The notes under the pieces were generated by a model. That model was not told the origin of the DNA. It made no database searches and saw only the letters and a program-made list of their open reading frames with translations. From Coleophoma eucalyptorum (taxonomy: Eukaryota > Ascomycota > Leotiomycetes > Helotiales > Dermateaceae), in NCBI GenBank assembly GCA_026120035.1, contig JALRME010000024.1, positions 496,001 to 560,000 on the forward strand: a DNA stretch of 64,000 nt. The letters are read 5' to 3'. Positions 1 to 64,000 of the stretch are shown piece by piece. The first letter of the stretch is position 1, and each line of letters begins with the position of its first letter. The position numbers and the translations under genes are program-made.

Positions 1-471
1 CCATGCGCAGCTCGCGATTACAAAAGAGGCTGCTTGCTTGCTTGCTGCGTCTCGTGTCTGGTGAGAGCGGGCAGCTAGTGGTTGGCGCTGACAGAAACCC
101 CTTGGGCGCATCGGAGCAAGTCAGTGGTGCAATGGTGCAGAATATGAGATATGACGGAGCTTGATCATTATTGACGTGCTGCGCTGCTATCGTTCGTCTT
201 ATCAGAGTCCGTTGCGGTCTTTCACCAGCCCTACCTTAACCTTTTGCCAGGACGCTACGCATGCAGGTTCATTTATGTATTACCACGTCGTTACGCAGCT
301 TGTCAGTCAGAGAAGAGGAGCACATAACGTTTGGCGAGGACAGCAGCAGATGAACGGAAAGCGCTGGGCGATGACTTGACGACAGGCTGAGAGTTTAGTA
401 CGGTCTGCGTGTCAGGAACTTTCTTAGACATGATATGGCATGCAGCTGGACGCAGTGAGGCGAGACCTGAT

Positions 472-650
472 TGATGCTGATGCTGATGCTGATGAATGGT
501 GAATGGTGAATGGTAACTGTCGAATGGCGAATGGTGAATGGTGAACGGCGAATGGTGACGATGGCATTGACGATGATATGATTGATGGTGGGGGTGGTGG
601 TGGTTGTGGTGATGACGACTGATGATGGATGATGGGTGATGGAGGCTGAT
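472..650. repeat. tandem low-complexity repeats (GATGCT)n and (GAATGGT)n
   Basis: Imperfect hexamer repeats of GATGCT run into a series of heptamers GAATGGT/GAACGGC, followed by GGTGGT and GATGAT runs. No gene overlaps them. They look like a minisatellite-like tract in intergenic DNA. Confidence 0.75.
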
Positions 651-813
651 TCCGCATCCGACCCAAGATTGAAAGGTAAGACCATCATAGCCCGACCCAA
701 TAATCTGTCAATTATTCATAGCTGAGACGCCGTGAAAATTGGAGATGCTTCTCCATCATGGTCAATGGCTCACAACAATCCTCCGTAGCTGGTGATCGGG
801 CCAAGCCAAGCGT

Positions 814-831
814 GGTCGGTCGGTCGGTCGG
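814..831. repeat. (GGTC)4 microsatellite
   Basis: Four perfect GGTC units in a row, in non-coding DNA. Confidence 0.7.
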
Positions 832-2254
832 CGAAGCGTCGTGGCGCCTTTGCTCGTTAGCTCTTCTGCACTGCATGCTGCTGCTGCTTCTTCGGGTTCT
901 AGTGGCTTGCTTTCTTATTGTTCTTGCTTGAAGGGTCGAGGCGCACGTCCTCTAGTCCGACTCAGGACTGCGCGCGAGTGACGGTAGTAGAGTAGCAGAG
1001 GGGCTGTCCAATACAAAATACCAATTTCAATAGTACAGAGCTTGGTCTAGGAGATGTGGCCGATGAGACGAGATCTACAGCTTTCCTCCACTCTGATTAG
1101 ACCTTGACTTAATGTACGCCATCCGACCCAACCGGCCTATGGGATGGTCCAGCTGGTGCTGTCTGACTGCTTGAAATGGTATGGCTCCTCCTCAGGATCT
1201 CAAGCGACTGCGCAATGTACAATGTATGCGTAGCGTGGTGTTGCGCTGGTGGTACATGGAGGTAAGAGCTGTGTGTATGGCCTCGGCGCCGCATGGTCAG
1301 CGCGCCAGACCGTCGTCAATACATATCAATATCTCTTGCCCTTCCTCTGACAGCCTCTCTCTTATCTGTTCTCGTCTCTGCGTTTCCTTCTCGTCTTGTT
1401 TCTGCAGCTCGATTCTCCATTGCATCTACCGACGCAGTTCCCTTGGCCTGGACATCCACAATCACATCGATCCCTGCTGCATCCCCCCTGAGCGTCGTCC
1501 ATTTAAGAGAACTTCGGAAGCCTGCGCTTTTCGCTTGTTCGGACACGCGTTACTGAATTGGACAATCTTCCGTACGAACTCGCCTGGTCCGCTCTCCTGC
1601 TTCTCATCAAGGCTTACTTCTCTTCTCTAGAACATTACCGCCTCTTGCGATTCGAACCCTCCTTTGTATCTCGCAGTTTGGCCTTAATGTGGTGATACTT
1701 CACCAACTCGAGGTTCCGGTACCTCTTACACCGTTGACTTGCATTGACGCCATCACAGCGTCGCTTTTTTTTTTAAACTCGTCTTTGTAAGTCCATGAAC
1801 TGCGCACTTCATCCCCATCCGACCGTCTCAGATCATGTTGTCTCTTTGCCTTGGAAGCTTTGTGGGAGGATTGGACGATATGGCTTTGAGGACTGTTTGG
1901 AAACTTTTATTTCCACCGGATTAAGCAGTGCTTTCTGTTTTTTTACGAGAAGGTCGCACGGCGTGCCGTCCAGCTGGAGGTCTAACGCATTGACAAGAGG
2001 CACGACGATCCAACAAACTTCCGCAACACCCATGCTGTCAAAGTCATTATTCTGTGTTTCGACCTCGTGCTGACTCGAGCTTGGTCCTTTAGGTACACTG
2101 CGCCACAGCTAGCGACGCCTTTCGCTCACAGGAACTTAATATTTACTCCAGCAACCTTTTCCGTTCAAGGTTATAGATTCAAGAGCACATCACCATCAAT
2201 TTGAGCAGGGAAATTGAAGACCAACTGGACTTGGCAGATACTTGCTCGCCTGAG

Positions 2255-5200
2255 ATGGCTCCCTCACTGGCAGAGATCACTTCGAATGGACGGGCGATAG
2301 AGGGGCATACTTCCCCGAGGATAGGCAGATCACAAAGCATTTCCAGCGACAGACCGTCGATGAACGGCTATGGCTCTATGGTTTCTCCTCCCACTATTTC
2401 CCCCGAACCCGTCTACATCGCTGCATCTGCAGCATCACAAATCGTCACAAATGACCATGACAGTCGGTCAGAATCTTGGTTCGATCAACATGGCATTGAG
2501 CCCTCAGGAGAGACTGCTCTAGTTGCACCTGCCGCCTTAAAATTGGTTAATAATTTTTTGGATCAACTGCTATTCAACTTCCTGCTGGTCTCGAAATCGA
2601 CGTCTCTCGCATCCCTCCGACCCGCCGTTGGTGAAATTCTCAAACCAAGACTTGCGAAAGATGCAATTAGCGGCGCTGATCAGGAACTTCACGAATATTT
2701 AGGAGGTGGTGAGGACGAAGAGTTACTCGCTTTTCACAATGGCACCGAGCCAAGCGGCGATTGGGATCTGGAACTCGTATGGAAGAGGACACGCCTGCGC
2801 TGCATGGTGTACTCGTCGCTAGGAGATATGGAAGAGGAAGATGAGGATTATTACTCGGAACAAGATCAACTAGACAGCCATCTCGGAGCAAACGACAGAT
2901 TCTCCAATAATCCAGGCGTTGTTTCTCCTGCCGTTGCGATTTTCCTTACCTCGATACTTGAGTTCATGGGTGAACAGGCTTTGGTAATAGCTGGGCAAGC
3001 CGCGTACCATAGACTTAGGACAAAGGCAGAAAAGGAGGATAGAGATGGCTTGAACACACCAGCCGAAATAGCTGAGCGAGTCGTAGTTGATGAATCTGAT
3101 ATGGAACGAGTCGCACTCGATCGAACCCTCGGCAGGCTATGGAGAGGGTGGAAGAAGCGTTTACGGTCTCCTACTGCATCATTTTCCATGAGCCGCTCCT
3201 TCTCTCGGGAGTCTCTAAACTCAATGGTATATGCAAGCAGGTCAGCCAGTATCGCACCGAACGAACACGACATTGAGGAAGTCGAGGCTACAGTTGTCGT
3301 ATCTGAACAGGAGCAAGCGTCCATGGTACCTTTACCAATAACTGAAGATGATGTCCGGGAGATCGAAATTCCAGGTCTTGCTGCGCAGAGCGATGATGAA
3401 GAGGGGAGCTCGGAAGGCAACGTGACTCTACCTCCACGACGTCCGAAGAGCATGATGATTATCCCAAGTACAGCTCCGCAACCACTTACTCCAAGTTCCT
3501 CACAACCCCAGACTCCTCAGAGTCCTGCTTTCTTGAAGTCGTCGACAAGGAAACGTTCAAACTCTTTACCCTCTCCAGCTGCTACGCCATACTCATCACC
3601 AGTAAAGCACTCCAAAGCAACAGTGAAGAATGTTGAGACTCAAATCTACGACTCTGCGAGTGGGGATATTTCCAAAGGTCTAGTTAACGGCGTCATTGCT
3701 AGTACTGCCACTGTGGGAGCTGGAGCCGTTGCATCCGTCAACGCAGCCGCAAACAGCAAAGCCCGGCGGGAAACTTCAACCGAAAAGGATGAAAGCGATG
3801 AGGTTGAGTTAAACGAAGTTCCTCGGATCATGACTTCCTCGCGTATCTCCATTGGGGGAAGAATTTCTCCAGATGATATCAAAGATGCTTCAAGACGATC
3901 CAGCCTTCGATCTGCCAGTCTTCATTCTTTGCGGGTGATTGACGTTTCGTCACCACGAAGTCCTATTTCTAGGCAAAGTTCTGGCGAGGGAATCGAATAT
4001 GTAGCTTCTGGTCGAGCTGTCTCCTTATCCAGACCAGCTAGCCTTCATTCCCCAGTCGTAGTGGAGGCTTCGTCTCCTCGGAATGTTAGCCCCTTGCGAG
4101 CTCAATCGTCTAGTCCTGTCATTCGACAAGGTTCTTCATTTAGCTCCCGACAAGGTACCCTCTCTGAGGATGCTATTTCAGAAGCAGACGAGCAAGATGA
4201 AATAGCTTCTTCCAATACAGGTGCAACTCGAACCGATCTGGCACCAGCCGTCCAAGGACTTGACCAGCACCCAGTCTCCTCTCAAGGCCACGGTCCAGAG
4301 ACCTTGGGCAAGACTCCAAAGCCTACATCTTTTGTACTCGGCTCTGCTCCTCCACCTCGAAGTGCAGCTCGTGAACTTACAAAAGTTGTCATCAATAGAG
4401 CCACACAGCCAGACACCATTCCAGAGTCTACATCCAGTGATCTTGCGACGCCGAAGAGTGGCGTGCCTTCTCGGACCCCCTTGCATGAGATGAGGAAAGA
4501 TGCGCCTGATACGTCAGACGAGGCTTCTTCCATAGCGCCTAGCCATGATACGCACAGTACGTCTGATCGGTCTGTGAAGAATCAATCATCACGAACCACT
4601 GAACAGGAATCTGCTCGAGGTACAAACCGTGGCTCTCCACAGAATGCTGCAAAGGCGTCTCGACACCGACCAGCGCACCAATCTGGTTCCTCGTCATCCT
4701 CAATATCACACAAACTAAAACCAGTTCGAACCTCTGAAGATGCGGCGAGAGGGGAAGTCAGAGGAGGCCAAAGCTTCGATGAACTGATCCGTAGCGATCA
4801 GACCATACAGTATACTCTTACGCCTCAGAGCATGCGTAATATCGAGGTATTTCAGAATCGCAACCAAGAATTGATCAAAACTAATCCATTTTTCCAGCGT
4901 GCTGATTCTCCTAACAATACTACTGCTCCTCGACCTAGTGGCTCAGATCCTAGGCCAGGTACAGGCCGTACTCACTCGGGGTCTATTACCAAGCTCACGG
5001 GCTTGCATTCGAACCCACCAGACGATAGTATCAGACTTGGGCAGGGCACCAAAAATCCTGGGCCTTCCAAGCTTCGCCCAAACACACCTAAAGCTAGAGA
5101 TGCTCGCGTGGATAGAGATTCTATCGGGGACTTCGCCGAGTTCATTCGGTCAACAGGGCCACCTGGGGCTTACGACGAGAAGCCACCTCGTACTGCTCCA

Positions 5201-6322
5201 GCGACTAACGGCCATCGTGGTCGACAAGCCAGTAGTTCAGCGCCCCGAGTCACTCCTCCAGCATCTCTTCCGCGACGTGCAGAGTCTTCTGCTGGTCGTA
5301 ACAGGTTACAGGCTCGTGCAGCTGTTGTGCCACATGGTGATACGAGCTCCGAGTTGATTGACTTCATCAGGCAGGGTCCACCTTCAACCAACGGAGGTGA
5401 TCACAGAATTCCTCGCACAGTTGCACCTTTCCGCAACACAATGGATTCTGACCAGATGTCTGGTGCTGTTGGTGGCAAGGCAATTGATGCCGCGTTACCT
5501 GGTCCCAGGAACAGTCAGACATCGACTAACTTATCCAATGACCCCTCAATGCAGTCGAACACCTCTTCTGTTACATCTCAGAGCCCGCTGGTTACTGCAA
5601 GCAAAGCTGTCGGTCCATCAGCGAATAAGAGGAATGACTTTGACGACGAGGATATGATGCCAAAGAGGAAGACTAGGAGAGTCAAAGATCCTTATGCCAT
5701 CGACTTTAGTGATGAGGAAGATGAGCTAGAGGTAGCCGTCTCCAGGAAACCTAAGCCAATCAAAGAGGAGAGCCTAGCGGATTTCCTTCGCAACGTCCCT
5801 CCCCCTCCAGAAAACGATCCACCTGCTCTTGCTCCCTTGACTCAAAGGGAAATAAAAAAGAAGGCAAGTGCTCCCAGCCTGATGTCACGATTTGGTCGTG
5901 GCCCAACACCTGCTCTACCTCCCAAGCCACAATCATCAAAAGGTTACGAGTCTCGCTCTACTTCTCGGGGCAGTAATTCAACACAAAAGGCGGCAACCGC
6001 CACTCCTGTCACCAAGACTTCTAACAGCAGCTCACCTATGTACACGTCTGCTCGTGGGAGCGATAATTATCTGTCAAAGGTAGACAGTGTTCGCAATCCT
6101 TCTGGGGGTTCTGGAAAAGTTCTACAGAGGACTTATACAGCAAGAGAGGCAGCTACATACACGGGTACTCGAACCAACGATCTCGCCGATTTCCTTCGAT
6201 CAGACCCTCCTCCCGGCATGACGGGACCAACAGCTCTCCAAACCAGACAGACGTCGCACCACAAGGAAGAGTCCAGCGGATTCTCGAGAATGTTCGGTCG
6301 CCGACGCAAGGTTGCTACCTGA
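2255..6322 (+). CDS. large protein with fused H2B-like and H2A-like histone folds and a disordered tail
   Basis: Single exon, 1355 residues. The frame stays open upstream to 2201, but that codon is TTG; the first ATG is 2255. Residues 91-149 align by eye with the H2B histone fold from helix 2 to helix C: the segment around LRPAVGEILKPRLAKDAISG parallels the H2B IQTAV...LPGELAKHAVSEG block. Residues 222-297 align with H2A: IFLTSILEFMGEQALVIAG parallels the H2A VYLAAVLEYLTAEILELAG helix 2, and VVVDESDMERVALDRTLGRL parallels [20 protein letters not shown]. An acidic segment (about 190-210) lies between them. The remaining roughly 1050 residues are Ser/Pro-rich and look disordered, with a basic patch KRKTRR and at least four repeats of the form (D/E)F(I/L)R..PP at residues about 959, 1033, 1173 and 1309. 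The cellular role is unknown; a nuclear, histone-dimer-like role is inference. Confidence 0.85.
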   Translation: MAPSLAEITSNGRAIEGHTSPRIGRSQSISSDRPSMNGYGSMVSPPTISPEPVYIAASAASQIVTNDHDSRSESWFDQHGIEPSGETALVAPAALKLVNNFLDQLLFNFLLVSKSTSLASLRPAVGEILKPRLAKDAISGADQELHEYLGGGEDEELLAFHNGTEPSGDWDLELVWKRTRLRCMVYSSLGDMEEEDEDYYSEQDQLDSHLGANDRFSNNPGVVSPAVAIFLTSILEFMGEQALVIAGQAAYHRLRTKAEKEDRDGLNTPAEIAERVVVDESDMERVALDRTLGRLWRGWKKRLRSPTASFSMSRSFSRESLNSMVYASRSASIAPNEHDIEEVEATVVVSEQEQASMVPLPITEDDVREIEIPGLAAQSDDEEGSSEGNVTLPPRRPKSMMIIPSTAPQPLTPSSSQPQTPQSPAFLKSSTRKRSNSLPSPAATPYSSPVKHSKATVKNVETQIYDSASGDISKGLVNGVIASTATVGAGAVASVNAAANSKARRETSTEKDESDEVELNEVPRIMTSSRISIGGRISPDDIKDASRRSSLRSASLHSLRVIDVSSPRSPISRQSSGEGIEYVASGRAVSLSRPASLHSPVVVEASSPRNVSPLRAQSSSPVIRQGSSFSSRQGTLSEDAISEADEQDEIASSNTGATRTDLAPAVQGLDQHPVSSQGHGPETLGKTPKPTSFVLGSAPPPRSAARELTKVVINRATQPDTIPESTSSDLATPKSGVPSRTPLHEMRKDAPDTSDEASSIAPSHDTHSTSDRSVKNQSSRTTEQESARGTNRGSPQNAAKASRHRPAHQSGSSSSSISHKLKPVRTSEDAARGEVRGGQSFDELIRSDQTIQYTLTPQSMRNIEVFQNRNQELIKTNPFFQRADSPNNTTAPRPSGSDPRPGTGRTHSGSITKLTGLHSNPPDDSIRLGQGTKNPGPSKLRPNTPKARDARVDRDSIGDFAEFIRSTGPPGAYDEKPPRTAPATNGHRGRQASSSAPRVTPPASLPRRAESSAGRNRLQARAAVVPHGDTSSELIDFIRQGPPSTNGGDHRIPRTVAPFRNTMDSDQMSGAVGGKAIDAALPGPRNSQTSTNLSNDPSMQSNTSSVTSQSPLVTASKAVGPSANKRNDFDDEDMMPKRKTRRVKDPYAIDFSDEEDELEVAVSRKPKPIKEESLADFLRNVPPPPENDPPALAPLTQREIKKKASAPSLMSRFGRGPTPALPPKPQSSKGYESRSTSRGSNSTQKAATATPVTKTSNSSSPMYTSARGSDNYLSKVDSVRNPSGGSGKVLQRTYTAREAATYTGTRTNDLADFLRSDPPPGMTGPTALQTRQTSHHKEESSGFSRMFGRRRKVAT

Positions 6323-6899
6323 TCTGGAGCAACTCAACAAATATCATGCCTTGACTTTACTGAAGATACGGCTGGGGAGTTTCTTTTATTTTTCTCTCAA
6401 TGCATATCTCGGTCTCCATCATCGCTCCGCATTTTGCCAGGTGTCCTTTGTCGACCTGATAGCGAAAATATCCTTTCATGAGCGATGTACCATCCGATTT
6501 GTTTTTTATGTTATTTTTGGTTTGTTTCTATTGCCTTCTAGATACCACCATTTTTCTCCCTCGCGAAGTTTGTTTGCATCCTTACGAAACAAGGAAGAAA
6601 GTCCTGTTTCACTTTCGAAATTTAGGGGAAGAAAGGAGTGAAGAAATCCCTTCCTGTTCCTGTATAGATATGTGTATGTATGTTTGGGTGGTGTTGTATG
6701 AATGGGCAAAACTAAATAAGTAGTTTCTGTTCTCACCCGGTGAATTTGGAGATTTTTTTGGAGAGAAAAAAGACATATGGGAAAGGAAAGCAGTTTGTTG
6801 TATATGTGCAAAATGGAAGATAGGTATCCAATGAAATCAACATTTACAAATTTTTGCATACGTTTATCTTACACACAAGGTGACTGGTGTCTATTTCTG
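6323..6899. other. intergenic region between convergent genes
   Basis: 3' flanks of the histone-fold gene (+) and the F-box-like gene (-). It is AT-rich with T tracts. I see no gene in it. Confidence 0.6.
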
Positions 6900-9800
6900 T
6901 CACCAGAACATCTCTGCAAAGTCCACATAATCTGCCTCACTAACTACCGCAATCTGCCTGTCTTGATACCCAAGGGACTGCCTCTCATCTCCCATAGGCT
7001 CTGTGAAAGCAGTCGGATCTTTCCTACCTGCCAGTTCTATTGGAGGTTCGTCTCCATCTCCTTGTGTTCGTGCCGTTAGTACCGAGATTGTCGTACATTG
7101 GTTTTCACGATATCCCCAACTGGCATAGAGTCCTGCAATGATACTATCCTCACTTTCTTCCTCCGATATACCCGGGACGGAGCCTGAGTAGGTGATGTGG
7201 TAGTTCTTTTGTGTCTTGCCCCAGAATGCAACGCGGGGGCGGTTCGTTGTGATCTATTTGGAAATGGTAGGTTAGTTTATTAGAATTGCTTTGCTTGTCT
7301 TGGTTTCGAGAAGCCTTTCCCACTAATCTTTGTGATGTAGGTAGGTTGTGGGGATTGCTTTCGTAGATCTGCATACCTTCAATGCCATAGGCAAACTATT
7401 CATACCCACCTCCACCTTCTTGATCCGCTCACCACCTTGTCCATCAATCGTGAATACCTTCGTACCCTCAGGTACTCCGACATCGCCACTGCCATCTCCT
7501 CCTTGGCCAGGGCCAACCCGTCTTACACTTCCGTCACTAAAATGTACAGCAAACGCGTTCATTCCCGGATCAGATGAGATACCGATAATGCTCTCTGCCG
7601 GTGTGAACAGGATATAATGCATAGGGATTGTATCGAAGGACCGTACAGGCGGCCAGTAACCGGTATCGTACAGAGTAGCGGCTAGGTGGGCTGGTGGTAG
7701 AGAGGTCATCCAGAGACATTTCTCGATTGTCGTTGCTGGAGCTGCTGGGGATTCTGTTGAGAGCTGTTAGTTTGAAGTGAAAAAAGTTAAGGGGTCTCTG
7801 GGTAGTAAATACGGGGTGATCTGGCACATTGTAGAAGTCCTATCCTTTGGATCACGCCCTTCTGGGAATGATATGTTAGAAACACCCTTGGACGTTATCA
7901 AGTAGATAAGTTATGATACTTACAGCAACTTCTCCTACCAGACCTGTCATCTCAAAACCTGGCCTGATCTTCAAGAGTCTCTTGGCTCCCACGCAGTCTC
8001 CCACATGCTTCTTATTGCCGTCTTTGAAGAGAATCTGGCAATCATCAATAATTAGCCACTGGACATAAGTTTATTTAGATCCACTAATATGAACCCACCT
8101 GCAAGCCTCCAATTCCTACCCGCGCATCTTCCATATCTTCCTCATCCACATCAGCATTACCTGGTCTGATAGGAGTTTTTAAATACTCTGCATTGTGCAA
8201 AGTAATTTCCACAGCTTGCACCCAGTTTCCTTCTGTTATTTCAATCTCCTCAGAGACATAGCCGCATTCTTCTCCAAAAATGGAATACTCGTCACCTTGT
8301 TTGGAGGTAATACCACAAAGATACCTATGCTCGGGGTGGAAGTAGAATTTCATCTTCGTCTCTTGTCTTAATTGCTCCCAGGACTTGATGAAATACGTGG
8401 CGACAGAATTGCAGTCTTTTGAGACAGGTGATGAAACGAGTGGCATCTGTATAGATATACTATCACCACAGAGATTATTCAACGGCTGTTCTTCAAGAGC
8501 AATCAGTTCTGCGCCATCGGGCTGTTGCCGGTAAGTTTCTGCGAGAACAACGCATGTATGCCAGATACGTCGCCGGTTTGCAAGCCCAAGGACGAGATTG
8601 CGATCCCTGTTCTTGACTCTAGGTCCTATCATGCTCCCAGTGTCTTCGTCTTCGTTTTCGTCTTGGCCGTCTTCGTTGTCTTCGTGATCTTCGTTTTCAC
8701 CGTCGTCTTTGTCGTCTTCATCGTCGTTCACAACCTCGGGCGTCGTGGCAAAGCTGTGATATCGAATAAAATGGTAAATCCTGAACCAATCTTGGTGGCC
8801 TTCCAGGAGGGGGAAGTCCCAAACCCAGGGCATATCAATGAAGAGTTTTCCCCTCCAAAAACTCTGTGAGTGAGCAATGTTGAAATGGAGGACGCCAGCA
8901 AGGGCTAATTTTTGCAGCGTTCCATAGGGCACATATTCCAAGATCTGGAAAACAATCTCATCGGCTAACTTGGCAAATGCGTGCCGATCTTTTTTTGACG
9001 GAGATACGATTGAGTACTCTTGTAAAAGAGAGGCTGTAGGATTGGCTCTGAAATCGCCGGATTCTAGTTTGTTGTAGAAGGACTTCAGTCCTGGAACAAT
9101 TATGGGATTTGATACCCAAGCCTAAAGTCGAATGACCAGTGTCAGCAACAATCAGGAAAGCGGATTTCCGGGTGGTCATCATGTACCTCTTCACCAGACT
9201 CGCAATTCCAATACTGTTCCGCACCCGACTGCTCCAACTCAAAATAAGGTAATCTCAGCCGAGACTCATAATCTTCGTGACTCTTGACCATGGCAGCATA
9301 AAGTACATCTTTATTCACAGCTCTAATATCGACAAGGCCGTTAATTGTACCTTTGATGAGCCATCGTAAGGTTTGAGCAAAAAGCTGATAGCACTCTGGA
9401 TGGTAGGGCATAGCAATAGGCACTCCGGGGTCATATTTGGTATATCTTTGGGCTACTTAGATGACTTTGGCTGATGATGAATGTACAGGAGAAGAGGTAA
9501 ATTCTTACGTGGTTAGCATTATATTGTCCAGGTCGTTAGTACCCAATGCTCCACCTGGAGGTGGTAGGTTTGGGTCGTCTCCTCGCAGGCATTCAACTTG
9601 GCCCTATTGTTGAAGCATTAGCCAAGTTCTGTCTATTCCACAGAATGATAAAACGACGGCGGATTATCGTTCACCTACATAATCATCTTCACGACCAAGT
9701 CCAGTAATAAAACACCTGAGATCTTTTCAGCGTCGTCCATGCCCACGCCTGGCTTAATTTGGTGGTCATACTTGCTAACTTTAAAGCTGTCGGGATTATA

Positions 9801-10019
9801 ACCTAAAGCCTGGAGCCTCGAAACCCAGGCAAGCTCTAGAAGAGCCGCCATGATCAGCTCCCAACTCTCCGCGGATAGATAGGAACAAGAGTACAAACCC
9901 TCCTCGGTAACCAAAGTTTGGTCATATCCAGCACTTTCGTGATAGTCCTCGGTATGGAATGGATCAATAAGTGACACAGGTGCGGAGCAGAATGCGCAGT
10001 GCAGGTCCCAACCACCCAT
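6900..10019 (-). CDS. F-box-like fungal protein, nine exons
   Basis: Reconstructed as complement(6900..7253, 7377..7753, 7813..7861, 7924..8034, 8099..9121, 9187..9445, 9509..9603, 9679..9715, 9772..10019). All phases close, giving 850 residues. The N-terminus MGGWDLHCAFCSAP has a CxxC pair. An F-box-like helix set lies in the middle (ADEIVFQILEYVPYGTLQKL, then the WRGKLFIDMPW block). A strongly acidic Asp/Glu run near 8650-8720 follows. The C-terminal part is beta-rich, like many fungal F-box/DUF proteins. The likely role is substrate recognition for an SCF ubiquitin ligase, but the substrate is unknown and the F-box is weak. The start at 10019 is the first ATG and gives the conserved-looking CxxC N-terminus. 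Exon 2 (37 nt) and exon 7 (49 nt) are short and would benefit from RNA evidence. Confidence 0.8.
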
Positions 10020-10823
10020 CTTCAGTGGATTCGTTCGTACTTTCGTGGATTCTTAATTTAGGAAGAATGAATGAGCGGGTGAGAGGAAAGAGATGTATGT
10101 TCGCAGTCCGTAATTGTATTTGCAAGTAGGTAAGCTGTTGCGTAATTGATGAGTTAGAGGTTGGAGTGCCGCCTAATGCTGTGTCGCCTTAGTCGCTTAT
10201 CTTAGTCCTGGTTGACTAATTGGATAGTGCGCATGAGATATCTTCAGCATGGAAAATTTCACGTAAAGAGCTACTCTGTGTAGCAGAGAAATTTCTAGTA
10301 GAAAAACGATCGACAGAGTACAGTATCATAGATATCCATTTCACTAAAAGCTAAAGCCCTTGCGATTGCTAAGGCAAGAAAACATAGGCGAAGAATTAAA
10401 GAACCCCGATTCTCAACACTTTGTCGTCCGCTCCCCACTTCCTCTGCTTCTACCTCCGACCCTCAAACGGAATATCTCCACTGTAAGAAGAATTAGAAGA
10501 ATTGTATTCTTTGCTGCACCCGTGCCAAGGAATTGCTTCTCTGGCATCTATTCACAGTCTAGCAAAATGAAATCCAAAGAGCAAAGCAGAACAAACTGGT
10601 CAATAGTCTGCCCCCGCCTGCATCTCCGCCATTTCCGTAGATCTAAACTCCAAGCCAGTAAACAAATGACTAATTATCAATGCGCAAAAAATGCAAAGAC
10701 TAAGAGGATATAAGAGATTCAGAGAGGACTGAGGCTATTTCGAGACCAGCTGCGTGCCATCATGCCCGGCTCAGATTATACCGTGATCTTTTTTTGGTTG
10801 TTTCTTTGATTACCATGGGTATA
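10020..10823. other. intergenic region between the F-box-like gene and PRM1
   Basis: Promoter side of the F-box-like gene and 3' flank of PRM1, both on the minus strand. No credible gene seen. Confidence 0.55.
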
Positions 10824-13082
10824 TCATGACTTCTCCTTCCCATCCAGATATCCGTAAGAACTTGACCGCTCATGGCCATGGTTCACACTCGCCTCAACAC
10901 TCCGGTGGCCAACGTTCCCAAACTTCTCGTCTTCATTCGCTGCTCTTGAAGCCCACATATCTTCCGTGCTCTTTGTCGGATGCACTGAAGAAATAGGACC
11001 GCCGAATTGCGGAAACTTTGAGCTATCGAATCGGTTCGGTGATCTTGGTGAGAGAGCTACTCTATTGTCGCCAGTATAGCCAACTGGCCCGCCTTCGGCT
11101 CGAGTCTTGTCCCGTCCTAGCATGGCGACAAGCACACGCATGAGACCAATGAGTACAATTAAGAGCCAAATGCACACCAATGCCGTGGATATCAATGCTT
11201 CTGTACGGATACCGCTTTGGAGATAGTTGGCCACACCAACAACAGCACTGGTGATATCGTCACTGGCGACACTGCCGGGCGAACTAAGGAAGGACTCCGT
11301 GGATGACGAATTGGTGATGCTTGCTGCAGCGCCAAGGGAGAAGACGTCTGGTTGGAACTCAGGGAAGGTTACATGGGCGTTGTCGCTAACCCAGGTGAGA
11401 CCTTTCTGGATACCGGCGATCTTCAGCTCGACAAGGCAGTTGAACACGCCTAAGATAGGAGTATACAAAATGGTTCCACCAAACGTTGTGTTCAACGCCG
11501 ATATCATCTCGTCAGAAAATGTGTTCAGCGTGCTATTCACAGCAGATGTGGTAGTGTTGACCCATCCAAAGACATCATCATTCACTTTTGTGTTCGTGCT
11601 GTTGATAACTCCATTTGCCGACACTGCCCATGCCTCAGAGGCATTGTTGAGTGCACTTACAACCGTATCAGCAAAATTGTTAACCTCGTTTGCCAATATT
11701 GGAACTTCTTTTACAATAACCCTCAAAATTATGAATTGGCAAAGACAGCTGATGAGTCCAGCGACACCTAGAGCCAGAACAAACAAAGCTGGGATCGATG
11801 TCGCATAAGCGAAGGCCCATCGAACTAATATTTGGCGTTTTGTGCTCTTGAACTTCGATGCTGCTTTGATCCCTGCTGTGGTGGTATAAGGCCGAGAGGC
11901 GATGTAAATGACGTCCATGGGATCGAAAGAGTTCTTTTGAAGCAGAATGGCCCGTTGTTGCATGGTGCGCCAACGCCAAATCTCTCGATAAGCCATGGGT
12001 ATGCATACCAGAACAGCTAGGATTGTAAGGACGACAATAAAGATAATCCTTGCCTCTTTTATGACCTTTAAAAGACCGGTGAAGAAGTTATTGATTGCGT
12101 CATTATTCGAGCAGAATGTCAGAGCCTTCTTCTCAGCGACTGGGAACACAGATTTGTCGAATGTATATCCGGAAACACTGTCATTGATGAGTTTCTTTAC
12201 CTCCTCAAATGGAAATCTGATGACACTGTTTGTGAAGTTCTGCACCTGTGCGAAAGTTGGAATAGAATTGTTGAGCTTCGTCAAATCTGCATCCATGGTA
12301 GTTGGATCAATCTGAATGCTGTTCAATGCATCGATTGTCGAGTTCAGGTCGATGGTTGGAGGGCTGCTTGATCCTCCAAAGAGACCAGTGACATCACTCA
12401 GACCGGCAAGAAACTTGTTCAGAGAATCTGTGAATGAACTGACACCGCTGTCCAACTCACTGGTGAGAGATGCAATAGACTTGTTCATGAAAGCGCCAAC
12501 CTCTTCGATCATCTGGATAGCCACGTGCAAACTTCCAGAGACTGCCAAGGTAATCAGACAAACATAGGTAGAAGTCATCATGTTTATGATGAAGAGAACA
12601 ATCTCTTCAACTCCAGTAACCGTGAGCAGCAACATATCCATCAGACCATTAACAGCATGTGTTACACCATCAGCAGCAAGTGCATTGACACCTTCGGAGA
12701 GGTAGTGAGGCATCGACGCCATAGCACTTCCAACATTTTCGACGCTCGTACATGCTGAAAGTGCTTGAGTCTTTGCCTGAGCAATGCTGTGGTTGATGTC
12801 GTTGACTGCAAGAAGAAGTCGGCAGATGATGAGAGCTAGTAAGATCGTCCAACGGTTGATCCAAACTTGTGAAAGTCGGGCACGAAGTCCTAGATAGGGT
12901 GTGTAATAAGGCACTGTAGTTGGAGGAGTGCTGTATGATGAATGGCCATAGTAATCCTGCAATTCATGGTCGCCAGCGTTGAGAGACGGAGGCACCGCAG
13001 GGTACCCTGGTGGGGGATTTCTTGCAGACGACATCTCAGTATGTGAAGCTAGGAGCTGCCTGAGAGCAGCCAGTGGCGACAT
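10824..13082 (-). CDS. PRM1: plasma membrane fusion protein Prm1
   Basis: Single exon, 752 residues from the first ATG at 13082 (context AAAATGTCG). Prm1 is a multi-pass membrane protein acting at the plasma-membrane fusion step of mating and, in filamentous fungi, hyphal fusion. Visible features: a Pro/Tyr-rich N-terminus with the family block PPSLNAGDHELQDYY, then TPYLGLRARLSQVWINRWT leading into the first membrane segment. Further hydrophobic segments lie near residues 145-185, 360-385, 420-450 and 650-680. The extracellular loops contain many NxS/T sites. The cytosolic tail is Ser-rich. The frame remains open for 528 nt upstream with no ATG, so that stretch is treated as 5' leader. Family assignment rests on sequence recall of fungal Prm1. 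Confidence 0.92.
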   Translation of the reverse strand: MSPLAALRQLLASHTEMSSARNPPPGYPAVPPSLNAGDHELQDYYGHSSYSTPPTTVPYYTPYLGLRARLSQVWINRWTILLALIICRLLLAVNDINHSIAQAKTQALSACTSVENVGSAMASMPHYLSEGVNALAADGVTHAVNGLMDMLLLTVTGVEEIVLFIINMMTSTYVCLITLAVSGSLHVAIQMIEEVGAFMNKSIASLTSELDSGVSSFTDSLNKFLAGLSDVTGLFGGSSSPPTIDLNSTIDALNSIQIDPTTMDADLTKLNNSIPTFAQVQNFTNSVIRFPFEEVKKLINDSVSGYTFDKSVFPVAEKKALTFCSNNDAINNFFTGLLKVIKEARIIFIVVLTILAVLVCIPMAYREIWRWRTMQQRAILLQKNSFDPMDVIYIASRPYTTTAGIKAASKFKSTKRQILVRWAFAYATSIPALFVLALGVAGLISCLCQFIILRVIVKEVPILANEVNNFADTVVSALNNASEAWAVSANGVINSTNTKVNDDVFGWVNTTTSAVNSTLNTFSDEMISALNTTFGGTILYTPILGVFNCLVELKIAGIQKGLTWVSDNAHVTFPEFQPDVFSLGAAASITNSSSTESFLSSPGSVASDDITSAVVGVANYLQSGIRTEALISTALVCIWLLIVLIGLMRVLVAMLGRDKTRAEGGPVGYTGDNRVALSPRSPNRFDSSKFPQFGGPISSVHPTKSTEDMWASRAANEDEKFGNVGHRSVEASVNHGHERSSSYGYLDGKEKS

Positions 13083-14863
13083 TTTAGTAAATGGCTTCTG
13101 TACTTGACTTGCTTGTGCTGTTGACCAGAGAAATAGAATAAATATGATAATACAGGCTTTATGGTTCGTAGAGTAGGAGGTGAAAGTGAAGCGGAGTAGA
13201 CAAGAGAGGATTAAGGTGTAAGGTGTAGACTTCTTGACGACGAATAACTCGAGGAATAATATTATTGAAAAATGGTAATGAATAGAACGATTGACACAAT
13301 GAGATTCATGAAAACACGCAATGAACTGTTTCGTGTTTCTCGCCGCGGTATTGTGAAGGGTGGAGGACAGACTTTCGGATGACAATAGTAAGGAGAGAAG
13401 AACTTGAATAGACGACGAGTCGCTCCCATTGTCCTCGGGAAATAGAGAAAAGAGACGATGTACATACAGCACTGAAGATGGCACGAGAAAAACCAAGAGA
13501 CCAAAATAACGTGGCTCAATCAGAAACAGCAAGCAACAAGGTCCTTTGTTTCCAAAAATGCAATTCGATTCGATGCGGAAGCGTCTGGAGTTGTCTCTGC
13601 CGTCTTTCACTGGCGCGATCCGCTACAAATAGCCGCTTTGTCGAGTTGGAAGCCTCTCAGCCAGTCGATTCGACTCCTGGACGGTCGACTGAGGCCAGAG
13701 GATGTCGGTAACTGATTGGATCTCAAAGGCTAGGTGAGTTACTGCGGAGGCTTAAGGGCTCTTGGAATAGATGCTTTGGCTTTGCTAATATCGCGTGATG
13801 ATACAGCTCAGAATAGTTGGCGACGCTTGCTCCTTTGTTAAAACTTGACTGACTTAACTTGCAGAAAGAGATCTGGGGAATTGACAGGTTTAATGGATGC
13901 CCTTGGGGAAAGATAAAGGCGATCCATACACCGATGCAGACTTTCTTTCAGGCAAGGCAAGGGGACACCACCAGGAGCTGGTGCGATATACTTTGAGGTG
14001 CCCATCTTTTGGAAGAAGTGGCGAGCGGACCCCCAGTTATATTCTCGCCGGCCACGAACCTGACCTACCCTGACCTACCCTGACCATTATGATGGCCATC
14101 TGATCAAACCGTGCCTGTGACTGGGTGTCGCTTTTCAGAGGCTGTGTCTTGCAGCTCTAGAATTTGAAGTATTCATTCAATGACTGGATGGAGTCCCCTG
14201 TCCTTTGGTGTGCTGTGCTGTGTGCTACCAGATCGTGGCAAGCAGGTACAAGGGGACTGCATCTCTAGGATCTTTGTGGAAGGAGCACTGAGGTTGAAAG
14301 AAGGTCGCCGCCGCTCCGAACCAAGAAAATACTTGGCCAATGGGCTTGCGTCGGCAAATCTCCATCAGACTGTCAAACCTGGCAGCATCCATGTCGACCT
14401 CGTGCGTCGAGATGTTCTCGAGTCTTTAGGCACATTTTATCGCCTTGATGGGGAAATGGCCAAGATGATCAAAGAGGCGGAGCTGTGAATGGGTGGAGGA
14501 GTTGGTCTGACTCACTCATTCACTCACTCACAACATCTTTCAGAGTATGCAGCATAATGCCATAGGTCTTTCGCTTTACGACTATTCTTCGGTCGAAATG
14601 ACAGCGGCAAGAAGATGTTTCATAACATTCTGGGACGTGTCGCTGATTGGCAAGAAATGTTTCGTCGCAAGTCGGCAGGAAGCGCCTTGCCGCCAGCCTG
14701 CTTAGCGACAAAACAATAACTAAGGTACCCGTAGATCAAGCATATGTGTTAAGCGCCAGACCTGCGGAGCCCAGAGGCACGAATGGAAGACATCACTTGG
14801 CATAGAAGCATTGTTAGTCTTGGGAAGATCAGATGTCTATCAATTTCTGTGATTTATTTACAA
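13083..14863. other. intergenic region, no gene recognised
   Basis: Contains the PRM1 promoter (minus strand) and the 3' flank of the ARMH3-like gene. A direct repeat of CCCTGACCTA occurs near 14060-14080 and short CACTCACT repeats near 14510-14530. A 102-codon frame at 14180-14488 has no family features. Confidence 0.55.
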
Positions 14864-17032
14864 TCAACTAATGAGCTGCTTTACATCTCCAACTACGGCT
14901 CTAGCCATCTTCTTAAGGAAGACTTTCTCGTCTGCTTCGCGATACTTCTCCCAACTATCCAATCCGTCTTTGGCCTGGATACTCAAAGTCTCGTAGCCCT
15001 GCTTAATGACTCCTTGCACTTGAGCGTTTGTCAGGTGCTTGCCTTTCCTTCCTGAAGCTCCATCCGTTAGTAGCTCATTGTAGTGTGTGCTCACATTAAT
15101 GAGTGTTCCAATGGAGTTTGTTGACCGTTTACCCAGATCAAAATTGTCTCTGAATTTGACTAGGATTTCGCCAGTTTCAACAAGTTTGTAAAATAGATCA
15201 TCGTACGCAGCTGGATTCGGCAGGAAAGCTTCGCCAGCTGAGAGCGACAAGGCAATGAGATTCACAGTATTGTCAAGCAAGATGTCGATGTGAGTTAAAT
15301 TCTTAAGATCCGCAGTATATGTCGTAAGGAACCTGACTAGGGAAAGGAGTGATCGGAAGACTTCTGACCAGTGATAGTTGAGTCTGGTACGTGATCGTGA
15401 GAGGTGAGAGATGACCCGGAGGATGATACCCACACAAAGGATATAAAGATCCACGTCCAGGCGCCGCTTTAAGTTGTGGTTGATACCATCAATCATAATG
15501 TCTAGGATGCAAACGGCCAAAACTCGATCTCCACGAACCAGAGGCAGATAGGGTTGTCTCTGCCGACATAAACGCACGGGCATCTTGCTTTCTTCGCTAC
15601 ATATCCTTTTACACAAGATTTGGTCTTCGACGAAGAGTCTGATGGTAAGGAGGTTTAGATGCGAGTAGAGAGTTGTTCGTTGGGATGAGTATGCGTGTTG
15701 GAGTAGATATGATGTGAATGAGAGGTAGCTGCTAATGGGTGCCTCAAGGCCCTTTTCAGCGGGTAGGGAGACGAAGTTGAAGCAGAACAGCTTGTTTGCA
15801 TGGGCGAAATCATAAGTTGCCAGAAGAACCGCAGCTTCACTCCCAGGTCTGTTTATATTATCAGCATTGTCAGAGCCAAGAAGGGACATGACTAACAATT
15901 TTGCAAACAACTCTTTTGCCAGCTCTGGGTCGATTGCTGGTGTTGTAGGTCGCGCTCCTCCAGCCACGATTCCACCTAATCCAAACATATTTAGGGTGCT
16001 ACTAATAGACCAGCCTTCTGGAAGATCATCCTGAATTTCCACATATTTCTCACGAGAAGTGGCGCTAGTGGATCCAACCGATCGTATTATCTTCTGAATG
16101 ATTCCTTCATTCACAAAGTCGTCAAGTCTCAAACGGTATGGGTTTTGGGATTCGAATTTATTGTAATTCGCTAGTAGCCCAAGCAGGGTAAATGGTTCGA
16201 ATGCACGAGAGCAGGTATCTGAATCTTGAATATACTTTTTGTGTCAGCTCAAAATATTTAAAGATTCAGTGCTCACTTACTTTCATGAGAGAAGGGAAAA
16301 GATCTCTATGCGTAAAGTAGGAAAGAAGGCTAGTCTGATATGCCCCAGAAGTAACAGACAATGTCGCTTGGATAGCTTTTTGTCGTATATCCACTGTCTA
16401 AGTCAGCACTGATTCCTTGCAAAGCCTGAATTCGCATACAGTTTCTGCCACTTCTTATAGTCGTATCTAGTGCTGCAACAAATTCGGTAAATATCGCATC
16501 CACTTGGTCCAACCCCGCGAGTACAGATATTATATCAGAACTTGGATTTGTATATTTCTTCGGAAGTACAGCAGCAAGAAATGCTGTCACGGTCTATACA
16601 ATTCAGCCTTGTTTCGCATTTGGACTGCTCTGATTCTTACATCGAGCGCATTGCCATCCGCCGGAGCACTTCCTGCTTTGATACATCCTACTGCTCTTGT
16701 GAACAATTCTCGCGTTTGCTCCTAGCAATCTGTTAGATATGCGCCTGCATGCATGATTTCTTGCGCACCTGCAGCTGCAAAAGATCGTCTGGGCTTAGAT
16801 CGTTCAGTAGTTGCTGTAACGTGGCTTTGTCGGGCTTCAAGAGGAAGAACTCCCGCCAGTAGCCTTCAGACAGTTCTAGTTCTTCTTCATCCTGTACGAA
16901 AAGAGGTCAGTGACTGCGAAGTGCCTCGGAGGAAGAAGCGCATTATACCTTGAACAAAACATCGTAAAGCTCCACAATCTTCTGTTGGAACTTCTCTGGT
17001 CGCGCCTGCTGAGTAAGGGGAGATGGTTCCAT
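14864..17032 (-). CDS. ARMH3/C10orf76-like armadillo-helical protein (DUF1741)
   Basis: complement(14864..16234, 16281..16393, 16440..16593, 16641..16721, 16769..16891, 16949..17032); phases close and give 641 residues. The whole protein is alpha-helical with Leu-rich helices, ending in the DUF1741 region (blocks such as PYRLRLDDFVNEG, GLGGIVAGG and LDVDLYILCVGIILRVI). The human relative ARMH3 binds PI4KB and works at the Golgi; whether the fungal protein does so is inference. The start is the first ATG of exon 1, MEPSPLTQQARPEKFQQKIV, which matches the family N-terminus. The acceptor of exon 6 is AAAAAG, slightly unusual, but chosen because it keeps the MKYIQDSDT reading. Introns are 45-57 nt. 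The gene is head-to-head with ISA1. Confidence 0.85.
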
Positions 17033-17638
17033 TGCTAACACATGACAGCAGAGCAGTAGACTGGTATCCTGTAATAGAACAAGAGGTAGCGTGTCCCGTA
17101 CCAAGAAATGTGAATATCGCGACGTATCGAATCTCGAATTTCTACATTCCTAGCTTAGCTGTCCCCAGATCGACGGCGGAGCCAGTGCGCCGTTAGCGGA
17201 GAACTAGGATATACATTTTTCCGAAATATCCGAAAGCATCTGTTCAGAACAAAGCATGGAACAGAGTTCATAGGAGCAAAAAGGTGCATAACCATGAATT
17301 TCGAGGATTATTAGAAGTAAGCCCGTTGCAAGTAGTCTATATCTATCTTTCTGGATAATTAAGAATGATAATTCACCCCTTTTTCATGACTAGGGTCTCT
17401 AAAGCCTGACATTTGGAAAAGCTTACAATCACTCGTTTCTAATTGGTCAGGTCTTGTCGGCCGTGAGAAGCTGCACTGCCGAGCCTCTCGACAATGATTC
17501 CACCTGCTGAGAAACCAACAGTCAGACCATTAAGAAGGTGCCAACACCCAACAACTATTCCTTGAAACCTCTGATGAGTCCTTCAACCTTCGAGAACACT
17601 TCATAGTCCTACATTCAACATCACCGAACACCCTCACA
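17033..17638. other. divergent promoter, ARMH3-like gene and ISA1
   Basis: About 600 nt between two outward-facing start codons. No open frame of interest; CA-rich sequence lies just before the ISA1 start. Confidence 0.55.
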
Positions 17639-18435
17639 ATGTCCACAACACGCATCATGGGGCCGTTGACATCATCGTCAAGCATCATTTGCAGATTTGC
17701 CTCCTCACAAACAACATCTGCACCCCGACCGTGTCTACATGCCCTACGCCAATTCTCATCCTCACACTTCTCACAGGCCTCGGCGAAGCGTAAGATGCAG
17801 ACCAGCACTGCCTATCAGCCATATTCCTTCGATCAGCCACCTCCTCTATCAAGAAATTCTGGTATTCCAGATAGCTCAATGGCGAGCGGCATCCCACAAG
17901 TGAACGAAACGAGACCGTTGAATATGGCTGGACAATATGAGACTGGAGCAGGGCGGCCAGCCGAGCAGAAGTCGAGTAGTGGTGTTACAGAGCAGGAAGC
18001 GCAGAAATCAACAGCCCCACAAACACGACCAAAGCCTGCACGAAAGCTTCGAGCACGAAAGGCAGCGATGAGCCTAACCCCTGGTGCTGTCAATCAACTG
18101 AAACAGCTGTTGAGCCAACCTGACCCAAAATTGATCAAGGTAGGAGTTCGGAACCGTGGTTGCAGTGGGCTTGCATACCACTTGGAATTTGTGGAGAAGC
18201 CGGGCGCGTTTGATGAGGAAGTAGTGCAAGATGGCGTGAAAGTTTTGATAGACAGCAAGGCACTGTTCAGCATTATTGGCAGCGAGATGGACTGGGTGGA
18301 AGACAAGCTCAATCAAAGATTTGTGTTCAGAAACCCTAACATAAGTAAGTCCCTCCGTGGTTACCGGGAAGGAAGATTGGCTAACAGTTTCGTGCAGAGG
18401 AGCAGTGCGGATGCGGCGAGTCATTCATGGTTTGA
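17639..18435 (+). CDS. ISA1: mitochondrial iron-sulfur assembly protein Isa1 (A-type, HesB/IscA family)
   Basis: join(17639..18344, 18398..18435), 247 residues. The A-type Fe-S domain begins near residue 150. It has the three invariant cysteines: Cys175 in RNRGCSGLAYHL, and Cys239 and Cys241 in EQCGCGESFMV at the C-terminus, the last two encoded by the small second exon. The first 140 residues are Ser/Arg-rich, start MSTTRIMGPLTSSSSIICRF, and fit a mitochondrial presequence plus a linker. The protein helps mature [4Fe-4S] proteins such as aconitase and lipoate synthase in mitochondria. Without the 53-nt intron the frame runs on to a false end at 18481 and loses the CGC motif, so splicing is required. 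The 3' end faces the Dabb gene on the other strand. Confidence 0.93.
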
Positions 18436-18609
18436 ATGGTGTAATTTTGTGTCCAATCTTGGAGGTGTTCTACAAGCATAAGTACAGCATTGTATAGGAA
18501 CTGGCGTTGGATACCTTTTGGCGTTATAGGGATGGGATCAGCAAGGAGCTGAATAGATTCACTGCATTTGTAGATAGCAGAACTACAAGAACTTCATATA
18601 TTGTATTCA

Positions 18610-19154
18610 TCAAAACATGTTCTTTGTATAATCCACCACCCTCACATTCTGGATCACCCCCTCACAGCTCTTCACAAATGTTAGATGCGCCGGATCCTGC
18701 TCCAAATAATATTTTCTATCCTCTTCATTATCAAAATGACTTACAAAGCCATGCGAAAATCCGCCCTACCGCGATATAAACGTGTCAGCCTTGTGCACAA
18801 TTTGAGCACCCCTGGAGGGAGGAAAGAGGAAGGAGGGGAAGAACCACTTGATGGCCCTCTGGCGAATTATCACGTCCTCCGGAACTCTCCAGGATATATG
18901 GCTTCTTGGTAGTCGGGTGGATGCATTTCTGTTGCAGTTCTAGCATACGTTTGCAGACCTGCAAGGAAGAGCGAAAGAGCATGTTAGTTCTCGGTACAAA
19001 TTTGACTATCGGATGAAAGGAGGGGCAGGTTTCTAAATGGAGGGGTAATCCGGAGGTGTCTCAGGTAAGGAATTTGCATTTCTCTTACATCTTTAATAAC
19101 TTCACTGTGGATTGAAGGCTTGAACTCGAAGAGGACTATGTGCACGATCGTCAT
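18610..19154 (-). CDS. small stress-responsive alpha/beta-barrel (Dabb) protein
   Basis: complement(18610..18765, 18848..18958, 19089..19154), 110 residues. Each exon is too short to stand out alone, but together they give a complete Dabb domain. The first strand is MTIVHIVLFEFKPS; then come KRMLELQQKCIHPTTKKPY, SSGGRDNSPEG, HGFVSHFDNEEDRKYYLEQD, PAHLTFVKS and a closing VRVVDYTKNMF. Dabb proteins are dimeric ferredoxin-like barrels; the fungal members have no assigned reaction. An in-frame ATG at 19211 would add 19 residues, but the family starts at MTIVH. Introns are 82 and 130 nt. The stop lies 174 nt from the ISA1 stop (tail-to-tail). Confidence 0.88.
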
Positions 19155-19751
19155 GACGGGTGTTCTTGGGTATCGAAATGTTGAGGCATTGGAAGGAGAC
19201 GAACATGTCATCGCATTTCATCCGATCGAGAAGCATGGAGGAACTTAGTAATCCCGCACTTCCCGACTGCAGCACTGCGGCACCTCACCACCTTCTACCT
19301 GACCTTTAAATACCAAATACACTCTTTTATACCAAAAGCAAGCACGAAGTAGATCGATCCTTTATAATTGCGGCATGAGAATAATCTCACTAAATTGCAT
19401 TACAGAATGCTTGTCGAAGCGCCGGATTATTCACTGAACAGTTAATTGAGTCTCTGAACATCGGCCCTGGTTACAAGAGTTAGCATCCTCTTTGGAGCTC
19501 TAGCATAGATTTAAACTCCAAGAAAATACCTTTCACCTGTGTCGTGCTTACAATTACAATACTTCTAATTATTTCTCGCCGCATGAGTCAGAACGCGAAG
19601 GGCATATCTTGCCTCTGGGCATGCCAAGCAAGTCAGTCCCATCGCAGATTGTCTATAAATTCCAAACGTAGGCCAATAATGAAACAATAATCGTATAAGG
19701 CATACAATCCCGGACGAAGCCTGAGAACTACAAACATGGCAATTGCACGAA
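19155..19751. other. intergenic region upstream of the Dabb gene and the HAD pseudogene
   Basis: Divergent region; no additional frame or repeat that I can support. Confidence 0.5.
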
Positions 19752-20617
19752 ATGAGTAAGCAGCATGCACCCATACTGTACTCGGCCAATGCTAACCTGC
19801 TCGGTTTAAGCTTCCCTCCAGTTAGAGTATGTCTCTTCGACATGGATGGACTCCTGCTCAACACAGAAGATATCCTCACAGTCTGCCACAACATCCTGCT
19901 TGCCGAGTATGGCGGGCCACCGATGGCATGGTCAATCAAATCGCAACTCCAAGGCCGCCCAGCCAGCGAAGCCGTGGCACTACTTCTAAACTGGGCCGGC
20001 CTCACCCGTGTCACTGTAGAAGAGTACATACAAAAGCTCAAAGTCCTCCACACGCAGCAATTCCCACTCTGCAAGCCCCTCCCGGGTGTAGAGGCCCTAC
20101 TCAAAAATCTAAAGGCCACCGAGACACTAGGTGATAGGAAATGCATGTGGCTCTCACAACGTTGAGTCATACGTGGGCTTTCAATGTCAAGACGCAGCGC
20201 TCGAAGGAAATGCTAGAAATCTTCACGCCTAAGCGCAGGATCCTGGGCGATGACTCTCGCATTCCGACAGGGAGGGGCAAGCCGTCACCTGATATCTGGC
20301 AGGTGGCTTTACACGCGATCAAGGACACTTTGGAAGAAGGCGAGCAGAAAATCACGCCGGATCAATGCTTGGTGTTTGAAGACAGTGTGCCGGGGATCGA
20401 GTCGGGGAGGAGAGTTGGCATGCGGGTTGTCTAGATCCCCAACCCGGGCCTTGCTGTGGAGTTTAAAGGGAGGGAGGATGTGGTCTTGGCTGGTAGGGGA
20501 GAGGGAAGTTTGAGGGATGAGCACCAGCTGGGGGAGCCTGGCGATGGATGGGGAGAGCAGTTAGTCACGTTGGAGAATTTCTCATACAAGAAGTATGGCA
20601 TCGCTACCAGCGAGTAA
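19752..20617 (+). pseudogene. HAD-superfamily hydrolase pseudogene (frameshift and nonsense)
   Basis: The sequence encodes nearly a full fungal HAD-like hydrolase of the group that includes yeast YKL033W-A. Motif I VCLFDMDGLLLNTEDI is present, as are the cap region and the C-terminal HAD motifs GRGKPSPDIW (Lys) and LVFEDSVPGIESGRRVGMRV. Two lesions break it. Near 20131-20143 the frame shifts by one base (net deletion in GATAGGAAATG), so the first frame ends at 20165 and the family sequence continues in the frame starting ATGCATGTG. At 20432-20434 a TAG stands where the family has a Trp codon (before IPNPGLAVEF). Beyond the stop the frame continues with family-like sequence to TAA at 20615-20617. 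Catalytic Asp residues in motif I remain. It is either a recent pseudogene or, less likely, two sequencing errors. Confidence 0.85.
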
Positions 20618-21767
20618 TGAGGAATTACAAGCCGTGGATGAAGTAAAGAAGATATCAAGGGTTTCGGCTTCCGGATCTAAAAGTCCAGTGATAATGAATT
20701 CATGAAGAAAGATATTCATTGTGGTGATGAATTCAAAGATCTGCTCTCTCTCACATTTATGCTGGTAGATATAGCTCACTAGTAACCGAGAATTTGCATG
20801 ATTATTCCTTCTACTTTTCAGCGGAAAAAAAACTGCTACCTCTCCGTGGTTGGAATTCCACGTAGTTACGTCTATTTGCAGGTTGAATACAAATAGCTGT
20901 TAACTCTAGACAACATGTGCCCCGGTCTCAAAACACCGGTACAAAGTTTCCCAATAGAATGTTTAACCAACAGCTTGAAAACCATACTCCACAAGACAGA
21001 GCAGAAAATAACTAGACGGTAGCAACTCGAGTGACGTCGCTAACTCTAGCCTTACCCCCACCCCCCCCCCCCCCACCTAAGCGATAGAGGATGATGGAAG
21101 GTATTTTAACTCTTGACCTGGATATTCCGAGGAGTAAAGATCACTCTAAAGCGATATATGGTGGTTGAAATAGGATAAGCACAGATGCAACAAGCTTGAA
21201 AGTTTAGCAGCTCCTCGAAATAAAGCTATTGCATGTGAAATCCAATTATACTTTTGGAACTTATAATTTCGTTGAGCCTCTAAAGTTGACAAGCTTCTGC
21301 CATTGAGCCTAAAGGCCTGATCCTTAAAGACTGAGTTATGTAAACTCAGATAGGAAAGGCAGGCGGAACTCCTAAGACCTGTGGACTCAAGAACGAAGGC
21401 GTTTTCTGATGTAGATGTGCAGATGATGCATACGACCAATTTGCCAACCATTAAGCGAGATCACCCCCTTTCCGTCTTGCTTCACATCACTTAGCGGCGC
21501 GATCAAACGAAAGACTTTAGTGTCTACTGCTTTTTCCTAATGGAGCAGAAGAGCTACTCATATCTATTCATATATACAAATATATATCAAGGCATCTATG
21601 CCTCCCAAAATATACAAAGCCTAAAAAACTCCCGCCCTCCCCAAGAACGCCTGCAATGTACATTTTCACCCTCCCATTCCATATAACAGGTAATCTCCAT
21701 CACATCAAGTGTAAAAAGTATACCTCTGACATCATCGTCATCATCATCATAACTAGATGCGAAGAAT
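20618..21767. other. intergenic region with a poly-C tract
   Basis: Apart from the C tract annotated separately, I find no gene. Frames here are short and unlike any family. Confidence 0.55.
21055..21077. repeat. C-rich homopolymer tract (C5 A C14 A CC)
   Basis: Nearly uninterrupted cytosines on the + strand. The complementary G run could form a G-quadruplex and is also prone to length error in sequencing. Confidence 0.8.
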
Positions 21768-23271
21768 CTATGAGTGACCTTTCCCATCTGACCAAATCTT
21801 CCGCATGCTCTTTCCCTCCTTAAACATCTTGGCAACCTCACCACCAATGTGTTCATTGGCAATAGGGCCGAGTCTGAAATCGTCCCAGAAAAGATATTCC
21901 TCTGGTTGCTCGCAGAACAGGAGGCCGTTGACCTCAGTGTCTCCTTCTCGGTGCTCTTCCTCGGCTGAGATGACGCAGGGGAGCTTGACGGTTTCGAATG
22001 GCGATTCACCCTTTCCAAGCCCCGAGGCATCGGACAGTCCCTTGGTCTCGAGTTGGTGCTCGATAATGACATCTGTTACATACTTGGGTATGTCGTAGTA
22101 GAATGCATCCTTCCGAATCGTCATGGACTTGACTTCGGGCTTTGCCGACTCCTCTGTGTTAGTGGATTCTGAGTTTGTTTCTCCCGATTCAGCTTCTTCT
22201 CTCGCCTTTGGCTCCTTGGATTCAGAGACCTCGTCTTTCTCTATCATTGCAACTGGCAGTGGAAGAGTGTCATTCTGGATCCATGCACCCATTCTGTTCT
22301 CTAGCATATCATTCCAACGAGTCGTAAACCAAACAGCCATCTTTTGCTGTTCCGAAACACTACTCGGCACCATAGGAATGGGTCTTTGGGATGACCAGCC
22401 AGGTAGAAGAGTCGAATCAAACAATTTTGGAACAATGATACGGAATGGTGCTGGCTCAGTACCATTCGAGGTGGGCAATTCGGAGATCACCTTTGCTCTA
22501 TACTCGAGGTAAATTCTATCGACCTGTCGGAAAAGCTCTTGGATTGTCTCGTCGATCAGTTTTTGTCCCTCAGTGAACTCGAATCCGGAATAATGGTATA
22601 TATCCCACAGACCGAAGGAAATTAGAAAGATAGTCTCCTTGGCCCTGGATTTTGGAAGCTCGAGGTATCTGGTGATCTGCGCCTCCAGATCCGGAAGAAG
22701 CGCCTCGGCACTGGGCATGTATGAAGATGTTCGTCTTATGGATGAGTTTAGTGCTGAGAGATAGATGCTGTTTGAGGTGAGAGCCCCGGTTGGTGGCGAC
22801 GAAGGATAAGACTCGATGGGTTGGGACGCTGCCAGGTTGAGATGCGATGAGCAATCCAACTAAATCAGTCAGAAAGGGAGTACGGGAAATTCGCAAGAAC
22901 AAAGCATACCTCTTCGGACAAAACCTCGGTCCAGACGAGACCTCTCGCGCTCTCAGATGCGTCAATTTTGTCATCAACCCAGGCATCACCAAAACTATGG
23001 ATTAGGGTCAGTAATCTATCTCAAGGAACACGCGACGACTCTGGGTTCCGACATACACTACTAATCTCCTGCCATCCTCAACGTCGGAAGTATGATCATC
23101 ACCAGCTGCCCATTTCCAAATGCCGGGCACGTAGTCGTCAAGTTTGGTAGTGCCAAGAGTGATTTTCTGCAGCCGGGTGCTGACGGTATTGGGAAGGAGG
23201 AGGATGAAAAAGGAGATAAGCGATAATGACGACAGCAATATGACAGCGCCAAGGCGAGTAAAGGCACGCAT
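21768..23271 (-). CDS. membrane-anchored SGNH/GDSL-like protein, probably a pseudoenzyme
   Basis: complement(21768..22859, 22910..22994, 23057..23271), 463 residues. The first ATG is 23271; the open frame upstream starts only with TTG. Residues 7-30 form one hydrophobic segment (signal anchor), suggesting a type II membrane or secreted protein. The SGNH fold is visible as block I LVVFGDAWVDD, the block FLISFGLWDIYHYSG and the C-terminal FWDDFRLGPIANEHIG. In active relatives block I has GDS with the nucleophilic Ser and the last block has DxxH. Here these positions read GDA and DDFR, and block III has Trp instead of Asn. NxS/T sites (NGT, NDT, NSS) fit a secretory location. A Glu/Ser-rich insert lies near residues 300-330. 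Substrate unknown. Confidence 0.8.
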
Positions 23272-24756
23272 AGCGTATTTGCTGGACAAGAATATATATG
23301 TCGAACTATATCCAATATGGGTGTTGGTGACGGACCTGGTGCTAGAGTAACAAGGCTACGGTACTCGGAACCTTCGGTGGCAGCCTTGTGTGTTTGTTCG
23401 TCCCAAATTGCTGTAAGGGCTGGTGATGAGGATGGAAGAGGCGTTGCCAAGTTATCGGGCGGCCAATGGTGCCAGGCGGCGATGAGTGCCAAGCCGCGTC
23501 GGGCGCAACTCAAAGGACAAGCCGGAACGAAGCACGAGCTGAAGACACAAGGCTGGACACCACCACTGTCTGCTAGCCTTGTACTGTCGAAGAAATTGAT
23601 GGTGGGAGGAAACGAGGGATGCAGAAGAGTCGCGAGTAGAGCGCAGGAGAGAGGAACCAAATATGGAGAGGAGGTCGCTCGAGTGGTTTTATTTGACTGG
23701 CTGCCCATGGAGGATGCGCCAGTCCTCCCAGTCGTCGTCAGCCAAGTGCCTCTTCGGCCTTAGCGCGCAGGGGTGCTCTATCCTCAAATAAATGTCTGTT
23801 GCTGTTGTACAATCATAGAATACATATATGTGCTGCCGGCATTGCTTGTCCTTGACTGTTCGTCCAGGCATTCACGCGCTTCTGTTTCGTCTGAGGCCCA
23901 TATTTACTGTAACCATCGATGGCCTTTTCTCAACTACAGTAGACGCTCGGAAGCCGTGAAGCGCCGTCAAGCCATCGCCAAACCGCCATGGACACGAAAG
24001 GCAGATGCTCTCGTGCTCATCTCGCGAAATCCGGCAAGGCGAAATAAGCTGACGAAAATCTCTCGGTACCAGGCACATCATCAAAGCCAATGATCACGAA
24101 ATATGAAGCGGATTGTTGCCCGCCCAGCGAATCTCCTGAGGCTCAGCTACCTGCGAGTCAGCCTTAAACCTGGACCGGTTTTTTTTTCGAGAGGCAGGAT
24201 GTTGTGGGGCACATCCACGAATCCCACAGTCGTGTTAAGATCCTGACTGCCGCTGAGCTCGACAGTCCAAAAATAGACATGAAAGTCCAACCGCGTCTAA
24301 TTCTTTGCTCGATAAGCCCCGGACGGGTTGTCGTCTATCCCTCGAGACTCTGACACCGGCGCGTATACATATAGACTTACCCTACCCTCTCTTATATAAG
24401 GAATCTGCCGCTCGTAATCTATGTGACCTACAGCGATCGTGCCAGCTCTTTGCGTGGATGCTGGCTTAAAACATATTCATTCATGTTTGAATGCGAGCAA
24501 GCTCACGGTTGTAGTCCAGAAAGCCGTTCCACGATTACCACAAAAGGAAATAATAAAAGGAGCGACAGGATGAACGCAGCGTACCAGCAATCAATTGTGT
24601 TGGTATCATTACATTCTAACAGAATCGATACCCAAGGCTCTCCATACCTACTGTATATACCCATGTCTGTAGACACAAGACTTTTATTTTACCCAATTCG
24701 TACAGGAGCAAAGATTTAACGCCATGCCATGCAACGCCAATGCAGCAATCTCTTCA
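23272..24756. other. intergenic region, no gene recognised
   Basis: Promoter of the SGNH-like gene on the left and 3' flank of UTP5 on the right. A TATATAAG box occurs at 24393-24400, but no credible coding frame follows on the + strand. Confidence 0.5.
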
Positions 24757-25959
24757 TCATTTCTTCCCTCTTGAAAACATTCCACCTATCCGTTGCAGCT
24801 TGGTAGGTGGTGCGGCGGCGGCATCACTGTCCGACTCTCCTTGTGAATCCATATCTTCGTGGTCCACTTCATCCTCGTCACCACTGTCCGCATCTGTCTC
24901 CTCTGCCTCGTCGTCGATCAAATCACCGTCTTCACTCTCCTCATCATCTTCAGAATCCGCAATGGCACCATTTACCATGGGCATATCCTCTGAATCTTCG
25001 CTTCCCGAAAAGTCGTCAAGTTCGCCATTTCGGGCCATTCGTTCCAGTGCGCTATTCATCGCGCTCTCTTCATCCTCATCCTCCTGACCTTCAACATATA
25101 TAACATCCTCCTCATCCTCCTCCTCATCAAAGCCTTGTTGACCCTTCTGCATGCTTCGTCTGAGTTCAATTTGAGCCTCGAGCATATCCAGCTTTCCCTT
25201 CAGAGAAAGGAGGTTGTTGATACTCCTTGATCGGTCATCCAAGACTTTATTTAGCTGAGAAAGCTTCTTGACGAGGTTTGGCTGCGTTGCAAGATATCCA
25301 CCGTGGGTGACTAAGGTCCATTGCACCCACACCATCAGACTTCCTGATCTCCCAGGCCGTCGGTGTATCCTTTCCGCAAGTTTCTGTAGGAGAGTGCCGG
25401 CGAGGGGAGAGTCGAGGCGCTGGATGGTTGAACGGATAGTTTTGGTGTCGCTGGTCTGGAGGCATGATTCGAGGAGGGAGACGTCGTTTGTCTTCAATGC
25501 TTGACTGAGCACCGTGCCCAAAGATGCGCCAGTTGGAGCTTGTAATCGTGCGCCCTGGGGATACGATAAGGCGCCGGTTGAGGGGTCGTCAAATGCGCCC
25601 GCAACATCAATTGGTTCTGCAGCATTTGCGCGGACAAGATCCCCAAAGGATGGTTCGGCTGCTCCCTCGGTGTCTTCGCCTTCCCCAGCCTCTTCAGCGT
25701 CACCCATGGCCACATCCTCCTCTCCTGCATCTTCTGGCTCGCTGCCGACCACCTCTTCGTCGGAATGGTCAGAGTCGTTGCTGCTCGAATCGCTGGAGAT
25801 ATCGACCACCTCTCCGTCCTTAAATCCGTTGGTGCCAACCGCGTGACCAGTTGTTGCCACTGTCCTTGACTCATCGACAAATGCCTTTCCCACGGCCTTC
25901 GCACTGGGCTTGACCATAGGCTGGCCCAGCTTAGTGGAGACTTTCCGTTTCGTCGACAT
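24757..25959 (-). CDS. UTP5: Utp12-domain small-subunit processome protein, Utp5/WDR43 type
   Basis: Single exon, 400 residues, ATG at 25959. The Utp12 domain lies at about residues 145-270 (LGTVLSQALKTNDVSLLESC through MVWVQWTLVTHGGYLATQPN to LLSLKGKLDMLEAQI) and resembles the C-terminal domain of WDR43/Utp5. It is flanked by long Asp/Glu/Ser runs and ends in a basic tail KLQRIGGMFSRGKK. Utp5 is part of the t-UTP/UtpA subcomplex, which binds pre-rRNA early in 18S maturation in the nucleolus. The WD40 propeller of yeast and human relatives is absent from this frame and I find none upstream. This may be the usual short form in these fungi or a distinct Utp12-domain paralogue. Confidence 0.75.
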   Translation of the reverse strand: MSTKRKVSTKLGQPMVKPSAKAVGKAFVDESRTVATTGHAVGTNGFKDGEVVDISSDSSSNDSDHSDEEVVGSEPEDAGEEDVAMGDAEEAGEGEDTEGAAEPSFGDLVRANAAEPIDVAGAFDDPSTGALSYPQGARLQAPTGASLGTVLSQALKTNDVSLLESCLQTSDTKTIRSTIQRLDSPLAGTLLQKLAERIHRRPGRSGSLMVWVQWTLVTHGGYLATQPNLVKKLSQLNKVLDDRSRSINNLLSLKGKLDMLEAQIELRRSMQKGQQGFDEEEDEEDVIYVEGQEDEDEESAMNSALERMARNGELDDFSGSEDSEDMPMVNGAIADSEDDEESEDGDLIDDEAEETDADSGDEDEVDHEDMDSQGESDSDAAAAPPTKLQRIGGMFSRGKK

Positions 25960-27265
25960 TTTATCTGGTGGAAGGTTGAAAATTAGAATCTTCCGTCGGA
26001 GCAGTAGTGCTATGAAGGGTAAAGCAAGAGCGCAAAGGGGGATGCTGCTGCTGCTGTTGTTGCTGCTGCTCCAAGTGCTGATGCAGATTCACCTCGATCC
26101 GTTGTTGCAAGCAGGCAAAAATTAATTTTTGGAGTACCTAAGCTAAATCTGATGGCAGCCTTAGGCACTTATCGCCCGCTAGCTCAAAAGTTTTTGGTGC
26201 TCAACTCAAATCTCATCTGGGTGTGGCAGTGGGTGGTGCCATTGTGACTGCGTTGACTCAGAGGAGGGTATGGAGCAGCACCATTAAGGGGGTATTAGGG
26301 GCCAGCAAGGCTTCTAACTGCTATGCTGTCTTCTGTCTGTGTTTGACTTTGACTTTGGGCTCCCGCGACCAGCCAATCACAACGCGCGCTTCTCAGCCTC
26401 CAAGCATGTCTGATTTGCTGGCCGCATCGTCTGCAGCTTAGCCTTGACACAAAGCAGGGATGGGCGGTGGAAATGGTCATTAGCCCCTCATAGCCGTTCA
26501 CATTTCTGTCCGACCATATAAATATCTTAAGCGCAAGAGGCCCCAGACATCATCACCGCTTCTCTTGACTTATCGACTGAAAAAATTCTATTCGCCGACA
26601 CGCCGTGCATCGACCATCACCACACCTCCCGACAGTCACGTTACCTGTCTACTCTACCCTTCTCGTGTTTCTTTGCCTTCACGCAGCGGATCACTTTTAT
26701 CTATTTTGTCTTTGCCTTTGGTGACCCATCACTTTCCACCAAGTGATCCATCAAAGAAAGAATTAAAGAAGAGGAAGCAGGGTCTTTGCCATCATTGATC
26801 TGTCTTCCCTGCCTTCTTCCCAGCATAAGTCTTGGTCGCTTTCGCTAGCAGAACCAATTCACCCATCTCGCTTTCCGCCCTCCTGCCTCGACGCGACTTG
26901 ACACTTCTCTTGCGCGCGTCTTGTCGCAACACCACCAACTTATCACAACTTCAGCTTGTCCCATCGCGAGAGTGCTCTGCCATTGCGCACTCCTCGAGCC
27001 TTCTCACTTGCTGACTGTACTGGTAAATTGCGCGCCTGTCGCACACGCTGCAAGGTTGTCGGTCGCGTCTCGTGTCGTCTCATCAGAGCCTAACACCGCA
27101 CATCCGAACAGCTCGAGTTCTTTTCTTGACCATCAACCACGTCGGCATTCAGTGTCGCGTAGATCCCTACACCCTTCCTATCGAAAAGCGCATTGAAGTT
27201 GACCTCTGACGACCCTTTTCTTTGCTCCTTGTCGCCGCCGCCTCTGTTCTGGGGCCTTCCTGTTG
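25960..27265. other. divergent promoter region, UTP5 and BDF1
   Basis: Two outward-facing genes share 1.3 kb. It contains a CTG-rich microsatellite at 26044-26070 near the UTP5 start. Toward BDF1 there is a long CT-rich leader (about 26550-27240), typical of a fungal transcription start region. Confidence 0.55.
26044..26070. repeat. CTG/TTG trinucleotide repeat
   Basis: Nine triplets of CTG with two TTG interruptions in the UTP5 upstream region, outside any coding frame I accept. Confidence 0.7.
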
Positions 27266-30035
27266 ATGGCCGTGATGACTTCAGAACATTCTGAAGGGGT
27301 CACATTTGAGCAAAAGACGCAGCCCGTTCCATCATCTGAGAAGATGGCTTTGGATTTAGATATCAACGGGTGAGTCTACCTCGAATTCTCCTTGTTTTCT
27401 TTCCATACCTCGCTATCGTGTACATGTGTATTTATCAATCTATTCTTGCAGAACTTCCCATCGAGATGAGACCAACCATGAACCTGCGCCTGATGCTTCG
27501 CTGAATGACAAGTCTGCGACATCATCTTCGAATGAATTGACTGCTAGCACGGTTGAGGTCAATGGATCGTCGAACAACGACGCATTCAAGTCAAACAACA
27601 CTGTCGCGTCTTCCATCGACCCACCATCTGAAGAGTTCGCGCCTGCTGTAGACCTTAGCTTTTCAGATCATCCAGATCTGCCAGAGACCACTGTTGCGCA
27701 ACCAGAACCTTCCACTTCAAGCGACGCACAACCTTTAGCTTCAGATCTTGCTTCAGCTCCTGTAGATTCAGCCATCGACGCGGTGGTTGAAGATCACCTT
27801 GGCGCATCATCTGTCTTACCAGTCATTGAATCAAAAGAATCTGATCTAAGAGACCAGGCTCTTCCGCGACCCGATCCTATGGATGATACGAAAGCCAAAG
27901 CTACCACAAACTCTGAACCAAACCCGGCCTCGCGCTCTAAAGACGAACTAGAAATTGACGCGACGATGGCGACGACTAGTATTTCCAACGAACCACCTTC
28001 GGCCTCTCTCAATGATACGGATATGGCAGACGCGCCAACGGTCTCTCAAACATCAAAGATCTCCCGCGAACGTGAAGATGATGATGATGAAGCTGAGCCC
28101 CTTGCTAAACGTACGAAGACGGAAGAGAGAGCGCCAAAAAGCTCTCTTGCAGCACAAGTTATCCAGAAGAGCGAAGTCAACGGCGACGATGATTTCAAGG
28201 ATATTCCTATTACACCATATCAAACCAAGGAGATAACTAAGGTTGTGAAGATGGTTGTTCGAAGCACCAATGGTAAGAACTTTCGACTACCTGTCGCACA
28301 ATTATGGCCAAACTTTGCCGAAGAATACAAGATGCGAATCCCGAATGAGATAGATCTGGCAACTATCGAGCAACGGGTTCGATCTCGTCAGTACACTGGC
28401 TGGGCAGCTTTTCGGGCTGATGTCAATTTACTAGCGAACAATGCTCTCACATTTAATGGCCCGGATCACTCTATCACTATTGCCGCAGACGAAGTCCGAC
28501 AGACTCTCTTGAGTAGGACTGCGAACATTCCACCTGAAAGTGTCCAAGCTCCAAAGCCTTCTAAGAAAGCTGTACCCAAGCATCCTACTCCAACAGCCGA
28601 GGCTACACCTAGAAATATGCCTACTGCTCGACGTGGCTCAAAACCCAGTGCACTTTCAAGTGCACCACAGGGAGAGACGTTTGCCTTAGATCCCTCTGGT
28701 GTTCCTCTTATTCGGCGCGGATCTACCAAGCTTGATGGCGGGCGACCAAAGCGGGAGATCCACCCACCTAAGAATAAGGATTTACCATACAATTCAACGC
28801 GACCGAAGAGCAAGAAGAACGCAACAGAACTCAAGTTCTGTGACCATGTTCTTACCGAACTTAAGAAGCAAAAATATTGGCCGTTTACTGGACCATTTTT
28901 ACAGCCAGTTGACCCTGTTGCTCTCGGAGTCCCTAATTACTTTAGCATCATCAAGACTCCGATGGACTTACAGACAATCACCGATCGTTTGAATCAAGGC
29001 CAGTATCAGAAGTCGAAAGACTTCGAGAGTGACGTTAGATTGATTTTTGCGAACTGTTACAAATTCAACCCAGCCGGTAATCCTGTGCATGATATGGGAA
29101 AGCAAACTGAAGATCTTTTCAACAGCTTGTGGGACAAGAAACAACAGTGGATCATTGACCATGCTCCAGCTGCCCAAAGCCCATCGAGTGACATGGAGAG
29201 TGATGAAGAAGAAAGTGAAGAGGAGGCTGAAAATGAGCCAGCTGCGGCTGCAAGTACCTCCGGACTTTCTGCCCGACTCATTGATGAGCAGCAAAAGCTC
29301 ATTTCTATGATGACCCAGAAGAATGCTGACAAGGCATCCATTGAGGTTCAACAAACAATTTGTGAGATGCTACAGAGAAAGGTCAATGAGGAAGCTGCGG
29401 CTTCATCAGCCAAGAAATCCAGCAAGAAAGCTAAGCCTACTACGACCAAGCCATCCAAGAAGAGCAGCACCGTTGTCAAGAAAGAAAAGGCCGGTACTAC
29501 GGCAAGCAAGAAGTCTGGTTCTCGCGCCAAGTACATGGGTACCGTTGAAAAGGAGATTGTATCTGCTGGAATTGGGCTACTTCCCGAATCCACTCAAGAC
29601 AGAGTACTTCAGATCATCCAAGGCGATGCCCCAGACGCTAAGGCCGATGACGATGGATCCTTGGAGCTTGATATTGAGAGTCTAACCGAAGCCTCCTTGT
29701 GGGAGATCTACGGCATGATTGAGAAGCATCTCCCTGGCACTGTCAAGACTATTCGGGATCAGAAAGATGCTGAGAGAATCAAGGCTCGGGGTCCAACCCA
29801 ACCAAAGCAAAAGAAGAAGAACAAGCCTATGAGCAAGAACGAGCAAGAGAGAAAGATCGAGCATCTCAAGAACGCTGTGCAAGAGCTTGAACGACATGGT
29901 TCTGGTTCTCAAGAGCCTGTCATGCCCAGTAAGTCAGAAGCCGTGCATGTCGCGCCTAGTATTAACGGCATTTTAGCGGTTGAACAACAAGATGAATCGA
30001 GCGGTGACGAGAGTTCCGATTCTGAAGAGGAATAG
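27266..30035 (+). CDS. BDF1: BET-family double bromodomain protein Bdf1
   Basis: join(27266..27369, 27452..30035), 895 residues. Order: disordered Ser/Asp-rich N-terminus, bromodomain 1 (about 297-388), bromodomain 2 (about 495-601), acidic linker, Lys-rich segment, ET domain (about 728-799) and an acidic Ser tail. Bromodomain 2 is canonical: YWPFTGPFLQPVDPVALGVP, YFSIIKTPMDLQTI, and NCYKFNPAGNPVHDMG with the acetyl-lysine-binding Asn. Bromodomain 1 is divergent: the WPF and IPDY motifs are missing, though ALTFNGPDH keeps an Asn. BET proteins read acetylated histone H4 and recruit TFIID. The first exon supplies MAVMTSEHSEG; the join GG|A ACT is in phase. Confidence 0.93.
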
Positions 30036-30772
30036 ACTCACCTCATCAGCCGATCTGTAGCCCGCCAATACGCTTGATATTCTTTTCCTTTGACTCATAA
30101 ACATTTCGAACTGTTTGATGTACCACAACAACCTGTCCCACAACCCACCGCATCAACTACGTACTGTAAATTACCACGCATATTTTCACGCTCTCGATCA
30201 CGAATCTCTTTTCGTCAAGCCTTCGGGCTTACCTGTGCTCGCAACTGGGAAGACAAAAGCATGGCTTCAGAGTTTGGGTTGGCCACCTTTTACGCATTTC
30301 TATTTCATGAACCTAAGACTTGGAGTGAGTAAGAGGGTTGCAGTCTTGGCAGGCTGCGTAGATTCCTAACTCAATCGCTTCTGTTTCTCGCCCTTCTATT
30401 AATGGTCTGCAAGTTGGAAGGATGGAGGCGGCACCAATTCTTTTGTATGAGTAGAATTTCTTTCGAGAGTTCGAGAGGATAGCAGGCAGCAGCACAGAGT
30501 CTCCCATCATATATGGAGTAAGGAAGATTAATAGCTGCTGTCCGAAAAACTTTTCACGGGAAGAGCAGAATGCTCTTAGCTAGGTCGCTGTTGCTAAATT
30601 AAAGAGAGGAGGAGGAAGAAAGAAAGAAACAATCAAACCAAATCAAAACCTCTGTATAGCTCTCGCTCTTGGACTGTGATCCTGATGATTTGATATTGAT
30701 GTGAATGGGCTAGGAGAGGGCTCGAAGTTTTTGGGCTGTTGTCCCTTGGAATAAGAATAAAATGGATACAAG
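30036..30772. other. intergenic region between convergent BDF1 and the rhodanese gene
   Basis: 3' flanks of both genes; purine-rich GGAGGAGGAAGAAAGAAAG near 30608-30626. No gene seen. Confidence 0.55.
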
Positions 30773-32079
30773 TTAGTCAATTATCTTGATTGGAATGTCC
30801 ATACCTGATGCCTTCTTCTTTCCCTTCTGCTTAGGGACCTTTTTTCTCCCAGCCCAAAGCAACTCCTCCCTCTCCCTTTCGCACTCACACATCTTCCTCA
30901 ACACTTCTCCACCAGCATCAGAAGCGCCGCAACTTTGACAGCACCTTACGCCCTTATCCTCGCAGTCCTTACAAAGCACCAGGACAAGGTGGCAGGCCTT
31001 ACTTGCACATTTCCCCATCCTATTTTCCTTCCTCCCACACGCATGGCATTCCGCCACTACTACCCTCTCCTCACTTGCTTCCAAACCCATTGATCCTCTT
31101 GCATCAAATACATAATTCTCCCCCTTGAACAATGAGTCACTAGCAGTCATCCTGCCAGCTACAATCTCCTCATCTATCCATGTCAAATACGCCGCAATCC
31201 CACCATGCAGCGTATAAACCTCAGGACTCTCAGTCCCAGGTCTCAACTGGTCATAAAGGAACCTGACACCCTTCTCACACCGAATGCCGCCCGTGCAATA
31301 ACTCAAAATCTCCCTCCTTCCGCCTTCAGCTCCAGTATCAAGTTCATCCAAATGACTCTTCACATACTGCGGAAATTGCGAGAATCTCCTGATTGGAGGC
31401 ATTAATGCTGCTTTGCCTGTGACAGGCAACACAAAATGGCCGATCCGTGATTCGTAGTGGTTCCGGACATCCAGAAGGAGCGTATCTTGTGATGCGGACA
31501 AGCATCGGGCGTGGAATTCTGGTGGTATGAGAGAAATTACACTGTCCCAAGATTTTGGAGTGTAGTTTGTTACGCCCATTGGAGTGATCTCGCTGCAGAT
31601 CCTGATGTTGCATTCGCCAGGGAAGACGCATGCGCAACCTGGTGTGGGCTTGAAAAACTTATCTTGTGCTTCTATAGTAAGGAGCGAGAGATTGCTGAAT
31701 GTCCAGTGTGGGAGAAGCATCTGGATATAGCCTGCTATGTCCTCTCTTGTGCCTCCGACTGTGATCTGAAATCCTCGTCAGTGTTCTCCACTCACATGTC
31801 AAGATGTTTCTAGACTTAGAATGAAGCAAGTACATTGAAACCCTCTTTGGCTATCCTGATCTTTCCACCTAATTTGAATTTCCGTGCAAGCTCGGTATGC
31901 CATCTTGAGAGGGTTCCAAGATCTTCTGTTGCTTGAAGATATTCGCCTGGGAGTGCAGGCTCGTTATAGAAATAGCGGTAGAACAGTAGTACGAGTCCAC
32001 CTGTGCTTGAAGTGGAGGCAGAGCATGCGCACTCATAGCTCAATGGATCTGATGAGCCGAGGTTCTTGTATTCTCTCAT
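30773..32079 (-). CDS. TrhO/UPF0176 (TSTD2-type) rhodanese-domain protein
   Basis: complement(30773..31765, 31834..32079), 412 residues. The N-terminal acylphosphatase-like part (LVLLFYRYFYNEPALPG, KIRIAKEGFN) precedes a rhodanese domain with LLLDVRNHYESRIGHF and the active-site loop LSYCTGGIRCEKG, where the first Cys is the catalytic residue. This CTGGIRCEK loop is the hallmark of the TrhO family, whose bacterial members hydroxylate U34 of tRNA; the eukaryotic TSTD2 reaction is not settled. The C-terminus has a Cys cluster (CHACGRKENRMGKC, then CKDCEDKGVRCCQSC) likely to bind zinc, and a Lys-rich end. The intron of 68 nt joins GFN to ITVGG. Head-to-head with the Zn2Cys6 gene. Confidence 0.88.
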
Positions 32080-32465
32080 TGTGACCAGGAGTTAAGAGTA
32101 GGGTCGAGGGCAAACAAAGACGATGACATTGGGTGGTAATCACGTGGTACTCGTGCTTTGCAAGCCAAGCGGATGTCGGAGAGATCGGAGTACACGGATC
32201 TTTTCATTCCGCTACGGATTGAGGTGGACCACGGAATTTCACCACCAAATTCAGCACATACTAGACCTCGACATCTTGATCTCCGCTTAACAACCTGTGT
32301 GTGCGTGATCTCTGTCTCTTCACCCTCCGATCTAATCTTATCAGATCTACCAGATTAAGAGGCCTCTTGCATTGTACGGTGGGACTCTTTGCATCAAAGG
32401 AAAAGAGCCAATAGCACCGAGAAAGCATCGTGCTCGCGAACTCCGCACCCACACCGTACCGGGAC
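32080..32465. promoter_or_regulatory. short divergent promoter, rhodanese gene and Zn2Cys6 gene
   Basis: 386 nt between the two start codons. It must contain both promoters; no specific operator is evident. Confidence 0.5.
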
Positions 32466-34987
32466 ATGGCTGAACCACCGCCAGTTTTGCCTGAGAGAGA
32501 TTCTACACTGCGACGAAACGGCAAAAAGAAATCATGTGAGCCATGTCGCAAAGGCAAGCTACGATGCGACCATGCTACTCCCTTCTGTGGGCGCTGTGTC
32601 CGCCGAAAGCAGACGATAAAATGCATATATCATCCTGCACCTATGACAAAACCGAAGGTTGTACCAGCTCCAACTCCAGCTCCAGTTCCAGCTTCAACTC
32701 CACAGACAGCCCTCAGTCTGGTTTCTGATTCTACTAGTATTTATGGCCAGCAGCAGCCGCCTACACATATAGAAACTACTAAACATGAACTGGGAGGTTT
32801 TTTCAGACCTACACCAAACAACCGACGTTGCAATCTGATCACCCTTCCAAATGGCGACGTCGACAGGCTTCCATTGCAAGGAGATTGTCCACCACCAGGG
32901 CCAACTGATGACCCATGCGCAAGGAGGCATCGAATCTGGAAAGAATCCAGATTTAGACGATCTCGTCGCTACTATGGGCCTACGAGCTTCTCGGCCGTCT
33001 TTTCTGAAGGCCAGGATGAATTTCCTGGCAGGTTGCTAAGCATTGCCGAAGAGGAGCGTGTACATCCTGCCCGATGGCCTTTCGATACGCAACCACTTTG
33101 GGGACGACGGAGGCCTGGTGCCCCTGGTGTTCGTATTAATGAGACTGTCAAGGCCTTGTATAATATTCCGTCGAAGGTCGTCTGTGAACGGCTCTTGGAC
33201 ACTTTTGACTCCTTCTACAATTGTACTATGGTGGGTAGCAATAGAACCAATCTCTTGAGAATTGATGCTAAATCCATTATAGAATGAAGTGATGATCCGA
33301 CATGCGATCTCCACGTTGTGGTCAACGTTTGGCGATGAGCTTAACGAGCCACGAGCTCCAGAAAAGCTTGCTACTATTGTTGAAGTGTTCCTAGAAAACG
33401 AAGAGACACCAATACTAGATCCTCCAACGGATGGTATGGAGTGGCTGAATACTTTTCTGGGTGCTAAGTTACGGTTTGAATCAGTAGGCCTACTTTTTGC
33501 TTTCTTTGGGATGGCTTACCATTCCCTGCAAGACGATGATCCTGTTTTTCGAGATCCATCGAATAATGGCCGAGATCGCAAACAGACTGCCTGGAGAATG
33601 GTCGAATGTGCTGATCTGTGCCTGAAGATGTGTGACTGTACCGATACTGTTAATGAAATTGTTGTTGCGCTTCTTCTCAACCTCTTGATTCTAGAAAGTA
33701 GCTGTGCTGGCGACGAGTGCTGGAAATTGCGACGACGTCATGGAGGTATGAATATTATTGGTTTTCAGTAGACATTACTGACGAGATGTAGACATGGTAA
33801 CGGCGGCAACCACCATTGGGCTCCACCGGCTTCCAGACAATACTATCGAAGGTCCTACAGCAGCTGGTGAATATAGTAGACGTCTCTTTGTGGCAGTGTA
33901 CCGCATGGATAAATTTCACAGCTCTCTGAACGGCACACCACCTCTATTGTGCCGACTGTATTGCAACTATCAACTTCCCCTAGACCTAAGCGACGAAGAG
34001 ATGTTCCTCCCCCATGCGCAACTGACAGAGTGCGTCAATAAGTTGGACATAAATGGATGGAAAACTCCACCTAGTTTTATGCCAATCTCTTGGCATCGAG
34101 CTTTGCTCCTCCTGAGTACTATACGTGAGGAGGTCCTCGCATTTACTCTGGGAGTTGGTGTTGATGTGACAGCCTCAAGAATGGAGTAAATTCTCAAAAT
34201 TCTTACATCGACAATTCTTACTAACGCTCTCCAGGGATCTTCAACGGAACTGCTACCAGATATATGCTGGGCTTCCTGAGCAGCTTCATTATTATGCTCA
34301 TGATACGACACCAAAACAAAGCTCGGGACTTATTCTTTTTGGTCGAGCATTCCTCCTACTTGACTATTTACAGAACAGGTTTCTCATTGAGCGGATATCA
34401 TACGCTCGGGGATTGACGAATGCGCAGGGGCTTTTAAACACGTAAGCTAAACATGCTCTAGTCTATAATACGGTGCCTGATTTCAGAATAGCGCGATTGA
34501 AATGATGGATACCACGATCATGTTTTGGACAAAGAGAGATCAGCTCATGATGTTTAGCTCGAACTTCGACTGGTTCATAACCTGTTATGGCATTCCAGCT
34601 GCAGGGGTCATCTGCATAGAACTCCTCAAGCAAACCAAAGTTGGGGACAAAGGCGCTTCCTCTGGTGTGCAGTTCTCTCGCTCAGGTAGCATCCAGAAAT
34701 TAACCATGTTTCTCGGCTTCCTAGAATGGATCAGGCCTACTGATGGGAATTACAGGCTTGCAGGCCGATTAAGGACGGTGGTAAGGAGGATTCTAGATTA
34801 TGTTCTGGATCCACCGACTCCCTCCGCCACGGAGGTGGGAGTTGGTGCTGGAAGAGGCAATGGAGTCGCTATGGTGGATGATGCTATGGATGTCAACTTG
34901 GATCTTTTGTTAGGCCTGGACGAGGTAGATTGCTTTGATTGGCTGAATACTGTTGACTGGACTCAGGGTCCGTGGATGGAGTTCTGA
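32466..34987 (+). CDS. Zn2Cys6 fungal transcription factor
   Basis: join(32466..33230, 33283..33745, 33792..34185, 34235..34441, 34492..34987), 774 residues. The zinc cluster is near the N-terminus, KSCEPCRKGKLRCDHATPFCGRC...KC, with six Cys in the CX2CX6CX6CX2CX6C pattern. A Pro/Ala linker follows (about residues 70-95). The middle carries the fungal-specific transcription factor (MHR) domain: LLDTFDSFYNCTM, FFGMAYHSLQDDD, VTAATTIGLHRLPDNT and RRLFVAVYRMDK. The acidic C-terminus (DDAMDVNLDLLLGLDEVDCF) could be an activation region. The start at 32466 is the first ATG; the frame upstream opens only with GTG. Its target genes cannot be told from this sequence; no metabolic cluster adjoins it. 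Confidence 0.9.
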
Positions 34988-35668
34988 AAAATTATATCTT
35001 TATATTTTGTGACATTAGATATCATGGGATAAGACTGAATTCTAAATCCATATAATTCGTACCAAAAGGGAATCCTGCCAACTATATAACCACTGTGCCT
35101 CAATCATAGATTGTTGCTTATTTTGCCTCTCGACCCCGTCTGAATGGCGTCATTCTTGTTCTTATCCTTACTTTATTTCAAAACGTGCTTTTATACCTTA
35201 AGCTACAAAATTCTGTTAATTATATACGACCTTGGAGGCCTCATTTGGAGTCTCCAAGCTGAAGTTAATCCAACCAGTCTATCCCTGCAATTAATTCCCA
35301 CAACGTGGACTAAGTGAACCAGTTTCGTCGCTTAGCATGCAGAAAGTCAATCAAGCGAGGCCGATAGTCGAGGGAATTTTGCACCGCAAGCACAATTGAA
35401 AACCAAGGCAAAGTATTAGTATAGAGGGTTCTTTTGATTGACCAGCCCTGCTAAGCTATAGAGTTTTTTGCGTAAGATAATTACCAACATGGAATCTATC
35501 CAGTTCTAAAGAATGCACAATTCCTCACAGAGAAATCAAACTCCCACCCTTCTCCCCCTCCATTATGAACGAGTTAAAAGCTGGCCAAGACATCAAGTCA
35601 TCATGAATAACACCCAAGCAATGTAAAAAGCATCATATCATGTACTCGAAAATGGGTGGATGACCCAT
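34988..35668. other. AT-rich intergenic region between convergent genes
   Basis: 3' flanks of the Zn2Cys6 gene and the alpha/beta-barrel gene. No coding or repeat feature recognised. Confidence 0.55.
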
Positions 35669-36437
35669 TTACAATCCGCGGAAACCCTTGACTGGGAAGC
35701 TAGAATGTGGTGTTAGTATCGAGAACCAAGGTAGTAGATTTGGATTAGTCTTACCGGAAGTTGACGTGGTGGACCTCAGCATCACCAATGCTCAAGCTCT
35801 TGGTGGCAGCCTTGCTGGCCTCGTAGGAGTTCCAGCCAGCAATGCCCATGAAGACCTTGTGGCCGTTAACCTCCTCGGTGGAGAAGCCGGAAGTGGCACC
35901 GTTGCAGCCCTCGTGGCTTGCAATAGCCTCAATGGCCTTCCTGGCATCGGCCTCGCTGCTGGTGGTTCCCTTCTCAAAGGTGATCAACTCAACGAACTGG
36001 GAGTCAATGACCTCCTTAGGAGCGTATGGCTTGAACTCGATGAAGTAGACAACTGGCTTGCCAGCCAAGAGGGGCTTCAAGCCGGTCATGACAGTCTGGA
36101 AGTCGGCAGAGGCCTCGAACTTCTTCTGGTTGTCAATGCTTTCCCAGCCTAGTCCAATCCCGCGTGTTATTATGAAGTTCTTATATCTGAAGATTGTGGA
36201 TCTTCTTACCGATGAACAACTCGAGCTTGTTCTCGTCCTCGCTCCAGGGGCCCCATCGGGTGCGGATATCTAGAAGATGTTTGTTAGAGACACAGAAGTC
36301 AAATTGTAAGCCAGCTGGGAAAACTTACAACCCTCTTGGGTCTTCAAGGTCTGGAGGAGGACCTTAAGTGCCTCCTTCCATCCATCAACACCAAGACCGG
36401 CTTGAACGGAGAGGATAACTCTTTCGGTGATAGGCAT
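35669..36437 (-). CDS. protein with two tandem dimeric alpha/beta-barrel (ABM/Dabb-like) repeats
   Basis: complement(35669..35699, 35755..36148, 36210..36269, 36329..36437), 197 residues. I do not recognise a named gene. The chain appears to be two ferredoxin-like halves. Half 1 runs from ITERVILSVQAG to VVYFIEFKPY with LELFIGWESIDNQKKFEAS. Half 2 runs from FVELITFEKG to EVHHVNFRF with HKVFMGIAGWNSYEASKAA. Each half has a beta strand, an amphipathic helix, a second strand with a GW(E/N)S turn, and a final strand. Such folds occur in antibiotic-biosynthesis monooxygenase-like and stress-responsive barrel proteins and normally dimerise. Codon use is strongly biased to C-ending codons and AAG, unlike its neighbours, suggesting high expression. 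Introns are 55-61 nt. Confidence 0.85.
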
Positions 36438-37131
36438 TTTGAAAGTTGATTAAAATTGAAGTAGATTGAATAAAAAGGCGTTTAAAAAAGAAGCTTTAGG
36501 CTTAAGAATGTTGTATTGAGAAGATGAAGTAGAAGTAGATTGATGATGAGAGGAAGAAAAGACAGAACATTGCCCAATCTTTATACTTCTTCTGGTCCCC
36601 TTGAATTTCCAGAATCTCACAGCTCTCACAGCTCGCAACCTTCAATACCAGCTCTTGACCCACAGCAGCATCATAGACATTCACATTGAAGCTCTGCTTG
36701 ACAGCGCTTAGGCCGTCGCCTATGCTCGTGCTCAACCGTGCGGACCTCATGGCGGGGACGAATTAAGTACCTTTCGCCTGGGGTAACCCGTCCCGTCATT
36801 CATGAAACGAAGCTTTACGTACGGTGACACCCAGTGGCACATTGTCTACAGCTGTCGCATCGTAACTAAGCGAGATATCGTATTCATGCACCCTATCAAT
36901 CAGCCCCTGTATTCGTATCTCACTGATACTTTGCGATGCGATGCGACTTTTAAGCAGATAGCTCATCAGAACTCGAGGCTCTGATATCGCAATAGAACGG
37001 GAACGGAGAATCAGATCCCGAGCTTTGACAGGCTTCGGGATATAGCTTCTATAAAAATAGATGCAGAAGCTCGTTACTGGATGAAAAAAAAATTCTATTT
37101 TGTACAGTTTCGCTGAAAACAAACTCAGTCC
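36438..37131. other. intergenic region upstream of the barrel protein gene
   Basis: Promoter and leader of the barrel gene (T/C-rich on the minus strand near 36440-36560) and the XDH 3' flank. No gene. Confidence 0.55.
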
Positions 37132-40100
37132 TCAGATGGAGATGAAGAAGCTCTTCTCACCCTCCTGAGGCTTCACCAGAGCTCGCTTGATGATAGGGTC
37201 TGCACAAGATATCCGGATCCTCTCTGGTGTTGCAGGACTTTCCAGTCTCAGCAGCCCGTCATCTTTGGAGTCTGTTCCCAATGAAGCTTCTACTCCGTAT
37301 TGCTTCCTTGCTGCTTTCAATGCATCACGAATCGCAAAGAACACGACACTTCCCATGAAGAGTGGTGGCTCACCAACTCCTCTACTGCGCTGAATTGTGC
37401 GCAGATTTTCCCAGGTGACGCCCTTCAATAAGGAGACGTTGAATTCCTGAGGAATGTCGCGGAATCCAGGAATCTTGTATGCCCCAGGACCTCGTGTTGC
37501 AAGCTGCCCCTTCATAGGACCACCACGAAACCATAGACTCTCTTCAGTCGTGAAAAGGCCCATTCCTTGAACAAATGCGCCTTCGACCTGTCCATAGTCA
37601 ATGGAAGGGTTGATGGATCGGCCCACATCCATTTTCACATCTGCTCGGAGGCAAGTCCAGTCTCCAGTCAAAGTGTCTATCTCGACTTCTGCAGCAGCAA
37701 CTCCTTGGGTGAAATAGAAGAACATCTTGCCGGTATTGGGTCCCCAGGTATACCCAATCTCCGGGGTCTTATAAAAGCCATTTGCTGACAGATTTACTCG
37801 GTCAAAGTAAGCAGCACTTGCTAATTTGCTCATCGGAGCATCTTCGCCAAATTTCTCTCGATAAGGTGCCAGCCTTTCATTAATTTGGGCACAGGCGTTA
37901 AAAATAGCGTATCCGTTCAAGTCAGACGACGCAGAAGCGGCAGTAGAAGACGTGTTTGCAACCGTGTTCGTGGCTGTTTCGGAAATAAATACGCTGTCAA
38001 GTGGTACCTTGAGAGCCTCTGCAGCTATCATGGTCATTTTGGTGTGGAGTCCTTGACCCATTTCGGTACCTCCATGAGCAACAAGAACAGATCCATCATG
38101 GTAGATATGCACCAGGGCTCCGGCTTGATTTAGGAACAACGCTGTGAATGAGATACCAAACTTGGTTGGGATCAAGGCAAGACCTCGCTTCTTCCACTTA
38201 TGAGAGGCATTGAATTTGGTCACTTCCTCTCGTCGTTCGGCATAATTCATCTCATCCTGTACTTGCTGGTACATAAGTGGCACATGCCAGTCTTGCAGCG
38301 CCTGGTTGAAATGGGTTTGTTCTTCGGATTTGTAGAAGTTGATCTCGCGAAGTTTCTCGGCGGGTATATTTAAACGATCGGCAATCTCTTCCATATACTG
38401 TTCTGCGACGAAAATACCCTGTGGCCCACCAAATCCACGGAAAGCAGTATTCGAGACAGTATTTGTTCTGCAACACCTTCCGCGAACATGGACATTTGGA
38501 ATGAGATAGCATCCATCGATGTGAGACAAAGCTCTGTCAAGCACTGCGGCGCTGAGGTCTTGTGTCCAACCTGCGTTGTTGAAGACTTCTGCATCTAGCG
38601 CTTGGAGTTTGCCGTCTTTGTTGACACCAACCTTCCAGCGAGTTAAGAATGGATGTCGTTGACCGGATGTTAACATATCCTCATCTCGGTTCAGCATGCA
38701 GCGGACGGGCCGGCCAGTTTTCTTAGCAGCAAGAGCGCAGATACCGGTCAATTGGATGGACCGAGTCTCTTTGCCTCCGAAGCCTCCGCCTAGGCGCTTG
38801 ACCCTGGATACAACCTTATTGGCAGCGACATTGCATACTTGGGCAACGTAGGTTTGACTAATTGCTTGTCAGCTTTCCAACAGAATTGCTAAGTTGCTAG
38901 CAAGAATTGTGGACACAAGACTTATTGAGATCAAATGATTAAGACATATTGACTAGAACGAAATGGTGACTTACGTTTCTGTCGGATTCTGGGTCCCGGC
39001 AAAGATCTCCATTTCTCCGTCTTCTGGCTTTGGGACAGCCACACAAGCATTGGTCTCCAAGTAGAAATGCTCCTGGCCACCCATCCGAGTGACACCGGTG
39101 AAAATATGGTCACAGTTCTTGAAGGCTTCGTCAACATCGCCTTTCTTGATATACCTGTAGTGCTGAAGGAAACTCTCCTGCTCAATCGCCTCCTCAATGG
39201 TGAATATTGCAGGAAGTTCCTCATAAACGATTCGAACTGCTCTTGCTCCGGCTTCTGCATGAGCTGCACTGTCTGCCAATATCATTCCGATTGGTTGACC
39301 AGCAGTGAAGACCTCATCGACTGCCAAAAATACTTCGTCACAGACTGGAGCTCCCCACCAATTGGCCTGTGGAGACGGCATGTCAGTGTGGTCAACCCAA
39401 TTGACTACTCCAGGTAAGTCCATTGCTGGAGAATAATCAACCTCTATAAGCTTGGCGTGAGCTTTGGTTGAAAGTACAAGATGACCATACAGCTCATTTT
39501 TCTGCACAGGAATATCATCGGTATACTGCGCTTCTCCAGTGCTCTGTTTGAGGGCTGCAACATGGGGATTGGCTTTGCCAAGAATCTTTTGTTCATAAGC
39601 GACGGACGCCTCACGATCCTCCTTTCCATGCGAGATTATTCGCTCGATCTCAGGAACTGCTTCAGCGTCAACCTCCGATGTTTTGACACCAGCAAGCTTG
39701 GTGAGAACTTCATGATAGAAACGATAGAAGAATCCAAGAGCGAGTGACTTTCTATATGTGGCCATTCCACCTGGTACACCAAATCGAAGATCAAAATCCT
39801 GTTCCAGAGCGTTCATGGTCCCTTCCAACGTAGTAGGATCTGTGAAATCCTTGCCAATGAGATATGCCCCTGCTTTCTTAGCAGCCACCGTTGTTGGTGC
39901 CATGCCTCCATAGACAAGGTCAACACTATCAACCACATTTGACTCGCTTAAAGATACACGGAGTGCTGCATTGACAATGGCAATATCGTCGTCTTTCCTT
40001 TTTGATTGTTTGTATGCCTGGAAATGCTCGCCTTTTTCTTTCGTTACAGGGATTCGAATACTTGCGATGATAGCATTGGCCGGTAAAGCCGTTGTTCTAT

Positions 40101-41614
40101 AGCCCTTGAAAAACTGGGACATTGGTATCTCTGTCTCTTCATCCAATGACTTGGCCACTAAAATTGCATTTGATGCAACGAAGACGGGATTTAAATCAGA
40201 AATTGGTGATGCTGTAGCTAGGTTCCCTGCAGGTGTGCCAACATTCCTAATCTGACGTCCTGCAAAGTATCTCAACTGTTTGAGAATGGCAGCGAAGACT
40301 TGACCTCGGACTGGTCCATAGTGTTTGATTGCTTCTTTGGCGATTGATTCCAGGTCTGTAAGGATGACATTACCACCAATCTCGAGATGGTCGTCCTTGA
40401 AGGAATACTGCCGTAGCTCGGCAATATCACCTACAAAGACGGATGCTGTATATTGCATGGCTTTGAACTTGATCTCAATCTGGGTTTCGGTGCTACCTCC
40501 GATGATCTTGGCTGAGGGATAAACGCTCTTGATCTCAAGTAGTTGCTGCATAGTGACCGGTCGATACCATCGCTTTCTCTTGTTTCCAAAGGCTAACGCT
40601 TTAAACTCATGTTTCCGCAGTAGTGGTGGGAAAATAAGTTCGGTGTCTGGGTGGTATTCGATGAAGCCAGGAGGAGTAAATCGTTTAATCGGCTGGTCAT
40701 CTTTGAGTCCTTTGTCTTTGCAGCATCCACCGCCACTAGCACTGGCATTCCCATTCTCCATGCAACATCCTCCCCCACCGTTTGATCTAGCTTTGCCGCA
40801 AGCACTTTCTGCGCTGAAGGTATGAGCAGCGTCAAGAATTGGGCGATATCCTGTGCATCGGCAGAGGTTGCCATCAAATGCTTCCTCAATGTCATGTTCG
40901 GATGGGCTCAAATCATTCCGTAAAAGTGCGTACAATGACATGACTATGCCCGGGGTACAAAATCCACACCTAAACAAATTGTTAGAGGTAATTTATTAAA
41001 GGTGTTGGTGCAGTAAGGAGAGAAGTGGATTGGGGCTGCGCTTGAAAGATCTTTGTAGACAATCTCCCCCAGCAAATTATCCAAACGAACTAAGACCAGT
41101 AACCCAATTACCAAGTTTGTGACAGTAAATATGGTTGCAACAAACATCCAAGATACTTCAGATCTAGTGCCGGATCGATGCAAGCAACTGAAGGAATATG
41201 TTCGACTTACTGTGATCCGTTGAATTTTGCTATCCGTTCTTGTGCAGGATGAGGTCTTTTAACATTGCCAATTCCCTCCACTGTGATAACATGCTTTCCA
41301 TCCACGCTCACTAATGGTGCCAAGCAAGCATTAACACTGGCATGATATATCTTCTTTGTAGTTGGGTTGTATTGTGAGACAACAACTGTACAAGCTCCAC
41401 AGCCTCCCTCAGCACAACCCAACTTGGTCCCAGTAAGCCCAATTCCACGAAGGTATTCGAGAAGAGTGATCTCTGGATCAATATTATCGATCTGGACCTT
41501 CGTTCCATTGAGGTAGAATCGGAGGGTATCGTCGTACTCAGTAGTTACACTCGACAAGGCCTGACTGGCAGTCTGCGAGACAGCAGGTTCTGGAGAAACA
41601 GCAATCGGTGCCAT
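37132..41614 (-). CDS. XDH: xanthine dehydrogenase (molybdenum hydroxylase)
   Basis: complement(37132..38857, 38975..40969, 41211..41614), 1374 residues. Oxidises hypoxanthine and xanthine to urate in purine catabolism, in the cytosol or peroxisome. Domains in order: plant-type [2Fe-2S] with [12 protein letters not shown]; second [2Fe-2S] with CGFCTPG and [11 protein letters not shown]; a Cys/Gly-rich linker [10 protein letters not shown]...GGGCCKDKG; an FAD domain with [10 protein letters not shown] and [15 protein letters not shown]; then the molybdopterin domain with [33 protein letters not shown] and the catalytic Glu in RGVGEPPLF. Length and order match the fungal enzyme (hxA of Aspergillus nidulans). 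Introns of 240 and 117 nt close in phase. GATA-type and inverted-repeat sites lie just upstream. Confidence 0.96.
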
Positions 41615-41631
41615 GATGGAAGTCGCAGCAA

Positions 41632-41645
41632 GATAATGCGATAAG
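41632..41645 (+). promoter_or_regulatory. pair of GATAA sites just upstream of XDH
   Basis: AGATAA at 41631-41636 and CGATAAG at 41639-41645, 18-31 nt before the XDH start codon. GATA factors of the AreA type control nitrogen-catabolic genes, including purine use, in filamentous ascomycetes. The sites are so close to the ATG that they may be in the leader, so function is uncertain. Confidence 0.35.
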
Positions 41646-41666
41646 CTGCAGTGCTACAGAAGCTCG

Positions 41667-41696
41667 CCGAGCGCTGCTCAGTCCTTCGGCGCTCGG
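41667..41696. promoter_or_regulatory. inverted repeat CCGAGCGC-N14-GCGCTCGG upstream of XDH
   Basis: Perfect 8-bp arms at 41667-41674 and 41689-41696, containing CCGA and TCGG half-sites like those bound by Zn2Cys6 factors. The Aspergillus purine regulator UaY binds TCGG-N6-CCGA; orientation and spacing differ here, so this is a candidate only. Confidence 0.4.
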
Positions 41697-43122
41697 TCGG
41701 TATTTCACTAAAAAATACTATCCGTATCTCATATGTCTCGTTGGCATTGAGCTTTCGACAGCAGAGAGGATGGGGGGGTTTTTTCTCTCGAAAATATGGA
41801 GTTTACAAAACATACATGTGAAGTAGAAAAGAAGAGAAACGAGTGAGGGGCAATCATTCTTCGTTATCGTCGGACGCGGCCGTTGTCCGAATTCAGGGCA
41901 CTTTAGGCGCTCAAGCGTTTAGTCATGTCCGTCCGTGTTCAACATGCCTTAGTACCTTGCATGCTGTTTTGTAACCAGTACGAATTACTGCAGAATTACT
42001 GCAGCAGCACGACATGTAGACTGCTTCCCGGGAGTTGTTCACAGAATGCTGGCTGTTGAAACTGGTCAGGATCTCCTAGCAATGGGCGAATCCGACACAA
42101 ACACATCCTCCATATCGAGTATCGTTCCAACCTCAAGCCTGTAGGTTCTCGCATGAGCAAGTGCCTGGGGATTAAGGCCAATAAGATGGGAACGACCGGA
42201 GTTCTGCGTAAGGGTCCAGCGGTGAAGGGAAACCGAATTTGCAACACCTCGATGCTGAGAGGATGCAGGCAATATGACGGCGGTATGCTGGTCTGCCCCA
42301 CAGTAAACCCTTCTTCCCATTTGGACGAGGCTTGAATTGACCCATAGGAATCGGCCGACGGCCATTGCTTTACTTAAGGCACCTTACTTAACGAGCAGGT
42401 TTCCGATAGGCAACTGATCACGTGAAATCGGTGCTCAACCAAATTCAAATTTTCACTTGAGATGGTAATCTTAGGAATGAAAATGGGAAACTGCAAGACA
42501 AAATTAATCTAGGTGGCTGAAAGACCAGTTTCTAATGCTCTTGTCAGAATAGAGGAATTTTCTGTCTCCACTTGCGAATGGAGTCTTGGAAGTTGTTGCT
42601 CGCTTGGCACCTCAATGTTACCCTTTCTCTTCATAGTAAGCTGATTTGTCCGTAGAACTTCCTAATAAGGAATAATTCCTTCCAATCCTACCAGCAGATT
42701 TATTTCCAGCTTCAGAGTCTTCTATCACCATAGAGCAGCAATGCAAAGCGCGCTGTTTCTAGAGTGGCGCAGCCAGGTTAGGTTGGAGAGAGACAAAAAT
42801 GTAACCTTGAGTTGTAGAGGAGGATCTTTTCCAGTAGTTGACGAGCTTCTCAACATATTCCGGCCCGAAATTGCGAAAGACCGTCCAGTTATAAAATTAA
42901 ATGTGAAACTTGGGAAGCATACAAAAGCAATGTTGCATACTTGGCAAACAGTTCAGCCTGAAGACGGTCTTGGAACGCGGGGTGGTCAGCCCTACCTTCC
43001 CCAGAATCACCCCAGTCTTGTGATAAACAGTCGGTAGCTTTGAATATATGAAGACTGAGATGCTCTTGAGCTTTGGCAGACATTGATCAACATCCGTTTT
43101 ACTTATTTCATCATTTCTCATC

Positions 43123-45196
43123 ATGGGGATCATAACTCACGCCGAGGGCACATCCGACCCTATTGTCACTCGCATGGTCGAGGAAGACAAAGTCATCTGG
43201 TACAAGAAGAAGAATCTGCGAAAGCTATACCTCTTACTCTTTCCAGCATGCATGGGAATAGAGATGACGTCTGGATTTGATTCTCAACTGATCAACTCAC
43301 TGCAGTTCATTCCACCATTCAACAAGTGTTAGGACACTCACGCATTCTTCAAAAAACTAATACTGACGGACACAGATTTCGGAGGTGGATACATAAATCC
43401 AACAACAAAAACGGCTGGTATAGATCCACCCATTTTGGGCCTCATCAACGCTGCATACTCCCTGGGTGCTATTCTTGCCGTTCCATTCGCCCCTATGGTG
43501 AATCAATGGCTTGGTAGAAGATGGACTATAATGTAAGTTAAGCGGTGTCGCTTCTTCGAGCATGCTAAATCTCATGTGAATAGGTCTGGTTCCATTTGCA
43601 TGGTTGTTGGAGCCTTATTGCAAGGATTTGCAGCCCATAGTAAGTACAACCCGTAGTTGTGCTGCTTTGCAGTTGACCTGATTGCTTTAGTCGCAATGTA
43701 TATCATTGCTCGGATGCTCCTTGGGTTTGGGATTGTCTTCTGTATCATTTCTGGTTCAGCTATGATAGGCGAGCTGTGAGTGCAATCCCCTATTTGACTT
43801 AATCTGCCCGCAGTCTTCATGCTAGACAAACTAATTCCTGTCACCGCCAGGTGTTACCCGAAAGAGCGAGCTACTATGACTTCGCTTTTCAACTCATCCT
43901 ACTTCATCGGTGCAATTATCGCTGCTGCCATAGCCCTTCGAACTGCCGAAATAGGTGGAAACTGGGCATGGCGAATTCCGTCATTGCTCCAAATCTTCCC
44001 TTCCCTATTTCAGATTGTTTTTGTCTTGTAGGCTTCCTTTCATTATTATATCGAACAAAATGAGATACTTCAAACCGAATGGTACTGACCTTTGCATAGC
44101 TTCCTTCCAGAGTCACCCAGATATCTGATCAGCAAGGACCGAGATGATGAAGCATTCGAAATCCTCGTCAAGTATCACGCTGAAGGAGATCACGACTCAT
44201 TGGTTGTCCGAGCTGAAATGGCACAAATCAAAACGACCATCAAGCTCGAGCTAGAAGCCGCCAAACTATCATGGAGGGACATGCTTCGAACAGCTGGTAT
44301 GCGACGACGAGTCTTTATTGTCAGCTTCATGGGATTATTCACACAGTGGTCTGGAAACACGCTCATATCTTACTACCTGAGTACTATCCTCGGCATGATT
44401 GGGTACAACACAACGTACGCAAAGACTCGCATCAATATGGCAAATCAATGCTGGAATCTCATTACGGCTACTGTGGCAGCACTGGTTGTGACTCGGTTTA
44501 AGCGACGTGCCATGTTCCTGCTCTGCACAACGAGCATGTTGATTGTATTCATCGGCTGGACCATATCCATGCAAAGGGTGCTGGTAGCAAGTGCCCAAGG
44601 GTTGAAAAACGGGCCTGCCTCTATAGCAGTTTTGTTCTTCATTTTCGCATACGCGCCATGTTACAATATCGGAAACAATGCTCTCACGTACAGTAAGCTT
44701 CCCTTGTCATATATCTTCTGCTAAATTCAGAGGACTAACTAGTCACCAAGCCTACCTTGTTGAAATTTTCCCCTTCGCAGAGCGAACAAGAGGTATAGCA
44801 GTTGAGCAGTTCTTCGGCCGTGGAGCAAATTTCTTCTCCACATATGTAAATCCAATTGCTCTGACCGCTATCACATGGAAGTATCTTATAGTCTATTGTG
44901 TTTGGATTGCGTTCGAGGTCACGTTTGTATATCTCTTCTACCCTGAAACATACGGTCGTACATTGGAGGAACTGGCCTTCTGTAAGTCTTTCCCCAAAAC
45001 CTCAACAAGATCAATATTTGGAAACTTTATCGATTGATTGACTTTTGCTGACTATCGTGCGAACGTAGTGTTTGAGGATAAGGCTTTGACAGATAACGTT
45101 GTTGTGGCAGTCGAGAAACAGATCCACTATGGAGACAAGGGGCCTGAGGTTGATGTGGCTCAGGTTGAGAGAGTGGTATCACAGAATGCGGTTTGA
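43123..45196 (+). CDS. MFS sugar transporter (hexose/lactose permease type)
   Basis: join(43123..43327, 43376..43532, 43584..43639, 43691..43775, 43851..44027, 44100..44692, 44751..44981, 45069..45196), 543 residues. Twelve hydrophobic segments. Sugar-transporter signatures are present: GFDSQLINSLQF in helix 1, NQWLGRRWTI in loop 2-3, FLPESPRYLISK before the central loop, and LFYPETYGRTLEEL after helix 12. It is a plasma-membrane proton symporter or uniporter for a sugar that cannot be predicted. The first junction needs a GTTAGG donor at 43328 to keep the frame; the neighbouring GTGTTA two bases earlier breaks it. Other junctions have strong signals. Confidence 0.88.
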
Positions 45197-45464
45197 ATTT
45201 GCTAATGCACATGGATTTTAACCAAGGACTCTATGAATCAATTTCGATCCTTGAGATGTCATCAACTTAAGCTACTTCGGTTATTGGTTGGAAATACTTC
45301 GGATATTCTATTCTCGAAATCTGGGAAACTCGCAGGCAGGATTTCTAAACTCTGTAGGTGCGGGTAATGACTAAGTAATGACTTTTCAGTTAAAACACAT
45401 AAGTGACGATACATATCTATACAGTAACACTATTGCTAAATGAAACCCCATTCAGGCCAAGAGC

Positions 45465-47106
45465 TCACAATAGCTTTTTCGCTTGCATCTTCAGATTCCG
45501 CTGCAATCCTCTCTCAATGCCCGCCAATCTCTCAAGAAGCACAATAACCGTCTGCACAGCCGATATCCAGACCCTCAGGACTAAGTCTGCCAATCCAAGA
45601 GCAGGTCTTTTCCCTCGACTGAAAGTACTATCTTTGAACTTAAATGGTAAGGTGGCGCCAAGATGGTCTTGTGCAACCTTTATGCCGCTTGAGAAGCCAT
45701 CTTCGTGAAAACCGTACTTCGTCCATGCTCCACAGTAGCTGATACCGCGCGTGTTCTGTATTCTTGACAGCAGACTTTGCGACCGAATTGCTGCTGCATT
45801 GTAGAGTGGGTGCCTATAGTTATAATGGCCTTGTACGGTCTCCCGTTTTGGATAATGAAGTGGGTTTAATGTCACCAGGACATCTCCAAACGCATCTCTT
45901 GGAATATGCTGGAGAATGTTCATATTGTAAGTCAGACAAACTTGGTCAATGTTCGAAGAGGTTGGAGACGATTCGGTGATATAATTCCATGAAGCCCAGG
46001 CACCTTTGGATTTTGGCATCAGAGAGAGATCGGAGTGTAGAACTGCAATATTTTCGCTAGTCTGGAATCCTGAGAAGATCTCTTTTTCTTCAGAATCGGC
46101 TTCTGGCTTAATAATTGAAAATGCTTCATCTCCATGTGTTGCCAGAATAACATGATCATATACATCCTCCTTCCCGTTGGAAAGATGTAATCGGACTCGG
46201 CCGTCTTCATCGTTGGTTACGGACTCAACAGCTGTGTTAAGATGAATGTGATTCGGAGGAAAGCCTTTCATTACAGCATCAATATAATTCTGCGACCCGT
46301 TCTTTAGGGTCATCCATTGTGGCCTTTCTGCTATAGTGCTAAGAAGATGGTGATTCCACCTGTACGTGTCAGTCTAATCACTGGCTGGTGCCTAGCAAAA
46401 CTTACATGAATCGCACCAAAGTTACGGCAGGAAACTCCAGTGAGCATTTATCCGGACTTGTACTCCATACGGCTGCTGTCATTGGAATGAGATAATCATC
46501 TCGGAATGCATCTGAGTATCCTTCGCGCTCGAGGTATTCGCCAATCGTTTCCTGTTCTTCCGCATGATGAACGCCATTACTACTTGTTGTAAATTCCTCG
46601 CTCTTTTCCTCTACCTTCAACAAATCCAGCGCGAACTGGTTGAATCGGATTATGTCGAATATCATCCTCCATACCCGGAGCGAGAATATGTTCCTCCTCT
46701 GTGTGAATACTGCGCTCAAAGAGGTCCCAGACCATTCGAACAGTCCTTGATCGCGAGAAACACCAAATGTCATCTCAGTCGGTACAACTGGAACATCGAG
46801 AATCCTTAGAAAATTCATAAAATTTGCTGCGACTAATTAGCGGTCTGTCATGAAACTCGACTTAGACTGGGACTTCTCACGATACGTTGCAGAATTGAGT
46901 ACGATGAAGCCGGTGTCCACATTGGTCTTGTATTTTCCATTGCGATATTCGACCGTATTTGTATGTCCTCCAAGGCGATCTGCGGCTTCATAGATATATA
47001 CGTCGTGAGGTGTCCGATTCAAGGCCCATAAAGCGCCTATGCCAGCCACTCCACTGCCAACAATGGCAACTTTTTTTCTAGGGGATCGATGGGTTAGAGG
47101 AGCCAT
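45465..47106 (-). CDS. FAD-dependent amine-oxidase-like oxidoreductase (COG2907 type)
   Basis: complement(45465..46359, 46406..46826, 46881..47106), 513 residues. The N-terminal Rossmann motif KVAIVGSGVAGIGALWAL and YIYEAADRLGGHTNTV bind FAD; VDTGFIVLN and the central WSTSPDKCSLEFPAVTLVRF block mark the flavin-containing amine-oxidase superfamily. The C-terminal GISYCGAWTKYGFHEDGFSSG closes the FAD site. Bacterial COG2907 proteins sit near cyclopropane-fatty-acid synthases; no such gene is adjacent here, so the substrate is unknown. The first ATG is 47106; the upstream open frame begins with GTG. A short Leu/Val-rich stretch near the end (VWISAVQTVIVLLERLAG) may touch a membrane. Tail-to-tail with the MFS gene. 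Confidence 0.87.
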
Positions 47107-47875
47107 AGTTGAAGGGAGGGTAAAGAAGGAACTAGGATAATGTATGCGGGAGAGAATATTCACAATTGAGGATCCATATTGGTGGTAACACTGGGAAAGC
47201 TTGAGGTGGTGTACTCGACGTTCGATGACATCGGTGTATTATTATCTTGAAGATCTGTGTGGCTGGAGCCCGTCTTTGGCATGGGTGGGCATGCAACACC
47301 AATGGGGACAAGTGTTGTGCTTGGTGCTCAAGTAGACAAGAGTAAGAAGTACTACAGCCTTTGCAAGTTTGAAGTTACCAGGACAAACCCTTCTCTCGAA
47401 GATATACTTATAGGCTGCGGGAGACTAGTCCGAGCTTAAAGTGCAGCAGATGGCAGGCATTCCGACCCAGTGTTTGATGTCTTCAAGGTTCTTCGTGTCT
47501 CCCCTGCATCTGGATTGGGCCGACTGTGGCTGGTGTAAGCAGTGGCTGGTGAAGTGTGGCGGTGGAGTTTTGCATGAGGCTGAATCTCCGGGTCCGTCTG
47601 CGGGAAGGAGCGACGACTGTCCCATCATCATCAACATCAACGTCAGCTCTCTACCAATCACCAACGTCAACAACACTACAAGGGCCGAGACAACTCATAG
47701 CGGCACTCCTCTGTGCACCTGTTGCATTACCAAATATTCTCAGTCATCGAAGACCTTTGGACCGAGGCACCACAAGTGGCTTGCGACGACGTCGAAGGCA
47801 ACAACATAACAACTTCACCGATATCATATCTTGCCGCCTCCTTCGCCCAAATTAAAAACTAGCGATTTACTCATC
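47107..47875. other. divergent intergenic region, oxidoreductase and VTI1
   Basis: Shared upstream region of two outward genes. CATCATCAACATCAACG-like low-complexity runs occur near 47626-47645. No gene. Confidence 0.5.
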
Positions 47876-48673
47876 ATGTCCAACCCACTCGATACCGACG
47901 CTGGATCTGAGCTCTTCAGCAGTTATGAAGCCGAGTTAAAGCTTGTCCAAGCTGATCTTAACCAGAAGCTCGACCAGATTCCGGATCTTGCTGGAGAACC
48001 ACGGAAGGCAGCTATAAGTCAAGCTGAGCGAGCCGTAGAGGAAGCCACTGAATTGGTGAGTTGTGCGGGCACAGTAGAAGGGCCATATGCTTATAAAATG
48101 TTGCATATAGCTTGATCAAATGCGCCTGGAGAAGCAAAATATCCCCTCATCCTCTCGCACAAAAGTGAACCAACGTTTCCGCAACCATGAATCAGATGTC
48201 GATAGTGCAAAGAGAAAGCTACGCCTGTTGGCTGATGATCGCTCAGCCCTATTCGGCTCTCGATACTCTGACAACCCAAATGACGTACAACTGGAACAAC
48301 GACAGCAGCTTCTTTCAGGCACGGAGAGGCTGGATCGAAGCTCCCAGAGGCTACAGGCCAGTCAAAGACTAGCCAATGAAACTGAGGCTATCGGAGCCAG
48401 TGCCTTAGCGGATTTGCACAGACAAAGAGAGACAATCCAGCACACAGGTGATGTACTATTGGAGAGTGAGGGATACGTGGATAGAAGTGTCAAGACATTA
48501 AGAGGGATGTCTCGTAGGTAAATCGTCCCTTAACCACTTAGTCTGGAATTGAGTACAGTGTTGACATAGATGATTGTTAAAATAGGATGGCTACGAATCG
48601 GATAATCACGATTGCAATCATCACTGTCCTTGTGCTTCTTATTATTGCCGTTATCTACAGCAAGTTCAAATGA
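47876..48673 (+). CDS. VTI1: v-SNARE Vti1
   Basis: join(47876..48055, 48111..48517, 48586..48673), 224 residues. N-terminal Habc-type helices begin at ELFSSYEAELKLVQADLNQK. The Qb SNARE motif (about residues 130-195) has a Gln at the central layer within SSQRLQASQRLANETEAIG. The C-terminal anchor is TIAIITVLVLLIIAVIYSKFK, with almost no lumenal tail. Vti1 works in Golgi-to-endosome and vacuole fusion, pairing with several syntaxins. The last exon encodes the membrane anchor; without it the frame ends at 48521 and the protein would be soluble. Introns of 55 and 68 nt have good signals. Confidence 0.94.
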
Positions 48674-49122
48674 GCTGATTAATACTGGCGTTACTGGAGA
48701 CTAGTCTTGTCTTTATGATGGGTGGAGTTATGGGAGCCTGTAATACAACACTGTATACTGGTCACTATATTATTTTATATGTTTTATGAAGAATGCAAAA
48801 CGGCTTGATAACTGCGTGTATATCTGCATATTCTCCAATGTATCTTTTCATTGTGTCAACCCTATTTTCACATTGTTAGATAGAGAGTGATTGGCAGCAG
48901 TCAGAATCGGTCATGCCCTCTTTTTGAATCTAGCATTTCTTAAAAGATTCCTGTCCTCGGAACGTAGTCCACGTTAATTCTTAGGAGAGACATTTTTGAG
49001 TCGTGATTCGTATTTAAATTGTGTATATCTATAATTTGAAAGGCTTCATCCATTTGCTAGGGTTCATGACCCTGCGTGTAGCTACTCATTTGAGATATAC
49101 TACAAGAAGCACCGTCCCATCA
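48674..49122. other. AT-rich region between convergent VTI1 and methyltransferase
   Basis: 3' flanks only; no gene or notable repeat. Confidence 0.55.
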
Positions 49123-50779
49123 TCACGGGTCTGCTTCATACAACTCTGGATGATATTCCTCCGGGCGATACGTCTCCGGGTTGTGAGTCCAAACAGGTGT
49201 CACTACCGGTTTTATCTGCGCCTCATCTCCGGAGTCTTGCTCAAGTCCAGGTTTCTGCCCATAGACAACATAAAGTTTCGAGTAGAGATGTAGACTTCTA
49301 TCTTTGAACTCATTCCGCACACCAGCACTCAGTACGGCAAACTCTTGAGGACTCCACCCTAATACACGCGTGAAATGTGCTTGACCGTATGATGACGAGG
49401 CATCCAACATGTTTTGTTGCTGGTAAAGCCCCATTTCTCGAAGCGTTCGGTCTCGGGGCCAAGGTGATCCTGGAACCTGTATACTCATTAGAAAGACATC
49501 GTAAATCCATTCCATATTTACTTTCTCTAATGAGGACCTCTTCTACGTTTATAAATCCTGTCTCTATTAACCAATCTTTCAAATTCCCAGCAACATTGAA
49601 AGTCCTGCCAATTATCTCGCCTGCAACGTGTAACTGTTCCTGCCATTTCCTGATCATAGGGGCTTTTTGAATTGAGTCATCATCAGAATGCATCAGGCAC
49701 TCGAGTTCGGTGACTTCTAAATAGCCGCCTGGTTCAAGATTGTCAAAAGCCTCCTTAAGAAGCCGCTTCCAGTCTTTGATGGCGCCTGACAAGGAGCGAA
49801 AATGGATGTAAGATAACGGCTTTTGTCGCCATTCGTCTTCCATATCGTCTATTTCAAAAACGAGGTTTGGTGGAATCCTGTGGAAGTTGGCTCAGCCCTT
49901 GATTGGGGTGCGAAAGAAATCAGAGGCTTACCAGCCTGGTTGAATAGGAGACAGATCTGACCCTATGACCTCAGCATCCGGGAATTGGCTTCAGAATGTC
50001 AGTTAAAGTTTGATAACCCGGGTATTTAGAACGCTTCATGTAGCCTGAGCGATCCAGAGACGGCTTTGCCACCGCATCTCACTGGCTTATCGGGGCTTCT
50101 TAGCTGTGGCACACGGGGTGCTGCAGCTTTCCCTCTATCCACAAGCCCTTTTACAATGAACAAGCCTCTTTCTTGACCGACTCTCGCCGGGCGAGAATCT
50201 ACATTACTAGAAATGTACCAGCTCCAGATACCATTCTAGAAGTCGAGAAAGCTAGGCACTTACTCCGCAAAATCAATAGCCCATATTCCTGTCCCAGTTC
50301 CAGCATCGAGAACCCTTTTCGGATTTTGTATAGGGGCAAGAAACAGCCTATGGCCAAGGGCCAGGCAAAAGACATGATGATGCTATTCATATCAGTCAAT
50401 GAAGACCTAACTCTAGATCGCCATGGGAACTAACAAGGTCTAGGCGATCTTGTTCAGCATCGTCGTTTGGCTACGCTCCTCGGTCAGCTATGGCATCATT
50501 GCCGGAGAAGTTCACGTGTTACTTACCAGTAAATAATTGCCGTCTCTATAGGCATGATAACGCCGACCATTCTGCGAGATTTACCCGTCAATTGAAAGAT
50601 CTAACCATGGAACGACCACGAGCGAAATTTTCACAAAATAGTTGTCTCATGGCTTGACGTACCTCTTCCCTGAAGACCAGATAGCAAGCAAAAGTTAGCA
50701 GGACGAAAATCATAGGACCTGAGACCAGGAGAGCATTCACTTGCCTATAACGAGTGATTCCAGAAGCAAGACTGGACAT
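49123..50779 (-). CDS. LaeA-like SAM-dependent methyltransferase (one unresolved junction)
   Basis: Exons complement(49123..49476 or 49478, 49522..49877, 49932..49988, 50264..50382, 50435..50470, 50527..50571, 50663..50669, 50745..50779). The chain reads ITRYREENGRRYHAYRDGNY, DAEQDRLDL, then motif I KRVLDAGTGTGIWAIDFA, FPDAEVIGSDLSPIQPGW, IPPNLVFEIDDMEDEW, the GGYLEVTELE strand and VPGSPWPRDRTLREMG. This is the fungal TAM/LaeA-like methyltransferase family; substrates of most members are unknown. A 7-nt microexon GGAAGAG and a GC-AG first intron are needed to join the N-terminus. Intron 5 is long (275 nt). The last junction does not close in phase with a GT-AG intron; ending it at AC two bases earlier would. 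The start is uncertain. Confidence 0.72.
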
Positions 50780-51123
50780 CTCGGTTTTCCGTCTCTTGCG
50801 CTGAATCCAAGTCAGTGATTATTTGTGCGAATGAGGTCTTCTTGCTCTCCCGTCACGAGACTATGGATGTGGAAGTCTGGACATACGATATATCATTACC
50901 ATAAGCCGAGGTTGAATGGTGGTCGTTTTCCTAAGCCGTCGCCCGAAGGATAGGGAAAGTGGATAAGCTTTTGGTATACTTCTGACTTGGTGAAGATATC
51001 TTATGTTTGTGCATGTTCGCTCACAACGTGAGAGAGGAGGAGAGTCAGGAAACAGGCTTCCTTGCCCGCATCTGTTAGAAAAGTTTAAATATCAGAGTAG
51101 GAGAGATCAGCATGGGAATTTCC
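50780..51123. other. region upstream of the methyltransferase
   Basis: Probable promoter or leader, possibly an additional 5' exon of the methyltransferase, since the frame before 50779 is open for a short distance. Nothing firm. Confidence 0.4.
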
Positions 51124-51612
51124 TCATCTTCCTTCATCGTCGGTGAGAGGCATCGCAGGTGGTGAACCGACAGCGGGGTCCATGGGGCAGGGATGAAGTC
51201 GTCCGTTCGCGCCCATAGATGATTTGTCAGAAAAGGCTGGCAAAGAATCAGACACTCCTACCCAGATATTGTGGAGAACAACGGCCACGGGTGCGAAAAG
51301 CCACCAGCTGTCCCGAGCAGCGGTAAACAAAGCTGGAGTGCAGGCCAGAATACACTCTATGGATCCCAAAGTCACGGCACAGCAAATTGGCCCGCAGAAC
51401 TGGTCAATAAGTGAGCGGCACAGATAGCATTTACTATCACAGAAGTGGATGGAAAGCCAAAGCCCAACATTATTGACAACCATGCCTCCCAAACACAAAC
51501 GTGTCGATAGCAACAAGTACACTGAATTAAAGAGCTTAAATGGCTGTTGAATCATTCTATTGATGAGCGCTGTAACGCTCCTGACAAAGACCACACAAGG
51601 TTCTAAACTCAT
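51124..51612 (-). CDS. possible small multi-pass membrane protein, unknown
   Basis: A 162-residue frame with ATG at 51612. Not recognised. It has hydrophobic stretches (LFNSVYLLLSTRLCLGG, CGPICCAVTLGSIECILACT, WWLFAPVAVVLHNIWVGV), nine cysteines, and a polar Pro/Asp/Glu tail ending PLTDDEGR. The layout of three membrane segments and an acidic tail looks protein-like, but there is no family match I can name and no splice evidence. It could be a chance frame. Confidence 0.35.
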   Translation of the reverse strand: MSLEPCVVFVRSVTALINRMIQQPFKLFNSVYLLLSTRLCLGGMVVNNVGLWLSIHFCDSKCYLCRSLIDQFCGPICCAVTLGSIECILACTPALFTAARDSWWLFAPVAVVLHNIWVGVSDSLPAFSDKSSMGANGRLHPCPMDPAVGSPPAMPLTDDEGR

Positions 51613-52170
51613 TAAAAGGTCCTGTGGAACCTCGAATGCTGGTTACTCTACTGTAGCACTGGATCCATAATGGCGCAGGCACCAGGGATTCGTAAGTCCT
51701 AGACTTGATCGGACTTCAAACATAACGCCTGCAGCGGCTAAAACCAACAATTCTTGACGACAGTGTTCGCCATTGCCGCCCAATTACAACTCCATTGGGT
51801 CTTATTCGGCGACCTCCATCAGCGGTGATCCCACGTTTTTGTTCTTGCGGCATGCATGTCCTGTGTATCCAGGCCGCCTCAAAAAGCATTCTCTTTTACC
51901 CATGCACTGGCTACCCGCTGCAATGGCAGCACGGGCCTATTTTTTGACAGGAACTATGTTGTGTGGCTTTGGCTCAGATCTGCGCTGTCTTTCGACCGCT
52001 TAGTGACGGCTATGTCAACCTCAGCAGAGGACTCGTAGTTGCGACCACAGCACTGCGCGTCTCGTGTCCAGAAGACCTTTTCGTGGGGTTTGAGACCTCA
52101 TAGCTGCCGAGTAGATAAGAGTCTGAGGCACAAATTTTGACCCTCTCCAATATAACTCGTCTGTTGGAGA
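51613..52170. other. intergenic region, no gene recognised
   Basis: Between the possible membrane protein and DSC3. Frames present are short and featureless. Confidence 0.5.
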
Positions 52171-53040
52171 TCATGAAGCGATCTTGAGAATACCGAATGT
52201 GACACTTAGCATAAAGCCCGTGAAGACAGCAATTTGCCTGCGTCTTGACCAAACTCCCCTCTCACGCGCAAGCCATCCCACACATCCCAATGGCCATAGA
52301 AATCCCATCAAGTTGCCCCATAGTAAATCATCCAAAGCTCCGCCACCAAGTCCATCGTCCCCAAAGTCAAAGCCACCCTCGCCAGCTGCCGCGCCTGTAG
52401 TTCCTGCATTGTCATCGATCCATGCGTCTTCCATCTGTCTCAGTGTTGTTGGCGAAGGCATGGTATCTGGTGTATGTATATTGGACTGGATCTGGAGGAA
52501 CTGCATACGAAGCTGGTTGACTTCAGCTTGCGTCAGTCCAGCTGACAGGAGCCTATCAAAGCCGCGAGGACCAGGAGTTGTTGTTTTGGAGGATGCTGGA
52601 TCTTGACTTCCGGACTTCAGCTTCCCTTTCATTTTTGGGCGAACAAAAACTGCCGTGGCCGCAGTCGCTTCTGCGGATAGTTCTGCCGGCGGCAACTCGT
52701 CACCAATCGAGCAATTGATGTATACTCGTGTCGATGGAGGTTCCTCTATCGCCTTCCCCTTTCCTTTCAAATCTATAGCGCGAGGCGGGGGGGCCGGAGC
52801 CTTTACTACCGCGGATAGTATATCTCCATCTTGCAGAATCTTTCCACCGTGTATCAGTCGAAGTCGATGCTTGGAAGTAGCAGAATCGAGCTTGGACCGG
52901 ATGAGATACTTGAGGGCTACAACTGTGGTTTCATCTTGATTCGGAATATCGAGAAGCAAATCTGGGATTGAGGTCGTAAAGCGGACAGTGATATGAAGGG
53001 CTCGCATGAGAGGCTCATCCAAAGAACCTTGAGAAGACAT
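52171..53040 (-). CDS. DSC3: DSC E3 ubiquitin ligase complex subunit 3
   Basis: Single exon, 289 residues. The N-terminal ubiquitin-like domain (DUF2407) runs ALHITVRFTTSIPDL...TTVVALKYLIRSKL...HRLRLIHGGKILQDGD. A Lys/Pro-rich linker follows, then the DUF2407_C region PRGFDRLLSAGLTQAEVNQL and LRQMEDAWIDD. The C-terminus has two membrane segments (NLMGFLWPLGCVGWL and IAVFTGFMLSVTFGILKI). The Golgi DSC complex ubiquitinates membrane proteins and is needed for SREBP cleavage in several fungi. The start at 53040 is the first ATG. The gene faces away from BNA3 over a 318-nt promoter. Confidence 0.9.
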   Translation of the reverse strand: MSSQGSLDEPLMRALHITVRFTTSIPDLLLDIPNQDETTVVALKYLIRSKLDSATSKHRLRLIHGGKILQDGDILSAVVKAPAPPPRAIDLKGKGKAIEEPPSTRVYINCSIGDELPPAELSAEATAATAVFVRPKMKGKLKSGSQDPASSKTTTPGPRGFDRLLSAGLTQAEVNQLRMQFLQIQSNIHTPDTMPSPTTLRQMEDAWIDDNAGTTGAAAGEGGFDFGDDGLGGGALDDLLWGNLMGFLWPLGCVGWLARERGVWSRRRQIAVFTGFMLSVTFGILKIAS

Positions 53041-53358
53041 GCTATGATGTGGACACCTGATGGGGTGTAGAGGGACCCGGGGTTTTTAATATGTAGCCGT
53101 CGCCTCACGTAAAATAACACTCCTTGCGCCGCATCTTCGAAGCGTTGTTCTTTGTTAAGCATGAAGCTGACGATGCGAAGTGAGCTTCAAGAGCTCGAAC
53201 AGCCTAAATTGATATAGACACCCTCTCGCTATCTGCGAATGAAGACACCCCGCGATTCGGCGATTGCGTGCGAGGCTGTCATACAGAATAATCTTGAGAA
53301 ATTGTAGCTGACTCCTTTTCTTTCGTACGACTCCTTTGGTATTTATTAAGCTTTCTTC
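53041..53358. promoter_or_regulatory. short divergent promoter, DSC3 and BNA3
   Basis: 318 nt between start codons; both promoters must lie here. No clear operator recognised. Confidence 0.5.
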
Positions 53359-54906
53359 ATGAAGTCTTGGTTGGAACCAACAAAATTGACGTATCGGCAT
53401 CTCAAATCTCCCCGGATCAACCTCACCTTCAGCTGTGTCCGGCACATTCATCCCACTATGAGCAATAGAGGCAAATTGCAACCCGCTGCTCGAGTAGCAG
53501 GGAGCAGGCAAGATGTTTGGTACGTAGGCATTGATTGTGCAAGATATATCTAAAGCTTTCTGTTCCATCATGTGTGTTGCTAACCAAGCCCAGGTCCATT
53601 GTGAACGAAGCTGCAGCAGCATCTCCCATACAACCGATTGTCAACCTAGGTCAAGGTTTTTTTGGCTACAATCCTCCTAATTTTATCATTGAAGCTGCGA
53701 AGGAGGCACTTAACAGGGTCGATGCGAACCAGTACTCTCCTACGAAAGGTCGTCCACGTCTAAAGAAGGCAATTGCAGATTCGTATTCACCACTATGGGG
53801 AAGACAAATAAACCCAGAGACGGAGGTTACAATCACAACTGGAGCAAATGAAGGAATGTTGAGTGCATTCATGGGATTCATTGAAGATGGAGATGAGGTC
53901 ATCATTTTTGAGCCCTTCTTTGACCAGTGAGTATACATAGATTCGAGTCAGGCTCTTGTTATACTAAAACAATCAAGATACATCAGCAACATCGAGATGC
54001 CAGGTGGAAAGGTTGTTTACGTACCACTTCATCCACCACCTACCGGAGACGTTAAAAACTCTTCGGCTGCTGAATGGACAATCGACTTTGCGGAACTTGA
54101 GAAGGCTATCAGTAAGTGAAACGGCTTGCTAATCCTGGTCCGCTACTTATGATATGTTAGGCCCACGTACTAAGATGATCGTACTCAATACTCCGCATAA
54201 TCCTGTCGGCAAAGTATTTTCTAAGGATGAATTGCTGAAGATTGGAGAACTTTGCGTCAAGAATAATATCATCATTCTCTCCGATGAAGTTTATGACCGG
54301 CTCTTCTATACTCCATTCACTCGAATCGCCACTCTTTCGCCTGAAATTGAGAGACTTACTCTTACTGTTGGATCTGCAGGCAAGAATTTCTATGCAACAG
54401 GCTGGAGAGTTGGATGGCTGATTGGCCCCGCTGAACTTATCCAGTATGTTGCAGCAGCCCATACTAGGATCTGCTATTCCTCAGTGTCACCCTTACAAGA
54501 GGCGGCAGCGGTGGGATTCGAACAGGCTGATGCAAACAATTTCTGGGAGACTGCTAAGAAGGACATGAAGGGTAAAATGGACCGGTTCAATGAGGTTTGG
54601 AAAGAACTTGACCTGCCATATTCCGACCCAGAAGGTGGATATTTTGTGTTGGTGAACATGAAGAAAGTCAACCTTCCAGCCGATTATCCATTTCCCGCTC
54701 AAGTCAAGGACCGCCCGCGGGACTTCAAGTTGTGTTGGTTCCTCATTCAAGAAGTAGGAGTTGCTGCTATCCCGCCTACGGAGTTCTACACGGATGAGAA
54801 CGCCCATATTGGCGAGGACTGGATGCGTTTTGCTGTCTGCAAGGAAGATGAAGTATTGGAGCAGGCTAAGGAAAGGCTCAGAGGGCTGAAAAAATATATA
54901 GAGTAG
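53359..54906 (+). CDS. BNA3: kynurenine aminotransferase Bna3 (class I PLP aminotransferase)
   Basis: join(53359..53519, 53594..53926, 53978..54111, 54161..54906), 457 residues. Converts kynurenine to kynurenic acid; related to cysteine-conjugate beta-lyase and kynurenine aminotransferases. Motifs: VNLGQGFFGYNPP substrate loop, TTGANEGMLSAF, IIFEPFFDQYISN, VLNTPHNPVGKV, ILSDEVYDRL, and SAGKNFYATGWRVGW where Lys forms the PLP Schiff base. Two in-frame ATGs exist: 53359 adds 33 basic residues ending CVRHIHPT, resembling a mitochondrial presequence, while 53458 (MSNRGKLQPAARV) begins the conserved protein. Dual mitochondrial and cytosolic forms are plausible. Introns are 74, 51 and 49 nt. Confidence 0.92.
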
Positions 54907-55460
54907 AATTCTAAAAAGTCTTGGAGTACTTCGGAGCACTGAATTGAGATTTCAACAGCCAAGATAGTTAGCCTAAAAGATCACAAGCACGAAAATATCC
55001 CAGTGTTCCCAATCTGCTTCAAGGACCTTAGACATTCAAATTGGCCACTTACCAAATTTTATGACATAGTTCTAGGCATAAGACTATCTTAATGGCGACG
55101 ATAAACTCTTGCTTACACCTTGATGCTCGCTTAATCCTAGGGGCAAGGAATAAGACAATCTAGCCCGTCGCTTGTGCAGACAGCGGAAGAGTAAGTTGAA
55201 TGCAGTGATTTTATCGCTCTTCAAGCTAGGTCCTGAAAGATTGTCAAATCACAGGTAAAAGTGACCTAGAACAAAATGGCCTGTGGAGGTCGTCAAACAT
55301 GGAACTCAGGCATGGCTTTTGTCCCGCCTAGAACCCCGAGAGAGTTAGCGACCCATGTATGATCAATTACATCACGACTTAGTGTGCAAAGCTACTGGAA
55401 CAAAGTATTATATAACTAAATACAAAGCAATTTTTGGGGGTTGCTAAGTCTCATTCAACC
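54907..55460. other. intergenic region between BNA3 and the SDR gene
   Basis: BNA3 3' flank and SDR promoter; no further feature found. Confidence 0.55.
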
Positions 55461-56699
55461 ATGTTCAAAGCCCATTTCAGCCTCACAAGACCGTTGCGTA
55501 CCAGTATACGAATGTATCAACAAGGAACACTCTATTCAACTATGCAGGCAGTTAAGAACACCATCGCTGAGAATTTCGGGGGTGCGAGGTGAGCTACCTT
55601 ACCTAGAGCTACTATCAATTTGGCAAACACAGCAGCTTACGATATACTTGTCCAAAGTCATGATCTAGCACCAAAAGACCAACAATTCAGGCTAGAAGAG
55701 GTTCCCGATCTTTCCGACAAGGTAGCAATTGTGACCGGAGGTTCTCAAGGAATAGGATATGGATGCACACATACATTATTATCACACAAAATCTCCAAAC
55801 TTTTCATCCTGTCTACGTCCCAGGAGGTAGTCGATGGAGCATTGTCATCCCTAGAATCGGAAATGGGCGCAGAGATAGCCTCGAAGGTAAAATGGCTGCA
55901 GTGTGACCTCACCGACTGGAAAGCCGTCGCAAAGACAGCGAAGAAAATCACGGACGAGACAGATAGGGTTGATATCCTGATCAATAACGCAGCACGTGGG
56001 ATCATGACCGCGCAGAAAACTTCGTATGGGGTTGATGAGCACATGGCTGCCAATCTCATCGGCCATGTGATACTGACTTCTCATCTGTTGCCGGTACTCA
56101 AGAAGACGGCCTCGGATGGCAATACGGTGCGTATTGTTGGGTTGGGCTCGAATGCTCATCAAAGTGCTCCATCCGATACCAAGTTCGAGTCGCTGGAGGA
56201 GATCAACAGGGATTTGGGTCCTAATGGCCAGTACGGACGCAGCAAGTTGGCGGTCATGCTCTATGCCTTTTATCTCTCAAGACACTTGACAGCGCAGTAT
56301 CCAAACATCTTAGTCAACGTGAGTATTAATCTAATGGACCCCCTGAAGGTTTATATTTTCACTAACATAATTTCCTCTCAGACAACACACCCCGGCTTTG
56401 TAGACACTAAGGCATCTACCACAGACATACACGAAGCCTACCCTCTCGGCGGCTACGCAATGTCAGTGGCCATGAAGCCGTTCCAGAAAGATCAATTCAT
56501 GGGCTGTGTGAGCACCATGTTTGCAGCGACCAAGACGGAGAAGAGCGGACAGTATATCACGCCGCCAGCAATCCCTGAGAAGGGTTCTAGTCTGGCGCAG
56601 AATGAGCAGTTGGGTGAGCAGCTTATGAAGTTGACTGAAGAATTGGTCAGGAATAAATCGGACCCCGTGGCTGAGGGCTGTCCGTTAAATTTTTATTAG
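55461..56699 (+). CDS. short-chain dehydrogenase/reductase
   Basis: join(55461..55588, 55658..56318, 56382..56699), 368 residues. Rossmann motif VAIVTGGSQGIGYG, second-strand ILSTS, CDLTDW, the NNAARG motif (usual NNAG varied), and the catalytic YxxxK in QYGRSKLAVMLY, preceded by Ser in VGLGSNAH. THPGFVDTKA follows. The first exon adds MFKAHFSLTRPLRTSIRMYQ, a basic Ser/Thr-rich stretch that could be a mitochondrial signal, then NTIAENFGGASHDLAPKDQQ. The exon 1 join (GCG AG|T CAT) restores the family sequence; without it the frame starts only at TTG 55620. Oxidoreductase of unknown substrate. Confidence 0.87.
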
Positions 56700-57019
56700 A
56701 CGGATTGATCGTTACCTGCAATCATTGCAACTGTGAGGCAAATACTTTGATTGCTGTATGACCATTAGTGGTCCATTTCAAACCAGTAGATTATGTCTGC
56801 GGTTTGACGCAGGATGTTACTTGGTTGTTTTGGCCGGCCCGAAAATGATTTGTAAGATAATTGATGGAGCATTGAGTAGACAAGAAACAAAATCATTCAT
56901 AAAGGAACCTATATGGGAGACTGATCGATGAAAGATGATAAGTGATTTTTGGAATAAACACAGACCCCTAACACCAGCGGTTTTGTGAACCCATCCTAAT
57001 TGCGCCGTTGATTTTTTAT
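56700..57019. other. intergenic region between convergent SDR and RRP12
   Basis: 3' flanks; nothing further. Confidence 0.55.
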
Positions 57020-60000
57020 CTATCTTCTTCCACGTCCTCTTCCACGTGGTGATTTCATAACTCTTCCACCACCTCCATGACCACCTTGATCGTGTCTTTT
57101 CCCCTCTCCTAGACCTCTTCTACCATTAGCCACACCACCTCTGCCTCTTCCACCGCGGAAACCACCTCGCATGTCTCCACCAATCTGCTTCTTCACAACT
57201 TTAATCTCTTCCTCATCAACATCCATTTCCTCATCGTCGTCCTTAGATCTCTTGTTGGAGAACTTTAGTCGACCACCTCTTCCTCTTTGAACGGCATCTC
57301 GTCCCTTGATGGCGCTCACATAGGCATCAACGCCACCCTCGTCCTTCTCGGCAGGAGTGTCAATGACCATCTGGTCATCACCATCACTATCACCACCCAG
57401 CAACAGCTTTCCATCTAGATCCATCTTGACCTTAGACTTCTTGATCTCACGCTGCTTGATTGGCTTGGTAGAGGAGATGTTGGCAAGAGCACGTCGATCC
57501 AAGAGATCCAATGGTTCTGCTTCATCTTCCACAATGTATGTTTTCCCGCCCTTTTTGGAACCCTTCTTGCTCTTTCCAAGTACCTCATTATCTGATACGT
57601 CTGTACCATCAGAGTCATCATCGCTGCCGTGAAGTGCCTCGTCATACTCGCTCTCAAAGCGACCCTTGCGTTTCCCTCTGGCACCCTCTTCATCATCACT
57701 ACCTTCTGCACCTTCAGCTTTGGAAGCTTCCTTCTGTCGCTTGGCACGTTCTTTTGTCTTGCGAATGTTTGCAATGAGCTTCTTGTCATCTTCAGGGCAG
57801 TATTTGTTGACAACATCAACACCAAATCTTCTGATCATACGTTCCAAGATGTGCTTAACCTTTGCCTTGAAATGAGCAGTATGCTCGTGACTCCAGACCA
57901 TCAAATTTGGAATCAAAGATTCAAGTCGTGGTAACATGAGCGTGGTTGAAAGACTGATAACACAGACTTTGACGAAACCCAAAACACTTCTTACGATTTC
58001 ACGGTTGTTGGAGGTAAGGAAGAGATCCATAGTTTGAACCAGATCCGTGAGGGTTTCAGAGCTGAGAGACTCTCTGAAGTGGTAAAGAATTCGAGTCAAA
58101 GCTGTGATAGAGGCAGAGACCATGTGGGGGGTGCTTCCAGCCAAACCTGCGCTAACCATGGTGAAATACTCCTCAAGATTCGCCTTGACTGCAGGAGCAT
58201 CGTCGGGCATATGCGAGACTTTGCTGTTCTCGATAGTGGAACCAGATGCAGCAACAATCTTCTCTCCCATCAAGATTAGAAGATCAAACGCAGCAGTTCT
58301 AGCTCTTTCATTGACTTCTTTGCAGGAAATCACGACTTCGGATAAGACAGCTGGGATAAAATGGAGAGAGTCGTTGGGAAGGAACGGAATCAACGTGGAG
58401 ATAGCAGTGAGACGATCCCTCTTTGCCGGCGCAGAGACCTTTTCTGCGCTGTTCAACACGAGCTGCTGGAGCTCGCCACTGCGTTCTTGTAGAGCCACCT
58501 TACCGGCCTCTGATGCAGCCAGTCTAGGGATTAACTTGTAAGCCTTCTTCTGCAGCTGTGGGTCATCATCCTTGATGATGATCAGGGAGGAAATGTTGAA
58601 GAGAGTGCTGAAACTTTCTCGCGGTAGATAGATGGAGATTGTAATAACCAAATCCATAAGTGTGTGGCTCATAGGGGGCATCTTGTCAGATGCATTCTGT
58701 TGCTTCTGCTTCTGCTTTTCTGCCTGGGTTTGAGCTCCAGTCTCTGCAAGTGATGACTCTAGCATTGTAGTAGCAGTCTGGAAAGTTTCCATCAGGTCCT
58801 TTGATGCTGCAATACTGAGGTAGGCGTTGATGCAGTTTAGAATATAGCCACGATATTGTGGCAATGTTTGGCTGTAGACGTTGAATAAGATGGAAAGCAT
58901 GTTGCTGGCGAACCCTGATAGATGATCCAGGTTCTTTTGAGCAACCTCTTTCGAAACCCTGCTTTGTAGCACTAAATCATCCTCACCATCAAGGCTGGCA
59001 ATGGCTTTATTTGACTCCACAAGAGTCTGAAGTGATTTGCATATATCTGGTCGCAAGTTAACTTGTTGATACAACAAATTTGAAACCAATTCAGCAAATC
59101 CTTGGTCGAAAGACTCGGTAAGGTCAAGTGGCAAATCGCAGTATCCAGGTAGCAAAGCCCAGATTTGCTGGACAAGAGTCTCGAAGATCTTGATCTCCAT
59201 TGTTTTCTCTGCCTCACCATTATCAACGACTCTTTGGAACATGACTTCGCTCAAAGGAACAAATTCGCTCTTGAAATGCGCTAGGTTTGTGTTGCTAACA
59301 TAGTCACGGAGTACAGGAAGCATCCACGCCCGACCAGGTTGACCTTTCTGAGGCTTCGCAAGATTGAGAGGGAGAATCTTCAAAACACTCTCCGGGCCCA
59401 TAGCTCGGACAGCCTTTCCGATAATCTCATCGGCTTCCTTGTTACCGGCAAAAGAGCCATTGCTTCGAAGTTCGCCGATCGTTCTGAGGGCATCGGTCAT
59501 AATAGGATCTGCCTGCCATCGCAAATTGTCGAACATAGCACCAATCACGTTGAATGTCTCCATCCATGCGGCCTGGTACTTGACACTCAGAAGGTCCACA
59601 GCTGCCTTGGCCAGCTTTTCCAAGACCTTCTCATCATATATCGATGGTTCTAACAGTACTGAATCTGGCACACAGTTGGCCATAAATGAAATTAGACACT
59701 CTGAAGCGGAGACTCGAATATTGTGCGATGACGACGCTAAGAACGAAGAAATAAGATTGAAGAGCTCCGGAAGCTTTTGGAAGGTGTCCTCCGGCTCCAA
59801 TTGTGCGGATACGTCGTAGCCTCTTGACAAGACCGCTATCCATGGTGGGAGGAGCTGGGAATCGTTTTGAGATGGTCGTAGTTCGGAGATCACCTCCAAG
59901 AGTCGCGGCAGTTTTGCAGAAGACATTTCATCCTCCGCCATACCCTCGAAAATGAGCTCAAAAACTTCAAAAGCGGCCATGGTCATATATTCGTTACTTG

Positions 60001-60817
60001 ATCTCGAGATATTTAGGAGGATCTCGCAAAGTGCCTCGATCTTCTTGCTCGGCCAACCCCCAGATGCTGCAGCTACCGTCTTGACTAGTTGTAAAGCGTG
60101 GATGAGCGCAGGGTCGTGTTCCGCAGAGTTTCCCTTTCTCTGCTTCTTCGCTTGGCTGGACTGGGCTGCAAGGTCGCTCAAACTCTTCATGGCAGTCTCT
60201 GCACACATATCTGCTGCTGGATGATCGGAAGAAGGACTTGGCGGAGGGTTCTTCAAAACTTTGGTAATTGCTTCTTGAGCCCTCTTTCTGATCTTGGGTC
60301 TGTGGTCAACAGCCAAGTTTAAAAGTCCTGCAATGGCCCGTCGAGGACCAATTTGTGTCGCAGATAGCTCCCATGCTGCTGAGTCCTGCGCTACCAATAG
60401 TGATTCCAAACATCCAATTGAAGGTCTGAGAAGAGGCGCGTCCGCCTCTGGCAAAGTCAATGCTGGAGCCAGGTTCGTGAGAATTTGTGAGAATTTCGAC
60501 CGCAGCAATGGTGCGGGGGCATATGGGGTAACAACATCGAGGAGATATACGACCGATGTAGCCAAATCCTTATTGACTACACCAGTGCTTGAAACGGCTT
60601 GTCGGAGTAAGGCGAGCAGTGCAGCGAAATAGCCCGTTGGTGTTGGCTCAGTCTTTTGTTCCCGAAGGGTATCTTCAACAGCGGACAATACCACACCATT
60701 CTAGACGAGGGTCAACGCAAGAAGCAGCACTGGACTGAATGTAATAATTACCTGCTGCTGGCCCTGCAGCTTCGGCGAGCGGATCTTGTCGAGCTTTTCT
60801 ACCAGAGTCGTGGACAT
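57020..60817 (-). CDS. RRP12: ribosome biogenesis/export protein Rrp12
   Basis: complement(57020..60700, 60752..60817), 1248 residues. Long array of HEAT-type helices, including the NUC173 region (around residues 330-520). The tail is charged and low in complexity: Asp/Glu runs, a Lys-rich segment, and an RGG box (GGDMRGGFRGGRGRGG and repeats to the end). Rrp12 binds pre-ribosomes and Ran and is needed for export of both subunits and late 18S maturation. The first exon gives MSTTLVEKLDKIRSPKLQGQ, joined in phase to NGVVLSAVEDTLREQ over a 51-nt intron. Head-to-head with the thioredoxin-like gene. Confidence 0.94.
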
Positions 60818-61374
60818 TTTGCACTCTTGCGCCGGTGGATGAGCAGTCGACAGCGACTAATAAATTTCGAACGTTTTAATCGATAAGAGGGAACGAACTT
60901 TTTTCTGCCAAAAGCGCAATTCCGGATTCGACTCCCGTACTGCTTAGCGCGATAACGCCCTTATCGCGTCGCTCGCGAATATCTTTGTACGGAGTACAGC
61001 AGTTGCTTGTCAGACTTGCTGTGCCAACCAAAGCGGAGACATCGAGTTGGACCCTGGAAATCTACCTGTGTCCTCTTCCCTTCGTGTCCTCGGTATCCAT
61101 CTCTTGTTGTAAATCTGCATCCATTGTGGTTTTCGCATTTGGTGCATCTTCTCCTCATCATCGACTTTCCTTCAGCTCTTTACGTCCTGCTTCTTGACTC
61201 GTCCGATACCTTACCTTGATATTCTGTCACTGCAAAGTTGCGTCATTCAGTTGTTCCCAGCTAGCAGCCTAATCTTTCCACCCCCTCTAGCCCGAGCTAC
61301 CTACCTCCCTACCGCTCCCCCTACCTACCTACTCACCTATCTTTACATCATTACAGAGGTTCAAAGCTATCAAC
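60818..61374. promoter_or_regulatory. divergent promoter, RRP12 and thioredoxin-like gene
   Basis: 557 nt between start codons. CT-rich and CTACCTACC-repeated leader sequence precedes the + strand gene (about 61280-61340). No distinct operator called. Confidence 0.5.
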
Positions 61375-62289
61375 ATGCGCTTTTCTACCTCTACTCTTCT
61401 GGCACTGCCGCTGCTTGCGGCTGCTACCCAGCAAAAGTCGCCTTTTGATGAAGCGATAGGTCAGATCCAGTCTATCTTCGAGAAGGTCGCATCTTTCATC
61501 CCCAACGTCCCCAACCCAAACAAGCAGCACCCCGTTGATGCTGCTGAAGCTGCAACTGCTAGTGTCGGTGGAAAGACACTCCACGTTCTGACCCTGGACA
61601 GCTGGAAGGAGACTGTGCGATCACCCGTCAAGGCTGAAAGCACCACTCCAGAGGAATGGTTCATTTTAGTCACTGGAGGTAACAAGACCTGCTTCGGCCA
61701 CTGTGGACGTGTCGAGACCGCATTCAACGAATCTGCACTCCTCCTTGCTGCCAACCCAACTGCGCCTCACTTGGGTTATCTTAACTGTGAGGATCAACCA
61801 GTTCTCTGCAACTCGTGGGGCGCCGGCCCTCCTGCCTTATGGATCATGGAAATCAAGCCTGAGCCAGCTCCAGTTGATATCCGCATCGTTGGTTTGAACA
61901 CCACTTCCACCGACGTCAAGACTTTCACAGATCTCAATGCGCTGAAAACCTGGAAGGAGCGCCCACTCTACGACGGATACTTCCATCCATTCGATGGCCC
62001 TCTTGCTCAGTACAACCTCGCTGTTCCTTTGGGCTACGTCTTCTGGGTATTTGCTATCGTTCCTAGCTGGATGTTCATGATCGGTATCTCCTTCTTGAGC
62101 CGAAGCATCATGTAAGTTGAATTCCCAAGGCGGACGAATTTTACAGCACTAACATATGGATAACAGGGGCAACCGTATGGCTCCTCAGCCAAACAGACGC
62201 CCAGGAGCAGCAGCGCCAGCCGGTACTCAAGTAAGTACTTTCCCTGTTGACAGCCGATCATGGTTGAATACTGACACCTCGCGTAGTAA
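61375..62289 (+). CDS. thioredoxin-fold ER membrane protein, CxxxC type
   Basis: join(61375..62111, 62167..62230, 62287..62289), 267 residues. Signal peptide MRFSTSTLLALPLLAAAT; thioredoxin-like core with LHVLTLDSWKETV, WFILVTGGNKTCFGHCGRVE and HLGYLNCEDQPVLCNSWG; one C-terminal membrane segment GYVFWVFAIVPSWMFMIGIS; then a basic cytosolic tail MGNRMAPQPNRRPG. The expected CxxC is CFGHC, with three residues between the cysteines, so redox activity is uncertain. Two NxT/S sites fit lumenal exposure. The second intron ends immediately before TAA, so the last exon supplies only the stop; retaining it would add about 50 residues. The family is known as conserved fungal proteins of unknown function. 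Confidence 0.85.
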
Positions 62290-63235
62290 GAAACTCAAGA
62301 TGGGACACGCCAGGAATCTAAAAATTGGGCGGCTTTCTTTTGATAGTATAGCGAGTTTTCTTCTTTCTAGCAGGCAAACCAGGTAGTGAATCTTCGTCTT
62401 ATTGTGGTTGGCGATTGCTCCTAATCAATGGTAGCAAATACTATATAGTGTATTCCACATCCCATTCTGAGCAGCAAATGATGAACTTGTGCACATCATC
62501 GTGACATGGGCCAATCGTTCTGAATAATTAAAATATTCCGAGCAAATAAGAAAATCTCCGAAAGGATATCATCCATAGACGTGGTCTCGGTTGCAACTAC
62601 TATGAGTTTAAATCGAAGATCAATTAGTATCATATCAATATGTGAAATGTCTACAATAAGCACATCTTGTCAAGCCCTGTCTGGGCCGAGAAAGAACCAA
62701 GTCAACTCGTGATAGTGATCGAAACAATATATAATTGTCCATCCTATTATATGCCATCAAGCTTTGCCTCCTCTCACAGAAGTAGGAGGGTCAACTCCAC
62801 CCAAAATAAGAGACTTCTAACAAAACGACAAAATATGCCTGCCCTGTACGAATCCTTGAGCCCCAAATCGCCAACCAACAAAAAGCCAAAAGTTCCCGAG
62901 AAAGGTATATATCCCGTTCCTGTACAATACAGGTTTCGACCTGAAGTAATCCTGTTTATCATTAAGTAAGTGGGTTTCAAAGCACATAGGACATAGTCTG
63001 CTGTTTTGACAGAGAAGGCTATGTGCACTTCCGAATCACTGTCCCTTCAAATTATGCCCCTCCTTCCATGCCAATTTGCTCCTCCAAATTCCGGACCCGA
63101 ATTCTGGAACCCTCCTTGGTATAACGCCTTCCTTGCCCAAAAGAATCGAAAGATGCAGTCAAGTCAAATCCCCCCCCCCCAAATTTTAAGCTACATAATC
63201 CGGATAGCTATGTGTTGATAATGAGACTTTCCTTC
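62290..63235. other. intergenic region, no gene recognised
   Basis: AT-rich; contains a C tract near 63170-63180. No frame that I can support. Confidence 0.55.
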
Positions 63236-64000
63236 TCAGCCACCACGTTCCAGATCCTTGATCCGGGTTTTTAAGACTTCATTGCCCTTTAATAAATCTT
63301 CCAGCCAGTCTGCTGCCATGACCAAGACAGCACTCTTACTAAATCCGCCTCCGCGTAGCCCGGGCACTAATTCTCCCAGATCCTCGAAGCCCTCGCGGAT
63401 CAGCGTGCGTCGCTTCTGCTCGCTCTTGATATGGTTCTCCCGCTTCTGGTCTTCGGTCAGGTTTTCTCGTGCTGGCTTCACCGCACTGCTTGCCTCTGAC
63501 GACTTCTTTCGTTTTGATGCTGTCTCTGTGGCTGGTGGTGCTGGTGACACTTCGGACACTTTTGCTATTGATTTTCGTTTCTTGGACGATCCCGACTGTC
63601 GCGGTGGTGCCGGTGTCTCATCTTCATCTTCTTCAATATACTTGCTTTTCCGTCTTTTTCGAGCTCGCGCATCTTCATCCTCGACCTTCACCTTGGCAAT
63701 GGCTTTCTTCGGCTGTGGGCTTGACGGTTGGCTTTCAGCAGCTGGTGTCATTGAAAGCTCATGGGCAAACTCCTTCATCCGTCGGATATGCTCTCTCTCG
63801 ACTTCCTCTACAGTCTCCTGTTCCGGCGGTGGCACAAAACCTTGTTCGGCGCCAAAGCCTGCATCTGAACCCCACCTTATCTCAATTTTCCTTGGCTTTT
63901 CGGGCTGCAAGACATCGTGAGCAGCGGCAATTGCTTCTTGGTTTACCTCGCCGCCATAGAACATATCTCGGTAGTAAGTTTCCGGAGGATACGTGCCTGG
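63236..64000 (-). CDS. bHLH transcription factor, partial at the window edge
   Basis: The minus-strand frame stays open to the right edge, so the N-terminus is outside. The visible 255 codons (254 residues and the stop) begin PGTYPPETYYRDMFYGGEVN, pass an acidic and Lys-rich middle with likely nuclear signals (ARKRRKSK, SKKRKS, SKRKKS), and end with the bHLH domain. The basic region is RENHIKSEQKRRTLIREGF, with His, Glu and Arg at the positions that contact CACGTG-type E-boxes. The loop holds PGLRGGGFSKSAVLVMAADW, and the second helix ends near DLLKGNEVLKTRI. Target genes are unknown. Confidence 0.85.
   Translation of the reverse strand, partial: PGTYPPETYYRDMFYGGEVNQEAIAAAHDVLQPEKPRKIEIRWGSDAGFGAEQGFVPPPEQETVEEVEREHIRRMKEFAHELSMTPAAESQPSSPQPKKAIAKVKVEDEDARARKRRKSKYIEEDEDETPAPPRQSGSSKKRKSIAKVSEVSPAPPATETASKRKKSSEASSAVKPARENLTEDQKRENHIKSEQKRRTLIREGFEDLGELVPGLRGGGFSKSAVLVMAADWLEDLLKGNEVLKTRIKDLERGG

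Follow-up and report, generated by a model that had tools for sequence, protein, structure and literature searches.

A predicted H2B-H2A pseudo-dimer at the head of a long, motif-tailed protein family in Coleophoma eucalyptorum and other filamentous ascomycetes

A protein of Coleophoma eucalyptorum very probably begins with an intramolecular H2B-H2A pseudo-dimer (residues 57-304), as judged by fold assignment. Sequence comparison and structure modelling point to two histone folds in one polypeptide, as in double histone fold (DHF) proteins, with the H2B half weak by sequence. The domain is followed by a long basic tail with a repeated motif.

The gene and its family

The gene was found in a window of 64,000 nucleotides, by which we mean the whole stretch of DNA analysed. 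It is a single open reading frame that requires no intron, read from the first in-frame ATG (Table 1). When the domain was used as a query against its own genome, only this locus was recovered. The closest relative among the matches listed was a Coleophoma crateriformis protein (P0001), 96% identical across residues 60-320. Family proteins are about 1,150-1,470 residues long and are annotated in their sources as hypothetical, uncharacterized or Flo11. The Flo11 label is doubtful, because no Pfam domain was found in the family members scanned. No Pfam family passed the cut-off in the window protein, and its domain gave only a sub-threshold DUF4605 match (E 0.14-0.18). In seven other members there was one sub-threshold DUF6732 match only, and across 39 domain members 15 families appeared (best E 0.053), none of them a histone model. 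The histone model PF00125 had 15 matches at E <=0.1 in the genome, the window locus not being among them. No literature was found under any of six orthologue locus tags.

Table 1 Features of the gene and its product, with positions in the window
Feature	Residues	Window position	Strand	Basis
Whole coding sequence		2255..6322	+	1355 aa, one open frame; relative 1341 aa
Double histone fold domain (predicted)	57-304	2423..3166	+	AlphaFold2 model and fold matches
H2B-like fold plus C helix	57-149	2423..2701	+	Predicted secondary structure; H2B best own match, weakly
[KR]-S-T loop 2 of H2B-like fold	114-116	2594..2602	+	Family alignment
Inter-fold linker	150-171	2702..2767	+	Between predicted C helix and next conserved helix
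Helix 1 of H2A-like fold (likely)	172-187	2768..2815	+	Order and position
Acidic insertion, likely loop 1 of H2A-like fold	188-221	2816..2917	+	Family alignment
Helix 2 of H2A-like fold	225-264	2927..3046	+	Strongest H2A match; profile searches and model
Helix 3 and basic Trp-containing C helix of H2A-like fold	280-288, 293-304	3092..3166	+	Model
Conserved island EIEIPG	364-376	3344..3382	+	17-sequence comparison
Motif copy 1 FDELIRSDQTIQYTLTP	840-863	4772..4843	+	Motif scan, 17-sequence comparison
Motif copy 2 DFAEFIRSTGP	957-969	5123..5161	+	Motif scan, alignment rows
Motif copy 3 ELIDFIRQGPP	1030-1044	5342..5386	+	Motif scan, 17-sequence comparison
Conserved island RIPRTVAPFRNTMDSD	1048-1067	5396..5455	+	17-sequence comparison
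Conserved basic-then-acidic island RKTRRVKDPYAIDFSDEED	1134-1156	5654..5722	+	17-sequence comparison
Motif copy 4 ESLADFLRNVPPPP	1166-1186	5750..5812	+	Motif scan, 17-sequence comparison
Motif copy 5 DLADFLRSDPPP	1304-1320	6164..6214	+	Motif scan, 17-sequence comparison
Basic-aromatic C-terminus FSRMFGRRRK, conserved	1342-1355	6278..6319	+	Alignment rows

A first search gave 1500 proteins at E <=0.001 (best 120 of 1500 listed), and a further 55 short family proteins were found. A second search, in which the 7996 candidates sharing most words were scored, gave at least 1617 (best 120 of 1617 listed). The matches listed came from Leotiomycetes, Sordariomycetes, Lecanoromycetes, Orbiliomycetes and Eurotiomycetes; this placement was checked for one species per class and is presumed for the remaining source species. 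Since Orbiliomycetes are included, the distribution suggests that the ancestor of the Pezizomycotina had the family.

Upstream of the gene, short tandem repeats (GATGCT, GAATGGT and GGTGGT-like) were seen by eye at window positions 474-610 (+). Other genes in the window encode an ARMH3 C-terminal domain (14864-16132, -), an Fe-S biosynthesis protein (17639-18481, +), a Utp12 protein (24757-25959, -) and an RRP12 protein (57020-60694, -), all ordinary housekeeping neighbours. Two adjacent frames (37132-40977, -) jointly hold Fer2_2, FAD-binding, CO_deh_flav_C, hammerhead and molybdopterin domains, that is, they encode an enzyme of the xanthine dehydrogenase type, perhaps divided between frames by an intron. 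A Bdf1-like chromatin reader with two bromodomains and a BET domain (27426-30035, +) lies about 21 kb away, a proximity probably due to chance.

Evidence for two histone folds and their departures from core histones

A phmmer search of the PDB with the single sequence gave one weak match, the H2B-H2A fusion 7dlx (E 0.96), whose alignment covered both halves in the correct order. With a 39-sequence profile the top three matches were single-chain H2B-H2A constructs (E 1e-4), and the best 60 of 190 matches were all H2A or H2B-H2A. About 20 bits came from the H2A part and 4-5 bits from the H2B part. A wider 64-sequence alignment yielded weaker E-values (best 0.0033), with 34/34 matches at E <=1 of these same kinds.

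The domain was also split into halves, each compared with 10 proteins of this genome that carry histone folds and had been labelled from their sequences. The front half matched H2B best (59 columns, 24%); for the back half the best match was H2A.Z (63%), then H2A (41%). Matches to H3, H4, NF-YC, the Dpb3-like, NC2-like and TAF6-like proteins and one further protein were all below 5%. In shuffle controls, the front-half score against H2B was reached by 1/1000 and the back-half score against H2A or H2A.Z by 0/1000. H3 and NF-YC scored no better than their own shuffles; the Dpb3-like protein was slightly above its shuffles, 20/1000 of which reached its back-half score. When H2B was compared with the whole-domain profile, 21/1000 shuffles reached the score. 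The H2A and H2B genes of this genome share a contig (C5; L005, L011), about 1 kb apart on opposite strands, and H2A.Z (L015, G000:C101:1127868) is on a different contig.

AlphaFold2 was run on the 64-sequence alignment for residues 30-400. In ten-residue blocks, pLDDT was 71-98 across residues 40-309, except for residues 210-219 (56). The two folds are predicted to pack head to tail as a pseudo-dimer, and fold searches returned whole-pair matches. Among the matches listed, the Sos histone domain came out on top, level with H2B-H2A chimeras, and the closest solved folds included H2B-H2A.Z chains bound by histone chaperones. The preliminary description had proposed a single-chain, intramolecular pairing of H2B-like and H2A-like folds, to be checked by structure prediction with a fold search and by separate profile comparison of the segments. 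Both checks bear it out, the first with two packed histone folds that match histone pairs and the second with the H2B and H2A.Z/H2A preferences of the front and back halves.

Helices of the H2B-like fold were predicted at residues 57-79, 92-113, 118-128 and 131-148. Counted from where helix 2 begins up to loop 2, there were 22 residues in 63/63 rows with letters at both ends (64-row alignment). Over this span an 8-residue gap is needed to align H2B and one single-residue gap to align Sos1; helix 2 falls some 8 residues short of its H2B counterpart. The [KR]ST sequence of loop 2 was conserved (K/R 38/38, S 34/38, T 36/38 rows with a residue there), and it occupies the place of a loop that touches DNA in H2B. 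The inter-fold linker has one short predicted helix (residues 154-161).

Residues 172-197 are among the most conserved stretches, with W176, R180, M184, Y186, L189, G190 and E193 invariant (39/39). Helix 1 of the H2A-like fold likely comes first here, and after it an acidic insertion in loop 1 of that fold; the insertion is 22-39 residues long across 64 rows. Inside it, residues 190-197 form a GD.EE[ED]DE block (E193 39/39, E194 37/39, D196 38/39, E197 37/39). What had been described as an acidic linker between the folds most likely sits within the second fold. In the C helix, W296 and W299 were found in 36/36 and R297 in 35/36 rows with a residue there.

The median charge of the whole domain was -16.9 (62/64 rows, the two too-short rows being dropped), and that of the core, after removal of linker and insertion, -0.9 (range -9.2 to +6.9). 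The genome's own H2B-H2A folds carry +11, and Sos1 +1.3 for residues 20-177 or -4.0 for residues 1-184. Judged by net charge rather than a surface map, the strongly basic DNA-wrapping surface of core histones is absent. Positions of DNA contacts and of the nucleosome acidic patch were aligned by eye. On this basis, the basic residues that H2A has in loops 1 and 2 are not kept, and 1/8 acidic-patch positions is kept family-wide (H2A E56, as E236, 39/39). By the same alignment a second, D289, is kept in the window protein and is N in 27/37 rows, and the place of H2B E105 holds R or K in 38/39 rows, a reversed charge. The earlier view that DNA-contacting residues had been replaced holds for the basic surface and most contacts, but not for the [KR]ST loop.

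Comparison with known histone pairs

In Sos (human Sos1, 1q9c/3ksy), likewise, a single chain carries an H2B-like and then an H2A-like fold, and this pair stands N-terminally in a large multi-part protein. Sos has the same shortening of first-fold helix 2, about 8 residues relative to H2B, and the same near-neutral core. Identity with the fungal domain was about 15% over the structural alignment. Unlike Sos, the fungal protein has a long acidic insertion and a conserved motif tail, and no DH, PH or Ras-exchange domain was found by Pfam in the window protein or seven other members (five of at least 1200 residues). With hhalign, each half against the single Sos1 sequence gave 10-11% probability, and common ancestry is not demonstrated by profile; the shared short helix 2 is a better hint of kinship. 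In the sections consulted of PMC13088155, the Sos pair is described as lacking DNA-binding electrostatics and as serving autoinhibition and protein contacts. In those of PMC6328564, the histone domain stabilises Sos in its autoinhibited state, binds phosphatidic acid and has the COP9 signalosome as a partner. The consulted part of PMC1866393 gives Sos as the H2A-H2B-like case and does not mention fungi.

ABTB2 (Cca3) of animals, likened here by its description, also holds a DHF within a larger protein, but its ankyrin repeats and BTB domain were not found by Pfam in the window protein or the seven other members. Its single-domain relatives, Cca3S, have contiguous H2B- and H2A-like folds (PMC13088155, section 3.4, as excerpted). 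The HSIH-DHF proteins of animals are single-chain histone pairs too, some with H2B before H2A; they are defined by at least 60% identity to nucleosomal histones, whereas the fungal domain reached 15-22% over structural alignments. The H2B-H2A doublets of giant viruses (Marseille-, Melbourne- and pithoviruses) package DNA (PMC13088155, in part), whereas the fungal domain lacks a basic composition.

Spt3, a SAGA subunit with a TFIID-18-like histone fold, likewise has two histone folds per chain and occurs in fungi. Neither the window protein nor the 39 domain members gave an Spt3-type Pfam match, and Spt3 had a lower structural score. Table 1 of PMC13088155 has the Sos, ABTB2 and HSIH types of cellular DHF only for animals, plus one protist for Sos, and Spt3 as its only fungal entry. 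The preliminary claim that no such cellular fungal system is described needs narrowing, because Spt3 is already listed as a DHF, although of a different kind. Among the open-licence papers listed, which included few from subscription journals, none described a fungal H2B-H2A single-chain domain. The word histone does not occur in the main text of either a septal-pore screen or a study of the Spitzenkorper.

The tail and possible functions

The tail (residues 312-1355, about 1,050) is basic (pI 9.65), with a cluster KRKTRR near residue 1137. Its mean majority fraction was 0.45, against 0.71 for the domain. It is poorly conserved outside seven islands common to Leotiomycetes and Eurotiales, as compared in eight Leotiomycetes (window included) and nine Penicillium/Aspergillus sequences, hand-picked from 34 and 105 long proteins. 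The motif xL.DFLR..PP occurs five times (residues 840, 959, 1033, 1173 and 1309). In 200 shuffled window proteins there were 0.02 copies on average and at most 1, with an expression written after the motif was seen. Counted with a slightly wider expression, the 34 long proteins of the first search had 5 (2 proteins), 4 (13), 3 (6), 2 (12) or 1 (1) copies, and the 105 of the second 4 (3), 3 (28), 2 (53), 1 (19) or 0 (2). Copy 2 was missing in 2/9 Eurotiales rows, both Aspergillus, and changed in several. Two islands, RIPRTVAPFRNTMDSD (5396-5455, +) and RKTRRVKDPYAIDFSDEE (5654-5722, +), are strongly conserved in both classes and dissimilar to the motif.

We lean slightly towards the pseudo-dimer head being a Sos-like protein-interaction module on a long scaffold with a repeated tail motif. 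The near-neutral core, the conserved acidic and basic Trp elements and the Sos analogy argue for a docking head. The pair would neither wrap DNA nor join nucleosomes; its acidic block and basic Trp helix may offer a surface that binds a partner or the protein's own tail, and the head would dock on a protein or membrane. Each motif may fold into a short amphipathic helix, and all of them may dock on a single common receptor. If every motif docks on the same receptor, the chain would gather several receptor copies; repetition of the motif is evident in the sequence, and binding of a common partner is putative. That the scaffold acts outside chromatin, rather than as a DNA-packaging histone, we rate at about even chances.

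A chromatin protein is an unlikely but not negligible alternative. Here the pseudo-dimer would contact DNA or nucleosomes through the [KR]ST loop and the basic C helix; the tail, itself basic, would recruit regulators. The strong conservation of this loop and of R180, the tail pI with its KRKTRR cluster and the basic surfaces that many DHFs expose (PMC13088155, in the part covered) fit such a role. The median charges of about -1 for the core and -17 for the whole domain speak against it, as do the loss of basic residues from H2A loops 1 and 2 and of most of the acidic patch in the by-eye alignment.

Somewhat less likely again is autoregulation, in which the motifs or the basic C-terminus stay hidden behind the histone pair and a signal sets them free, a Sos-style autoinhibition of a scaffold. 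The acidic domain and basic tail could attract each other, and the reported behaviour of Sos (PMC6328564, in part) offers a precedent. However, the model of residues 30-400 gave no clear sign of the EIEIPG island docking on the domain, residues 350-369 reached a pLDDT of only 62-69, and the motif tail lies outside the model.

The preliminary suggestion of a histone-dimer mimic, taken here as one of H2A-H2B with histone chaperones or remodellers (Nap1, Chz1, FACT, Swr1) as its partners, is improbable. Chains held by such chaperones are among the closest solved folds, but they were matched by fold and not by interface. Nothing found supports the mimic: the basic surface is gone, and the by-eye alignment leaves little of the acidic patch (two positions in the window protein) and reverses the charge at the H2B E105 place. 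A chance helical arrangement reproduced from the predictor's memory is strongly disfavoured, since, despite the weak single-sequence match and the lack of a Pfam family above cut-off, the profile E of 1e-4, the half-specific matches and the shuffles are all independent of the predictor.

Returning to the Sos-like scaffold, we tentatively consider an ancient non-chromatin H2B-H2A single-chain domain common to filamentous ascomycetes and animals. The fungal head and the Sos histone domain might both stem from one early fusion with a shortened helix 2, which in fungi would have become the anchor of a five-motif assembly platform, possibly a protein that organises cells in multicellular hyphae and has gone unrecognised. 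The analysis gives a structural name to a protein so far called hypothetical, uncharacterized or, doubtfully, Flo11. Knock-outs are tractable in Aspergillus and Neurospora, and the family thereby lends itself to studying the role of such a domain without attached Ras exchange domains. A conserved fungal family without histone-like charge would mean that histone pairs were recruited as interaction modules repeatedly, or much earlier than thought.
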